From contig CALSMN010000005.1 in the NCBI GenBank assembly GCA_943787465.1, positions 62,001-126,000 on the forward strand: a stretch of DNA of 64,000 nt, written 5' to 3'. The notes below the pieces were generated by a model that saw only the letters and a program-made list of their open reading frames with translations, did no database searches and was not told the DNA's origin. Origin of the DNA: an uncultured Bacteroidia bacterium (lineage in GTDB: Bacteria > Bacteroidota > Bacteroidia > NS11-12g > UBA9320). Numbering within the stretch: position 1 is the stretch's first letter; each line of letters begins with the position of its first letter. The translations under genes were made by a program, and so were the position numbers. Below are positions 1 to 64,000 of this stretch, piece after piece.

Positions 1-505
1 CAAAGTTGTAAACCACAAATATGCCAACACTGAAAATGATTTGGCTCAATAATGATGCTCTAAAGAAGGGAATACCAGCCTCGTATGCAAGGATTAAGCC
101 ATTAAAATTGGGTTCGTAATTTAAAGATAACCATGAACCTGCGTTTGTAATTAAAAAAAATAAAACAGCACTGGCAATACTTCCACCAAATACTTTGGTT
201 AAAGTAATCTGTGTGCTGATTTGTTTACCTAACAGAATAATGGCAATAAACGAAATATATACAAATATGAATGTTTGTGAAAATAAATATTCAGCATAAG
301 CAGGAGAGGAGAAGGCTAAAAGGAGATCTCCCATAAAAAGAGCCCCTAAGGGGATACTAAACGCTAAGCTGTTTTTACGAAATAATACACCACCCATTAA
401 GGCTATGGCTCCAATTGGATTAAAATTTGGAATATTAAAAATCACACGTACTAGAATTAGCACCAACATTAATCCAGTAAGCAATAGTATATCTTGTTTT
501 TTCAT
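1..505 (-). CDS. DUF6580-like integral membrane protein (partial, runs off the left edge)
   Basis: Reverse-strand reading from ATG at 505 is open to the window edge: MKKQDILLLTGLMLVLILVRVIFNIPNFNPIGAIALMGGVLFRKNSLAFSIPLGALFMGDLLLAF...; NFxPIGAIALxGG pattern typical of this family. Absent from the ORF track because it is truncated. Confidence 0.75.
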   Translation of the reverse strand, partial: MKKQDILLLTGLMLVLILVRVIFNIPNFNPIGAIALMGGVLFRKNSLAFSIPLGALFMGDLLLAFSSPAYAEYLFSQTFIFVYISFIAIILLGKQISTQITLTKVFGGSIASAVLFFLITNAGSWLSLNYEPNFNGLILAYEAGIPFFRASLLSQIIFSVGIFVVYNF

Positions 506-695
506 GTTTTGTTAAATGTATCACAAATTTAAAGATCTTTTCATTTTTAAAAAATATGCCATTCTGACCGAATGTTAATAATTGTTAAAAATTTACATTT
601 AAAATACTTAAAATCAGTTGATTAACTATGAAATGAAAAGTAAATTAATAGTACATAAGTTTAAATACAACCTCAATAAATTAACAATTGTTATA

Positions 696-728
696 TTAAC
701 AAATGTAAATAATATTTACATTTGTTAA
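696..728. promoter_or_regulatory. Perfect 33-bp inverted repeat (16-bp arms, 1-nt centre), candidate operator of the downstream XRE regulator
   Basis: TTAACAAATGTAAATA-A-TATTTACATTTGTTAA read directly; ends one base before the ATG at 729. Confidence 0.7.
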
Positions 729-1082
729 ATGGATTTAGATATCAATAGAAGAGTAGAAGCATTGATTGATAAAACTTCTAATACAAAATCAGCATTTGCC
801 GAAAAGACAGGTATCAATACTGTCATTTTATCTCATATTAGTTCCGGAAGAAACAAGGTAAGTTTAACAACTGTTCAACAGATTTTATTGAGTTATCCTA
901 ATGTAAATGCAGAGTGGTTAATTTTAGGCAAGGGTGGTATGTTCAAATCATCCAATAAAAATGAATCGATACAAGATATAAAAAATTACTTAAATGTCCT
1001 GAAACAAGGTGTTGATGAATCTAGCACTCAACTTCACCAGAAAATTAAACACATGGAAAAGTATATGGATAAATTGGTATAA
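729..1082 (+). CDS. XRE-family helix-turn-helix transcriptional regulator
   Basis: 117 aa; HTH-like SAFAEKTGINTVILSHISSGRNKVSLTTVQQIL followed by NAEWLILGKGGMF, typical of Bacteroidota XRE regulators; C-terminal helical region. Confidence 0.85.
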   Translation: MDLDINRRVEALIDKTSNTKSAFAEKTGINTVILSHISSGRNKVSLTTVQQILLSYPNVNAEWLILGKGGMFKSSNKNESIQDIKNYLNVLKQGVDESSTQLHQKIKHMEKYMDKLV

Positions 1083-1086
1083 ATAC

Positions 1087-1680
1087 TCAGCTATCTAAAG
1101 ATTTAATTTTATCTCTGATTAATGCTGCTCTTTTGTAATCCTCAATTTGTATAGCCTTATCTAACTCTAATTTCAATTGATCCAAAGATAAATGACCTAG
1201 GGTGTCATTAGGTTCAGGGATTTGTTCAATTTCTTGGGTATCTAAATCTAAAGAATTTTCATCATCATCTTCGTACTGAATTCCAGCATCATTTAAAATA
1301 CTTCGAAATGTATAAATGTTGCACTTGGATCGGAGAGCTATCGCGACAGCATCACTAGTTCTGGCATCAATATGGATTTCCTTACCGTTCATACTTGTTA
1401 CTAAAGTAGAGTAAAATACTCCTTCCTCAAGCTTATTGATTATAACCTCTTTTAAAACGATTTGGTATTGATTTAAAAAATCTTGAATTAGATCATGGGT
1501 CAATGGACGTTGAGGTTTTAAACCTTCTATAACTAATGCGATAGATTGAGCTTCGTATCCGCCAATGATTACAGGAAGTTTGAGTTCACCATTATCTTCT
1601 CCTAAAATAAGCGTGTAACTATTGCGTTGGGAATGACTGGATGTTAGACCCACGATATTTAATTTAATCTTATCTTCCAT
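1087..1680 (-). CDS. Bifunctional nuclease family (DUF151/BFN) protein with C-terminal UVR-like motif
   Basis: LPVIIGGYEAQSIALVIEGLKPQRPLTHDL and DARTSDAVAIALRSKCNIY match the BFN domain; C-term DKAIQIEDYKRAALIRDKIKSL resembles the UvrB/UvrC motif. Confidence 0.85.
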   Translation of the reverse strand: MEDKIKLNIVGLTSSHSQRNSYTLILGEDNGELKLPVIIGGYEAQSIALVIEGLKPQRPLTHDLIQDFLNQYQIVLKEVIINKLEEGVFYSTLVTSMNGKEIHIDARTSDAVAIALRSKCNIYTFRSILNDAGIQYEDDDENSLDLDTQEIEQIPEPNDTLGHLSLDQLKLELDKAIQIEDYKRAALIRDKIKSLDS

Positions 1681-1696
1681 ATAAAATGGAGTGTTT

Positions 1697-2656
1697 TTAT
1701 TTTTTGATTTCCAAAATTCTTCTTGTAAGTCTGGGAAGTACTTCTAATGCATCACCAACAATTCCATAATCAGCAGCTTTGAAAAAAGGAGCTTCAGGAT
1801 CAGTGTTAATCACACAAATAACTTTACTGCCACTCACACCTGCTAAATGTTGAATAGCTCCTGATATTCCAGCAGCAATGTATAGATTGGGTTTGATGGT
1901 GATTCCAGTTTGACCAACATGTTCGCTGTGAGGTCGCCATTCCATATCACTAACAGGTTTAGAACATGCTGTTGCTGCTCCTAACGCACTGGCTAATTCC
2001 TCAACAAGGTTCCAATTTTCTGTGCCTTTGAGACCTCTTCCTCCAGAAATGACCAATTCTGCCTCTGTTAAAGGTATTTTGCCCGTTTCTTTATGAGTGG
2101 ATAAAACGGTTGAGTTAATATCTGAAGCAGCGATGGTATCCTCTAAATTTATAATTTCTGATGTTTCAGAGTAAGTATTTATTTGATAGGAATTTGGAAT
2201 AATTGTTAATATTTTTTGCTCTTGATTAAGTTTTACGTGAGCAATTGCTTTGTTAGAAAAAGCGGTAGTTTTAACGGTAAAACCATCAATAGTATTTGCC
2301 ATTCCAATTACACCAGTTGCTATAGATGCATTTTGTTTGATAGCTAATAAAGGTGCAATTGATTTACCGGTGTAGGTTTGAGAAATAATAATAACATTAC
2401 AATCTAATTGTTGAGCTGTCTGGCTTATTGCTTTTGCGTATGATTGAGGATTGAAAGTTTGATATAGTTCATTTACATAAAGTACTTCTTGATGTGCCCC
2501 AAATGAACCAAGATTTTCTGTGCCTTTATTACCTATGGATATAGCTATGCATGTTGTACCTAATTGGTCTGCTAGTTTTCTTCCGTAAGAAATTGCTTCG
2601 AATGTTGATTTTTTATAAAAACCACTATCACTTTCAGCGAAAATAAGTACTGCCAT
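1697..2656 (-). CDS. etfA: Electron transfer flavoprotein subunit alpha
   Basis: VSGGRGLKG, HVGQTGITIKPNLYIAAGISGAIQHLAGV, VINTDPEAPFFKAADYGIVGD, the FAD-binding signature of EtfA. Confidence 0.95.
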   Translation of the reverse strand: MAVLIFAESDSGFYKKSTFEAISYGRKLADQLGTTCIAISIGNKGTENLGSFGAHQEVLYVNELYQTFNPQSYAKAISQTAQQLDCNVIIISQTYTGKSIAPLLAIKQNASIATGVIGMANTIDGFTVKTTAFSNKAIAHVKLNQEQKILTIIPNSYQINTYSETSEIINLEDTIAASDINSTVLSTHKETGKIPLTEAELVISGGRGLKGTENWNLVEELASALGAATACSKPVSDMEWRPHSEHVGQTGITIKPNLYIAAGISGAIQHLAGVSGSKVICVINTDPEAPFFKAADYGIVGDALEVLPRLTRRILEIKK

Positions 2657-2657
2657 T

Positions 2658-3395
2658 TTAAAATAATTTTTCTTCGTTGTGTAAAATATCGATTAGTTCT
2701 TCTGCATTTTCAGCACTTATAAGTTTTACTCCTGTTTTAGAAGGAGGTAGCTCATATTTTGTTATTTCCGTAAATTCGGGTAGATCAATAGCTTTAATCA
2801 CATTTAATGGTTTAGATCGAGCCATCATTATACCCCTCATATTTGGAATTCTAGGTTCGCACAAGTCTTTCTGTGCACTTACAACACAAGGGATTGAAGA
2901 TTTGACATTTTCTCTACCACCATCAATATCTCGACATGCTGTAATTTCTTGATCAGAATAATTAATTTCGGTGGCTACATTAATTAATGGCCATTGTAAT
3001 AATTCAGCCAGTAAGCCTTGAACCATTCCTCCATTATAATCGATGGATTCTCTTCCTGTTAAAATTAAATCATAATTCTCAGATTTGACATGTGATGCAA
3101 TTTGATGAGCAACAAAAGGAGCATTTTTGGGTTGAGCATCTACTCGATATGCTTCATGTGCACCTATGGCTAATGCCTTTCTTATAATTGGATCACAATC
3201 AGATTCACCCACAGTAATGGTATGGACAGTTCCGGCGTTTTGTTCAGCAATTTCCAGAGCTCGAGTTAAGGATAATTCATCGTAAGGATTTAAAATATAC
3301 TGTACACTAGATTTGTCAAAAGTTGTGTCGTTATCTTTAAAAGTTATTTTTGTCGTTGTGTCAGGAACAACGCTAATACAAACTAATATTTTCAT
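2658..3395 (-). CDS. etfB: Electron transfer flavoprotein subunit beta
   Basis: MKILVCISVVPDTTTKI, NPYDELSLTRALEI, LILTGRESIDYNGGMVQGLLAELL; adjacent to etfA. Confidence 0.95.
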   Translation of the reverse strand: MKILVCISVVPDTTTKITFKDNDTTFDKSSVQYILNPYDELSLTRALEIAEQNAGTVHTITVGESDCDPIIRKALAIGAHEAYRVDAQPKNAPFVAHQIASHVKSENYDLILTGRESIDYNGGMVQGLLAELLQWPLINVATEINYSDQEITACRDIDGGRENVKSSIPCVVSAQKDLCEPRIPNMRGIMMARSKPLNVIKAIDLPEFTEITKYELPPSKTGVKLISAENAEELIDILHNEEKLF

Positions 3396-3448
3396 TCAGA
3401 ATATATTGATATTTTAGATTACAAAGTTATAATTTATAGTGATAATAG

Positions 3449-3769
3449 ATGTCAAATTCCGATAGAATTAAGCAGATTAAAATGTTTTTAAATGATTCTC
3501 CTCACGATGAGTTCATGAATTATGCATTGGCAACAGAATACATAGCTTTAGGTCACGATCAAGAAGCGCTTGAACTCTTTGAAAAATTAGTTTCTATGAG
3601 TCCATTATATTTTGCAACCTACTACCATCTTGGTAAATTATATGAAAAAATGGGTAATACGGGTTCAGCGATATCCATTTACGAAAAAGGTCTTTCAGTT
3701 ACCAAAAAACTTAATGAAAACCATGCTTATGCAGAATTGAAAGGTGCTTATGATGCACTTATTTATTAA
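3449..3769 (+). CDS. Small TPR-repeat protein
   Basis: DEFMNYALATEYIALGHDQEALELFEKLV... TYYHLGKLYEKMGNTGSAISIYEKGL. Confidence 0.8.
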   Translation: MSNSDRIKQIKMFLNDSPHDEFMNYALATEYIALGHDQEALELFEKLVSMSPLYFATYYHLGKLYEKMGNTGSAISIYEKGLSVTKKLNENHAYAELKGAYDALIY

Positions 3770-3791
3770 AAAATGTCAGTGATATAAAATC

Positions 3792-4232
3792 ATGTTCAAT
3801 CCCAGAAATCCAAATTTTAAAGATACCATCACCGAAAAGCTAAAAGGTCAGCATTTTATGCATTTGATGGGTTTTAATCTCACTTCTATAGAATGTGGAA
3901 GGGTAGTGGGTCAGATGCCATTTGAAACCAAACATATGCAGCAGTTTGGTTATCTTCATGGCGGTGCTACAGCTACCATATTAGATATAACGATGGGTTT
4001 TGCCGCCTATTCCTTAATGCCTATTGGTAAAGGTGTGGTTACAGCAAATATTAGTATCGATTATTTTCACCCAGGCAAAGGAGATAAAATAATTGCTATT
4101 GGTACAGTTGAAAAATCAGGTGCTAAAATGGTATTTACTTCTGGAAAAGTTTATGTTGAAACAAAAGGTGAACGACAATTAATTGCTTCTGCAAGATCCG
4201 TAATGGCTGTTGTAAATTCAGTTGAAAAATGA
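3792..4232 (+). CDS. PaaI-family hotdog-fold thioesterase
   Basis: LHGGATATILDITMGFAAYSLMP, TANISIDYFHPGKGDKIIAIGTV. Confidence 0.88.
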   Translation: MFNPRNPNFKDTITEKLKGQHFMHLMGFNLTSIECGRVVGQMPFETKHMQQFGYLHGGATATILDITMGFAAYSLMPIGKGVVTANISIDYFHPGKGDKIIAIGTVEKSGAKMVFTSGKVYVETKGERQLIASARSVMAVVNSVEK

Positions 4233-4293
4233 TGTTTTAGAATTCTAATTGTAATTTACGATAAATTTTGATTATACATTTGTACTCACCATA

Positions 4294-5634
4294 ATGAAAA
4301 TTATAATTGCGGGTGCAGGAGAAGTTGGATTCCACTTAGCTAAACTACTTAGAAAGGAATCTCACAGTATAGTCTTAATTGATACACGTTCATCCATTTT
4401 ATCTCGTGCAGATTCAGAATTAGATTTGATGACGGTGCATGGAAATGCATATTCAATAAGCATCTTAGATAAAGCTGGAATATCAGACACTGATCTATTA
4501 ATTTCTGTTACATCCTCAGAAACCGCTAATCTTACAATAGCTACTTTAGGAAAACAACTTGGGGCAAAAAAAACAATTGCACGTGTTAACAATTCTGAAT
4601 TTCATAAATTGAAAGATAGACTGGATCTTGAACGATTAGGAATAGACGTAATAATATCTCCTGAAGATTTAGCATCCAATGAAATTATCCGCCTTTTAAG
4701 AAGATCTGCATTCACCAATGCTTTTGATTTTGAGTTTGGGAAATTAACGCTACTTGGAGTTTACCTTGAAGAAGGAAGTAGTCTTATCAACCAAACAATA
4801 GATGGATGTGAATCTTTTAGTCTAAAAAATCAATTTAGAGTTATTGCTATAGAAAGGGATGGTATTCCAATTATTCCGAATGACGATTTTATTTATCTTA
4901 AAAATGACCATGTTTTCTTTTTATGTCTACCCGACGGTATTGTTCAGATCAGAAAAATTTGCGGTAAGCTAAAGTTTGAAGTAAAAAATGTCATGATATT
5001 GGGTGGGGGTAGTATAGGATATAATACCGCTAAAAAGTTAAGTAGAAGAAAAAATGTTAAGCTTATAGAGTCAGATGCGGAACGATGCGAATTTTTAGCA
5101 GATTCCCTATCGGATACGTTAATTATTAATGATGATGGTCATGATGTTCATTTATTAGAGGATGAAAATATTGGCGAAATGGATGCTTTTATTGCAGTCA
5201 CCGGTAATTCGGAAACCAATATAATGAGTTGTCTTGTAGCCAAAAATCATGGTGTTAAAAAAACAATTGCCATGGTCGAAAATATGGATTACATCAATTT
5301 GTCTCAAACCATTGGTATTGATACTCTTATCAATAAAAAACTCATTGCAGCAAATAATATTTTCAGATATGTTAGACATGCGGATATAATTAATATAGCA
5401 GGAATTCATGGCCTAGAAGCAGAAGCGATTGAAATTCAAGTGCATGAAAATTCAAAGGCAACTAAGAAAACAATTGGCGAGCTTAATTTACCTAAAGACG
5501 CTACCATTGGTGGAATTATACGTAATGATGAAGGCTTAATTGCATTTCCTGCTTTTCAAATTGAGGCCAACGATAAGGTTGTTATTTTTGCGCTTCCGAA
5601 TGCGATTGAAAAAACATTAGATTATTTTAATTAG
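4294..5634 (+). CDS. trkA: Trk system potassium uptake protein TrkA
   Basis: Duplicated TrkA-N/TrkA-C architecture: MKIIIAGAGEVGFHLAKLL ... VKNVMILGGGSIGYNTAKKL. Confidence 0.93.
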   Translation: MKIIIAGAGEVGFHLAKLLRKESHSIVLIDTRSSILSRADSELDLMTVHGNAYSISILDKAGISDTDLLISVTSSETANLTIATLGKQLGAKKTIARVNNSEFHKLKDRLDLERLGIDVIISPEDLASNEIIRLLRRSAFTNAFDFEFGKLTLLGVYLEEGSSLINQTIDGCESFSLKNQFRVIAIERDGIPIIPNDDFIYLKNDHVFFLCLPDGIVQIRKICGKLKFEVKNVMILGGGSIGYNTAKKLSRRKNVKLIESDAERCEFLADSLSDTLIINDDGHDVHLLEDENIGEMDAFIAVTGNSETNIMSCLVAKNHGVKKTIAMVENMDYINLSQTIGIDTLINKKLIAANNIFRYVRHADIINIAGIHGLEAEAIEIQVHENSKATKKTIGELNLPKDATIGGIIRNDEGLIAFPAFQIEANDKVVIFALPNAIEKTLDYFN

Positions 5635-5645
5635 TATCACATATA

Positions 5646-7097
5646 ATGTTTCATTTTAAAGCAATCACTCATATTTTAGGAATATTATTGTTCTTAAACG
5701 GGCTTTTTATGGCAAGCATATTGCCTGTTGCTTGGCTTCTTAATTCTTCAGATATTAGTCCCATACTTATTTCTGCTGTTGTATCCGCTAATATTGGTAT
5801 TTTGTTGTGGTGGCTAACAAAAAATTCCAATAAAAATTTAACCAAGAGAGATGGTTATATTATTGTGACATTGGGTTGGATTATCTTGGGAATATCTGGA
5901 GCTATGCCGTTTTTGTTGAGTGGTGCTATTTCTTCTATACCCTCAGCCATATTTGAAACTATTTCTGGATATACGACTACGGGTGCATCAATTTTAACGG
6001 ATGTAGAACAATTGACACCAGGATTAATGCTATGGAGAAGTATGACTCAATGGATAGGTGGGATGGGTATCATTGTATTGACTGTTGCTATTTTACCCAT
6101 CTTAGGAATGGGTGGTATGGAATTATTTACCGCTGAATCACCTGGACCAAATTCAGGCAAAATCCATGCTAAAATTACAGATACGGCTAAACGATTGTGG
6201 TTGATTTATGTAATGCTTACTGGAATTGAGTGTGTGCTACTAAAATATGCAGGAATGAACTGGATTGATGCATTAAATCATTCCTTTACAACGATAAGTA
6301 CAGGAGGGTTTTCAACAAAAAATTTGAGTATCTCCGCTTTTGATTCTCCTTTAATTGAATATATCATTACATTTTTTATGATGATTGGGGGGATTAATTT
6401 CACAATTATCTATTTTTTACTCAAATTCTCTTTCAAAAAAGCCTACGAAAACAATGAATTTAGAGTTTATCTTGGTATCATTATTATTTTTTCAATGCTC
6501 ATCAGTGTATTACTCTATTTTGATTCCATCCATGAAATAGAACCTGCTTTCAGAGCTGCTTTATTCCAAGTTACGACCATCGTAACTACGACTGGTTTTT
6601 CTACATCAAACTATGCAATGTGGTCTCCATTTGCCTACATGTTAATAATCCTTTTGATGTTCATTGGTGGTAGTGCAGGCTCAACAGCAGGTGGTGTAAA
6701 AGTGGTTAGACACTTGATTATAATAAAAAATGCATACTTAGAATTTAGAAGATTATTACACCCAAGAGCAGTGATTCCGGTAAGAATTAACGATCAAAGT
6801 GTTGAACCCAAAAATGTATACAATGTATTAGCTTTCTTTTTTATCTACATACTCATATTTATTATTGGAGCATTAGTAATTTCTGCCTTTGGATATGATA
6901 TTATGACCTCTGCGGGGGCTAGTATAGCCTGTTTAGGTAATATTGGTCCTGGACTAGGTGGTGTTGACCCAAGTCATAATTTTGCATTTTTTAGTGAGGG
7001 AGCTCAGCTTTTTCTTTCTTTTCTAATGCTTCTAGGAAGACTAGAGCTATTTACAGTTTTGATATTACTTACACCTGCCTTTTGGAATAATGTCTAA
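5646..7097 (+). CDS. trkH: TrkH-family potassium uptake protein
   Basis: TTTGASILTDVEQLTPGLMLWRSMTQWIGGMGIIVLTVAILP; IGGSAGSTAGGVKVVR; downstream of trkA. Confidence 0.93.
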   Translation: MFHFKAITHILGILLFLNGLFMASILPVAWLLNSSDISPILISAVVSANIGILLWWLTKNSNKNLTKRDGYIIVTLGWIILGISGAMPFLLSGAISSIPSAIFETISGYTTTGASILTDVEQLTPGLMLWRSMTQWIGGMGIIVLTVAILPILGMGGMELFTAESPGPNSGKIHAKITDTAKRLWLIYVMLTGIECVLLKYAGMNWIDALNHSFTTISTGGFSTKNLSISAFDSPLIEYIITFFMMIGGINFTIIYFLLKFSFKKAYENNEFRVYLGIIIIFSMLISVLLYFDSIHEIEPAFRAALFQVTTIVTTTGFSTSNYAMWSPFAYMLIILLMFIGGSAGSTAGGVKVVRHLIIIKNAYLEFRRLLHPRAVIPVRINDQSVEPKNVYNVLAFFFIYILIFIIGALVISAFGYDIMTSAGASIACLGNIGPGLGGVDPSHNFAFFSEGAQLFLSFLMLLGRLELFTVLILLTPAFWNNV

Positions 7098-7158
7098 AAT
7101 ATGACAATTCTTATCATGATTTAAAATTACTTTTGATTTAGTCAATAATTAATCTTAA

Positions 7159-10100
7159 ATGAATCGGTACTTTACTGTAGGTGCTTTATTAAGTCGCCTT
7201 ATTCTTATTTTCACCTTCCTATTTTTAATAAACTCGTCTTCAACTGCTCAGTCTAAATCTAATAAAGGAAAAGATTTTTGGGTTGGATTTATGAAACACA
7301 GGGAAGGGTCGGGTTCTAGAACATCATTATACATAACAAGTGATTCAAGTACGACAGGAACTGTTTCTGTTCCTGGGCAATCTTGGTCTCAATCATTCTC
7401 TGTAACAGCAAACGCTATAACAGTAGTAACAATACCATCTACCTATTCTTACAATGATTGCTCGGATTGTATTACAAGTAAAGGTGTCCATATTACCTCA
7501 GCTAAAGATGTGATTGTCTATGCACATCATTATCAGGATGATCAATCAGATGCAACTCTTGTGCTGCCTACGAGAACATTAGGAAAAAATTATTTTATTG
7601 TTGGTTACAACCAAGTCTCATTTGGATCCTCAGGACGAAATACATTTGGTATTGTTGCAGTTAAAGATGATACGAAGATTAAAATTACACCCAATCAGAC
7701 TATCTCTAAAAACGGTGGTGGGACATTGGCTGCAAATGTTCCATATTATATCACACTAGACGCTGGTGAGTTTTATCAAGGGGTGGCTAGTAGTGGTGCT
7801 TTTTCTGCTGATTTAACGGGCAGCTCTATTGAAGTAATTGACACTGGTTCAACAGCCAATTGTAGGACAATTGCTGTATTTTCTGGAAGTTCATATCTTT
7901 CTATCAATAGTGGCTGTGGTGGTTTAGCGTCTGGAGATAATTTGATAGAACAAATGTATCCTACTAATTCGTGGGGGAGTAGATTTGTTCTTGTTCCAGC
8001 ATTAGGAAGAACGGGAGATAATTACCGTTTTATCGCGTCAGAAGATAAAACGGAAGTGATTGTATTTAATACAGGATCTGCACCTGATATACTTTATTTA
8101 GATAAAGGTGAATTTGGAGAGATTACTAATGAAACAAAAATTCGTAATGTAATTGCTACAAAACCTATAATGGCTGTTCAGTTTCAAAGAACAGCATCCT
8201 GTGATGGTGGTTTTGGAAGTAATCTTGGTGATCCATCCATGACTGTACTTAATCCACTTGAGCAGACTCTTAAAGACATTACCCTATATTCTAGCCAATA
8301 TTATGATATTGATAATCATTACATAAATGTAGTTATTCCTACCTCTGCAACATCCACATTTACGGTTGATGGTGCTTCTAAGTCATTTACTACTGTTCCC
8401 AATAATGCAAACTATAGTTACTCTCGTTTTCAAGTATCTGCAGGAACTCATCGTTTAAAAGCCGCTGCTGGCTTCATTGCTACTGCCTACGGTGAAGGAA
8501 GATACGAAAGTTATGGTTATGCAGCAGGTGCAAACATTAAGGACTTAACAGCCAAGGCAAGTGTTAGTAATTCAACTCAAAATACGATTTCTGCAACATG
8601 TCTCGGTCGACCAACAAAATTTAAGGGGTCGGCAGAATATACAGCTACAAAATGGGAATGGGATTTCGGAGATGGCAACACATCCACGTCACAAAATCCT
8701 ACCCACATATACAAAGATACGGGTACATTTACGGCTAAATTATATGTCTATAAGCCCTCTTATGATGGTTGTAGTAATTATGATTCAGCGTTTGTTGAAG
8801 TTAATGTGTATGATAATCCAGTTGCTAAAATTGCTTATGGCAGTATTTGTGATAGTTCATTTGTGACCTTTAATGATGTGAGTATTATTCCTACAAAAGA
8901 AGAAAGATTGACTTCAATTTGGAATATTGACAATGATCCTACAAAGTATACTAAAGATATAACTCATTATTTTGACACTATCGGTAAATTCCAATTAAGA
9001 ATGGAAGTTATTACAAAGAATCAGTGTAAAGATACCATTCTTGATTCTTTATTTGTTAATCCTAACCCGATCGCTGGATTTGATTATTCTGATGTTTGTT
9101 ATTTTGATTCATCATATTTTAAAAATACATCAACATTACTGATAGGTTCAATTAAAAAATATGACTGGGAATTTTCAAGTTTTGGAGGAGATACCACAGA
9201 ATCTCCATCATTCTTTTATCAAGACTCAGGTACTTACACAATTACACTTACTGTAACATCAGATAGCGGTTGTTCAAATACCATTGACCACTCCGTATTT
9301 AAATATCCTTATTTCGATGTTTCATTTAGCTATAATGATACCTGTTTAGGTATTATGAATGAGTTTAAAAATACAACTCAAATAGACAAAGGAATTTTTA
9401 CAGATACCATGTGGTCGACTTCTACATTAGACACCTCGTATCAATTTGATTTTGATAAACAATTTAACTCTCCTGGTCAATACACCATTAAGTTAGTGAT
9501 GGAACAAGATAGTTTTTGTAGAGATTCTTTTGTGCAAGATGTTACGGTAAATCCATTAGCAAAACCAAATTTCATTGTTAACTCAACTTGTTTTGGTGAT
9601 AGCACACAGTTTGTTGATGCTTCATTATTAACTACAGGAAATTATTCTATCTCATGGGATTTGGATGATGGATACACATCATCCAAAGATTCGGTTAAGG
9701 TTTTATATTCATCTGGTGGAACAAAGACTATTAAATTAAAGATTCTTACCGACAAAGGGTGTTCTACCGATACTACAGAAAATATCATGATCACAAATCC
9801 TAGTATTTCTGACATCAACGTAATAAATATATGTAACGGACTAACTCAAACCATAAGTTCAACTAATGTTATGGGTTCCGATAGTTTTTCGATATATAAT
9901 TGGGAGATAAATGGTTCGTTTGTGTCTTCAGATTCTATGTTTGATTATCAAGCAATAAATGTAGGTAAGAACTATATTCAATTAAATGTTTTAACTAAAA
10001 ATGGCTGCTCAATAAATTATCAAGATAGTTTCGTTGTTCATTCTGTACAATCTTCCTCATTTCTTATTTCCAATGAGTGTTTGAATATACCTATTTCTGC

Positions 10101-11337
10101 AACTGATTTTTCTCAAATCAATTCGCCAAGTGTTATAGATTCATATGAGTGGTTACTTGATGGTAATAAGATATCAACTAGTAGAAATCCAGTATTTATT
10201 CCAACCAATGTTGGAACTCACGTGCTTAAGTTAAGAACTCTAAGTTCAGAAGGATGTATAGATAGTATTCAACAGTTTTTTGAAGTCTATCCATTACCTA
10301 CTAGTTCTTTTAATGCTTCAAATACTTGTTTTGGAAGCCAAACGAATTTAATGAATACAAGCACAATTAGTGCAGGTACTATTACTTCAAATAATTGGAG
10401 TTTAGATGGCAAAACATTTATTAGTTCTGATGTTATTTATAATTTCCCATCAGTAGGTTCATATGCTGTGGAACTAATAACAATGAGTGATAAAGGATGT
10501 AAAGACACGCTATTGAAAGATATCGAAATTGACCCATTACCAGTCATATCATTATTTACTAATTCGGATACGGGTTGTATACCTTTTTCATTATCCATTA
10601 TTAATAATTCAACAATTTCATCAGGCACAATTGACACATATAATTATGATTTTGGCGATGGTAATTCAGGTTCTGGCCTCAATCCAACATACACCTATAC
10701 CAGTCCAGGTACTTATCAAATTAAAATTAGCGCTATTTCGGATCAAGGATGTATAGATTCAATAGTAAGAAATGAGTTAATCGTTGTTTTTGATAATCCA
10801 ATAGCCGATTTTGTCTATAGTCCAGATGAACCATCTACACTTAAAAATAGTATTGCACTTAAAGATAGCTCCTCACTTGACGCTATTCAATGGTCTTGGA
10901 CTGTTACCGACAAATCGAACAATGTATTCAGTTATGAGGGAAAAACTACAGAGCATACATTTGCAGATTCTGGAATATACAATATATCTCTACGAATTTT
11001 AAATAAAGAGGGATGTTTTGATGAAATTACTAAAACAGTATATGTAAGTGCCGATATATTTATTCATATTCCTAATAGTTTTTCACCTAATGATGATGGT
11101 ATAAATGACACCTATGGACTATCTGGTATGATTCAAGGCGTATATAAAATGGAGATGGATATTTATAATTTATGGGGTGAAAAAATTTTCCATTCAAATA
11201 ATGTAAATGATCGGTGGGATGGAACTTTCGAAAGTAAACCCGTTCAGCAGGGCGTTTATTTTTTCAAAGTAAAATATACCAATCCTAAACAAACACGTTG
11301 GTTTTATAACAGTGGTGAAATTCATTTGTTGAGGTGA
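7159..11337 (+). CDS. Large secreted protein: IgGFc-binding-like N-terminal region, tandem PKD-like modules, gliding-motility-associated (T9SS type B) C-terminal domain
   Basis: N-term GKDFWVGFMKHREGSG; PKD motif WEWDFGDGNTSTSQNPTHIYKDTGTFTAKLYV; repeated Cys-containing modules; C-term IPNSFSPNDDGINDTYGLSGM...NLWGEKIFHS...WDGTFESKPVQQGVYFFKVKY. Confidence 0.9.
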   Translation: MNRYFTVGALLSRLILIFTFLFLINSSSTAQSKSNKGKDFWVGFMKHREGSGSRTSLYITSDSSTTGTVSVPGQSWSQSFSVTANAITVVTIPSTYSYNDCSDCITSKGVHITSAKDVIVYAHHYQDDQSDATLVLPTRTLGKNYFIVGYNQVSFGSSGRNTFGIVAVKDDTKIKITPNQTISKNGGGTLAANVPYYITLDAGEFYQGVASSGAFSADLTGSSIEVIDTGSTANCRTIAVFSGSSYLSINSGCGGLASGDNLIEQMYPTNSWGSRFVLVPALGRTGDNYRFIASEDKTEVIVFNTGSAPDILYLDKGEFGEITNETKIRNVIATKPIMAVQFQRTASCDGGFGSNLGDPSMTVLNPLEQTLKDITLYSSQYYDIDNHYINVVIPTSATSTFTVDGASKSFTTVPNNANYSYSRFQVSAGTHRLKAAAGFIATAYGEGRYESYGYAAGANIKDLTAKASVSNSTQNTISATCLGRPTKFKGSAEYTATKWEWDFGDGNTSTSQNPTHIYKDTGTFTAKLYVYKPSYDGCSNYDSAFVEVNVYDNPVAKIAYGSICDSSFVTFNDVSIIPTKEERLTSIWNIDNDPTKYTKDITHYFDTIGKFQLRMEVITKNQCKDTILDSLFVNPNPIAGFDYSDVCYFDSSYFKNTSTLLIGSIKKYDWEFSSFGGDTTESPSFFYQDSGTYTITLTVTSDSGCSNTIDHSVFKYPYFDVSFSYNDTCLGIMNEFKNTTQIDKGIFTDTMWSTSTLDTSYQFDFDKQFNSPGQYTIKLVMEQDSFCRDSFVQDVTVNPLAKPNFIVNSTCFGDSTQFVDASLLTTGNYSISWDLDDGYTSSKDSVKVLYSSGGTKTIKLKILTDKGCSTDTTENIMITNPSISDINVINICNGLTQTISSTNVMGSDSFSIYNWEINGSFVSSDSMFDYQAINVGKNYIQLNVLTKNGCSINYQDSFVVHSVQSSSFLISNECLNIPISATDFSQINSPSVIDSYEWLLDGNKISTSRNPVFIPTNVGTHVLKLRTLSSEGCIDSIQQFFEVYPLPTSSFNASNTCFGSQTNLMNTSTISAGTITSNNWSLDGKTFISSDVIYNFPSVGSYAVELITMSDKGCKDTLLKDIEIDPLPVISLFTNSDTGCIPFSLSIINNSTISSGTIDTYNYDFGDGNSGSGLNPTYTYTSPGTYQIKISAISDQGCIDSIVRNELIVVFDNPIADFVYSPDEPSTLKNSIALKDSSSLDAIQWSWTVTDKSNNVFSYEGKTTEHTFADSGIYNISLRILNKEGCFDEITKTVYVSADIFIHIPNSFSPNDDGINDTYGLSGMIQGVYKMEMDIYNLWGEKIFHSNNVNDRWDGTFESKPVQQGVYFFKVKYTNPKQTRWFYNSGEIHLLR

Positions 11338-11380
11338 TTTATTATTAGGCTATACCATACGATTGTTCTAACATTGCCAA

Positions 11381-11869
11381 ATGAAAAATTACTTTTTTAT
11401 ATTATTTTTTGTTATCATTTCGTGTCAAAATAAAACGATGTCAGAAAATCAAATCCCTTCATTTAATTTTAAGACTATCGATGATAAACTAGTGTCAACT
11501 GATTCCCTATTAGGTGAAGCAACCATTATTTGTGTATGGGCAACGTGGTGCGGAGATTGTATTCGAGAAATACCCGAACTTAATGAATTGGTAGTTAAAT
11601 ACAAAAATAATGATAAAGTCAATTTTATAGCTTTTAGTGATGAGGATGAAGAAACAGTCAGAAAATCACTTAAAAAGTTTCCATTTCATTTTGATCATAT
11701 TGTAAATTCCAAAAGCTACAGCGATCAGTTAAAAACTGGAGTAGTTAAACATTTTCCTCAAGTTATTGTTGTAGATGATAACTTGAATGTTGTTTTTGAG
11801 GTTACTGAAAATAAACAGAAAATTTTTGACACCTTAGATCTACACATTCAGGATATTATTTCAAAATAG
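11381..11869 (+). CDS. TlpA/thioredoxin-like lipoprotein
   Basis: Lipobox-like FVIISCQNK; VWATWCGDCIREIPELNELV with redox CxxC. Confidence 0.88.
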   Translation: MKNYFFILFFVIISCQNKTMSENQIPSFNFKTIDDKLVSTDSLLGEATIICVWATWCGDCIREIPELNELVVKYKNNDKVNFIAFSDEDEETVRKSLKKFPFHFDHIVNSKSYSDQLKTGVVKHFPQVIVVDDNLNVVFEVTENKQKIFDTLDLHIQDIISK

Positions 11870-11874
11870 ATCCA

Positions 11875-13056
11875 TTGAAATCAAACAATAATGTTGCTTC
11901 AACCAATAGAACTTTACATATTGTAGATTCTGTCGACTTAGTAGATTCTAATAATTGGAATTTCATTTTACCATCTCAAAATATTTATTTATCTATACCT
12001 TATTTAAAAGCAATAGAAGATGGTTTAACTAAAGCAGAGTTTAGATATGTTGTTTTTCTAGATAATAATTCTGATGTAATAGGAATAGCTTACTTTCAAC
12101 TTCTTTGGATTACAAAAAATGAGATTAATAGCCATGCTCTAGTAAATAAATTTGGAAGAGCTTTTCCAAAATCAATCATCGAACAACTCAAATCAAGAAT
12201 ACTAATTTGTGGCAATGCTTTTGCAACAGGTGAGAACGGTTTTTATTTTTCATCCACTATTGGTACTAGTGAAAAAATTCAATTACTAAATCAAGCATTT
12301 GAAAGAGTAGTTAAAGCAGAAAAACAAAAGCAAAAGCCTATTTCAATTGCTTTAATTAAAGAATTTTGGTCAACATCCAATATATATAATACCTTTAGTA
12401 AAGTTAGTTTCCATGAGTTAATGATTGATGTGAATATGGTTGTTGATTTGGATTCAAGGTGGCGAACATTCGATGACTATTTATTTTCTTTAAATTCCAA
12501 GTTTAGAACCAAAGCCAAACAAGTATTTAATAAATCTGATAAACTTGAAATAGTTGATTTTGATTGTGAGTCAATCTTAGAACGAATAAATGACATTAAT
12601 GAACTTTATCATGGTATGGTAGATAAAGCTAATTTCTCATTTGGTAGACTCAATGCAAATACATTTTTATTACTTAAAAAGACATTAAAGGATTCCTTTT
12701 ATTTTAAAGCTTATCTTTTAAATAATCAACTCATTGGATTTGCTACAGCAACTCACTTTGATAATATATTAGACGGAAATTTCATTGGTATAGATCATCG
12801 GTTCGTGAAAGATTATGCCTTGTACCAACGTATTCTTTATGATTTTATTGATTTTGGTATAAAATGTAAATCAAAAGTTATACGGCTTGGACGAACAGCA
12901 GAAGAAATTAAAAGTGGAGTAGGGGCTTTGCCTAAAAATATGACGTTTTATGCAAAACACCAATCTAAATTTTTTAATCTAATATTGACTCCATTTTTAA
13001 AAAAAGTCAAACCTTCTGAATACAACATTAGGCAGCCATTCAAAAAGAAAAATTAA
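11875..13056 (+). CDS. GNAT-like N-acetyltransferase (Bacteroidota type); apparent TTG start
   Basis: FKAYLLNNQLIGFATATHFDNILDGNFIGIDHRFVKDYALYQRILYDFIDFGI resembles GNAT/FemAB-like folds. Confidence 0.65.
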   Translation: MKSNNNVASTNRTLHIVDSVDLVDSNNWNFILPSQNIYLSIPYLKAIEDGLTKAEFRYVVFLDNNSDVIGIAYFQLLWITKNEINSHALVNKFGRAFPKSIIEQLKSRILICGNAFATGENGFYFSSTIGTSEKIQLLNQAFERVVKAEKQKQKPISIALIKEFWSTSNIYNTFSKVSFHELMIDVNMVVDLDSRWRTFDDYLFSLNSKFRTKAKQVFNKSDKLEIVDFDCESILERINDINELYHGMVDKANFSFGRLNANTFLLLKKTLKDSFYFKAYLLNNQLIGFATATHFDNILDGNFIGIDHRFVKDYALYQRILYDFIDFGIKCKSKVIRLGRTAEEIKSGVGALPKNMTFYAKHQSKFFNLILTPFLKKVKPSEYNIRQPFKKKN

Positions 13057-13670
13057 AAAGATAGAATAACTTTGGCTAGTATAAATAAAGCTATTGTTAT
13101 AAGAACTAATCCTAAAATTTTTGAAAAAACAACTAGCTTATTTGACTTTAAGTATTTAGATATTGAAACGGCAGCAAAAACTTTTAATATATCTGTTGAA
13201 AATATTCCAAATAGAATGCCAATAATAAATGTATAAACATCAAATTTTTCGGTAAATTTTTGATTTCCTATAGCAATAAATCCTATCCAAATTAAAAAAA
13301 CTGCCGGATTTATAAAATTTATTGAAAAACCTTGAATAAAGGTCTTTAAAGATTGCTTACTAGGTAATTTTGAGTTCTGAGTGGGTAATTCTATAGGTTT
13401 TATTATGAATGAAATTCCTATAAATATTAATATAGCAATACCAAATAACTGGAAGCCTAATTGGTTAACATAATAAATCAAGAATTCTTGAGACAATAAA
13501 AGACAGATAATAACGACTATAATATCACTGGTTATTATACCTAATGCAGTTAGAATACCATATAATTTTCTTCCTTGCATTGAATTTTTTAACAGAGTAA
13601 AAAAAACAGGACCAATCATTAATGCTGTACCAAAACCTAAAGCAATTCCATGAATCAGAGGTGATACCAT
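13053..13670 (-). CDS. LysE-family translocator
   Basis: IHGIALGFGTALMIGPVFFTLLKNSMQGRK...FLIWIGFIAIG; multiple TM segments. Confidence 0.82.
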   Translation of the reverse strand: MVSPLIHGIALGFGTALMIGPVFFTLLKNSMQGRKLYGILTALGIITSDIIVVIICLLLSQEFLIYYVNQLGFQLFGIAILIFIGISFIIKPIELPTQNSKLPSKQSLKTFIQGFSINFINPAVFLIWIGFIAIGNQKFTEKFDVYTFIIGILFGIFSTDILKVFAAVSISKYLKSNKLVVFSKILGLVLITIALFILAKVILSF

Positions 13671-13979
13671 TTATTTAAGATATTTATGATCAGTATAGAA
13701 CGTTCCGAAAGGAATAAATGCAGCAATTAAAATAATCCCAAAATCATAAGTAGACCATTTTTTTTGTTGCTTAATTATTAACGCAAAGAAAAGGTATGAT
13801 AGAAACAAAATACCATGCGGCATACCAAGTACTTTTACAATACTATCATTACCAGAAAGATATTTCAACGGAACACCGATTCCGATTAATCCAATAAAAG
13901 ATAATCCTTCAAGAAATCCAATAATTCTAAACGCTTTAAGCATACACAAATGTAATATATACTTCTTAGTGTGCGCCAA
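13671..13979 (-). CDS. DUF3817-like membrane protein
   Basis: FRIIGFLEGLSFIGLIGIGVPLKYLSGND...LGMPHGILFLSYLFFAL. Confidence 0.8.
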   Translation of the reverse strand: MAHTKKYILHLCMLKAFRIIGFLEGLSFIGLIGIGVPLKYLSGNDSIVKVLGMPHGILFLSYLFFALIIKQQKKWSTYDFGIILIAAFIPFGTFYTDHKYLK

Positions 13980-14020
13980 TTGTCCTATAATTTATATTAT
14001 GTTAACTAGTAGGAATAATA

Positions 14021-14052
14021 AAAAAGGGAAAATATGATAGATCCCCCTTTTT
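14021..14052 (-). terminator. Weak candidate intrinsic terminator for the minus-strand TPR gene
   Basis: AAAAAGGG ... CCCTTTTT inverted arms just past the stop at 14059; long loop. Confidence 0.4.
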
Positions 14053-14058
14053 ATAGTA

Positions 14059-15264
14059 TTAATTGTTACTTTCTAAATAAGCTTTCATTTCGTTGAATTT
14101 ATCCATCTGATTCAATCGCGCATAGATTTTTTTCATTGTTTTGGCTAACTCAAGTTTGTCATTAGGATCTAACTCTGTATTATTATTGAAAACATTCTCA
14201 AATTCAACGACAGCTTTTTTATAATGTCCGTCAATTTCTAATTCCTTTTTTTCGATAATACTAGGCTTGTATTCTCCATTGAGCTCCTCTACAATTTTTT
14301 GTACTTTGACCAAGTATATCAATCCTTTGTTGTATGCTGCATCATAATATGTTGGATCAATTTCTAATATTTTATCATAATCAGCTTCAGCTTTGTCTGA
14401 TTCTTCTAACCCTTCATAGCTGATAGCTCTTGCAAAATAATATATTGTATTTCCTGGATCATCATTTATGGCTATATTTAATTTTTCAATGAGTTCTTTA
14501 CTTCTTCCTTGCTTTAGAAAGATATCTAACTCCATATTTATTAATGTTTTATCAGTTTCGTTGAATGATTTTCCATTGCTAATAGTGGTTAAAGCTCCAG
14601 TTGTATCTCCTTCATTTAACTGAATATTAGCAAGACTACTGAATATAAATGTTTCTGTAGATCCACCATCAATAAGCTTTTGAAAGACCTTTTTTGCATC
14701 ATCCACTCTACCGTCATTCAAAGCAGAAAATCCCATCATTTTTTCTAATTCTGCTGTAGTTAAATTATTTCGTTTAAGTAATCCATCAAAGTCGTATTTC
14801 ATTAAAGGTACCGCTAAGTTAAACTCTTCATATGCTTTTGAAAAATTTTCAGCTTGATATGATTTATAAGCTCTATTGTATAAGCCTATAGCTACATTTA
14901 ATAAATTCGCTTCTGCATCTTTCGTTACCCTATTTTTTACATCTGTTGAAATTGCATTTTGGAACGCTTCAAGGGCAATCAGTATTGCGTCAGGATTATT
15001 ACTTGAAAGTTCATTATTTAGCGTTGATATTTTAAGAAAGGTTAAACCTCTATAATACCACATTTTAGGATCATTCGAAGTTTTAGGATTTTCTTTTGTT
15101 TCATTGGCCCATTTGATAAGATTGTCGTAATCTCGATCGCTGTCTGGCTTAGTCATATCTTCCAGTTCCATTTTCATGGATTCTACAGTGAATTTTTGTG
15201 CACGAACTGATGATCCAATAAAGATCAAAATTGCTAAAACTAAAAAATTTTTATGTATTGTCAT
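14059..15264 (-). CDS. Secreted TPR-repeat protein (start likely 15264 rather than 15309)
   Basis: [23 protein letters not shown] signal peptide begins at the ATG at 15264; TPR-like [28 protein letters not shown]. Confidence 0.82.
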
Positions 15265-17812
15265 GGTTATTGTTTTCTGGTTTGTCCAGTGTGTCATTAT
15301 TTTGTTCATTATCTTCTATGGTTGAAATGTTGGAATCATTTAATTCTTCATTTTCTTCCTCTACTTTAGGTACTTTGGCGACAGATGCAATATCATCATT
15401 ATCTCTAATTTTAATGAGTCTAACTCCTTGAGTTGCCCTTCCCATAACTCTAACATCCTCCATTTTCATACGAATTGTTATTCCATTTCGTGTAATAATC
15501 ATCAGGTTATTTTCATCTGTTACATCTTTAATAGAGATCAATGATCCTGTTTTTTCAGTTATACTGAGTGTTTTTACTCCTTTTCCTCCCCTACCCGTGA
15601 TTCGATAATCATCTATATCTGTCCGTTTACCATATCCTTTTTCTGAAACTACCATAATAGATGTATCGTTATCTGAACTATCATTAACACAAACCATTCC
15701 AATAACTTCATCTTGATCACTTTCAAGTCGAACTCCTCTTACCCCAGCAGCCGTTCGACCCATAGGTCTTACATTGGACTCATTAAAACGAATTGCTTTG
15801 CCACTCTTTTTAGCTAGAAGTATTTCGGCTGTTCCATTTGTGAGTTTTGCTTCTAATAATTGATCTCCATCTCGAACTGTAATGGCATTAATTCCATTTG
15901 TTCTTGGTCTAGAGTATTGTTCCAATGTTGTTTTCTTGATTGTACCATTTTTAGTACACATTACGATATAATTACTATTCACATAATCTTCATCTTTAAG
16001 GTTACCAGTTGCAACAAAAGCCCTAACGGTATCATCAGGTGGTATATTAATCAGATTTTGAATGGCTCTACCTTGCGAAACTTTACTTCCAACGGGTATT
16101 TCATATACCTTCATCCAAAAACATCTTCCTTGATCTGTAAATAATAGAATATAATTATGAGTCATGGTAACAAAAAGATGTTCCACAAAATCTTGATCAC
16201 GGTGTTTTACTCCTTTATTGCCTGTACCGCCTCTACTTTGAGATTTGTATTCAGTGAGAGGTGTTCGCTTTATATATCCCATATTAGATATAGTAACTAC
16301 CATTTCTTCATTAGCAATAAGGTCTTCAATATTTATTTCACCTGCGTCAAATTCAATTGATGTTCTTCTTTCATCGCCATATTTGTCTTTCATTTCAAGC
16401 AATTCATCTTTGATGATTTGCATTCTTCTTGGCTCATTGATTAAAATATCTTTTAAATCAGCAATGGTTGCCATCAGTTCTGCATATTCATCTCTAACTT
16501 TCTCTATTTCGAGGCCCGTTAATTTTTGTAGCCTCATATCAAGTATTGCTTTTGCTTGAATTTGAGATAATTCAAACTCTGACATTAACCCATTTCTGGC
16601 TTCATCAGCATTTTTTGAGGCTCTAATTAATTTAATAACAGCATCTAAATTGTCTAATGCTATAATTAAACCTTCAAGTATATGCGCTCTTTTTTCTGCC
16701 TCTTTAAGCAAATATTCTGTTCTTCTAACAACAACCTCGTGCCGATGATCCACATAGTGATGAATCATATTCTTAAGATTCAACATTTCTGGCTTACCCT
16801 TTACTAGTGCTATATTGTTGACACTGAAACTCGTTTGAAGAGGTGTATATTTGTAAAGTTTATTTAAAACAATATTTGGAATAGCGTCTCTTTTTAGATC
16901 AAAAACTATACGAAGTCCTTGCCTGCCGCTTTCATCTCGTACTTCACTAATGCCCTCAATTACTTTATCATTTACAAGATCCACTGCCTTGATGATGATT
17001 TGAGATGGACTTACTTGATAAGGCACTTCTGTAATAACGATTTGCTCTTTACCTGTTTTTGTTAAGTCAAATTCTGCTTTACCACGCATTACTATACGAC
17101 CTCTTCCGGTCTCAAATGCATTTTTAACACCTTCTGTACCGTATATTATTCCTCCAGTTGGAAAATCAGGAGCTTTCACATGTTCCATTAGTCCTTCTAT
17201 TGTAATATCACGATCATCAATATAGGCTATGGTTCCATCTATAACTTCTGAAAGATTATGAGGAGCCATGTTAGTAGCCATTCCTACTGCGATACCCGCA
17301 GCACCATTGACTAATAAATTAGGTATACGTGATGGAAGTACAGTAGGCTCGGATAAACTCTCATCAAAATTTGGTCTAAAGTCTACCGTGTCTTTATCTA
17401 TGTCTGCAAGCATATCCTCTGCTACTTTTCGCATTCTTGCTTCCGTATATCGCATAGCTGCTGGAGGATCTCCATCTATACTTCCAAAGTTACCTTGACC
17501 ATCTACCATTGGGTAACGTAAACTCCAGTCTTGTGCCATACGAACCATAGTGTCATATACAGAGGAATCACCATGTGGATGATATTTTCCAAGCACCTCT
17601 CCTACTATTCTAGCAGATTTTTTGTAAGGTCTGTTACTAGCTAGACCAAGCTCAGTCATGCCATATAATACTCTTCTATGTACCGGTTTCAAACCATCCC
17701 TAACATCGGGTAATGCACGAGATACAATAACTGACATCGAATAATCGATGTAAGCGGTTTTCATTTCGTCCTCAATATTGATAGGTATTATCTTTTCGTT
17801 TTCTGAATTCAT
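15251..17812 (-). CDS. gyrA: DNA gyrase subunit A
   Basis: [70 protein letters not shown], GyrA-box-containing CTD. Confidence 0.97.
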
Positions 17813-17939
17813 TTAATTCATGTATAATTATGATGTGCAATCTATATGCTTAATGTTTGATATGGATAGCTTTAAGGGCTAAAATATTCACATTATTCCA
17901 ACTAGTATGGGGATAAAAAATAAATGCTATGAATGTATG

Positions 17940-18752
17940 CTAATCAAATACCCTCAATAATCTTTTTTTCCCTTGAAAATCATTTCTCCATTCATACTTC
18001 AATTTGTTTTTTTCTAACCATTTTTCTAAATCATGAGTATAAAATTCACTGGTTTCAAAATATAAAATTGACCTATTTTTTATTGTTTTATTGATAATAG
18101 TTTTATAAAAAATCAGTGGATCATTATCAGCTACAAAGAGTGCTTCGTGAGGTTCAAAATCCAATACGTTTTGATGGATAGAAGATTTCTCCTTTACTGC
18201 TATATAGGGAGGATTAGATACTATGATATCGAATTTATCTAGTGTGTCTGTTAATATATTACATGTAAAAAAATGTACATCAATTTCTAGTTTTTTAGCA
18301 TTGGATTTAGCAACGGATAATGCCTCTTGTGATATATCGCAAGCTGAGATTTTTGCTTTAGGTAAATGTTTTTTTAGTGTGAGTGCAATGCAACCACTTC
18401 CTGTTCCTATATCAAGGATATGTACATTTTTATTCTGTTCATTTTGTATCACCCAATGAACCAATTCTTCCGTTTCTGGACGAGGGATAAGCACATTTTT
18501 ATTTACATAGAGTAACTGAGAATAAAATGATGTTTCTTGTGTTATATATTGGATCGGCTTACCAGCCTTCAATTCTACTAATACATCAATATATGTCTCT
18601 TTTAAAAGAGTTTCTAATCCAAGAATAACATCCGTTTTATTCCTTCTTTCTAACCATTGAATTGCTATGTAGAATATATTTTCAGATTCCCCGTAGCTAT
18701 AGATCTCTTTTAATTCATCGATGTACAAGGCTTTTATAAGACTCAACTTCAT
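17940..18752 (-). CDS. prmC: Peptide chain release factor N5-glutamine methyltransferase
   Basis: VLIPRPETEELVHW, LDIGTGSGCIAL, FDIIVSNPPYI (NPPY motif). Confidence 0.95.
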   Translation of the reverse strand: MKLSLIKALYIDELKEIYSYGESENIFYIAIQWLERRNKTDVILGLETLLKETYIDVLVELKAGKPIQYITQETSFYSQLLYVNKNVLIPRPETEELVHWVIQNEQNKNVHILDIGTGSGCIALTLKKHLPKAKISACDISQEALSVAKSNAKKLEIDVHFFTCNILTDTLDKFDIIVSNPPYIAVKEKSSIHQNVLDFEPHEALFVADNDPLIFYKTIINKTIKNRSILYFETSEFYTHDLEKWLEKNKLKYEWRNDFQGKKRLLRVFD

Positions 18753-18860
18753 TGTATTGCAAATTAAGATAGTTATTTCCCTTTTGGGTCAATTTTTTAA
18801 TTTATCTAAAACATGACTTAATTAGATTCTTTATATCATAAGATTTATAACTTTGAAGAG

Positions 18861-19886
18861 GTGAATGCAGATCAAATATTCATGAATCGTTGTTTAGAAC
18901 TTGCTGCTCAAGGCAAGTATTATGTAGCACCAAATCCCATGGTTGGTTGTGTCTTTGTCAAAGATAATATGATTGTTTCTGAAGGATATCATCGTGGATT
19001 TGGTATGCCTCACGCTGAGGTTGATGCCTTCGAGAATTTACCCAATGATATAAATGCTTCTGAATGTGATATTTACGTTAATTTAGAACCTTGCTCCCAT
19101 TTTGGGAAAACTCCTCCATGTGCTGAATTAATAACAAAAATAAGACCCAATCGAATTGTTATCGGTGCTCAAGATCCTAATCCTCTAGTTTCGGGTAAAG
19201 GAATACAACATATGGTAGGCGCTGGAATTACTGTTGTTGAGAATATACTCTCAGATGAATGCATGGGTTTAAATAAATTTTTTTATTCTGCTTATCAAAA
19301 TAAAGTACCCTTTATTACTCTAAAATGGGCAGAGACAAAGGATAGTTTTATTGGGAGACTTGAAAATGATTCTTCTAACAGGAAAATAAGTGACCAAAGA
19401 AATGATGCATTTGTTCACGACCTTAGAGCATCCCACCAGGCAATACTTGTAGGAGCTATTACTTTAACTCAAGACAATCCCTTGTTAAATGTCCGGTATT
19501 CCGATGGTAAAGATCCTATTAAAATAATTTTATCTCCAAACCTATCCATTGATATGGAAGCATCAACATTGAAAATAGGACATACAATTGTATATAATTC
19601 TAAAACATCAATCAAAAAGGATAACGTAGAGTTAGTTTTACTTGAAAACTTTACATTAAGTAATGTTCTCCATGATTTATATCAACGAAATATTCATAGT
19701 GTTTTAGTTGAGGGTGGAGCAAAGACTTTGCAGCATTTTATAGATTTGGAGTACTGGGATGAGATTATTAAGCTTAAATCTAGTGAAAGCTGGAATGATG
19801 GGGTACCTGCTCCACATTTATCCATAGAACCCAATCGAAAAAAAAAATCTTTTAATGATATCATTTCATTCTATAATCGATCTTAG
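18861..19886 (+). CDS. ribD: Bifunctional riboflavin deaminase/reductase
   Basis: MNRCLELAAQGKYYVAPNPMVGCVFV, HAEVDAF, VNLEPCSHFGKTPPCAELI, VEGGAKTLQHFID. GTG start at 18861 or downstream ATG. Confidence 0.95.
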   Translation: MNADQIFMNRCLELAAQGKYYVAPNPMVGCVFVKDNMIVSEGYHRGFGMPHAEVDAFENLPNDINASECDIYVNLEPCSHFGKTPPCAELITKIRPNRIVIGAQDPNPLVSGKGIQHMVGAGITVVENILSDECMGLNKFFYSAYQNKVPFITLKWAETKDSFIGRLENDSSNRKISDQRNDAFVHDLRASHQAILVGAITLTQDNPLLNVRYSDGKDPIKIILSPNLSIDMEASTLKIGHTIVYNSKTSIKKDNVELVLLENFTLSNVLHDLYQRNIHSVLVEGGAKTLQHFIDLEYWDEIIKLKSSESWNDGVPAPHLSIEPNRKKKSFNDIISFYNRS

Positions 19887-20753
19887 ATGTCATTTAGCTA
19901 CCTTTTATTAAGCATAGTATTTAGCACTTTAATTAATTTAATTTTTAATTGGTTTAAGACCTATCAAATTAATAAGATTCAAGCTATTGTAGTCAACTAC
20001 TTTGTGTGTTTTGTAATTGGTTTTTCATTTTCAGATCAAAAAGAGATCATTCGAAACCTATCTACTGAATGGTTTCAATATTGCTTTATTTTAGGAACTT
20101 TATTTGTTGCTATTTTCTTTTGTATGGCATTAACAACCGAAAAGTTTGGAGTAAGCGTAAATGCCGTTAGTACTAAAATGTCTGTAGTTATCCCAGTTAT
20201 TTTTGTAAGTTTTTTTACGGGTGAAAATATCTCATTTGTATTTGTAATAGGTCTCATTTTTTCATTGATCAGTATATATTTGATTACTCAAAAAGAAAAA
20301 AGCACGTGGTCTAAAAAGTTGACTTATCTACCTATTTTGGTCTTTTTAGGTAGTGGAACAATAGATACATCTTTAAAAATTTTAGAATCATCGTATAGTC
20401 ATGAAATTCCTTTAAGTACCATCACTTATTCTATTTTTTTGGGTGCATTTATTATTGGATTTTTTGTATTGCTACTAACATCATATTTTAAATTTAATCA
20501 ATGGAACACAAAAAGTACAATGGCAGGAATTGTATTAGGAGTGCCAAACTATTTTTCCATCTTTTTTTTATTGTACTCTATACAAGCATTCAGTATGAAA
20601 AGTAGCTTTGTCTTTGGAATAAACAATATTGCTATTGTGTTGTTAAGCACCATATTTTCCGTAATCATTTTTAAGGAAAAATTATCCTTTAAAAATAAGT
20701 TAGGTATTTTTACTTCTGTTTTATCCATTATTTTGATTGCCTATGCAAGCTAA
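19887..20753 (+). CDS. EamA/DMT-like membrane transporter
   Basis: Ten-TM-like hydrophobic profile; terminal NNIAIVLLSTIFSVIIFKEKLSFKNKLGIFTSVLSIILIAYA typical of DMT transporters. Confidence 0.72.
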   Translation: MSFSYLLLSIVFSTLINLIFNWFKTYQINKIQAIVVNYFVCFVIGFSFSDQKEIIRNLSTEWFQYCFILGTLFVAIFFCMALTTEKFGVSVNAVSTKMSVVIPVIFVSFFTGENISFVFVIGLIFSLISIYLITQKEKSTWSKKLTYLPILVFLGSGTIDTSLKILESSYSHEIPLSTITYSIFLGAFIIGFFVLLLTSYFKFNQWNTKSTMAGIVLGVPNYFSIFFLLYSIQAFSMKSSFVFGINNIAIVLLSTIFSVIIFKEKLSFKNKLGIFTSVLSIILIAYAS

Positions 20754-21333
20754 TCAATATTTAGGTATTAAGAAATTAGTCACATCTAAAATTTCAGTTC
20801 ATGGAAGTAAATTTTACGGATTTCTGTTTCCGGCTCAAGCTCCAGAGGATTTCAGTGATGCCATAAAATTTTATAAATCGACCTACGCTGACTCTACCCA
20901 TGTTTGTTCAGCATGTGTATTGAGACCAGATCGATCATATCAACGTTTTAATGATGATGGTGAACCAGGAAATAGTGCAGGTAGACCAATACTTAATGCG
21001 ATTCTGTCTGCAAGAATAACCAATGTAGTTTGTGTTGTAATTCGTTATTACGGTGGTAAAAAATTAGGAATTTCTGGATTGATTAGAGCCTATGGTTTAG
21101 CAGCAAAGTCATGTATAAACTCGAGTGATATTATATCAATTACGGAAAAAAATAGGATTATTTGTTCAACGGAAATAGAAAATCAATACCAGTTATATAA
21201 CTTCATGAATAATCATAAAGACATTTCATACGTTTTAAATAATGATGGTTTATTTATTTTGAGTGTTCCTAAATCTAAACATCAACAAATAATTGATAAT
21301 CTCCTTAAAATGGATATATTAGTTTATGAATAA
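20743..21333 (+). CDS. YigZ/IMPACT family protein
   Basis: SKFYGFLFPAQ, HVCSACVLRPDRSYQRFNDDGEPGNSAGRPILNAI, VVIRYYGGKKLGISGLIRAYGLAA. Confidence 0.92.
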   Translation: MQANQYLGIKKLVTSKISVHGSKFYGFLFPAQAPEDFSDAIKFYKSTYADSTHVCSACVLRPDRSYQRFNDDGEPGNSAGRPILNAILSARITNVVCVVIRYYGGKKLGISGLIRAYGLAAKSCINSSDIISITEKNRIICSTEIENQYQLYNFMNNHKDISYVLNNDGLFILSVPKSKHQQIIDNLLKMDILVYE

Positions 21334-21348
21334 TAATATACAATTCGT

Positions 21349-22977
21349 TTGATCCGGTTAATAGCTATACAAATTTTTATAAGTTTTTGGGCATTCAATG
21401 TATATGCTCAGGATAGCCCAGTGTCTCAGAAAATGGATATGAATAGATCTATTGAGGTGCCTGTTAACTTACCCTCAAATAATCGACTTGTCTTAGCATA
21501 TGAAATTCAGAGTCAATTTGCTACACATTACACCTATGATCACTTTATAGGTGACGTTAAGATTTTATTTTCAGGCATTAAGTTGCATGTTTATAAAGAT
21601 TCCTCCTTTTTATGCCAGAACTTTTTAACGTTGGACTCTACTTTTAGCTCTAGCAATTTTTCTAAAGAAGCAATTTTAGTAAATGGCAGACTTATGGAGG
21701 TTAAAAGTAAAGAGTTATTGCATCATGGTAATCCTGTAACAGGTTATTTTAATGAGACTAATTCAATGGTTTTTTATCAAGATAAGATTAAGTATGCCCA
21801 AAAAGATACCAATATATTTGTTAAGGTATTTTTAGTTAATCCTATCAATTCTGCAAACGTCACTTATGGTGGAAACTATTCTGATAATAATGATTTATCC
21901 AATTCATCTTTAGATAATGAGTTGTTTTGGAAAAAAGTACGCGCTACATTTGATTCTGATACATTTTTTCTTTTATCAGAGTTTTTATATTTCGATGATT
22001 TAAGTGTACCTAAAGATACATCTTTCTATTCTTTTAAAGATAGCCTATACTTTTCAAGAGAAGACGATGCATTCGAATATCTAAATACCTACTATCATAT
22101 CAATTCAGTGGGTCAGTATGTAAATGATTTAGGGTACGACATACTTACTGATACTCTTATAGTAGATGTTCATGCCTTTGGAGGTCAAGATAATTCTGGT
22201 TACACTCCTAGCAATCATTCATTGCAATTTGGGGACGGCGGAATAGATGATGCAGAGGATGGTGAGGTTGTAGTTCATGAATTTGTTCATTCTTTAAGCG
22301 AAATTGCATCACCCAATAATACAATAGGAAGGCAACGTGAGGCTATGGAAGAAGGATCTTGTGATTATTTTTCAAAAGCATATAGTAGAACATTTAACGA
22401 CAATACTCCCAATAAAATATTTAGTTGGGATGGTAATCAAACTTGGAATGGAATACCTATAAATACCAACAGAAAATATCCAGATGATTTAGTAGATACT
22501 AAAGATGGTGATCGAGATATGTGGTCTAGCGCATTAATGTGTATTCATGATAAAATAGGAAGATTAGCCTGTGATAGTCTTGTTTTAGAACATTTTTTTT
22601 ACCAAGCACCAAACACTACCATGCCTTACATGGCCAAAAAAATAGTAGCCATAGATAGTTCGAATTTCGATGCTCGATACCGATCTAGTATTATTGATTG
22701 TTTTGTGAATGCAGGGTTTATTAATGAGCTTCAGGATACCCCCCAATCATACTCACTCAAAGTAATAAATCAGCTTGGGTTTTCTCTTGGAGAAACCCCA
22801 TTATCTATCGATCTACCATCTTCGGCCTCTTACGAAATATATACGATTTTAGGTCAAAAAATAACAGATAAGCGTTTTGGTAATGTTCAATTATTCCCTA
22901 ACCAATATACTCCGGGTTACTATATTATTATGATAGCTATTGATAATACTATAATTCCTATAAAATTTATTCGATAA
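21349..22977 (+). CDS. Secreted gluzincin-like zinc metallopeptidase with T9SS type A sorting domain (TTG start)
   Basis: HEFVH (HExxH) followed by AMEEGSCDYFSKAYS (EGxxD third-ligand-like motif); C-term YEIYTILGQKITDKRFGNVQLFPNQYTPGYYIIMI resembles a T9SS CTD. Confidence 0.72.
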   Translation: MIRLIAIQIFISFWAFNVYAQDSPVSQKMDMNRSIEVPVNLPSNNRLVLAYEIQSQFATHYTYDHFIGDVKILFSGIKLHVYKDSSFLCQNFLTLDSTFSSSNFSKEAILVNGRLMEVKSKELLHHGNPVTGYFNETNSMVFYQDKIKYAQKDTNIFVKVFLVNPINSANVTYGGNYSDNNDLSNSSLDNELFWKKVRATFDSDTFFLLSEFLYFDDLSVPKDTSFYSFKDSLYFSREDDAFEYLNTYYHINSVGQYVNDLGYDILTDTLIVDVHAFGGQDNSGYTPSNHSLQFGDGGIDDAEDGEVVVHEFVHSLSEIASPNNTIGRQREAMEEGSCDYFSKAYSRTFNDNTPNKIFSWDGNQTWNGIPINTNRKYPDDLVDTKDGDRDMWSSALMCIHDKIGRLACDSLVLEHFFYQAPNTTMPYMAKKIVAIDSSNFDARYRSSIIDCFVNAGFINELQDTPQSYSLKVINQLGFSLGETPLSIDLPSSASYEIYTILGQKITDKRFGNVQLFPNQYTPGYYIIMIAIDNTIIPIKFIR

Positions 22978-24291
22978 ATGACATCTATATTAATCTATTG
23001 TCCTAACCCTACCCTCAGACATGATTACATATTTGAGTTGTTTTTTAGAATGCTTTTAGGAGTTGATTATTCATATACTCCAAATGTAAATGAAGCAATG
23101 GTTAACTATTCTCATGAAAAAAATGAGTCTTTTCATATAGTTCCTTATGGTTTATTGGATGAGTTTTCAATCAGAACAGATATTTTGGATGAAATTTCTT
23201 TCGAAACATCTAAAATGATCACAGCCTTTTTTAAAACTGTTGGAGGCTCTTGTCAATTTGATCTTTTCTCGGCTGCTTTTTTTTTAGTATCAAGATATGA
23301 AGAATACTTGCCATTCAGTTTAGATAATCATCGACGATTTCCAGCTGAGGCAAGTGTCTTATTCAAAAATAATATGCTCGAAGAACCATTGATTAATCAA
23401 TGGGCGATATTTATACGACAAGAACTTACAACTAATTTTGAAATTTCATTTCCAAAAATGAAGTTTACTTATTTAAGCACGATTGATATAGATCAGGCAT
23501 GGAAGTATAAATATAAAGGGATAATCAGAAATATATTGGGTTTGGTAAGAGATGTGATAAGAGTTAATATTTCTGAAATTAGAGAACGAATCCAAGTTTT
23601 TTTGGGGATTATTTCGGACCCTTATTTTAATTTTAAATGGCAAAATGAATTCCATTTATCCTTGAAAACGCAAGTGATATATTTTATTTTATTGGGAAAA
23701 TATGGTTCATACGATAAAAATATAAAGCCATCTAATCCTCATTTTATCTCATTGATAAAGGATTTGGATTCATTGAGTTATGCACGGTTAGGAATTCATC
23801 CTTCCTATGTAAGCAACTCTAATCCAATTCAATTAAGCAAAGAATATCAAAATTTAAATACTATTATCTCTGGTTCTATAACAATGAGTCGTCAACATTA
23901 TTTAATACATGCTATGCCATACACCTATCGGCAATTAATTAAGTTAGGTATTAAAGAAGATTTCACACTTGGTTATTCAACCCATATTGGATTTAGAGCA
24001 GGCATTGCATCATCATTTTATTGGTTTGATTTGACAGAAAATATTAAAACAGACTTATTATTAACTCCATTTTGTATAATGGACATTACCCCCATGTATT
24101 ATCGAAGCGAAACACCTGAAATTGCAAAGAAGACCATTGAAAGTCTTTTAAATAAAGTACAGGCTGTTGATGGAACGTTTGTTAGTTTATGGCACAATGA
24201 AAGCCTAAGTGAAACTGATCGTTGGAAAGGATGGAGATCAGTTTACGTTCATCTCAACAAGCTTGCCAATGACATTATTTTTTCTGAATGA
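22978..24291 (+). CDS. Polysaccharide deacetylase-like protein (DUF7033-like N-terminus)
   Basis: SAAFFLVSRYEEYLPFSLDNHRRFPAEASVLFKNNMLEEPLINQWA; YLSTIDIDQAWKYK; LGIHPSYVSN; TLGYSTHIGFRAGIASSFYWFDL. Confidence 0.75.
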   Translation: MTSILIYCPNPTLRHDYIFELFFRMLLGVDYSYTPNVNEAMVNYSHEKNESFHIVPYGLLDEFSIRTDILDEISFETSKMITAFFKTVGGSCQFDLFSAAFFLVSRYEEYLPFSLDNHRRFPAEASVLFKNNMLEEPLINQWAIFIRQELTTNFEISFPKMKFTYLSTIDIDQAWKYKYKGIIRNILGLVRDVIRVNISEIRERIQVFLGIISDPYFNFKWQNEFHLSLKTQVIYFILLGKYGSYDKNIKPSNPHFISLIKDLDSLSYARLGIHPSYVSNSNPIQLSKEYQNLNTIISGSITMSRQHYLIHAMPYTYRQLIKLGIKEDFTLGYSTHIGFRAGIASSFYWFDLTENIKTDLLLTPFCIMDITPMYYRSETPEIAKKTIESLLNKVQAVDGTFVSLWHNESLSETDRWKGWRSVYVHLNKLANDIIFSE

Positions 24292-24946
24292 TTTTTGAAT
24301 ATCCTGAATTCTCGTCAATCTTCAAGATATAAACTCCTTGACTAAAACTAGTAATATCAATCAATTCGTTAGAATGAAGTTTTTTTGATAGAACTTCATT
24401 ACCTAAAATATCAAACATACGAATCGTTTTGGAACTATTACTTGAAAATTGAATTGCAAATTTATCTTTAACCGGGTTGGGGTAAATGGTAAAAGAAGGT
24501 TTAGATGTTTTTTTAATATTTGCCAGTGTAGCAATATTAAGAGTTACGGTATCTTTTAGATTTTCATATTTCCTAGATTTCACTTCAATAGAAACGATAC
24601 CTTCACCTCCAATCTCAAATAGTGACCAACCAATTTTAAATTCTTCTTTTTCCCCTACAGGAAGAATAAATGGATAAACAACATTAACTGCGGGATCTGA
24701 GATACATTCTCCTTCGGTACATACAGTCAGCTCCCAATCTTCAGGTTGCTCCAATGAAATAACCTGCCAAGTGAACAAGGTGTCATTTTCATCATTCGCA
24801 TTATTGGTCAGGTAGGCCTTCTGAGAGTAATCAAAATCCAATCGATTAACGAAGGGGTTACTCATTGTATCTTTATCAAAGTTAATCTGAGCATAAGTAG
24901 ATAACGTAAATAATGGAAGAATAAAAAGAAGTGAAATTGATTTCAT
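24275..24946 (-). CDS. Secreted protein with T9SS type A sorting domain
   Basis: Signal peptide MKSISLLFILPLFTLSTYAQ; C-term FTIYPNPVKDKFAIQFSSNSSKTIRMFDILGNEVLSKKL...FSQGVYILKI. Confidence 0.85.
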   Translation of the reverse strand: MKSISLLFILPLFTLSTYAQINFDKDTMSNPFVNRLDFDYSQKAYLTNNANDENDTLFTWQVISLEQPEDWELTVCTEGECISDPAVNVVYPFILPVGEKEEFKIGWSLFEIGGEGIVSIEVKSRKYENLKDTVTLNIATLANIKKTSKPSFTIYPNPVKDKFAIQFSSNSSKTIRMFDILGNEVLSKKLHSNELIDITSFSQGVYILKIDENSGYSKIIQKK

Positions 24947-25020
24947 TTATATATTGTTTAATACAAATTTAAACATTTCTGAGTTCAAGTCAATTTTAAG
25001 CTGTAACTGTACAGTAAAAA

Positions 25021-25053
25021 AAAAGCCTGTACGAAAATTTCGTACAGGCTTTT
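25021..25053 (-). terminator. Strong intrinsic terminator-like hairpin downstream of the Omp28-like gene
   Basis: AAAAGCCTGTACGAAA-A-TTTCGTACAGGCTTTT perfect inverted repeat flanked by A/T runs on both sides (potentially bidirectional). Confidence 0.88.
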
Positions 25054-25074
25054 TTTTATTTAATTTTTCTAATT

Positions 25075-27012
25075 TTAGTGCTTAATGTCAACTTTAACTG
25101 TCGATATAGCTTCATTACATGAAATGTTCAATAAGTATATACCTTCGCTTATAGCAGCAGTATTCAGAGTGCCGTTACCATTCACAATATTGAAATCAGT
25201 AATTACTTTTCCTTGCATGTCTAACAATACAGCTTTAGCCTCATCCTTATTTTCTAATGTAATATTCAATACATCATTTGCTGGGTTAGGATAAACTTTC
25301 AAGCCGTTTATATCTATTGTTTGGACATTGGCTATTTTAGAAGCACTTCCAACTTCTATTTCGTCAAGGTATAAAGCATTTCCGCTACTTCCAGGAACAC
25401 CAGCAATAGAGATTAATACTTTTTTACCTGCATATGCTGACAAGTCAATGGTTACTTGTCTAAATTCATTGGATGTAGGTGCATATAAGTACTGAGGATC
25501 AGCTGGTTGGCCTGTTTCTTCACATTCAATCATTTTTACATAATCAAATCCTACTCCACAGTTATCAGATACTTCAATATCAAATACAGGTGCAGTTCCA
25601 CCTAAACCTCCATCACTATAGGCATAATAAAAGGAAACAATAGGATCAGTCATTGACGTAAAATCTGCTTCACCGAGGATTAATTGTCCAGGTTTACCTG
25701 AATTACCCCATGAAGAATGTAAGTAGTATAACATTGAACCTCCAGCTTTACCTCTATCTCCAACTAATCTGTAATCATCATTGGCTTTGATTAGTCTTCC
25801 AGCATGCATATCCATAGTTCCATTGAGTCCAATTTTGTTGTAAGTAAATGCATTTTTTTGGAATCCAAGACCACTAATTGTTGTAGCGTCATTAGATAAG
25901 TCAGTGTCAAAAAAGTCACCACCATTTATATTTTTAAATCCAGAAACAGACACATTGTATTCACCTTGTGGAGTGATGGTCTGATTAAATTCAATTGTTG
26001 TTTTAGCGCCAGGAGCTAAGCTACCTGAAAATGACTCAGTTTTTTCAACTCCATTTGTATTGATGGTCATATCAAAAGATGTAACCGTTTCGCTTGATGT
26101 ATTGGTAACTTCTACAGATGGTTTAAAGGCATCTACACATAATCCAGATGGGGCAACTGTTTTGTTAGTTAGAGACAGATCTACAGCTCCTGTTGGATCA
26201 TACTCAACACTAGCCTCTGCACCTGTCAAAATATTATTATTGTCACTTTCAGAAACAAAAGCAACTACATTTAGATTAAAAAAGGTTAATGGCACATTTT
26301 TGATTTTCTCTGGAAGAACAGTTACATATTTTTTGTAGATATAACTTCCTTTTGAAGTTTCAGATATGGTTTCACCCCAGGCTCCACCAGGAGTTAATAC
26401 ATCTCTCAAAACATGATTATGTCTATATTGATCACCAACAAAATTTTCAGGATAATAGGTGGTTCCACCTGTTTGTGGACCTAAAATATTATCTTGTGTT
26501 AACATTACCGTAAGCTTATTGTTAGCGCTACCATCAGCAGTATAATACACCTCAACTTCGGTAGTCAACTCTCTTGTTTTTCGATCAAAAAAAGATTTTA
26601 CATAAGTGTTAACTGGTGATGATTGAGCTAAAACTGTATTTGCAGATGCAGACCAATTACCTCTACCTTCAGCGCGTGGTGATTTGAATCGGTTAATCGA
26701 ACCTGCAGGATATCCTGTTAATCCTGATGCATCATCAATAGCATCACCTTCTGTAGTTCTTAAATCTGGCTCACCAGCTGCTGGTGTTGCATATCCACCG
26801 GAATGAATATTTACTAGGAAAACATTTCCTTTATTGGCTGCTTTAAGTTCGTTGGCACGTTTGTGACCATCAGGACAAAAGGTACATTTTATACCAGTAA
26901 ACTCCTCTAACACTACTTTTTTGTTTTGGGGAGAAGTGTTTACCCAATTTTGTGCATTAACTGTCATTACAGCTAGTAATGAAGCAATGCAAGATGTAAT
27001 CATTTTTTTCAT
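25075..27012 (-). CDS. Omp28-related outer membrane protein with T9SS type A sorting domain
   Basis: KKVVLEEFTGIKCTFCPDGHKRANEL; C-term LKVYPNPANDVLNITLENKDEAKAVLLDMQGKVI...ISEGIYLLNI. Confidence 0.9.
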   Translation of the reverse strand: MKKMITSCIASLLAVMTVNAQNWVNTSPQNKKVVLEEFTGIKCTFCPDGHKRANELKAANKGNVFLVNIHSGGYATPAAGEPDLRTTEGDAIDDASGLTGYPAGSINRFKSPRAEGRGNWSASANTVLAQSSPVNTYVKSFFDRKTRELTTEVEVYYTADGSANNKLTVMLTQDNILGPQTGGTTYYPENFVGDQYRHNHVLRDVLTPGGAWGETISETSKGSYIYKKYVTVLPEKIKNVPLTFFNLNVVAFVSESDNNNILTGAEASVEYDPTGAVDLSLTNKTVAPSGLCVDAFKPSVEVTNTSSETVTSFDMTINTNGVEKTESFSGSLAPGAKTTIEFNQTITPQGEYNVSVSGFKNINGGDFFDTDLSNDATTISGLGFQKNAFTYNKIGLNGTMDMHAGRLIKANDDYRLVGDRGKAGGSMLYYLHSSWGNSGKPGQLILGEADFTSMTDPIVSFYYAYSDGGLGGTAPVFDIEVSDNCGVGFDYVKMIECEETGQPADPQYLYAPTSNEFRQVTIDLSAYAGKKVLISIAGVPGSSGNALYLDEIEVGSASKIANVQTIDINGLKVYPNPANDVLNITLENKDEAKAVLLDMQGKVITDFNIVNGNGTLNTAAISEGIYLLNISCNEAISTVKVDIKH

Positions 27013-27179
27013 GCTTAAATTGTTTTTAATTGTTATTATTGGTCAAATTTAATAATTTTTTACTTTTAAAAAGTTTAAATCACAATTAAAATTGATTGAA
27101 TTACTGATAGCGATTATTTTATTGATGAATTATCCTGAAACATAAGATAAATGTTTAATCAATGTTTAATTTCGCTGCT

Positions 27180-28619
27180 ATGAATATAAGAGATTTAGAG
27201 CCCACAATCGTCTGGAACCATTTTGCTGATTTAAATAATGTTCCCCGTCCAAGTAAAAAAGAAGATAAAGTAATTGCATTTATGCAAGATTTTGGATCTA
27301 AGTTGAATTTAGATACTTACACCGATAAAGTCGGAAATGTGATAATTAAAAAGCCTGCCTCCCCGGGCATGGAAGATTGTCAAACCGTTATCATGCAAAG
27401 TCATTTGGATATGGTACATCAAAAAAATGCCGACACTACATTTGATTTTGAAACACAAGGGATTGAAATGTACATTCAAGATGATTGGGTGAGAGCACGT
27501 GGAACCACATTAGGGGCTGATAATGGCATGGGTGTTGCTGCAATTATGGCTGTTTTATCCGCTACCAATTTAAAGCATCCTCCCATTGAGGCTTTATTTA
27601 CCATAGATGAAGAAACGGGTATGACTGGGGCTATGGAATTAGAAAAGGGTAAATTAAATGGGACTATTCTTCTCAATTTAGATACTGAAGATGATGACGA
27701 GTTCAGTATCGGATGTGCTGGGGGTATTGATACAAATACCTCATACAAATATGCTGAAGTTCCAATTATGACGGGTTCAGAAACGTATAAAATTACTGTT
27801 AATGGTCTAAACGGTGGACATTCTGGAGTTCAAATTAATGAGGAGCTTGGTAATGCGAATAAAATTATGAATCGATTAATCTATGATTGTCAAGATTATA
27901 ATCTTCAAATTATAGAAATAGATGGGGGAAGTTTACGAAATGCCATACCTCGTGAGAGTTTTGCTACCATATCAGTTAACCCTAGCTATTTACCATTATT
28001 TAAAGAGAGAGCTCAAGATATTCGCAAAGAATTTTCTATTCAAGATCCAAACTTGTCAATCAATATTGAATCTCAAAAGAGGGTAAACTACGGAATGAGT
28101 TTAGAAGATACAGCTAAGATTACAGCAGCAATTTATGCCTGTCATAATGGTGTGTTTCGATATAGTCAAGCAATAGCAGGGCTTGTAGAAACTTCATCAT
28201 CATTAGCTAGAGTAATTGTAAAAAATGGAGAATTTATCACTCAAAGTCTTCAACGCAGTTCATTAGAAACGGGTAAATATGATGTAGCAAATACAGTAGC
28301 TGCACCATTTAAATTGATGGGTTGTAAAATTGAACATGGGGGTTCGTATCCGGGTTGGTCTCCTAATCCAGCATCTCAGATATTAACTCTTCTAGTCGAA
28401 AAATATGAAACATTATTTAATTCTAAACCAAAAGTGATGGCTATCCATGCAGGATTAGAATGTGGTCTTTTGGGTGAAAGATACCCTGGCTTAGATATGA
28501 TAAGTTTTGGACCAACAATTAAAGGTGCGCATAGTCCTGATGAACGATGTAGCATATCATCAACAGCAAAATTTTGGGAATTTCTGTTGGTTATTTTGGA
28601 AAACATCCCTAAAAAATAA
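27180..28619 (+). CDS. pepD: Aminoacyl-histidine dipeptidase (PepD-like, M20 family)
   Basis: VPRPSKKEDKVIAFM, QSHLDMVHQKN, GTTLGADNGMGVAAIMAVL, FTIDEETGMTGA, HAGLECGLLGERYPGLDMISFGPTIKGAHSPDER. Start chosen at MNIRDLEP. Confidence 0.93.
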   Translation: MNIRDLEPTIVWNHFADLNNVPRPSKKEDKVIAFMQDFGSKLNLDTYTDKVGNVIIKKPASPGMEDCQTVIMQSHLDMVHQKNADTTFDFETQGIEMYIQDDWVRARGTTLGADNGMGVAAIMAVLSATNLKHPPIEALFTIDEETGMTGAMELEKGKLNGTILLNLDTEDDDEFSIGCAGGIDTNTSYKYAEVPIMTGSETYKITVNGLNGGHSGVQINEELGNANKIMNRLIYDCQDYNLQIIEIDGGSLRNAIPRESFATISVNPSYLPLFKERAQDIRKEFSIQDPNLSINIESQKRVNYGMSLEDTAKITAAIYACHNGVFRYSQAIAGLVETSSSLARVIVKNGEFITQSLQRSSLETGKYDVANTVAAPFKLMGCKIEHGGSYPGWSPNPASQILTLLVEKYETLFNSKPKVMAIHAGLECGLLGERYPGLDMISFGPTIKGAHSPDERCSISSTAKFWEFLLVILENIPKK

Positions 28620-28624
28620 GTAAA

Positions 28625-29411
28625 GTGCAGTCGATATTTACTTTCGAAAATCTGGGCACACTGTTTATGCTCATTTTACTTCAAATCGTATTAGGATTTG
28701 ATAATTTATTATATATATCCATTGAAAGTAAACGTGCTCCTTTAGGTAGACAAAATCAGGTACGAAAACTAGGAATAGGTATTGCTATTTTTTTGAGAAT
28801 TGGATTATTGTTTGTTTTAGTAAACTTAATACAAGTAGCAAACAAAATCATTTTTTCATTGGATTTTGATTATATAAATGGTCATTTTAACTTACACAGC
28901 TTAATTGTTCTTATTGGAGGTATTTTTATTTTGTACACAGCATTGAAAGAAATTTGGCACATGATTGCTCCCATTGATGACTTAAATAAATTGGAAGATA
29001 ATCAATCCAAAATCAGTAGGTTCTGTTATTGCTTGGATAGTTGTTATGAATTTAGTGTTTTCTTTTGATTCAATATTAAGTGCTATGGCTCTTACCCAAA
29101 TTTTTAGTATCATGGCTTTAGCAATTGTGATAGGTGGTATTCTCATGATTTGGTTAGCGAATGGAGTAGCAGAGTTTTTAGAAAAAAATAAACTATTTGA
29201 GGTGCTCGGTTTATTTATCCTATTTATTGTAGGGATTATGCTTCTTACTGAAGGTGCAGAATTGGCACACTTGCACATCCTAAATAATCCTATTGAAAAA
29301 ATGAGTAAAACAACCTTTTATTTTGTCATCATTGTTTTGGTATTGATTGATATTGTTCAATCAAGGTATCAAAAAAATATACTTAAACGTAATAAAAAAG
29401 GTATTGATTAA
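28625..29411 (+). pseudogene. TerC-family membrane protein, split by a +1 frameshift (ORF fragments 28625..29068 and 29046..29411)
   Basis: ILLQIVLGFDNLLYISIESKRAP in the first fragment; WIVVMNLVFSFDSILSAMALTQ...LEKNKLFEVLGLFILFIVGIMLLTEGAELAHLHI in the second. Removing one A from AAAA at 29009..29012 fuses them as ...EDNQSKSVGSVIAWIVVMNLVFSFDSI... Confidence 0.8.
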
Positions 29412-29426
29412 TGAAACTGTAAATAC

Positions 29427-29819
29427 TCATTTCAACTGTTTATAGCTTTTACCATCAGATATGATACAGCCATTTTTTATCATATCAAACATTTCAAGTT
29501 CTCTTGTTTTACTATATTTTTTAGATGCAGATTTTACTAACTGATCATCCTTTGTAACTATCTTAACCGCTATATTTTCTTTATCACATTTAAAATAGAA
29601 TGCTTTGTTTGATTCCATTTTTTTTAAGAAAGTAGTACTTCTTAAGATACTTTCCCAGACTACATCACTAAATTGAAGGATGATTTCTTCTGCATCTTGT
29701 GGTTTATTTAATTTTATATCCACCCAATCTTCTGCTGTAATTCCATTTACCACTAAAAAATCAATAAATTCTTTTTCTAGTTTCAATAATTCCTCCGAAC
29801 TAATTCTTTCATATTTCAT
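29427..29819 (-). CDS. DUF6495-like cytoplasmic protein of unknown function
   Basis: MKYERISSEELLKLEKEFIDFLVVNGITAEDWVDIKL...FSDVVWESILRSTTFL; conserved Bacteroidota hypothetical by recollection. Confidence 0.6.
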   Translation of the reverse strand: MKYERISSEELLKLEKEFIDFLVVNGITAEDWVDIKLNKPQDAEEIILQFSDVVWESILRSTTFLKKMESNKAFYFKCDKENIAVKIVTKDDQLVKSASKKYSKTRELEMFDMIKNGCIISDGKSYKQLK

Positions 29820-29929
29820 GAGCTACAAAATTAGTGCAAGCCATCATTTGGTTTTTATTTATGATATTTTATTTAAAAAAAACTGTCTCATATTTTGGTA
29901 GTGAATATACCCCATTAAATTTGCCACAA

Positions 29930-30421
29930 ATGATAATAGAAAAAAACACAGTAGTCGGTGTACATTACGAATTGAATGTAGACGGTCAAAAATTAGATGC
30001 ATCTGGAGAGCAACCGCTTACATACATTCACGGACATGGTATGATGATCCCAGGTTTTGAAAAACAATTAGCAGGACTTAAAACAGGAGATTCGTATGAT
30101 TTTACTGTATCTGCTGCTGAGGGATATGGAGAATTTAATGAGAATGCCATAGCTGAATTAGATAAACAAATATTTTTAGTAGATGGAGTAATAAGTACTG
30201 AAGTATTCGAAGGAGCTCAATTGCAATTGACCAACCAAGAAGGTCAACCAATGGTTGGTGTTGTTCAATCTATTGGTGATGATAAAGTTACTATGGATTT
30301 CAATCATCAATTAGCTGGGAAAACATTACATTTTACTGGGAGTATTGCCTCTTTAAGAGCAGCTACTGAAGAAGAAATTAGCCATGGTCACGTTCACGGA
30401 CCTGGAGGCCATCAACATTAG
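29930..30421 (+). CDS. slyD: FKBP-type peptidyl-prolyl isomerase, SlyD-like, His-rich C-terminus
   Basis: VVGVHYELNVDGQKLDAS...MMIPGFEKQLAGLKTGDSYDFTVSAAEGYGE; tail SHGHVHGPGGHQH. Start chosen at MIIEKNTVV. Confidence 0.9.
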   Translation: MIIEKNTVVGVHYELNVDGQKLDASGEQPLTYIHGHGMMIPGFEKQLAGLKTGDSYDFTVSAAEGYGEFNENAIAELDKQIFLVDGVISTEVFEGAQLQLTNQEGQPMVGVVQSIGDDKVTMDFNHQLAGKTLHFTGSIASLRAATEEEISHGHVHGPGGHQH

Positions 30422-30482
30422 ATTTATTTGAGGGAATGAGGTAAACATTTAACTAATTTACTATTCAACTCAATAAATAATA

Positions 30483-31409
30483 TCATTCTTTAGAGAATGC
30501 TATATTTTCTTTCAATTTCATGTATCCTGCTCTTTTAATTGCAGACTTTTTGAAAACAGATTTAAAAATTTCTTCCGTTAATTCTTTCCATTCGCTTTGA
30601 TGCAGAACATCCAATTGGGGATGTTTATCAAATTGTTTTTCATTTGTATGGGTTGAAAATCTATTCCATGGACAAACGTCTTGACATATATCACACCCAA
30701 ACACCCACCCATCCATTTTTTGTTTGAATGAATTGGGGATTTGATCTTTCAATTCAATAGTCAAATATGAAATACACTTATTACTATCTATTACTTTATC
30801 TGCTATAATGGCATCAGTTGGACATGCATCTATACATGCTGTACACGTTCCGCAATGATCAGTCGCAACGGCATCATATTCTAATTCTAAATCAATGATT
30901 ATTTCAGCAATAAAATAAAAACTTCCATGCTGCTTTGTTATTAGCATACTATTCTTGCCAATCCAACCCAAACCGCTTTTTGCTGCCCATGCTCTATCTA
31001 AAACTGGTGCTGAATCTACAAATACTCTTCCAGAGACCTCTCCGATCTGTTCACCAATACATTGCATAAAGTATTTAAGTTTTTCTTTTAAAACAAAATG
31101 ATAATCTTTACCATAGGCATACTTACTAATTTTATATGCACTGATATCAAAATTCTCTTCGGGATAATAGTTAAATAAAAGCGAAATAACTGATTTTGAA
31201 TCTGGTACAAGCTTTGTAGGGTCAATTCTTTTTTCAAAATGATTTTCCATCCAATACATTTTACCATGCATTTTTTTGTTGAGCCATTTTTCTAGATGAA
31301 AAGCTTCTTGTGAAAGTTGTTCAGCTTTACTTACCCCACAGTAGCTGAATCCAATTTCAGTAGCAATATTTTTAATAATTTGTGTATTTTTTGAAATGAT
31401 CGATTTCAA
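30483..31409 (-). CDS. queG: Epoxyqueuosine reductase
   Basis: [44 protein letters not shown] and [11 protein letters not shown] 4Fe-4S motifs. Confidence 0.95.
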
Positions 31410-32434
31410 AATAAGGGTAGATTTAAGTCAGAATTTTTATTTTTTCCAAGGTGTTTATAAGCCAAATCTGTAGCCTCTCTCCCACGAGCAGTTCGTTGTA
31501 AAAATCCTTCTTTGATTAAGAATGGTTCATACACTTCTTCAATAGTTCCTGCTTCCTCACTAACTGCTGTGGCAATGGTGTTTATACCAACTGGACCTCC
31601 TTTAAATTTATCTATAATAGCCGAAAGAATACGATTATCCATTTCATCTAAACCGCGAGCATCCACATTAAGAGCATCCAATGCTATCTTAGCAATATCA
31701 AGACTTATGGTGCCATCTCCTTTTATTTGGGCAAAATCGCGTGTTCTTCTGAGAAGAGCGTTTGCAATACGTGGAGTACCTCTACTTCGACCAGCTATCT
31801 CTATAGCAGCTTTATGGTCAATCTCCATTTTAAGAATAGAAGATGATCGTTCTACAATAGAAGCTAGTAAAGATGTGTCATAATATTCTAAACGTGATGT
31901 AATACCAAATCTAGCTCTGAGAGGTGAAGTGAGTAATCCACTACGAGTTGTTGCGCCTATAAGCGTAAAAGGACTGATATTTATCTGAACTGTTCTAGCG
32001 TTTGGTCCAGTGTCGAGAAGAATATCAATCTTATAATCTTCCATTGCAGAGTATAAGTACTCTTCAATAACAGGGCTTAAACGATGGATCTCATCAATGA
32101 ATAAAACATCCCCATCTTGAAGATTAGTAAGAAGTCCAGCTAGATCTCCAGGTTTTTCTAAAACCGGCCCACTTGTGATTTTGATATTACTATCTAATTC
32201 ATGTGCAATAATATTTGCTAATGTAGTCTTTCCTAATCCAGGAGGACCATGAAGTAAAACGTGATCTAATGCTTCATTGCGCTGATTTGCTGCTTCAACA
32301 AAAATTTTAAGATTTTCTAAAATTCGGTCTTGTCCGGAGAAATCTTGAAAGGAAATGGGTCTTAATACTTTATCAATTTCTTTTTCTTGTTCAGAAAAAC
32401 TATTTGATGTACCATCTAGTATATTTTCACTCAC
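31406..32434 (-). CDS. ruvB: Holliday junction branch migration DNA helicase RuvB
   Basis: [69 protein letters not shown]. Confidence 0.97.
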
Positions 32435-32539
32435 TAAGCGAATGTAGATATAGATTTGTATAATAAGGCAACGTTTTTTATAATTATTTCATCTAACCTA
32501 TAAATTATATATACCTTCCGCATCTTTAAGTTCAAACGT

Positions 32540-33628
32540 ATGAAGTTGAAATTTTTATTGCTCTCATTTTTAGTTTTCTTTTCTTTCATATCTTTTGGTA
32601 AAGTCAAAATGAATGACATCGTTTTTGATCAGCGATTTCATGATTTCGGAACAATATTTGAAGAAAATGGTATTGTTACTGCAAAATATGATTTTACTAA
32701 TTATGGTAATTCTCCATTTATCATTAGTGCAATTGATGCCGCATGTGGATGCACTAACCCTAGATCCTCCAAAGACACTTTCATGCCCGGCGAGCGGGGG
32801 CAAATTTTAGCAGAGTTTAATCCTAAAGGTTTTGCAGGAAAAACTAAAAAATGGATATATGTACGTGGAAATTTTGAGGATGGTTATCAAATTGAATTGA
32901 AATTTGAAGCAGAAATTAAATCTTCATATAATAGGGATAATTATGAATACATTCGGGGAGAATTTGGCTATTTATTGATAAATAAAATTAAATTTAAATG
33001 GAGTGATCGTTTTGAAAATTCCATATTTACAGACACTATTGAGCTTTCAAATGATGGTTATAATCCAATCACAGTTTATTCGCAGAAGGAAAATATTCCA
33101 TTTATAAAACCATTAAATCTTCCAATTACAGTTCCTATTGGAGAGAAAAGAAAAGTGATATTTGAAATTGATTTATCTCTTACTGACACTATTGGTCCAA
33201 TTAGTGGTTACATAAATTTAACTACTGATGATAAATTTTATCCTAAAAAACAACTACCCTATTCTATAAATATACAAACTGATTTTATTAGTTGGAGAAG
33301 AAAACAGATCAAAAATGCTGCTCAAATATTTGTGAGTACTACGACTATAAATTTAGGAACTATGAATGCAGGATCAAAACGGGCAAAATTTGTTACCATG
33401 TCCAATACAGGAAAAAGTCCACTCATTTTAAGAAGAATTGATACCGATTGTTCATGTACCTTACTTAATCTTTCAAAACGTGTATTGTTACCGGGTGAAT
33501 CAATGGAAACAAAAGTGAGTTATGATTCCCTTTTCAAAAAAGGCAAACAAACGAAGATAATCTCGATTTATACTAATGATCCGAATCAACCCATTGTTAA
33601 TTTGTACGTTAAAGCGGATGTAAAATAG
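32540..33628 (+). CDS. DUF1573 domain-containing secreted protein
   Basis: HDFGTIFEENGIVTAKYDFTNYGNSPFIISAIDAACGCTNP...FMPGERGQILAEFNPKGFAG. Confidence 0.88.
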   Translation: MKLKFLLLSFLVFFSFISFGKVKMNDIVFDQRFHDFGTIFEENGIVTAKYDFTNYGNSPFIISAIDAACGCTNPRSSKDTFMPGERGQILAEFNPKGFAGKTKKWIYVRGNFEDGYQIELKFEAEIKSSYNRDNYEYIRGEFGYLLINKIKFKWSDRFENSIFTDTIELSNDGYNPITVYSQKENIPFIKPLNLPITVPIGEKRKVIFEIDLSLTDTIGPISGYINLTTDDKFYPKKQLPYSINIQTDFISWRRKQIKNAAQIFVSTTTINLGTMNAGSKRAKFVTMSNTGKSPLILRRIDTDCSCTLLNLSKRVLLPGESMETKVSYDSLFKKGKQTKIISIYTNDPNQPIVNLYVKADVK

Positions 33629-33661
33629 AATTTTACACTCTATTTTTGAAGAATTGAAATC

Positions 33662-35098
33662 ATGAATAAACGTACAATTGCCTTTTTGTTTTTTCTTTTA
33701 CTTTTATCCTCCTTTATGGGAGCTTTTATTTTTAATCAATGGTTAAATTCAGCTCCAGAGATTATTGTTAATCAACAAGCAAAAGATTCATTCTCCATTC
33801 CTATTTTAAATACTTCTACAAAAATGTATAGTGATGTTAATTTTATAGAAGCATCCCAAAAAAGTACACCAAGTGTAGTATTTATTAAAACAGAATCACA
33901 ACAATATCAAAGAAGTTCATTTTTTTGGGGGTTTGATTATGATCCTTTTGGGAGAATTGGTAAAGTAGCTAGCACAGGTTCTGGCGTTATTATTAGCGAA
34001 AATGGATATATCGTGACCAATCATCATGTCGTAAAAAATGCTGACAAGATAGAAGTAGTTATCAGTAATAGTAAACGAAACTATACTGCAGAGCTTGTCG
34101 GTGCAGATCCGAGCAGTGATCTAGCACTTTTAAAGATAAACAGCAGTAATCTTTTACCCATTCAATTTTCAAATTCCGATGAAGTTAAAATTGGCGAATG
34201 GGTTTTGGCTGTTGGTAATCCATTTAATTTAACCAGCACGGTTACTGCTGGAATTGTTTCTGCGAAAGGTCGAAACATAAATATAGTTAATAATCAGTTT
34301 CCAATAGAATCATTCATTCAGACCGATGCTGCTATTAATCCAGGTAATAGTGGCGGAGCATTAGTCAATTTAAATGGGGATCTAGTGGGCGTTAATACGG
34401 CTATTGCATCGAAAACTGGCAGTTATGTGGGTTATGGCTTTGCGATACCTAGCAATATTGTCTTAAAAATAATAGAAGACCTTAAAAATTATGGCATTGT
34501 TCAACGAGCTTTCATTGGAATTGATGTTGATGATATAGATGGTGAAACAGCAGATAAGCTTGGTGTATCATCGGGGGTACTTATAATGAAATTGAATAAT
34601 CGAAATGAAAATGCCGCTAATCTATTGAAAGCTGGTGATATTATTGTTTCATTTGATGGGAAAACAATTGATGCAAAATCTACATTTGACGAATTATTGG
34701 CATTTACTCGTCCAGGAGACATTGTTAAATTAGAGTTTATTCGAAACGGAGAAAACAAAACAGTTGATATAATTCTTGTAAATAATGAGGGAACGATAGA
34801 AAAACTAAAGAAACAGAGTGTTCATAGTGACATTCTTGGAGGTGAATTTGAAAAAATATCAAAATTAGAAAAGCAGACGTATAAAGTCAATAGTGGCATC
34901 AAGGTGACCAATATTACGAATGGCAGATTAAGGCAAATGAATATACCTGATGGTTTTATATTTATTAGAATTAACAATCAATCGTATGAATCTGTGAGTC
35001 AATTGATCGATAAATTAGAAAATCATGTTGGACAAATTAGAATCGAGGGACTTTCGCCAAGTGGTTCTAGACAGTATTTGAGCTTTACCTTTCGTTAA
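33662..35098 (+). CDS. Trypsin-like serine protease/chaperone with PDZ (DegQ/HtrA family)
   Basis: GSGVIISENGYIVTNHHVV, DLALLKI, TDAAINPGNSGGALVNLNGDLVGVNTAIAS, GYGFAIPSNIV; PDZ region. Confidence 0.95.
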   Translation: MNKRTIAFLFFLLLLSSFMGAFIFNQWLNSAPEIIVNQQAKDSFSIPILNTSTKMYSDVNFIEASQKSTPSVVFIKTESQQYQRSSFFWGFDYDPFGRIGKVASTGSGVIISENGYIVTNHHVVKNADKIEVVISNSKRNYTAELVGADPSSDLALLKINSSNLLPIQFSNSDEVKIGEWVLAVGNPFNLTSTVTAGIVSAKGRNINIVNNQFPIESFIQTDAAINPGNSGGALVNLNGDLVGVNTAIASKTGSYVGYGFAIPSNIVLKIIEDLKNYGIVQRAFIGIDVDDIDGETADKLGVSSGVLIMKLNNRNENAANLLKAGDIIVSFDGKTIDAKSTFDELLAFTRPGDIVKLEFIRNGENKTVDIILVNNEGTIEKLKKQSVHSDILGGEFEKISKLEKQTYKVNSGIKVTNITNGRLRQMNIPDGFIFIRINNQSYESVSQLIDKLENHVGQIRIEGLSPSGSRQYLSFTFR

Positions 35099-35099
35099 A

Positions 35100-36686
35100 T
35101 TATCCTACCTTAAACTCACTTGTTTCATGAAATTCTATATCAGGATTGTTAGCCTTTGCCATTTGAAGAATGTAGGCTGTTTGAGCAAGAAAAACTAAAT
35201 TTTCATCCTTATCTTTCACAATATCTTGAGGCTTGTATTTAATGAATTCCTCTATTTTTTGTAGGTTACCAGTCATCCAACACGCTTTATGGTAATTAAC
35301 AGAATCAAAACGAGCTTTAGCATTGTATTCGTGTTCTAAACGATATTGAATTACCTCAAATTGCAATTCACCAACTACACCAACTATTTTTCTGTTTCCA
35401 GGTTGCTGTGTAAATAGTTGAGCTACTCCCTCATCAGTGAGTTGATTGAGTCCTTTTTCTAATTGTTTACTTTTCATCGGATCCATATTTACAACTTCTC
35501 TAAAGAGTTCTGGACTAAAACTCGGAATCCCTTTGAATTCAAGTTTTTCGCCTTCTGTTAAACCGTCACCAATTTTAAAATTTCCCGTATCATACAATCC
35601 AACTACATCACCAGGATAAGCAAATTGTGTAACTTCTTTGCTATCCGCCAAAAAAGTATAAGGATTACTAAACCTCATTTTTTTATTCGTTCTACTATGT
35701 AGATAAAACTTATTTCGTTCAAAAGTACCCGAGCAAACTCTCAAAAATGCAATTCTGTCTCGATGATTTGGGTCAAGATTGGCATGAATTTTAAAAATAA
35801 AGCCAGTCATTTTTGATTCCATTGGCTCAATCTCACGTATATCAGTAGGTCTTGGTTTTGGACTTGGTGCTATTTTTACAAAAGTGTCTAACATTTCTTG
35901 AACACCAAAATTATTTAAAGCCGACCCAAAGAATACTGGTGCTAACAAGCCATCTTCATACAAGTTGACATCAAATGGCTCAAAAACACCTTGTATTAAC
36001 TCAACATCTTCACGCAGTTTATTTGCGTCGGCCTCCCCTATTATCATATCTAAATCTGGGTTTGTTATGTCATTGATATTGATGTATTCTGCCGCTTTTT
36101 TAGTTTTATCAGCTTCAAATAAATTTAATGAATTATCGTGTAGTAAATAAACACCTTTAAATCGAGAACCCATATTAATTGGCCAACTGAGCGGTCGAGT
36201 ACTGATTTGTAATTCTTGCTCTAATTCTTCTAAAATATCAAAAGGATCTTGACCTTCTCTATCTAATTTATTAACAAAAATAATTACTGGGGTATTCCTC
36301 ATACGGCATACTTGCATCAATTTTCTAGTTTGTGCCTCTACCCCTTTGGCTACATCAACTACAAGTATTACGCTATCTACAGCCGTTAAAGTCCTATAGG
36401 TATCTTCCGCGAAATCTTTATGTCCAGGTGTATCTAAAATATTGATTTTTTTGTCTTGATACTCAAAGCTCATCACTGATGTAGCAACGGAAATTCCTCT
36501 TTGTTTCTCGATTTCCATAAAATCGGAAGTTGCAGACTTCTTGATTTTATTACTTTTTACAGCACCCGCTGTTTGAATAGCGCCACCAAACAATAATAAT
36601 TTTTCGGTCAATGTAGTTTTACCTGCATCTGGATGAGAAATAATACCAAATGTTTTTCGCTTAGCGATTTCTTGTTCTAAATTCAT
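35100..36686 (-). CDS. prfC: Peptide chain release factor 3
   Basis: [75 protein letters not shown]. Start chosen at [13 protein letters not shown]. Confidence 0.96.
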
Positions 36687-36758
36687 GTAAAATGTGATGC
36701 AATTATACAAAAGCTCCAAGTATATGTATTCAGTATAGATGTATAATGGTTGTAAAAA

Positions 36759-36786
36759 AAAAGCCCTTTCATAAGAAAGGGCTTTT
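36759..36786 (-). terminator. Intrinsic terminator downstream of the Omp28-like lipoprotein gene
   Basis: AAAAGCCCTTTC-ATAA-GAAAGGGCTTTT perfect hairpin with flanking A/T run. Confidence 0.88.
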
Positions 36787-36805
36787 ACTAAGTTGGCATT
36801 ACTTA

Positions 36806-37615
36806 TTAATTCAACCGAGCAGCATTTACAAAATCGTACCCACCGCTACTATTCATTTTCCAGATGATACCAATTACTTCAATATTATCTTTATTCCAAG
36901 ATTCATCTAGGCTATAAGTAAGTGATGAAAGATTAGTGGTTGTTTCTGCTGATAAACCACCTTCAAAATCATCTCCATAAAAGTCTGTAGTCATTTTATC
37001 TCTTAATACATGATGATGAGCTACATTTCCTGTTTTCCCTGCTTGTTCTTCAATAACATTATCTTCAAGTATATATGCACCAATTTTAAAAGAACCAGTT
37101 TGATCTTTGAATGCCTTAGCTGCCCAATCTAATTTTAAGGTATTTCCCTCTATGGAGATATTGCCACCAACGCCCATTTGAACTGCTGAAGAAGCAAAAT
37201 CTGAAGATGCATTTTCAATGTTGGATTTAGTTGTAGTAGGAAAAATTCCACCACTTTCTGAATATTCTGTTCTATTTTCACCATTAAATGTGAAACTTGG
37301 CCATCCTTTTACACCAAAATCATTTGCAAACTGAATTGCTGTCTCATTAGACATTTTACTCGACGCAGAACCATAAATACTTGCAGATATTGCATTGTTT
37401 TTAGTAGATTCAGAAATTTCTTCATTTAAATCCCATCCCCATGCACCACAGGGACCACACCAAGTGGCTGTAAGTTTTGCATAAAGACCCATATTAATTT
37501 CTTTAATTTCAATTGAAGAAGATGATCCAGATTTTTTTGGAGCTGTTTCATCATCTTTACAACCCCATAATAACGTTGATGAGATGACTACTGCTATTAA
37601 TATATTTTTTTTCAT
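36806..37615 (-). CDS. Omp28-like lipoprotein with thioredoxin-like CxxC
   Basis: [23 protein letters not shown] lipoprotein signal; [21 protein letters not shown]. Confidence 0.82.
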
Positions 37616-37748
37616 TTTAATTATTTTTAACAATTTTATAAAATAATACTCACATACGCAAATTTGTTTAAATGCTTGCATTATAGATATTAATCTTTAG
37701 TTGACTAAGAGTTTCTCTTTCATAAAATTGAATTTACATTTGCATTAC

Positions 37749-38600
37749 ATGAAATTATCCTATATCTATATACCGCTATTCTTTTTCACTTCTTGTGGAA
37801 TTTTAAATAGCAGTAATCCCAAATTTTATATTCATAGTTCGAAAAAAGATAACTGTCTTCAAATTAAAAAAGATACTCGTTCTGAGAATTGGGAAAAATA
37901 TTGCGGATTCATCGATAACTTTGAGTATCAAGATGGATTTGAGTATCAAGTAGAGGTAAAAAAGCTTAAAAAAGATAAAAATAGTGAATCGAAAAACAAC
38001 TATCTTCATGTATCAACAATTTATAAATCCCCCGTATTGAAAGAGGCTGGCATATATGCATATATTGAAACTTCAATGGGCGGAATTGTTGGGAAATTAG
38101 CTTATGATAAAGCACCATTAACCGTGGCAAACTTTATAGGTTTAGCGGAAGGTAGTATCAAAAATCAGGCATTCCCACTAGGAAAACATTATTTTGACAG
38201 CTTATCATTTCATCGAGTTATACCTAATTTTATGATTCAAGGAGGTGACCCTATTGGCAATGGTACTGGTGGTCCAGGTTACAAATTCAAGAATGAGATT
38301 CATCCTGATCTTAAACATGATAAACCAGGTGTTTTTAGTATGGCTAACTCAGGACCAAATACCAATGGAAGTCAGTTTTTTATTACCCACGTAGCTACAC
38401 CTTGGCTAGATGGAAATTATAATGTTTTTGGTGAAGTAGTGATTGGGCAAGAAATTGTCAATAGTATTGGTAATGTTGCTACTGGAAAAAATAATAAACC
38501 ATTAGAAACAATATATATGTCCAAAGTTAAAATCATTCGTATCGGTCAGGAAGCCCTTGATTTTGATGCCGAAAAAACATTTAAATATATGAACTATTGA
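37749..38600 (+). CDS. Cyclophilin-type peptidyl-prolyl isomerase lipoprotein
   Basis: [83 protein letters not shown]. Confidence 0.93.
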
Positions 38601-39445
38601 AAAGTAATATTCAGTCAAAATCGTATATATTTAAGGGTTCTCATCAAAAACTTATTACAGCAGATTTAACCTTTTCTTCATATACTGAATCTGTACCCAT
38701 AGTCTTATTTGTTCATGGATTTAAAGGTTTTAAAGATTGGGGCGCATGGCCATTGGCGGCGGAGATATTCTCCATTAAAGGACTTCCTTTTTTTAAATTT
38801 AATTTCTCTCATAACGGTACCACACCAGAACAACTAACTGAATTTGTAGATTTAGAGACATTTGGGAATAATAATTTCAAAATCGAATTTGATGAGTTGG
38901 GATTTGTTATGGACTTTATTGAAAAAAAATCAAATTCTATTCCTTTCGATTGGAATGGTGAGTTTTTTGTTATAGGTCATAGTAGAGGCGGTGCTATTGC
39001 TCTGCTTAGAGCTGCTCAGGATGATAGGGTGAAAAAATGTGCAACATGGTCTTCAGTCTCAAATTTAGAACAGTATCTTGAAATGAAAGATTTTAGAGCT
39101 TGGAAAGAAGATGGAGTACATGAAATTATAAACAGACGTACCCATCAAAAAATGCCTATTTTTTTTCAGTTTGTTGAGGCCTTTGCACAAAATGCTAGTA
39201 CACTTAGCTTAAGCCAACAATTTGAAAATATTAGTTGTCCTATACTTATTGTTCATGGCGAAAATGATGATGTTGTTCCAATTTCAGAAGCACATTTTAT
39301 CTATACTAATATATCGCATGCTATATTATTAGAAATTGAAAATGGAGATCATACTTTTAATTCAAAACATCCACTTAAAGAACGAAAAATAAGTAAGCCT
39401 TTTGCTGAGGCCGTTACTGAGACCATTGAATTTTTTAAACTTTAA
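38597..39445 (+). CDS. Alpha/beta hydrolase (TTG start overlapping upstream stop)
   Basis: [34 protein letters not shown] (GHSRGG nucleophile elbow), [17 protein letters not shown]. Confidence 0.88.
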
Positions 39446-39447
39446 TT

Positions 39448-40671
39448 ATGGTCAAAAAAGTAGCTATTATTGGTGGTGGTGCTGCAGGTTTTTTTACAGC
39501 CATAAATATAGCTATGATAAATCCTGATATAAAAATAACCATTTATGAGGCCAGTAATCATCTGCTAGCAAAAGTATTAGTATCAGGAGGGGGAAGGTGC
39601 AATGTCACCAATGCTATCTATGATCCAAAAGAATTGATAAAAAATTACCCAAGAGGATATGATTTTTTAGAACCTGTTTTTAATCAATTCAATTCAAAGG
39701 ATACTCAAAATTGGTTTAATGCTTATGGAGTAAAATTAAAAACGGAAGATGATGGTCGAATATTTCCCGAAAGTAATTCTTCACAAACCATTTATAATTG
39801 CCTAACTCATCAATGTAAAATACTAGGTATATCTATTCGATTAAAATCAAGATTAAAACAAATTGAATTTAAAAATCAACAATGGGAATTGAAATTCAAA
39901 AACTTTGATACTCATGCAGATTTTGTTGTATTAGCAACCGGAAGTAACCTGATGATGTATGATCTCCTTCGCTCAATAAAAATTCCAATAGTAGACCCAG
40001 TACCCTCATTATTTACATTTAATGTCAAACAACATGAATTTATCGTTTTAGCCGGCATAAGCGTCCCCAATTCAAAAGTTATAATTAAAGAGATACCCGA
40101 CCATGAAGAACATGGACCATTACTAATCACTCATTGGGGATTCAGTGGTCCAGCAATATTAAGATTGAGCGCATGGTTAGCTATACCATTAGCAGAGATA
40201 GATTACACCTTTACGCTTATCATAAACTGGAACAATTACGATATCGAGCTTTTGAAAAGACAACTTTTAATACAGATAAAAGATCAACCCAAACAAAAGA
40301 TTGCCAACTGGATCGGTCATGGATTGCCGAAAAGATTATGGCAAAAATTATTTATTCAAATGGGATTTAAGGAGTATCTAAATTGGGCCGAACTTGGTAA
40401 AAAAGGAATAGATTCAATACTCAAAAATCTCACCTGTTTTGAAGTATCTATTGAAGGTAAAAGTACTTTCAAAGAAGAATTTGTCACAGCTGGTGGAATA
40501 GACTTGTCATCAGTAAATCCATTTACATTTGCTATTGAAAATCATCATCATTTATATGCTGTGGGTGAATTACTTAATATAGATGCTATCACAGGCGGAT
40601 TTAATTTTCAGGCAGCTTGGAGTGGCTCTTATGTAGCAGCTAAAGCTATTTCTGGCATTGCTCATAAATAA
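39448..40671 (+). CDS. NAD(P)/FAD-dependent oxidoreductase (HI0933/BaiN-like flavoprotein)
   Basis: VAIIGGGAAGFFTAIN, VSGGGRCNVTNA, LITHWGFSGPAILRLSAW, TAGGIDLSSVNP, GELLNIDAITGGFNFQAAWSGSYVAAK. Confidence 0.93.
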   Translation: MVKKVAIIGGGAAGFFTAINIAMINPDIKITIYEASNHLLAKVLVSGGGRCNVTNAIYDPKELIKNYPRGYDFLEPVFNQFNSKDTQNWFNAYGVKLKTEDDGRIFPESNSSQTIYNCLTHQCKILGISIRLKSRLKQIEFKNQQWELKFKNFDTHADFVVLATGSNLMMYDLLRSIKIPIVDPVPSLFTFNVKQHEFIVLAGISVPNSKVIIKEIPDHEEHGPLLITHWGFSGPAILRLSAWLAIPLAEIDYTFTLIINWNNYDIELLKRQLLIQIKDQPKQKIANWIGHGLPKRLWQKLFIQMGFKEYLNWAELGKKGIDSILKNLTCFEVSIEGKSTFKEEFVTAGGIDLSSVNPFTFAIENHHHLYAVGELLNIDAITGGFNFQAAWSGSYVAAKAISGIAHK

Positions 40672-40775
40672 TTTGTAGTACATTATTTAGTTGAGGTATA
40701 CCTATATGTCTTAAAATAAAAAAATCAATAGACTTGATATGCGAGGAATAAGACCTTAAAATTGCATCATATATT

Positions 40776-41147
40776 ATGGAAAATATTGTCATTGAAGGAA
40801 AATTAATTCAAGTGCTTGCAGCACAGGAAGGACAAAGCACCAGAGGTGCTTGGAAAAAACAAGATTTTATTATTGAAACAGCAGAACAATATCCCAAAAA
40901 AGTTTGCATAAGTTGTTGGAATGAAAAGACACAAGACCTATCAAAATTTCAAATGAATGATTCTTTAAAAGTATCTATTAATATTGAATCTCGTGAATAT
41001 AACTCTAAATGGTATACGGATGTAAAAGCCTGGAGAATTGAAAAAATAAATGCCGAAAATGGAACTAATACAGCAGAGATTCCTGCTTCTGATGACATTG
41101 CTGGAATAAGTTTTTCCAGTGACGATTCAGATGATTTACCATTTTAA
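40776..41147 (+). CDS. DUF3127 protein with SSB-like acidic C-terminal tip
   Basis: MENIVIEGKLIQVLAAQEGQSTRGAWKKQDFIIETAEQYPKKVCISCWNEK...ESREYNSKWYTDVKAWRIEKI; ends ISFSSDDSDDLPF. Confidence 0.85.
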   Translation: MENIVIEGKLIQVLAAQEGQSTRGAWKKQDFIIETAEQYPKKVCISCWNEKTQDLSKFQMNDSLKVSINIESREYNSKWYTDVKAWRIEKINAENGTNTAEIPASDDIAGISFSSDDSDDLPF

Positions 41148-41150
41148 AAT

Positions 41151-41765
41151 TTAAAATAAAGCGAGTATCTGTTGCAGGAAGCCACCCCAAACTGTAGGCT
41201 TGAAAACAGTTAAAATACCCATCCCTCCTATTGCTCCATATAAGTGTGCATCGTGGCCAATATTATCTATATTTTTTTTCGACATATAATAGGAGTACCA
41301 GAGATAGAGCAAACCAAAGACTATAGCAGGTATGGGTATAAATAGATACAATTGAAGCATACTCATAGGATTTATAATAATGTAAGCAAATAATACTCCT
41401 GATACTCCACCAGATGCACCTACGGCACTGTAGTTGAAATTATTTTTAAATTTAATAAAAGCGGGCAGGTGAGCAATAATAGTAGATCCTAAAAATAAAA
41501 TAAGATATAATTCCCCTGCACTATTTCCAAAATCAATGCTTAAATATCGTTCTAAATAGTTACCAAAACTAAATAGAACAAACAGATTAATAAATAAATG
41601 CATAAAGTCTGCATGTAACCATGCACTAGTTAGAAAACGGTACCATTCTTTTTTTTGGACTATTTGATATGGACTGAAGAGCAAATTGGAAAAGAGAGCT
41701 TGATTAGAGAAACTAAGATAACTCACAAGCCCAATGCTGATAATTAATAGTAGGTTAATATTCAC
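41151..41765 (-). CDS. Rhomboid-family intramembrane serine protease
   Basis: WYRFLTSAWLHADFMHLFINLFVLFSFG, SAVGASGGVSGVLFAY (GASG), GHDAHLYGAIGG. Confidence 0.92.
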   Translation of the reverse strand: MNINLLLIISIGLVSYLSFSNQALFSNLLFSPYQIVQKKEWYRFLTSAWLHADFMHLFINLFVLFSFGNYLERYLSIDFGNSAGELYLILFLGSTIIAHLPAFIKFKNNFNYSAVGASGGVSGVLFAYIIINPMSMLQLYLFIPIPAIVFGLLYLWYSYYMSKKNIDNIGHDAHLYGAIGGMGILTVFKPTVWGGFLQQILALF

Positions 41766-41835
41766 AGATACGAATGTCGTTGATTTCTAAACAATAAAAC
41801 GATATCTTGACTGATTCTATCTTATTTTTACAACC

Positions 41836-42330
41836 ATTAAAACAATATTATTAATATCAGATACTCATAGCTTTTTGGGGCCAGAAATTCTTCGAAAAGT
41901 ACCTATTGTTGATGAGTTATGGCATGCGGGCGATTGGGGAGATTTGCATTCCACTGATGGATTACTTGAAAATATACAAATTCGTGGTGTATACGGTAAT
42001 ATTGATTCATCAGATGTACGTGCCAAATATCCAAAAGAACTTTTTTTTGAAATTGATAAATTAAAAGTATATATGACGCATATTGGTGGTTACCCCGGAA
42101 AGTACCAAAAGTCTGTAAAAGAACGTTTAATTGAATTAAAACCAGACTTATTTATATGTGGTCATTCGCATATTTGTAGGGTTATGAGAGATAAGCAATT
42201 AAATTTGATACACTTTAATCCAGGAGCCATAGGGAAACACGGATTTCATTCAAAACGAACCATGATCACTTTTAAAATTAATAATACTATAATTAGCGAT
42301 GTTAAAATACATGAATATGAACGGAATTAA
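41836..42330 (+). CDS. YfcE-family metallophosphoesterase (probable ATT start; ORF track begins at TTG 41875)
   Basis: In-frame extension IKTILLISDTHSFLGPEIL supplies the metal-binding DTH motif; GDWGD, GVYGNID, MTHIGGYPGKY, LFICGHSHICRV, NPGAIGKHGFHSKRTM. Confidence 0.85.
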   Translation: MKTILLISDTHSFLGPEILRKVPIVDELWHAGDWGDLHSTDGLLENIQIRGVYGNIDSSDVRAKYPKELFFEIDKLKVYMTHIGGYPGKYQKSVKERLIELKPDLFICGHSHICRVMRDKQLNLIHFNPGAIGKHGFHSKRTMITFKINNTIISDVKIHEYERN

Positions 42331-44248
42331 AATATCAGCGTATGTAATCTGTTTATTAATTTTTACTTTACACTCTTGTGTATCTATACCCAATGCTTTG
42401 GGACAAGAAAGAATAACCAAAAAAGCTCAATCTTTATTTGATGAAGGTTTAAAATACCAAGGATATGGCGAATACAAACAAGCCATTCTTCTTTTTCAAG
42501 AAGCTATAAAAAAAGCACCTGGTTTTCTGAATGCGTATGACGCACTAGCCAATACCTACCAAAAAAATAATCAAATGAATGAAGCTAAGAATACGTATTT
42601 ACAGCTTATTAATCTGAAACCAGATCACTTTTTTGGACTGTATGAGTTAGGCCATGTATTTTTTGAACTCAGCAATCTAGATAGCTCCGCCCTATATTAT
42701 AAACTTTTTCTAGACATCAATAAATCAAATGACAAATATGCAAAACAAGCAGAATTAAATCTTATCAATATTAGCTTTTCAAAAGCTGCCATGGAGAACC
42801 CTGTAGATGTAACACCAATAAATTTGGGTCCTTCAATCAATACATCCGAACAAGAATACTCGCCAGCATTTGCCATTGACGAAAAAACAATATACATCAC
42901 AAGAAGAATAGGTGACTTATCCGATACCAGACCCAATGAAGATATTTATTATTCTAAGAAAATAGATGGCAATTGGCAAAAAATACAAAGCATTGGACCT
43001 CCCGTAAATACGATTGAAAATGAGGGTGCATTTAGTGTTTCATCAGATGGCAATTACATTTTTTTTACATCGTGTAGTCGGTCAGGTGGGAAAGGTCAGT
43101 GTGATTTATGGATTACCATTCAAAAAAATAATACCTGGTCTGAACCATTAAACCTTCAGTCTCCTATAAATACTAAATATTGGGAATCACAACCCAGTAT
43201 ATCTTCAGATGGTAAAACCCTATTTTTTACAAGTGATAGACCGGGCGGTTACGGAGGTACTGATATCTGGATGGCTATATTTGGTGAAAATGGCTGGTCT
43301 GAACCTGTAAATCTTGGTCCCAACATCAATACCTCTAAAGACGAACAATTTCCTTTTATACATGCAGATAATCAAACCTTATATTTTAGTTCTGAGGGGC
43401 ATCCTGGTATGGGAAAAAGTGATTTGTTTGTTTCCTACAAAACGGCTGATAATACTTGGGAAGAACCAATTAATCTTGGTTATCCCATCAATTCCAATGG
43501 ATTTGATTGGAATTTGATCGTATCAAGAGATGGAAAGACTGCATACTATAGTAGCGATAAGATAGAAGGCAACGGAGGCCTAGATATATATACATTTGAA
43601 TTACCTGAATTCATTCGTGCCAAACAAGTTGGATACTTAAAAGGATTAGTAAGAGATGCGAAGACAAAAAATCCACTGAGTGCGAGTATAGAACTTACTC
43701 CCTTGCGAGGGATTAATCTTCCCATAGTAACCTATGCTGAGGATAATGATGGAGTATTTTTAGTCCCTTTAAAATCCAACATGCAGTATGCTTTAACCAT
43801 CGATAAAAAAGGATATCTTTTTCATTCTGAAAGCTTTAATATGCCTCAAGTCATAAGCGGTGAACCCATAGAGATTTATATCGACTTAGAAAAAATTGAA
43901 ATTGGAAACAGTGTTGTACTTAATAATATATTTTTTGATACGGATAAATATGATCTTAAAAAAGAAAGCATGCAAGAATTGGATAAGTTGCTACAATTTT
44001 TAAAGAATAATGTAACGACACAAATTGAAATCAGTGGCCATACCGATAATCTTGGAAGTTCAGAACATAATCTTGAGTTGTCACAAAATAGAGCTCAATC
44101 GGTATACAATTACTTAATAAACCATGCCATAGATTCAAATAGAATCCAATTTAAAGGATATGGGGATCAAAAACCAATAGTGCCCAATAACTCTGACGAA
44201 AATCGAGCAAAAAATAGACGTACAGAGTTTAAAATCACACAGATTTAG
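42299..44248 (+). CDS. PorE-like lipoprotein: TPR + PD40 beta-propeller + carboxypeptidase-regulatory-like + OmpA C-terminal domain
   Basis: FDEGLKYQGYGEYKQAILLFQEAIKKAPGFLNAYDALANTY; repeats of DGKTLFFTSDRPGGYGGTDIW; GLVRDAKTKNPLSASIEL; NNIFFDTDKYDLKKESMQELDKL...ISGHTDNLGSSEHNLELSQNRAQSV. Confidence 0.88.
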   Translation: MLKYMNMNGIKISAYVICLLIFTLHSCVSIPNALGQERITKKAQSLFDEGLKYQGYGEYKQAILLFQEAIKKAPGFLNAYDALANTYQKNNQMNEAKNTYLQLINLKPDHFFGLYELGHVFFELSNLDSSALYYKLFLDINKSNDKYAKQAELNLINISFSKAAMENPVDVTPINLGPSINTSEQEYSPAFAIDEKTIYITRRIGDLSDTRPNEDIYYSKKIDGNWQKIQSIGPPVNTIENEGAFSVSSDGNYIFFTSCSRSGGKGQCDLWITIQKNNTWSEPLNLQSPINTKYWESQPSISSDGKTLFFTSDRPGGYGGTDIWMAIFGENGWSEPVNLGPNINTSKDEQFPFIHADNQTLYFSSEGHPGMGKSDLFVSYKTADNTWEEPINLGYPINSNGFDWNLIVSRDGKTAYYSSDKIEGNGGLDIYTFELPEFIRAKQVGYLKGLVRDAKTKNPLSASIELTPLRGINLPIVTYAEDNDGVFLVPLKSNMQYALTIDKKGYLFHSESFNMPQVISGEPIEIYIDLEKIEIGNSVVLNNIFFDTDKYDLKKESMQELDKLLQFLKNNVTTQIEISGHTDNLGSSEHNLELSQNRAQSVYNYLINHAIDSNRIQFKGYGDQKPIVPNNSDENRAKNRRTEFKITQI

Positions 44249-44807
44249 ATTGTATCCAGGAATGGATAATTGAAGCAAAATGGGTGTGCTCTAACTGCTG
44301 AATCTGAGCTTTAAGATTTTCTAAAGTATCTAATTTGTCTCGTATTAAGGTGTATTGAGCGAGTAGTTTACCTTGGTCAAATTCTTCATTTACCTCATGA
44401 ATTGTAATCCCTGAGATTGTTTCCTGATTTTCAATAACCGCTTTATGGACATGATCACCGTACATGTTTTTTCCTCCATACCTGGGAAGAAGACTTGGAT
44501 GTATATTTATTATTTTACCTTGATATTGAGCTACAACCTCCTTCGGTACTAGTTTTAAGAAACCTGCTAAGACTATAAAATCAATTTTTAGCACTTCAAG
44601 TTGTTTTAGAATCTGATCTGCATTCCAGGATGCTTTATCCATATAAAGCCCCTCAATATTATGTTTTTTGGCCACGTCAAAAGCTCCAGCATCTTTCCTA
44701 TTGCATCCTAAATAAATAATTTTACAATCCATTACATTCTTAAAGTAAGATAGAATAACATCAGCATTACTCCCCCCACCAGATGCCCATATAGCAATAT
44801 GTTTCAT
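44235..44807 (-). CDS. purN: Phosphoribosylglycinamide formyltransferase
   Basis: IAIWASGGGSNADVIL, FIVLAGFLKLVPKEVVAQYQGKIINIHPSLLPRYGGKNMYG, GITIHEVNEEFDQGKLL. Confidence 0.95.
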   Translation of the reverse strand: MKHIAIWASGGGSNADVILSYFKNVMDCKIIYLGCNRKDAGAFDVAKKHNIEGLYMDKASWNADQILKQLEVLKIDFIVLAGFLKLVPKEVVAQYQGKIINIHPSLLPRYGGKNMYGDHVHKAVIENQETISGITIHEVNEEFDQGKLLAQYTLIRDKLDTLENLKAQIQQLEHTHFASIIHSWIQSKSV

Positions 44808-45868
44808 TTTATTTTAAGTGTATTCAAAATTATATTCAATTCTTGCATAGATTCACCTTTATTTTCATTAGGATAGAATAAAAAACCTTCTGCAAAAATC
44901 AAACGACTTCGGGATTTATCGACAATCACTTTGATATGTGAGGGTCCTCCCATATAATCACCTGATACATTCCACCAACCATAAATATCAATAGCAGGCC
45001 TGTTTGCATATTGAGATTTCTTAACAGTTGGAACAATTACATCTGAGTACTTCATATAACTACCCTCAATTTCTCCTGGGATATATGTTTTGGTAAAACG
45101 ATTTCTAACGGATAGTAAATGAGATAAGTTTAAATCACTGGTATCCGTAAAAGGACTTTCAAAAAGTAGAATTCCAAATTGTTGTTCTCTGGTGGAACTT
45201 ACTTTACGTAGCCAAATGAACTCGTCATTTTCAATAGCAATTCTGTAAGTCTTGGGTATCTTTAATGCGTAATTATTATTTTTCAATATTCTAGCAAAAT
45301 TTGGATCTTTTGCATAGTCTCTAGTGCCTAATAACTTGGTATAACCTGACATTTGTTGGTGATTCAAAGCTGTTTCAAAGAATTGATTGTCCATTTCTTT
45401 AATTTTGGTCAGCATTCGTTCTCTGTTTTCAGCCAAAACAAAGAATATGTTTTGATTCTTGGCATACAAATCGACTTGCTTTATACCAAGCAGTTTTGGA
45501 TTCTTATTAAACATCTCAGACAGTTTAGCCAACAATGATTGGTCAAAAATCGTAGCCAAGTCATCCAGATGATCTTGAGAAAAAATTACAATTATATGGT
45601 GGTGATTTTTAAAATAACCTTTAAAGAAATGTTGATCAGTATATAAAATTTTAAAGGTAGGTTCACTAGGAGATGGCAGCCCAAGAATAGGTTTTTGAAA
45701 AATGGCATCAAGTGAATTTTTATAATATGCTCTATTGGCAGCATCAGTAACAATGACAATTTCAGAAATCTTCCCACTTGAATCAGGTAACAAGCTGGCT
45801 CTATCATTATCAGACGAACAAGACTGGAGAAATAGAGAAATAAGTAATAAATGAACTATTTTGCACAC
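44804..45868 (-). CDS. DUF4837-family lipoprotein
   Basis: Lipobox LISLFLQSCSSDND; SSGKISEIVIVTD; YDVYGWW-like DIYGWWNVSGDYMGGPSHIKVIVDKSRSRLIFAEGFLFYPNENK. Confidence 0.78.
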   Translation of the reverse strand: MCKIVHLLLISLFLQSCSSDNDRASLLPDSSGKISEIVIVTDAANRAYYKNSLDAIFQKPILGLPSPSEPTFKILYTDQHFFKGYFKNHHHIIVIFSQDHLDDLATIFDQSLLAKLSEMFNKNPKLLGIKQVDLYAKNQNIFFVLAENRERMLTKIKEMDNQFFETALNHQQMSGYTKLLGTRDYAKDPNFARILKNNNYALKIPKTYRIAIENDEFIWLRKVSSTREQQFGILLFESPFTDTSDLNLSHLLSVRNRFTKTYIPGEIEGSYMKYSDVIVPTVKKSQYANRPAIDIYGWWNVSGDYMGGPSHIKVIVDKSRSRLIFAEGFLFYPNENKGESMQELNIILNTLKIK

Positions 45869-45873
45869 AACTC

Positions 45874-47032
45874 TTAATTAGAAACGCGTAATTTTTGATG
45901 GGGGTGTATTACATTTCCTCGGAGATTATTCCAAGACCTTAATTCAGCATTTGATATATCAAATTTTTGAGCAATCAGTTGAATACAATCACCCTTCTTT
46001 ACATAATAGTATCTAGGTTTAGGTCGATTCGCTATTTCGATTCGTAATTGTTCTGCTTTTAGTTCAGATTCTCTAATAATTGTTTCTTGTAATTCATAAA
46101 ACTGATTATACAAATGAGATGGTATGATTAGAAAGTACCCATCATCTTCGTAGGGTATCTCGTTTGACTTTATTTCAGGATTAATTTGGGCTAAATCTTC
46201 TACTGTAATTTCTAGATTTTTGGCAATGACAGAAAAATCTAGCCCTTTTTGACAAAATACTTTCTCTAACGTTAAAAATATCTGAGGAAATAGGTGCAGG
46301 AGTAATGCCATAATGATCATAAAAATTCATCATATAGGTGACAGCAATAAATTTAGGTACATAATTTTGAGTTTCTCTAGGTAAGTAATTGTAAATCCCC
46401 CAAAAATCTCTTTTACCTGAATTTCGCATTGCTTTACGGACATTACCTGGTCCACAGTTATATGCTGCTAAAGCCATATGCCAATCACCATATTGCTTAT
46501 ACATTTGCTGTAAATAGCTACAAGCTGCATGTGTACTTTTTTCTAAAGATCTTCTTTCATCAATTGAGCTATTGATTTCTAAATCAAAAATTCTAGCTGT
46601 AGCAGGCATAAATTGCCAGGGCCCTACTGCTCCCGCATGTGATCCAGCAAATGGATTTAATGCAGATTCAATAACCGATAAATATTTAATTTCCATAGGC
46701 ATGTCGTATGAACTGAGTATTTCTTCATAGATTGGAAATATATATTCAGACATCGTAATCATCGTTTTAAGTTTTGATTGCCAACGAATACCAAAAAAAT
46801 CAATTTGAGATTTCACATAATTATTGTAATCCATTGGGACTTCAAAGTCTTTAGAATTAATGTGACATTTGAAAAGTTCATAATTAACTGGCACTTTATT
46901 ATCTTCAAAGGAAACAATATCAATATTGAAATTTTCTTTTGGTGATGCTGATTTAGATAAAGAATCATCTACATCCGCAAAAGACCAAAAGGGTAATAAA
47001 AATACAATTACAAGAATTCCAAATTTTCGCAT
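45874..47032 (-). pseudogene. MltD-like lytic transglycosylase with LysM domain, split by a single-base frameshift (ORF fragments 46181..47032 and 45874..46320)
   Basis: SLT domain: IKYLSVIESALNPFAGSHAGAVGPWQFMPATARIFDLEINSSIDERRSLEKSTHAACSYLQQMYKQYGDWHMALAAYNCGPGNV; LysM: RYYYVKKGDCIQLIAQKFDISNAELRSWNNLRGNVIHPHQKLRV. Removing one T from TTTTT (46246..46250, + strand) restores ...ESILSKGLDFSVIAKNLEITVEDLAQINPEIK... Confidence 0.8.
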
Positions 47033-47143
47033 ACATTACAAACGTAATTTATAAATAATAATTTTCAGGGTTTGATTATTAACATTTCTTTTGGGTGTTC
47101 ATTTTTATATATAAAATAGTATATTGCGTTATACCTAAATTAT

Positions 47144-48367
47144 ATGAATTCACTTTCAAATCCATCTTTTGGTGACTTAGCTCGTGAAGCATCACTTCAA
47201 CCTCAGGAAAAGCTTGTTCCTATATCCAATGAACATAAATCTCTAAGTATTGGTATACCCAAGGAAACGATTTATCAAGAAAATAGAGTTCCATTATCAC
47301 CCATGTCTGTCCAACTTCTTGTTGAACTCGGTCACTCCGTTCAGTTAGAAACCGGGTGCGGTTTAAAGGCTAATTTCAGCGATCTTGATTATAGTGCTGT
47401 TGGTGGTGAAATCGTTGATGACCCTTCTACCGTATATAAAAATAATATCATTTTGAAGGTTGCGCCTCCTACCGATGAGGAAATAAACCTGATGCAATCT
47501 GGACAAATACTAATTAGTGCGTTGCAATTTGTAAAGACTCAAGATACATTAATAAAAAAATTAATGGCTAAGCATATAACTGCTATTGGTTATGAATTGT
47601 TAAGAGATGACGAAGGAGCATTACCAATAATGAGAAGTATGAGTGAAATTGCTGGACGTGCATCTGTATTAATAGCTACAGAATATTTAAGTAATTTTAA
47701 ATCAGGTAAGGGTGAATTATTTGGAGGTATTCCAGGTATTCAACCGACCAAAGTGGTCATCATAGGTGCAGGTGCTGTAGGTCAATATGCAGCGAAAGCA
47801 GCAATAGGTTTAGGTGCCTCTGTAAAAGTTTTTGATAATAATATTAATAAACTACGCAGAATTGAAAAAAATCTTGGATCTCGAATACATAGCTCAACCA
47901 TCATCCCACAATCACTAGCTAAATCAATTGCCGAATGTGATATTGCTATTGGGGCATTACGAAGTCCAATAGGCTACAGCCCTTGTGTTGTTAGTGACGA
48001 AATGGTAAGTAATATGAGAACTAATTCTATTATTATTGACGTAAGTATTGATCAAGGAGGTTGTTTTGAAACATCGATACCCACCGATCATTTTAATCCA
48101 GTATATGAAAAATATGGTGTATTGCATTACTGTGTTCCAAATATTCCGTCGCGTTACTCAAGAACTGCAAGTTATGCTCTAAGTAATATTTTGACCAATT
48201 TGCTGTTAGATATTTCAGCTGCTGGAGGTCTTAAATCATATTTGATGAATCATGATGGTTTACGTGATGGGACCTATATGTATAAAGGTAAACTTACGAA
48301 CAAGAATATAGCTGAAAGATTCAACCTGACCTGTAGTGAGATAGAATTTTTATTAGCTGGTCTCTAA
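47144..48367 (+). CDS. ald: Alanine dehydrogenase
   Basis: SIGIPKETIYQENRVPLSPMSVQLLVELGHSVQLETG; PTKVVIIGAGAVGQYAAKAAIGLGASVKVFD; SIIIDVSIDQGGCFETS; VPNIPSRYSRTASYALSN. Confidence 0.93.
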   Translation: MNSLSNPSFGDLAREASLQPQEKLVPISNEHKSLSIGIPKETIYQENRVPLSPMSVQLLVELGHSVQLETGCGLKANFSDLDYSAVGGEIVDDPSTVYKNNIILKVAPPTDEEINLMQSGQILISALQFVKTQDTLIKKLMAKHITAIGYELLRDDEGALPIMRSMSEIAGRASVLIATEYLSNFKSGKGELFGGIPGIQPTKVVIIGAGAVGQYAAKAAIGLGASVKVFDNNINKLRRIEKNLGSRIHSSTIIPQSLAKSIAECDIAIGALRSPIGYSPCVVSDEMVSNMRTNSIIIDVSIDQGGCFETSIPTDHFNPVYEKYGVLHYCVPNIPSRYSRTASYALSNILTNLLLDISAAGGLKSYLMNHDGLRDGTYMYKGKLTNKNIAERFNLTCSEIEFLLAGL

Positions 48368-50152
48368 TTATTTCTTTTTAGGTTTGCCAGTATAGGGATC
48401 TACCCCCCTTTTTTTAGCCATATCTTCTAATCTTTTTTGTAACTTAGATTTTTTAATTACAACTTTCTTCTTCTTACTTTCCTGAATTTGAAGATGTAGT
48501 TTTTCTTCATCAATGACATATTTTCTGATCACGAAGTTTTGAATAATGGTTATACAAGTAGATAAAAAATAATAAAAAGATAAAGCTGCTGCATAATTGT
48601 TAAAAAAGCCTAAAAATAAAATTGGCATGACATACATGACTGTTTTCATTGGGCCTACCATCTGACCACTATTTTGACTATTCATATATGTAAATAGCAA
48701 AGTAACTGTGGTCATCATTAGGGTAAATAAACTTATGTGATCACCATAAAAAGGTATAGAGAAGCCATTAGGAAAATCATATATACTATCATAGCTACTT
48801 AAATCTTCTGCCCACCATAGAGATTCTTGTCTAAGCTCAATTGAGGCTGGAAAAAATCGAAACATAGCAAATAGAATCGGCATTTGAATAAGTTGTGGTA
48901 AGCAACCTCCTAATGGACTAACACCTGCCTGTTTGTATAGTTTCATTTGCTCTTGTTGAGCTTTTTGAAGATCACCTTTAGATCTTTCTTTAATCTCATC
49001 TAATTCGGGTTTCAATAACTTCATTTTAGCTGAAGACTTGTAAACCTTATACATAGGGAAAAATAGACCTAATTTGATGATTAGTGTGAGTAATAATATT
49101 ATTAATCCGTAATTAGAAAAATAGTTGTCTAGCCAATTGAATATAGGAATGACAATGCCTTTATTTACCCAACCAAAGATACCCCATCCTAATGGAATAA
49201 TTTTTTGTAGTTCAACCCCTTGGTCTTTTAAAGTCGGATAATGATTAGGTCCAAAGTATATAACCATATTTTCTTTAACCGAATTTGATTCGATTGGAAT
49301 AAAAAAAGTAGCGGATAAATTTTTTACGATAGCGTCATCTTCATTTTCTGGTTCTACCGTAGATATTTCGATTCCGTCTTCTTTGAATCCATCTTTATGA
49401 ATCAAAGTTTGATTAAAAAACTTTTGCTTGAACGAAACCCATTGAACTCCCGTTGATAGTACTTCTTCATCATCGCTAGATTCACTAAGGTTATCGATAT
49501 CGTCATCTGCCAAATATTTATAATAAACGGAGGTTACTGGCCTCTCATCTTTTGCGATTTTTTCAAGATTTTGAATTTCTGAAGACCATTTCAGTTCGGC
49601 AAGTTTATTATTAGAGGCAATAATTTGATCTAAATTTTTAAAATCAACAGCATAATCTATTGCATAGGAATTAGGCTTTAGGATATATGTTTGAATTACT
49701 TCTCCAGACCCTATAGCATAGGAATAAGATATACTACTTTTGCTAGATTTAACAATATTGAATTCACTGTTTAAAGTTTGAATAACTCTACCATTAGATA
49801 AGGGAATGCTATATCCTATCCTCATTTGATTAGAATCAAATAAAATCAAATGTGTGGAGTCATATTTTTTGAAATCTAAAAGATCTACTCTTTTTGGAAC
49901 TCCACCCTTATTCGTAAACTGAACACTCAAAACCTCATTGCTAAGTGTATGTGTGTTTTCAATTATTTGTTCATTTGCTAAATCTGGTTTTTGAGATGAT
50001 ACCATAGTAGTATCAGAGACGGGAGTTTTATCCTCAATAACCTCTTCCTGATTTTGATTTTCTAGTTGCTGAACATTGTCTTTATTAAAAAACCAGAACC
50101 CTAAAAACAAAAAGAAAATTAGAATGTAGCCTATGGTGGAACTTTTTTGCAT
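48368..50152 (-). CDS. yidC: Membrane protein insertase YidC
   Basis: NYGLIILLLTLIIKLGLFFPMYKVYKSSAKMKLLKPELDEIKERSKGD...QAGVSPLGGCLPQLIQMPILFAMFRFFPASIELR. Confidence 0.97.
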   Translation of the reverse strand: MQKSSTIGYILIFFLFLGFWFFNKDNVQQLENQNQEEVIEDKTPVSDTTMVSSQKPDLANEQIIENTHTLSNEVLSVQFTNKGGVPKRVDLLDFKKYDSTHLILFDSNQMRIGYSIPLSNGRVIQTLNSEFNIVKSSKSSISYSYAIGSGEVIQTYILKPNSYAIDYAVDFKNLDQIIASNNKLAELKWSSEIQNLEKIAKDERPVTSVYYKYLADDDIDNLSESSDDEEVLSTGVQWVSFKQKFFNQTLIHKDGFKEDGIEISTVEPENEDDAIVKNLSATFFIPIESNSVKENMVIYFGPNHYPTLKDQGVELQKIIPLGWGIFGWVNKGIVIPIFNWLDNYFSNYGLIILLLTLIIKLGLFFPMYKVYKSSAKMKLLKPELDEIKERSKGDLQKAQQEQMKLYKQAGVSPLGGCLPQLIQMPILFAMFRFFPASIELRQESLWWAEDLSSYDSIYDFPNGFSIPFYGDHISLFTLMMTTVTLLFTYMNSQNSGQMVGPMKTVMYVMPILFLGFFNNYAAALSFYYFLSTCITIIQNFVIRKYVIDEEKLHLQIQESKKKKVVIKKSKLQKRLEDMAKKRGVDPYTGKPKKK

Positions 50153-50204
50153 GTCTTAGTAACTTGGTGTGCAAATTTATACCTATATCTCTAAAATTGA
50201 AGGA

Positions 50205-51431
50205 TTAGGTAATTAACTGTGTGATAAATGAAGAAAGTCTAAGTATAGTACGATTATTTTTTTGTGTGTATTTGTAATCTACTATTTCAGAAGGAAAACG
50301 AATAGATTCGATCAAATCAATGATTGCCTTTTGATTATTAAAATTTTGTATCAAGAATGCCTCACGATTTTTAAAATATTCTACGGTAAATTCTAATAAC
50401 ATGAATGACTTTATTTTGAGAACCATATCATCAAACGTAGAGCATACTTCACATAAATTTTCTAGACCAGAACCTTTAATCATCAATGGATTTACAATTG
50501 CAAATTTCCCTAGATACAAAGCATTGAGCAATTTCAATTTTATTCCAGTATTCTGTGATGTATACAAAACATTGATATGAGCATTTTGAATCAATTGATG
50601 AATTTGATTTGTGTTCAAGTTTGTTTTTAAAGTAATGTTACTATAACTATCACAACATGAAATCAATTCTTTTGGCGGATTATTACCAGCAATATATACA
50701 GGGATAGTGAGTTTTGAAAATACATTTTTCACCAATTCAATAGCTGCTTTGTAGTTTTCTGCCACCGATAAATTGCCATGATATAAAATATAGTCTCCTT
50801 TTTTTTCAACATAACTTAATTTCTCATTACTATGAAATGCTGGTATATATATAGAGTTATTGAATTTTTCATTAAAATACTGTTGGTCGCTTGGACTTAT
50901 AGCAGCGACGACATCAGCATGCTTTAATATATTTTGGTACTTTCTTAGCTTCTCGGCCTCAATCCTAAAAAAATATTTTTTAAAATACCTAATCTCTGAT
51001 TTTTCTAAATGTTTGTAATATGTATGCTCGATATTATGAGTTCGAACAATTTTAAATCGATTGGATAAAGCTGGATGAGTCAGATGAAAAGTACTATGTA
51101 GACCCTCAAAAATGATGGGTGCATTATCTTTTGATAAATTTGATAACAATAACTCATCATTTCGAGAACTGACGATATAGGGTTTGGATCCTATAAATGG
51201 ATTTCTAAATTTTCTACGTGTATAATAGTGAACAGATAAGCTATACTTCTCTAATTCTGTTCTATTTTGCTTTCTACCATAATTATACAAATGTAAAATT
51301 ACATCTACTCCAACTTTGTGAAGGGCTTTTAGTTTATAAAAAATATCAATAACCCCTCCATAGTCAGCAGGATATGGTACATCAAATGCTACAAGATGAA
51401 TGCGTTTATAGTCAAGAGACAATTTTTTCAT
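50205..51431 (-). CDS. Glycosyltransferase (GT1/GT4-like)
   Basis: HLVAFDVPYPADYGGVIDIFYKLKALHKVGVDVILH; FKIVRTHNIEHTYYKHLE; DVVAAISPSDQQYF; YILYHGNLSVAENYKAAIELV. Confidence 0.85.
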   Translation of the reverse strand: MKKLSLDYKRIHLVAFDVPYPADYGGVIDIFYKLKALHKVGVDVILHLYNYGRKQNRTELEKYSLSVHYYTRRKFRNPFIGSKPYIVSSRNDELLLSNLSKDNAPIIFEGLHSTFHLTHPALSNRFKIVRTHNIEHTYYKHLEKSEIRYFKKYFFRIEAEKLRKYQNILKHADVVAAISPSDQQYFNEKFNNSIYIPAFHSNEKLSYVEKKGDYILYHGNLSVAENYKAAIELVKNVFSKLTIPVYIAGNNPPKELISCCDSYSNITLKTNLNTNQIHQLIQNAHINVLYTSQNTGIKLKLLNALYLGKFAIVNPLMIKGSGLENLCEVCSTFDDMVLKIKSFMLLEFTVEYFKNREAFLIQNFNNQKAIIDLIESIRFPSEIVDYKYTQKNNRTILRLSSFITQLIT

Positions 51432-52505
51432 AAATCTTGATTAAGTTGATTTTTTCTTTGTTCCAATTCAATTCTTTTGCTGCAATGATAGTGTTGTCTT
51501 TTAACTCTTTATAAGCATTTTTATTATTGAGAAGCATATTAATTGCATTTGAAATTTTTGTGGGTTGGGCTTCAGAAAGATAACAGCATTTATACGTATC
51601 ATTTATGGCTTTGTATGCTGGAAATCCATTAGTAATTACCGGAACATGAGCTTGAATGTAATCAAAAAACTTATTGCTTAAGGAATAATAATAACTTAGA
51701 CCAAGCTTTTCCATTGAATTATATCCAACAAATGCATTTTGAGTAATCCCTTTAAGCTTATCTGGTTGTAATACTCCCAAAAAAAATATTTTATGACTTA
51801 ATTTATGAATCTCTATTAGCTTTTTTAATTCGTTTTCAATATCTCCTGTACCAGCTATTTTTAGGTGAATAGGAATGTCTTTCATAGCAATTATAAGTGC
51901 TTCAAGTCCTCTGCCTTTGTTTAGAGCACCTTGATAGATGATATAGGGTGTTTCCTCTGATTTAATTTCAAGACTCAATAACGATACTTCCGGACAGTTT
52001 CTAACCACTGCAAATGGCAGTTTATATAATTTTGTGTATATATCGGCAATGGGTTGACTCACAGTGATGGCTGCATCTACTCTGGGGACTAGATAGATTC
52101 AATCCAATTCCATATTTTTTTCTTTAGTGGTCGATGGATTAATTCTGGAACTTCTGTGAAATATTCATGTGAATCATATACAATTTTTTTACCTTTTAAT
52201 TTGGCTGCAAAAAAACCAGCAACCAATGTGTCTAAATCAACAGCATGAACAACATCAAATTCACTACTTAATAATCTATAAAAGAAACGAATATTTAATA
52301 TTAAATAAAATAAAGGGCCCTTATTTATTAAAAAACGAAGACGTACTTGTTTAAAATTTAAATGTTTAGCCTTAGTGTTGAATTTTTTTCGTCCCCACAA
52401 TTCTACATCATAAAAATGAGCTAACGTTGAGCATGTACGAATCATTCTCTGATCATACAACACATCATTTACGACTGTCGCTATTATTCTTGGTTTTTTT
52501 TCCAA
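51412..52505 (-). pseudogene. Glycosyltransferase (GT4-like) split by a one-base deletion (ORF fragments 52089..52505 and 51412..52062)
   Basis: Donor half VVHAVDLDTLVAGFFAAKLKGKKIVYDSHEYFTEVPELIHRPLKKKIWNWIES; the other frame continues LVPRVDAAITVSQPIADIYTKLYKLPFAVVRNCPEV...YIIYQGALNKGRGLEALIIAM. TAG stop at 52089..52091. Confidence 0.82.
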
Positions 52506-54370
52506 GTATATCCTTCTTTATTTTTGATTAAGTAATGATTTTCTAGGAGCCATTTAATTGTAGACATTACATCATTTTCTTCAATTATATCAAATTTAGC
52601 CACTAGTGATTGCAAATCTAGATGTTTACCTTGTGTCACAATCAAAATTTTTTTAATCAATGCATTACTAGCGTAATACTGATTCTTATTTTTTGCTTTT
52701 ATCCTACAAATATCGCATTGATTACACGGTGAATCCGTTGATTCTCCAAAATATCGCAACAAGAATATTTCTCTACATTCTTTATTGTTTGAAACATATT
52801 CAATCATAAATTGCTTTCTAATTTTTGTTTGATGTATCAATTCATTATAGTAGGTGGCATCTAATTTAACAGATGTTGGTCTAGATTTGAGATATGTGAT
52901 GGTATCTCCTGATTTTTTGGGAATAAAATCAATAATTCCGTCATTTTTTAATTTTTGAAGTGAAGATAATAAATCATTAACACTGCATTTTTGTCTTTTT
53001 GCTAATACATCTAATTGAATGTGTGTATAATACTCAAATAATCCAGAATAAGATCGAAGGAGTAATTTAATAATCTCATCCAAATATTTATTTTTTACCT
53101 GATACACATATAATGCTTGTTGTTGAACTGTGAATTTTAATCTGTTTTGTTGCGAAATATTTTCATTTTTAAGATATCCTAGTGTTTCAAGCATTTGAAT
53201 TGCATAAACTACATCTTTTACATTAAAATTAAAATTTTTTGAAAACAGTTGCAAATCAAAAGAATAGGTCATTCCTTTTCCAGCTGTATAGGCAATTTGG
53301 TGATGATTGTATAGTGCATTTAAGATACGTTCAATCTCTTGGATTGATAAATACTCTATTGTTTTCAAATCACTCCTATCAGATGACAAGATGATACATT
53401 GAGATGATAATCCGTCTCTCCCAGCTCTTCCAGCTTCTTGATAATATTCTTCAGGGCTTTTAGTATCATCTACATGAACAACTAAACGAACATCTGGTTT
53501 ATCAATGCCCATGCCAAATGCATTTGTACTCACAATCACTCGTGTTCTATTCTTGATCCATCCATCCTGAATTTCTTCTCGTTTTTCCATCGAAAGACCT
53601 GCGTGATAAAAGTTAGAAGAAATACCATGTTGGATCAAAATTTTAGCTGTATCCTCAGCATTTTTTCTAGTATTTACATAAACAATAGCTGAACCTTTAA
53701 TTTTATTGAAAATCAATCTAAGACGATTTATTTTATTGAAATCATTAATTACTAAATAACTTAAATTGGGTCTTTTAAATGAACTTCTAAATACCGTACA
53801 ATTTTTTTTAAATTTTAAATATTGCTTAATATCCTTTTCTACAGTTTGGTTTGCAGTTGCTGTCACAGCGATGAAATTTGCTTCAGGAACTATCTCTCTA
53901 AGTTCACCTATTTTTAAATATTCTGGTCTAAATTGGTGGCCCCATTGAGAAATACAATGTGCTTCATCTACAACAAAGAAACTAACATTTATTTGTGATA
54001 AATAACTTCTAAACTGCTTAGTTGATGAACGCTCTGGACTTAAATAGACCAATTTATATTTATTATTTAGAATATTTTGGTATTCCGTTTCGAGTTCATT
54101 TTGAGACAAACCACTATGAATTGCTATAGATGAAACACCTATTTGAGTAAGTTTGTCTACCTGATCTTTCATTAATGCTATCAAGGGACTAAAAACAAAA
54201 CAAACCCCTTCCTTCACTAGTGCAGGAAGTTGAAAACAAACACTTTTTCCCCCACCTGTAGGTAAAAGTGCTAGTGTATCTCTATGGTTCAATATGGAAA
54301 CAATAATTTCCCGCTGAAGTGGTCTAAACGTATTATATTTCCAATATTTCTTGAGAACCTCTTCGATCAT
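52484..54370 (-). CDS. recQ: ATP-dependent DNA helicase RecQ
   Basis: TLALLPTGGGKSVCFQLPAL, FVVDEAHCISQWGHQFRPEYLKIG, STNAFGMGIDKPDVRLVVHVDDTKSPEEYYQEAGRAGRDG, CNQCDIC zinc motif. Confidence 0.96.
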   Translation of the reverse strand: MIEEVLKKYWKYNTFRPLQREIIVSILNHRDTLALLPTGGGKSVCFQLPALVKEGVCFVFSPLIALMKDQVDKLTQIGVSSIAIHSGLSQNELETEYQNILNNKYKLVYLSPERSSTKQFRSYLSQINVSFFVVDEAHCISQWGHQFRPEYLKIGELREIVPEANFIAVTATANQTVEKDIKQYLKFKKNCTVFRSSFKRPNLSYLVINDFNKINRLRLIFNKIKGSAIVYVNTRKNAEDTAKILIQHGISSNFYHAGLSMEKREEIQDGWIKNRTRVIVSTNAFGMGIDKPDVRLVVHVDDTKSPEEYYQEAGRAGRDGLSSQCIILSSDRSDLKTIEYLSIQEIERILNALYNHHQIAYTAGKGMTYSFDLQLFSKNFNFNVKDVVYAIQMLETLGYLKNENISQQNRLKFTVQQQALYVYQVKNKYLDEIIKLLLRSYSGLFEYYTHIQLDVLAKRQKCSVNDLLSSLQKLKNDGIIDFIPKKSGDTITYLKSRPTSVKLDATYYNELIHQTKIRKQFMIEYVSNNKECREIFLLRYFGESTDSPCNQCDICRIKAKNKNQYYASNALIKKILIVTQGKHLDLQSLVAKFDIIEENDVMSTIKWLLENHYLIKNKEGYTWKKNQE

Positions 54371-54371
54371 A

Positions 54372-56447
54372 CTAAAGGATGGATTGATAGGATGAAATCA
54401 ATAGGGCTCCTAGATTTTTGTGTGGTGGTATATAATCTTGAAACCTTTCATAAGCAGTTGATCCTTTTAAAAAAGAACTATTCAAATCATTCCATAATTT
54501 TTCCCAGTTCAAATTTTCTTTCCTTCTTATGATTTCGTTCATAGAAAAACATAACTGATCATTAACCAACATCGTTCCAATTTGTTTGCTACTAATAATA
54601 TGAGCTTTTGGAGTATACTTTAAGACTTCTGATATAATATTATATCCTCCACAAGATCCAAGAAATACAATTTCAGCATTGGGAGTCAAACTTTTGATAG
54701 CTGCATCCACAAAATAAGAATGTCCCCGATGTACAACAATATCTGGCCAACGATTGGATTCAATAAATAACTGTTTTATGGCATCTTGACCGGCATATTC
54801 TGAATCAGGCTTATTGGCATAAATTTCAATTTTAGAACCTTTAACACTTCGTATAACTATATAGGTCCCGAAATCTTCTAAACGCCAATTTGGAGTAGTG
54901 AAAGTTCTCAAAAAATGATTAAACGAAGATCTTCCATCCTCATCATCAAAGAAAAAATGTTGCTGTACATTTTTTCCATCTTTAAAGATTCTATCTAAAG
55001 TTAGAATTTCAAAAGCTTGTTTCTTTGATTGGATAAAATTTTCAGATTCTTTATCATGATCAATATTACAAATACTTAAAATAGAACTGTATAATTTTCT
55101 GGCTTCAATATCTGAGTACATGAGACCGTTAAAATAGGTCAAAATAGCATCTTGAAACAAAAGTTTTGTAGAAATGGATTTGATGCTACCATAAGTATCA
55201 ACGATGGTAACTGCACTGCTAAGGTTATCATTAATGACTTCAATCTGTTGAACCAAATTTTTAAATAATTTTTGTTTTTCATACTCTCCCATTTTTGATA
55301 AAAAATCATCTAAAGTATTATAACCAGCACACATTTTAATAAAGGTTCGGAATCTGTTAAATTTCAAATCAAATAGAAATTCATAGGTGCTATTATTTTG
55401 AATTTTTGGAACTAAATGATGATACATTCCTAAAAAAGTAGAAGTATATATCTCATCTTCACTATAAACCATGAGCGTATAAATTTCATTAGCTTTCATT
55501 TCATTAAGAATACTAAAACGAATCTCATCTGATTCTTCATGAAGATCATTAATCATATTTACCTTTTTTAAGCATTGATATTTTAGTGCTTCGTCAGAGG
55601 AATGTTGAGCATAGATTACTCCATTTGATTGCATTTGAATGAGATAATTAAACAAGGATTGATCTGATTTGGCAATCTGGTGGGCCTTACTTATGCTAAT
55701 TTTATGATTTACAATGTCATTTAAAAGTATATAGGCTCTGGATATTGGGCCTACTTCCTCATAAATATCGTATACCACTTGAGTAATATTATTCTTACTA
55801 GCTTTAATAGACTGATGAATTGTATTCCAACTATGTAAGTAGGTTTTAATCTTCATTGGTGCTGTTTGCGCAACCTCGTCAAGAACCTCTGTAGAAAATG
55901 AAGCACTTTTAAACTCTTTGAAATGATCCAAAACGGCAGAGGGTTCAATATGGGCAGCAATTTTTAAAAAACTTCCCGCGATATTTTTATTTATATAGAA
56001 TGGAATACATTGAAGAGCTGGAAGAATGTTTGATTGTAAAATGGTTTGAATTCGCTTTGAATCATTAACACTTTGGATTTTTAATATGAGATCTATGGTT
56101 GGGCTGAACTGGGTATAAAAATGGACATTCTTGCTATTGACTTTTTGTAGGATGTCAAGTATATTTTGTGATTGTTTTATTTTTTGATCAATGATTAAAG
56201 AACGATCTCCAATGATACGGTCAACTATTTGTTGAGTATGAGTTAAATAGATAAGTGTACCTTGGTAAGATTGTATATCACTTTTGAGAGTCACACGTTG
56301 ATCATTAACATGATCTATTAAATCTATTCTTATTTGTTCGTTTTTAATAGATTCAAGTATTGCATCTAACTGACTATTAGCTTTTAATTTTATAGTTGTA
56401 AATAAAATTATAGCTAAATATATAACCGTAAGTAGTGACTTATTCAT
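54372..56447 (-). CDS. Exported protein of unknown function with putative clan-CD (caspase/gingipain/CHAT-like) C-terminal domain
   Basis: Signal-peptide-like MNKSLLTVIYLAIILFTTIKLKANS; C-terminal DIVVHRGHSYFVDAAIKSLTPNAEIVFLGSCGGYNIISEVLKYTPKAHIISSKQIGTMLVND. Confidence 0.7.
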   Translation of the reverse strand: MNKSLLTVIYLAIILFTTIKLKANSQLDAILESIKNEQIRIDLIDHVNDQRVTLKSDIQSYQGTLIYLTHTQQIVDRIIGDRSLIIDQKIKQSQNILDILQKVNSKNVHFYTQFSPTIDLILKIQSVNDSKRIQTILQSNILPALQCIPFYINKNIAGSFLKIAAHIEPSAVLDHFKEFKSASFSTEVLDEVAQTAPMKIKTYLHSWNTIHQSIKASKNNITQVVYDIYEEVGPISRAYILLNDIVNHKISISKAHQIAKSDQSLFNYLIQMQSNGVIYAQHSSDEALKYQCLKKVNMINDLHEESDEIRFSILNEMKANEIYTLMVYSEDEIYTSTFLGMYHHLVPKIQNNSTYEFLFDLKFNRFRTFIKMCAGYNTLDDFLSKMGEYEKQKLFKNLVQQIEVINDNLSSAVTIVDTYGSIKSISTKLLFQDAILTYFNGLMYSDIEARKLYSSILSICNIDHDKESENFIQSKKQAFEILTLDRIFKDGKNVQQHFFFDDEDGRSSFNHFLRTFTTPNWRLEDFGTYIVIRSVKGSKIEIYANKPDSEYAGQDAIKQLFIESNRWPDIVVHRGHSYFVDAAIKSLTPNAEIVFLGSCGGYNIISEVLKYTPKAHIISSKQIGTMLVNDQLCFSMNEIIRRKENLNWEKLWNDLNSSFLKGSTAYERFQDYIPPHKNLGALLISSYQSIL

Positions 56448-56967
56448 TCAATTTATTAAATATTTCCCATAAAGCTATCCCCGCTGAAACCGAGACATTA
56501 AAAGAGTGTTTTGTTCCAAATTGAGGTATTTCGACAACTTGATCGCAATAGCCTAAAATGTTTTCATCTACACCATCCACCTCATTACCAACGATTAATA
56601 CTATTGTTTTATTTTTAGGAATATGAGCCTCCCTAAGAGGCACACTATCTTTAACTTGTTCAAGTGCAATGATATGACAACCAACTAACGTTTCTATAGC
56701 TGCATGAGTGGTCTGATAATACATCCAGTCTACCGTAGTTTCAGCTCCTAAGGCTGTTTTTCTAATATCCCTGTGGGGTGGTGTTGCTGTAATTCCACAC
56801 AATAGTATTTTTTCTATCCTAAATCCGTCACATGTTCTAAAAATTGCCCCTACATTGTGCATGGAACGTATATTATCAAAAACAAGGATAATTGGTGTTT
56901 TTGAAACTTTCCTATATTTTTCAACAGTTAGTCGATTCAAATCTTGGTTTTTTACCTTGCGAGTCAA
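56440..56967 (-). CDS. TrmH/SpoU-family RNA methyltransferase
   Basis: ILVFDNIRSMHNVGAIFRTCDGFRIEKILLCG; IVLIVGNEVDGVDENIL; VEIPQFGTKHSFNVSVSAGIALWEIF. Confidence 0.93.
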   Translation of the reverse strand: MTRKVKNQDLNRLTVEKYRKVSKTPIILVFDNIRSMHNVGAIFRTCDGFRIEKILLCGITATPPHRDIRKTALGAETTVDWMYYQTTHAAIETLVGCHIIALEQVKDSVPLREAHIPKNKTIVLIVGNEVDGVDENILGYCDQVVEIPQFGTKHSFNVSVSAGIALWEIFNKLNE

Positions 56968-56984
56968 AATATTACTTTATAGAA

Positions 56985-59591
56985 TTGGGTACGAAGATAA
57001 AACAGCAAAAAGAAACTCCACTAATGAAGCAATTTAGAGAGATAAAAGCTTCATATCCAGGTACTTTATTACTTTTTAGGGTGGGTGATTTTTATGAACT
57101 TTTTGGAGATGACGCTGTAATTGCCTCAAAAATTTTAGACATTGTTTTAACCTACAGAAAAAATGGAGCTGCAGGGAATGTAGAATTAGCTGGTTTTCCT
57201 TACCACTCACTTGACACATACTTACCTAAATTGATTCGGGCTGGTCAACGCGTTGCTATTTGTGAACAACTGGAAGATCCTAAATCAGTAAAGGGTATTG
57301 TCAAAAGAGGGGTTACAGAACTGATAACTCCTGGTGTTTCTACAAATGATAAAACTTTAGATAGTAAAAGTAACAATTATTTAGCCGCAGTCTTTCAATC
57401 AAAAAACAAATACGGTGTCGCTTTTTCAGATTTAAGTACTGGAGAATTCATGGTTGCTCAAGGCAGCATCTCATACATTCAAAAATTAATATTATCCATT
57501 CAACCTTCAGAAATTGTTATCAGCAAAGATTATAAGAAAATTTTTGTATCCACATTTGGTGAGGACCTCTACCACTACCCCATTGATTCTTGGTTTTTTG
57601 AATATGATTTTGCGAAAGATCAATTATTAAATCATTTTAAGGTTACTACTTTAAAAGGATTTGGTATCGATCAATTGGAGGAAGCCATTGTGGCTGGTGG
57701 AGCAATTCTTCATTACCTTAATCAAAGTCATCACATTAATCTTGATCACATTAATACCATCAAACGAATTGATGAACACGAATTTTTATGGATCGATTCA
57801 TTTACACTTCGAAACTTAGAACTTATACAGAGTAATCACCCCAATGGTAAATCACTATTGGATATAATAGATCATACTATCACTCCAATGGGGAGTAGGC
57901 TATTAAAGAAATGGCTTCTTTTCCCCCTTTTAGATATTCAACAGATAAAAGATCGTCAATCCACAGTAGAATATATTCTCAATAGTCAATCATTCGATCA
58001 TTCTTTAAGTAAAGAGATTGCTCAAATTGGTGACCTAGAACGAATTATTAGTAAAGTAGCACTAAAACGAATCAATCCACGCGAATTAATTCAATTATCA
58101 ATAGCGCTTAAATCCATTAATCGGATTCAAAAACTTTGTACTGATTCAAAAGATGACTCCATTAGTCAATATGCACAAAATCTCATTAATAGTGATGAAA
58201 TTATTGGTTTAATTGACTCACACATCTCTGAAGATGCTCCTGTAGTTGTAAGTAAAGGAGGTATTTTTAAACTGGGTGTTAATGATGAACTTGATGAATA
58301 CATATCAATTTCTAAAAACAGTAAAGATCACCTTATTGGTATCAAAAATAGAGAATCTGAACGTACACAAATTTCGAGCTTAAAATTAGCCTATAATAAT
58401 GTGTATGGATACTACCTAGAAGTCACACATACTCATAAAGATAAAGTTCCTGAAGATTGGATACGAAAGCAAACATTAGTAAATGCAGAACGCTATGTTA
58501 CACCTGAACTTAAAGTCTTAGAAGAAAAAATTCTACTTGCCGAAAGTAAAATTTCTGAAATTGAATCCGGCCTATATTCTAGTTTTATTGATAATTTAAT
58601 CGTTTATGTGACACAAATTCAAAAAAATGCATCATATATAGCTGAGCTTGATTGTTTAAAAAGTTTTGCTCAAGTTGCTAAACAAGCCAACTATGTGAAA
58701 CCTAAATTATCATCTGATTTTCATATTGCAATTAAAGATGGAAGACACCCTGTTATAGAGCAACAACTTGATACAGGAGAAACCTATATTCCCAATGATT
58801 TATATTTAAATGATGACGAGCAACAAATTATAATACTGACAGGTCCGAACATGAGTGGTAAATCTGCTTTATTAAGGCAAACAGCATTAATAGTCATTCT
58901 CGCTCAGGTTGGATCTTATGTTCCAGCAAAACATGCAGAAATTGGAATTATTGATAAAGTGTATACTCGTGTTGGTGCTTCCGATAATATTTCTCAAGGA
59001 GAATCTACATTTATGGTAGAAATGGTAGAAACTGCATCCATTTTAAATAACCTATCTAAGCGTAGTTTAGTGATATTAGATGAAATTGGAAGAGGAACTA
59101 GTACTTATGATGGTGTAAGTTTGGCATGGAGTATAGCAGAATTTTTAAATAAGAGTAGAGAGAAACCCAAGACATTATTTGCTACTCACTATCATGAATT
59201 AAATCAGTTAGAAGAGTCTAATCATGGAATTATCAATTATCATATTAGCACAGAAGAAAAGAAAAATAGAGTTATTTTTTTACGGAAAATGAAAAAAGGT
59301 GGAAGTGAACACAGTTTTGGTATACATGTAGCAAGTATGGCAGGAATTCCAAAACCAGTCATCAAACGAGCCGATGCTATTTTAAAACATTTAGAAAATG
59401 ATCGATCAAAAATCAATGCTACAACATCAATTAAAAAAGTTACAGATCAAATACAGATGAATTTATTCCAAGTTAATGATCCAAAAATGACTGAAGTTTT
59501 AAGTTTTTTAAATAATTTGGACGTTAACAATCTGACTCCAATAGAATCATTAATGAAATTAAATGAAATCAAACAAATTCTTGAAGACTAA
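56985..59591 (+). CDS. mutS: DNA mismatch repair protein MutS (likely TTG start at 56985; ORF track begins at 56892)
   Basis: KQQKETPLMKQFREIKASYPGTLLLFRVGDFYELFGDDA; ILTGPNMSGKSALLRQTALIVILAQVGSYVPA; LVILDEIGRGTSTYDGVSLAWSIAEFL; LFATHYHEL. Confidence 0.96.
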   Translation: MGTKIKQQKETPLMKQFREIKASYPGTLLLFRVGDFYELFGDDAVIASKILDIVLTYRKNGAAGNVELAGFPYHSLDTYLPKLIRAGQRVAICEQLEDPKSVKGIVKRGVTELITPGVSTNDKTLDSKSNNYLAAVFQSKNKYGVAFSDLSTGEFMVAQGSISYIQKLILSIQPSEIVISKDYKKIFVSTFGEDLYHYPIDSWFFEYDFAKDQLLNHFKVTTLKGFGIDQLEEAIVAGGAILHYLNQSHHINLDHINTIKRIDEHEFLWIDSFTLRNLELIQSNHPNGKSLLDIIDHTITPMGSRLLKKWLLFPLLDIQQIKDRQSTVEYILNSQSFDHSLSKEIAQIGDLERIISKVALKRINPRELIQLSIALKSINRIQKLCTDSKDDSISQYAQNLINSDEIIGLIDSHISEDAPVVVSKGGIFKLGVNDELDEYISISKNSKDHLIGIKNRESERTQISSLKLAYNNVYGYYLEVTHTHKDKVPEDWIRKQTLVNAERYVTPELKVLEEKILLAESKISEIESGLYSSFIDNLIVYVTQIQKNASYIAELDCLKSFAQVAKQANYVKPKLSSDFHIAIKDGRHPVIEQQLDTGETYIPNDLYLNDDEQQIIILTGPNMSGKSALLRQTALIVILAQVGSYVPAKHAEIGIIDKVYTRVGASDNISQGESTFMVEMVETASILNNLSKRSLVILDEIGRGTSTYDGVSLAWSIAEFLNKSREKPKTLFATHYHELNQLEESNHGIINYHISTEEKKNRVIFLRKMKKGGSEHSFGIHVASMAGIPKPVIKRADAILKHLENDRSKINATTSIKKVTDQIQMNLFQVNDPKMTEVLSFLNNLDVNNLTPIESLMKLNEIKQILED

Positions 59592-61071
59592 ATTTTTATT
59601 ATTTTTATTTTTTGCGCAATTCAAAATTTTTGCGCAAGTAAGTTGGATTTATTTTACTGATAAATGTAATACTGACATCCCTTTTTTTGATGCATCGGTA
59701 TGTGATGAATATATCAATGCACTTGAAGAAGACAATATCCCAATTATAGGTAAAAGTAGGTGGCTAAATGCTGTTTGTGTAAACAATCAATATGTCGATC
59801 AATTAAATTCATATTCATTTATAAGTCACATCGAATCGTCTAACCGCTATTTCGTTCAACCTCAAAGGATATTAGAAGAGTATGCTTATGGATACAGTGA
59901 TTTACAGTTAGATATGTTGGGATTAAAATCCTATCACCAATTGGGATATACTGGCAAAGAAGTAACCTTAGCATTATTTGATGGAGGGTTTTGGAAAGTC
60001 GATAGTTTGCCCATTTTTGATTCGTTATGGGCAAATAATCAAATTAAAGCTACTAAAGATTTTGTAACTAATGACTCTATGACTTTCAATGAAAGTACAC
60101 ATGGTATGCAAGTTTTAGCACTCGCTGGAATAAACTATCCAGATAGCATGATTGGTGCAGCTCCTGGTGCGTCCTTCATGCTCGCTCGGACAGAAAATGT
60201 ATACAGCGAAACACACTTAGAAGAACTGAATTGGATCAACGCATTGGAATGGGCAGATTCTATTGGAGTCGATATCATTCACTCGAGCTTAGGTTATTCA
60301 TTATTTGATTCTTTACAAGGCGATTATTCCTATGCCGATATGGATGGGCAAAGTACTATCATTTCTATTGCCGCTCAGAAAGCTACAGAGCGGGGGATTT
60401 TTGTTACAAATAGTGCAGGTAATTCTGGAAATAAACCATGGTATTACATCACCGCTCCGTGTGATGCAGAAGATGTTTTGTGTGTTGGTGCTGTTGATAG
60501 TAACCGTTCGATAACTGCTTTTTCAAGTAGAGGTCCTTCTTCAGATGGAAGAATAAAACCAGAAGTATGTGCGATGGGAAGCAAAAATACGGTCCCTGAT
60601 AAAAATGGATTACTGATGAAAGGAAGTGGCACCTCTTTTTCTGGTCCATTGATAGCCGGATTGATTGCTTGTATTAAATCCGCTCATCCATCTAGAACAA
60701 ATCAGGAAATATATGCAGCTGTTATTCAAAGTTGTGATCGATATAACCAACCCGATAATGCCTATGGCTATGGAATTCCAAACGCAATGAAAGCAGATAG
60801 TATTTTAACCCATACTCCTAACCTATCCGCAAATCAAAAATCACTGCCCGAGTTGGAAATATATCCCAACCCTGCTCAGGATATGCTTAAAGTAAGAACA
60901 CAACCGGGGACCCTCTACCAATTAATCGATTACACTGGACAAGTCGTAATTTCGGGAGAATTTGTAAATTGGATCAATTTTCTAGATCTGAATTCTTTTT
61001 CTACAGGAGTATTTTATTTGACTACCTTTAAAGATAATTATTCAATAGTTAGGCAAATTATCATTAACTAA
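59563..61071 (+). CDS. Subtilisin-like S8 serine peptidase with T9SS type A sorting domain
   Basis: VTLALFDGGFWK (Asp), STHGMQVLALAG (His), GSGTSFSGPLIAGLIACI (Ser); LEIYPNPAQDMLKVRTQPGTLYQLIDYTGQVV...STGVFYLTTF. Confidence 0.9.
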   Translation: MKSNKFLKTKFLLFLFFAQFKIFAQVSWIYFTDKCNTDIPFFDASVCDEYINALEEDNIPIIGKSRWLNAVCVNNQYVDQLNSYSFISHIESSNRYFVQPQRILEEYAYGYSDLQLDMLGLKSYHQLGYTGKEVTLALFDGGFWKVDSLPIFDSLWANNQIKATKDFVTNDSMTFNESTHGMQVLALAGINYPDSMIGAAPGASFMLARTENVYSETHLEELNWINALEWADSIGVDIIHSSLGYSLFDSLQGDYSYADMDGQSTIISIAAQKATERGIFVTNSAGNSGNKPWYYITAPCDAEDVLCVGAVDSNRSITAFSSRGPSSDGRIKPEVCAMGSKNTVPDKNGLLMKGSGTSFSGPLIAGLIACIKSAHPSRTNQEIYAAVIQSCDRYNQPDNAYGYGIPNAMKADSILTHTPNLSANQKSLPELEIYPNPAQDMLKVRTQPGTLYQLIDYTGQVVISGEFVNWINFLDLNSFSTGVFYLTTFKDNYSIVRQIIIN

Positions 61072-61075
61072 TATT

Positions 61076-61756
61076 TTACTTGATTCCCCATTTAGTATAA
61101 ACACTTGATTGTAGGGTGATCTTCTTGAAATCTAACTCAACCATAGGCTTTGTTTCATATGCCATTGAGTAGGATTGATTACTTCTGAATTGAACACCAT
61201 TCGTATTGAAATTATTTTCTCTTACAATCAATGCGCCACCTAGTTCTTCTCCAATAGCTTCCAATAAGTATTGAGCTTTATTTTTTGCAGTTTTGATGGC
61301 GTTTATTTTTACTATCTTTTTATACTCTTCCAATTTTGTGTGGTCAACCCGAACAATGGATGCATTTTTAATATTCAATTTGTCCAATTGTTCAAACACT
61401 TTTTTAGCCTGTGTAGCATCTGAAACCTCAAGTTCAAATCTTTTGCTACTTACTACTTCTTTTCCTACTAAACCAACTTTTCCATAGTAGGCATTCGCAT
61501 CTGTAACTACTAGTTTTTTGGGACTAATTTGAATTGCCTCTATGGCTTTTATCAAATCTCGTTCTTGTTCAGTGATTGTTTTTTTATCTCGGTCTATATT
61601 TTCTTTTAAATGAATACCTATAAATATTTGGTCGGGAATTACTTGAAGTTCTGCTGTACCATTGATTTCAATAAAAGGTTTTTCTACTGAATCTTGAGCG
61701 TAGATTAAATTACTAGAACATAAAGCCAAGAGAATTATAAAAACTATTTTTTTCAT
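61076..61756 (-). CDS. SIMPL (DUF541) domain periplasmic protein
   Basis: PFIEINGTAELQVIPDQIFIGIHLKENI; AIKTAKNKAQYLLEAIGEELGGALIV. Confidence 0.87.
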   Translation of the reverse strand: MKKIVFIILLALCSSNLIYAQDSVEKPFIEINGTAELQVIPDQIFIGIHLKENIDRDKKTITEQERDLIKAIEAIQISPKKLVVTDANAYYGKVGLVGKEVVSSKRFELEVSDATQAKKVFEQLDKLNIKNASIVRVDHTKLEEYKKIVKINAIKTAKNKAQYLLEAIGEELGGALIVRENNFNTNGVQFRSNQSYSMAYETKPMVELDFKKITLQSSVYTKWGIK

Positions 61757-61818
61757 AAGATTATATATTTAAAAGTTAAACGTATAAATATGTAAAATCA
61801 TATTAATTTGTAATTAAA

Positions 61819-62466
61819 ATGAAGAACTATTTTGCAGAATTATGGGGTACTTGTATTCTAGTTTTCTTAGGTGTATGGAGTATTGAATATAGTAACCTCT
61901 ATTATTCGGATAACTTTCAAGCTTCATTATGGTTAATTACAATTGTATTTGGTATGGCCGTTACGGTCGCTATTTTATTATTTGGAAAAATTTCTGGCGC
62001 TCATATTAATCCTGCTGTATCATTAGCATTTTATCTGAATAAAGAGCTTTCTCTTCTAGATTTAATTATGTATGTAATTTCTCAGTTGCTTGGAGCAATT
62101 TTAGGTGCTTATCTGATCAATATCATTTTGCCAAGCAAATTAGTGGGAACAACCCTACCCTCCGTTAATATATCCATTGGTTTTACATGCGAATTTGTAT
62201 TAAGTTACATCCTTATGCTAGTAATATTTTGGATAGCTGATTCTAAAAATAAATATCATAAATATGCGGCCTTTGTCATTGGTTTTCAAGTTGCTTTGCA
62301 CACCTATATTGTGGGATTGTTCACCGCTGTAAGTATGAACCCTGCCCGAAGTCTTGGTCCAGCATTGATTTCAGGCCATTGGGAATACTATTGGTTATAT
62401 TTGCTTGCACCCACACTAGGAATGATACTATCCTTTATTACATGGAAAAAACAAAAATATTTATGA
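61819..62466 (+). CDS. Aquaporin / MIP-family channel
   Basis: YFAELWGTCILVFLGVWSIEY; ISGAHINPAVSLAFYL (NPA1); AVSMNPARSLGPALISGHWEYYWLYLLAPTLG (NPA2). Confidence 0.93.
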   Translation: MKNYFAELWGTCILVFLGVWSIEYSNLYYSDNFQASLWLITIVFGMAVTVAILLFGKISGAHINPAVSLAFYLNKELSLLDLIMYVISQLLGAILGAYLINIILPSKLVGTTLPSVNISIGFTCEFVLSYILMLVIFWIADSKNKYHKYAAFVIGFQVALHTYIVGLFTAVSMNPARSLGPALISGHWEYYWLYLLAPTLGMILSFITWKKQKYL

Positions 62467-62876
62467 AAAAGAAATTACTCATACTGTGCACAGGAAATAG
62501 CTGTAGAAGCCAAATGGCAGAGGCATACATGAGAGTATATCATCATAAAACCTATACCATATACAGTGCTGGAATAGAAAAACATGGGCTAAATCCATTT
62601 GCAATGGGTGTATTAATGGAAGATGGTTTAGATATTTCTAATCATACTTCTAATACTGTAGAAGAATTACCCGTCGAATCTTTCGATGTTGTGATCACTG
62701 TATGTGATCATGCATATGAGGTGTGCCCGATATTTCCTGGCAAACACATTAAAATTCATCATAACTTCACTGATCCGAGTAAAGCAAGCGGTTCTGCATC
62801 TTCTTTAATTTTAGCATTTAGAAAAACACGCGATGAGATTAAAGAGTTCTGTCAAAACTTCCAATTATTATCTTGA
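62463..62876 (+). CDS. Low-molecular-weight-phosphatase-like arsenate reductase (ArsC, thioredoxin-type)
   Basis: MKKKLLILCTGNSCRSQMAEAYMR (CTGNSCRSQMAE P-loop); ISNHTSNTVEELPVESFDVVITVCDHAYEVCPIFPG; FTDPSKASGS. Start overlaps aquaporin stop (ATGA). Confidence 0.88.
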   Translation: MKKKLLILCTGNSCRSQMAEAYMRVYHHKTYTIYSAGIEKHGLNPFAMGVLMEDGLDISNHTSNTVEELPVESFDVVITVCDHAYEVCPIFPGKHIKIHHNFTDPSKASGSASSLILAFRKTRDEIKEFCQNFQLLS

Positions 62877-62897
62877 TATTTCTTTACTTTGCCGATT

Positions 62898-63851
62898 ATG
62901 GAAGAAAACAGAAAACATCTACTACAAAAACTTGAAGAAAAATTTGATGCTGCAGGTCAGGACCTAAATACTCATTTAGAAGGACTTCTTCATGCTAATT
63001 ATATCACATATTGGGATTACATTAAAACGGATGCACTTTTAAGTCTTCAGCAACAACGCACTCAATTTCCAGATGAGATGGTATTTATCATGTATCATCA
63101 AATCAATGAAATTATATTTAAAATGATGCTTTGGGAAATCGAACAAGTTTCTTCAAATAAAAATTTGACAGTTGATTTCTTCTCAGAAAAATTATATCGA
63201 ATCAGTCGATATGTTGACATGTTATCTTCTTCATTTGATGTTATGGGTGAAGGGATGCAAATAGAACAATATCAGAAATTCAGACACACCCTTACTCCTG
63301 CCAGTGGTTTTCAAAGTGCTCAATATCGAAAAATTGAATTTGCAAGTACCGAGCTTATTAATCTGATAGACAACCGGTTTAGAGAAGATATTGACCGAAA
63401 TACTCCATTTAGCCATGCTTTTGAACACCTTTATTGGCAAGCTGCAGGAAAAGATCATAAAACAGGTAAAAAGAATGCATTGCTTGCCAATTTTGAAAAA
63501 AAATACATGGATGACTTTATTGACTTTATGAAAACATACAACACAACCAATCTATGGACCTGTTATAAATCATTGCCAGATGATAAGAAAAAGAATATCA
63601 AACTTCTTAATGCAATGCGTCATTATGACCATACTCTTAATGTGAAATGGGTTATGGCACATTACCATGCCGCAGGAAAATATTTAGCCAAAGATGATGG
63701 CACTGTTGAGGAAGCTACAGGGGGCTCTGACTGGAGAAAGTATATGTTACCTCAATATCAAAGACGCATATTTTTTCCTGAATTATGGTCTGCTGAAGAA
63801 TTAAAAAACTGGGGTATCGATAATTTAGAAGGATACACTATTCTGACTTAG
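62898..63851 (+). CDS. Tryptophan 2,3-dioxygenase family protein
   Basis: LHANYITYWDYIKTDALLSLQQQRTQFPDEMVFIMYHQINEIIFKMMLWEIEQV; TPASGFQSAQYRKIEFAST; TGGSDWRKYMLP. Confidence 0.9.
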   Translation: MEENRKHLLQKLEEKFDAAGQDLNTHLEGLLHANYITYWDYIKTDALLSLQQQRTQFPDEMVFIMYHQINEIIFKMMLWEIEQVSSNKNLTVDFFSEKLYRISRYVDMLSSSFDVMGEGMQIEQYQKFRHTLTPASGFQSAQYRKIEFASTELINLIDNRFREDIDRNTPFSHAFEHLYWQAAGKDHKTGKKNALLANFEKKYMDDFIDFMKTYNTTNLWTCYKSLPDDKKKNIKLLNAMRHYDHTLNVKWVMAHYHAAGKYLAKDDGTVEEATGGSDWRKYMLPQYQRRIFFPELWSAEELKNWGIDNLEGYTILT

Positions 63852-64000
63852 AAATAAGGTAAATTATACCATTTTAAAAACTCCTCGTGATATGGAGACT
63901 GGATCTGTATAAAATAGTTGCCTGGTGGTATCGATGACTTTTTAATGCGAAGTATATGTTGAAACTCACCGCTAATTATTTTAGTTCCAAATGTATTTAC
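63848..64000 (-). CDS. C-terminal end of a minus-strand CDS (possibly T9SS sorting-domain-like), truncated at the window edge
   Basis: Reverse reading from the edge: VNTFGTKIISGEFQHILRIKKSSIPPGNYFIQIQSPYHEEFLKWYNLPYF*; stop at 63848..63850. Confidence 0.55.
   Translation of the reverse strand, partial: VNTFGTKIISGEFQHILRIKKSSIPPGNYFIQIQSPYHEEFLKWYNLPYF

Follow-up and report, generated by a model that had tools for sequence, protein, structure and literature searches.

The focal locus and its relatives

During our analysis of a 64,000-nucleotide stretch of the uncultured Bacteroidia genome (hereafter the window) we examined a gene at 54372..56447 that is predicted to encode a 691-residue protein. 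The initial annotation had listed a 691-aa open reading frame at these positions without giving a strand; its translation and its orthologues indicate that the gene is real and lies on the minus strand. Directly upstream, also on the minus strand, is a gene for a SpoU/TrmH-type RNA methylase (56440..56967; Pfam PF00588, conserved order), the end of which overlaps the focal start by 8 nt, and the two genes are probably co-transcribed. The focal gene is followed downstream by recQ, and mutS is divergent from the methylase gene. Of 40 loci from the same order, 23 had the methylase directly 5' of the focal gene, and several of the remaining loci are truncated contigs. From this context we regard the focal gene as an ordinary chromosomal gene outside any mobile island.

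Adjoining mutS, at 59563-61071 (+), we noted a subtilisin-like secreted serine peptidase (S8-type by eye) with a T9SS-type C-terminal tail, the order of which relative to the focal gene is also conserved. Elsewhere in the window three genes appeared to be split. A glycosyltransferase at 51412-52505 (-) occupies two frames (a Glyco_transf_4 part and a Glycos_transf_1 part) and is a single ORF in the related locus L031, making a frameshift or an assembly error likely; a TerC-family gene at 28625-29411 (+) is split between two overlapping frames, one matching profile positions 1-92 and the other 109-177; and a lytic transglycosylase (SLT) with a LysM tail at 45874-47032 (-) is likewise in two overlapping frames, suggesting a frameshift. 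That 64 kb contain three split genes hints that the assembly has indel errors.

A single-copy homolog of the focal protein was present in 31 of 38 genomes from its family, in 21 of 22 when only those of good quality are counted, and in 65 of 108 genomes from its order. Across 396 genomes sampled phylum-wide, the only matches were in the source genome itself and in a second family of its class (here called f3), where 13 genomes carried a homolog and two of these a second copy. A protein search of plasmid records further identified homologs on large replicons of four species of Azospirillum (Alphaproteobacteria), with 22.8-31.6% identity over the matched part, every one annotated as "hypothetical protein". 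In a tree of the C-terminal domain the own order, f3, and Azospirillum each formed one group, and this clean topology fits long vertical inheritance within the Bacteroidota. Searches of viral contigs and phages found no relatives of the focal protein, and Foldseek found no match among viral models.

The f3 homolog is divergent from genes for an OmpR-type response regulator and a histidine kinase in 12 of 15 f3 loci (L254-L265), a pair that is perhaps envelope-sensing; as it is absent from the focal locus, we claim no functional link. A sigma-54 promoter for the f3 regulator was considered and dropped, given that the regulator belongs to the OmpR type and that no site looked convincing. By eye, an ABC-transporter-like gene and genes resembling those of ATP synthase often come after the f3 homolog. 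In three Azospirillum species (L250-L252) the neighbors are fixed, comprising a DUF1194 protein, a LysE transporter, a GGDEF protein, and ethanolamine ammonia-lyase, and two Azospirillum copies have a GETPARG/GETPTRS-type repeat linker ahead of the domain.

An export-type N-terminus, a helical solenoid, and a conserved C-terminal domain

The first ~24 residues (56376..56447, minus strand) resemble a signal peptide, as the initial annotation had proposed, and lack a lipobox. Export was called with a crude hydropathy rule (a hydrophobic, positively led stretch with a small-residue site) rather than with SignalP; by this rule 51 of 59 homologs had a signal-peptide-like N-terminus compared to 9 of 1200 internal windows, and most of the homologs that failed looked similar by eye (e.g., ...LAFAQK). 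The annotated starts of two Azospirillum homologs (L249, L252) are likewise signal-peptide-like. Since no extra C-terminal secretion domain follows the putative catalytic domain, the location would most simply be periplasmic. Export had been thought unusual for CHAT-type domains, a view that did not hold in this phylum: CHAT proteins occurred in 52 of 99 sampled genomes of the phylum, and 7 of the 8 Bacteroidota TPR-CHAT proteins that could be resolved (from L229-L242) had signal-peptide-like N-termini. Judged from their sequences, exported TPR-CHAT/caspase-like proteins are common in this phylum.

AlphaFold2 modeled the whole chain with a mean pLDDT of 89.8 (41 homologs), and the model agreed with the description of the N-terminal ~480 residues as helical, being an almost wholly helical alpha-solenoid from about residue 26 to 478 (55014..56372, minus strand). 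Two solenoid motifs were conserved in a 63-sequence Bacteroidota alignment, namely the invariant N300..H303..R310 (NDLHEESDEIRF; 55515..55550, minus strand) and YTS[ST]F at residues 334-338 (55434..55448, minus strand), in which T335 and S336 are invariant. Azospirillum retains R-F of the first motif and YTSS of the second.

The remainder of the protein, residues about 480-691 (54375..55010, minus strand), was predicted to form an alpha/beta/alpha domain, which AlphaFold2 modeled on its own (58 homologs) with a pLDDT of 92.6 and a pTM of 0.90. The predicted order of elements is b1 (492-498), a1, three short strands (521-545), a2, b3 (570-574), a3, b4 (593-596), a4, b5 (616-620), and a5, followed by more helices. 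We compared residues in two alignments of this domain, one of 58 Bacteroidota rows and one of 28 rows that includes Azospirillum. A DxDG motif (residues 502-505; 54933..54944, minus strand) ends the first strand and is a candidate S1 acidic site; D502 and D504 are invariant in both alignments and G505 in the 28-row alignment. HRGHS (573-577; 54717..54731, minus strand) lies at the end of the 570-574 strand and is invariant in complete domains, with H576 the candidate catalytic His. GSCGG (597-601; 54645..54659, minus strand) lies at the end of the 593-596 strand, with C599 the candidate nucleophile and both G597 and C599 invariant, and SKQIGTMLVN (620-629; 54561..54590, minus strand) follows strand 5, with N629 invariant and G624 invariant in the 28-row alignment.

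These features matched the motifs that had been described from the sequence. The stretch DIVVHRGHS ends at S577 and C599 sits within AEIVFLGSCGGY, so that the Cys claimed to follow the His motif by ~25 aa is 26 residues from H573 and 23 from H576; the proposed strand-His, strand-Cys layout is reproduced in that HRGHS and GSCGG end successive AlphaFold2-predicted strands; and the downstream AHIISSKQIGTMLVNDQ and PPHKNLGALL, noted as conserved-looking, are both present and both conserved. H573, R574, G575, H576, S577, and C599 were invariant in 58 of 58 Bacteroidota domain sequences and in 4 of 4 Azospirillum homologs, i.e., in every complete domain, and this invariance across the two groups indicates that the motifs are more than chance. 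The constancy of the His and Cys residues extends from marine Bacteroidota to soil Azospirillum, at a cross-phylum identity of about 31%, and H573, H576, and C599 are the only invariant His or Cys in the domain in either alignment. The GSCGG motif has the variants GGCGG and GSCGA in two f3 members, with the Cys never altered.

In total, 19 residues of the domain were invariant across Bacteroidota and Azospirillum (F499, D502, D504, G505, P568, H573, R574, G575, H576, S577, G597, C599, G600, G624, N629, W648, W652, Y672, and P675). Of these, 13 map to the C-terminal edges of strands 1, 3, 4, and 5 (hypergeometric P about 1.5e-7), a clustering that in the model looks like the active-site cleft of a parallel-sheet enzyme.

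Relationship to clan CD and alternative explanations

Searches of Pfam, NCBIfam, PHROGs, PADLOC, and PDB sequences with single sequences and with profiles returned chance matches only, which agrees with the initial annotation's view of the domain as new, and searching the literature for the motifs gave no relevant result. No homolog scored above the Pfam cut-off for CHAT (PF12770) or Peptidase_C14 (PF00656), and neither a CHAT nor a C14 protein was found in the source genome. Peptidase families C11, C25, U57, and C50 were absent from the Pfam matches of the focal protein and its homologs; the source genome lacked C11 and U57 proteins and contained a single C25 protein, a 1297-aa frame distinct from the focal gene that, from its size and phylum, may be PorU.

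By the published definition (PMC4357240), a clan CD peptidase has a six-stranded sheet in which strand 3 ends, at its C-terminal side, in the His of the catalytic dyad and strand 4 in the Cys; the His precedes the Cys in the sequence and has a Gly neighbor. The focal domain has a His followed by a Cys, both strictly conserved (58- and 28-row alignments), the His ending strand 3 and the Cys strand 4 in the AlphaFold2 secondary structure, and an invariant G575-H576 pair. Relative to the clan CD fold of five parallel strands and one antiparallel strand with five helices, the predicted order of elements matches through strand 5 and helix 5, and the sixth, antiparallel strand is a two-residue bridge at most in the predicted secondary structure. 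The motifs VVHRGHS and GSCGG also resemble those of C14 (FYYAGHG and DSCHS) and CHAT (LHFATHG and LSAC) in having Gly-His or His-Gly surroundings and [AS]-C; aligning VVHRGHS with FYYAGHG and LHFATHG places the catalytic His at H576, which from these sequences is the likelier catalytic residue (RGHS, cf. AGHG/ATHG) than H573.

Comparisons of fold and profile were less definite. In a Foldseek search with the domain model no clan CD chain was among the best 50 of 1518 matches, the best of these 50 being small-GTPase-like with TM ≤ 0.48, and a search with the whole chain matched the Craspase TPR-CHAT protease (7y84_C) at a non-significant E-value of 0.72. HHalign against the CHAT profile aligned C599 with the CHAT Cys with a score of 24.5 that 0 of 160 shuffled CHAT profiles reached, and the associated probability of 4%, or 10% after exchanging query and template, is not significant alone. 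The match to C14 had a probability under 1% and was inside the shuffle range. MEROPS clans are assigned by structure, and families such as YabG have been put forward as clan CD members although their sequences show no likeness (PMC12445089); given this precedent, a missing sequence match does not rule out clan CD. The initial annotation's clan-CD-like cysteine peptidase is thus upheld in its underlying observation and in motif order, strand placement, Gly-His and [AS]-C motifs, export, and the helical part. Support for the clan CD fold itself is less definite, with no clan CD chain among the best 50 Foldseek matches and HHalign to CHAT or C14 not significant alone, and the rarity of export for CHAT-type domains is not upheld in this phylum. 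We describe the domain as clan-CD-like, the model being consistent with membership in the clan CD fold.

We considered whether the domain could instead be a His-Cys hydrolase or acyltransferase with a Rossmann-like fold that reached this arrangement independently and is perhaps no peptidase. That the Foldseek matches were only to generic Rossmann/GTPase-like folds, and that no sequence family matched, would suit such an origin, but we think it less likely, as the strand placement, the His-Cys order, and the Gly-His and Ser-Cys pairs are all as in clan CD, and the alignment to the CHAT profile, which covers the Cys strand, outscores shuffles. A small GTPase itself was rejected, as the strand-1 loop reads FFDDEDG with no P-loop GxxxxGK[ST]. 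The invariant HxxH, Cys, and two Asp, which share one edge of the modeled sheet, could also be read as a metal-binding or redox site (H573, H576, C599, and D502/D504) rather than a nucleophilic enzyme; however, GSCGG and GHS appear to be typical nucleophile and base contexts, and a Ser before and two Gly after the Cys would suit an oxyanion hole over a ligand loop, making this improbable.

A class I glutamine-amidotransferase-like (clan PC) domain was suggested by GATase_3 (PF07685) matches in 11-14 members (best E-value 8e-4) and by HHalign probabilities of 46-75% for the 18-27 columns surrounding the Cys, and CobB/CobQ proteins of this family do share a G-x-C-G-G-Y stretch. The likeness is local only, confined to the GxCGGY elbow, and 12 of 80 block shuffles scored as high. 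Clan PC requires a catalytic His after the nucleophilic Cys, whereas in neither of our alignments is there an invariant His after C599; the invariant His come before it, i.e., the order of catalytic residues is reversed, and on this order and the shuffle test we rejected the assignment as very improbable. That the domain is an active-looking, non-catalytic scaffold kept for the solenoid is scarcely credible: although N300, H303, R310, T335, and S336 of the solenoid are conserved as strongly as the active-site motifs, strict His/Cys invariance across phyla would be unexpected of a dead domain.

Proposed function and comparison with known systems

We favor, with a probability of roughly 0.6, that the focal protein is an exported cysteine hydrolase, likeliest a clan CD-type peptidase, that is probably periplasmic and gated by its solenoid. 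The gene, its conservation, the domain layout, the placement of residues on predicted strands, and the export-type N-terminus are the observations from which we infer catalysis, peptidase activity, P1 preference, and regulation by the solenoid. In the mechanism we propose, C599 would serve as nucleophile, with H576 as general base, both sitting at the central sheet's C-terminal edge, and the glycines following C599 may form the oxyanion hole. The D502-x-D504-G505 loop after strand 1 could bind a basic P1 residue (Arg/Lys), since L1/alpha1 is among the three regions that set P1 in clan CD and acidic residues there accompany Arg/Lys (PMC4357240). The residue at C-2 in the focal protein is Gly (G597), making the choice of P1 uncertain; this position is acidic in many Arg/Lys-specific clan CD enzymes, and in clan CD as a whole an acidic residue or Gln is frequent there. 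The alpha-solenoid might present substrate, or restrain the enzyme until a partner binds, as in TPR-CHAT and separase, where access to the dyad is controlled by the remaining protein or a partner (PMC9729208); given the conserved motifs in the solenoid, a comparable control role is plausible here.

A more specific proposal, which we offer tentatively and at somewhat less than even odds, is that this is an undescribed clan CD family of envelope-exported proteins with the architecture of separase and TPR-CHAT, near-universal and single-copy in some streamlined Bacteroidota and present in Azospirillum, that acts as a housekeeping site-specific protease and not as a defense or death effector. The known bacterial caspase and separase relatives have mostly been connected with defense, cell death, or virulence. 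An exported, vertically inherited, single-copy relative in 2-Mb genomes would, if the proposal is true, suggest that the Bacteroidota envelope has a housekeeping proteolytic step and would provide a new test case for helical-repeat control of caspase-type domains. A probable active site can now be assigned to a family labeled "hypothetical protein" in the records we saw; the protein looks like a member of a new family with a well-defined putative active site and like a distant caspase-type cousin.

Among known systems, C14 caspases, metacaspases, and orthocaspases (PF00656) share GH[GS] and [DG]SC motifs with the focal protein, in which they end consecutive predicted strands, but there is no Pfam match, the HHalign score is not above shuffles, and the focal C-2 residue is Gly. 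YabG (U57, proposed for clan CD) offers a precedent for a bacterial His-Cys protease without sequence likeness to other clan CD families (PMC12445089), but is a sporulation protein of endospore formers, and Pfam scans gave no PF05582 match to the focal protein. The Craspase TPR-CHAT protein (Csx29) and separase (C50) also combine helical repeats with a terminal caspase-like domain, and the H2003-C2029 spacing of human separase (26; PMC9729208) equals that of H573-C599; both are intracellular, however, and have no sequence match to the focal protein. The exported TPR-CHAT proteins of Bacteroidota (PF12770) have a signal peptide, N-terminal helical repeats, and a C-terminal His-Cys domain in common with the focal protein, and their Cys strand aligns with it in HHalign; they differ in a His-Cys spacing of about 40-50 in sampled CHAT proteins vs. 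23-26 here, and the focal domain is shorter, single, and without a Pfam CHAT score.
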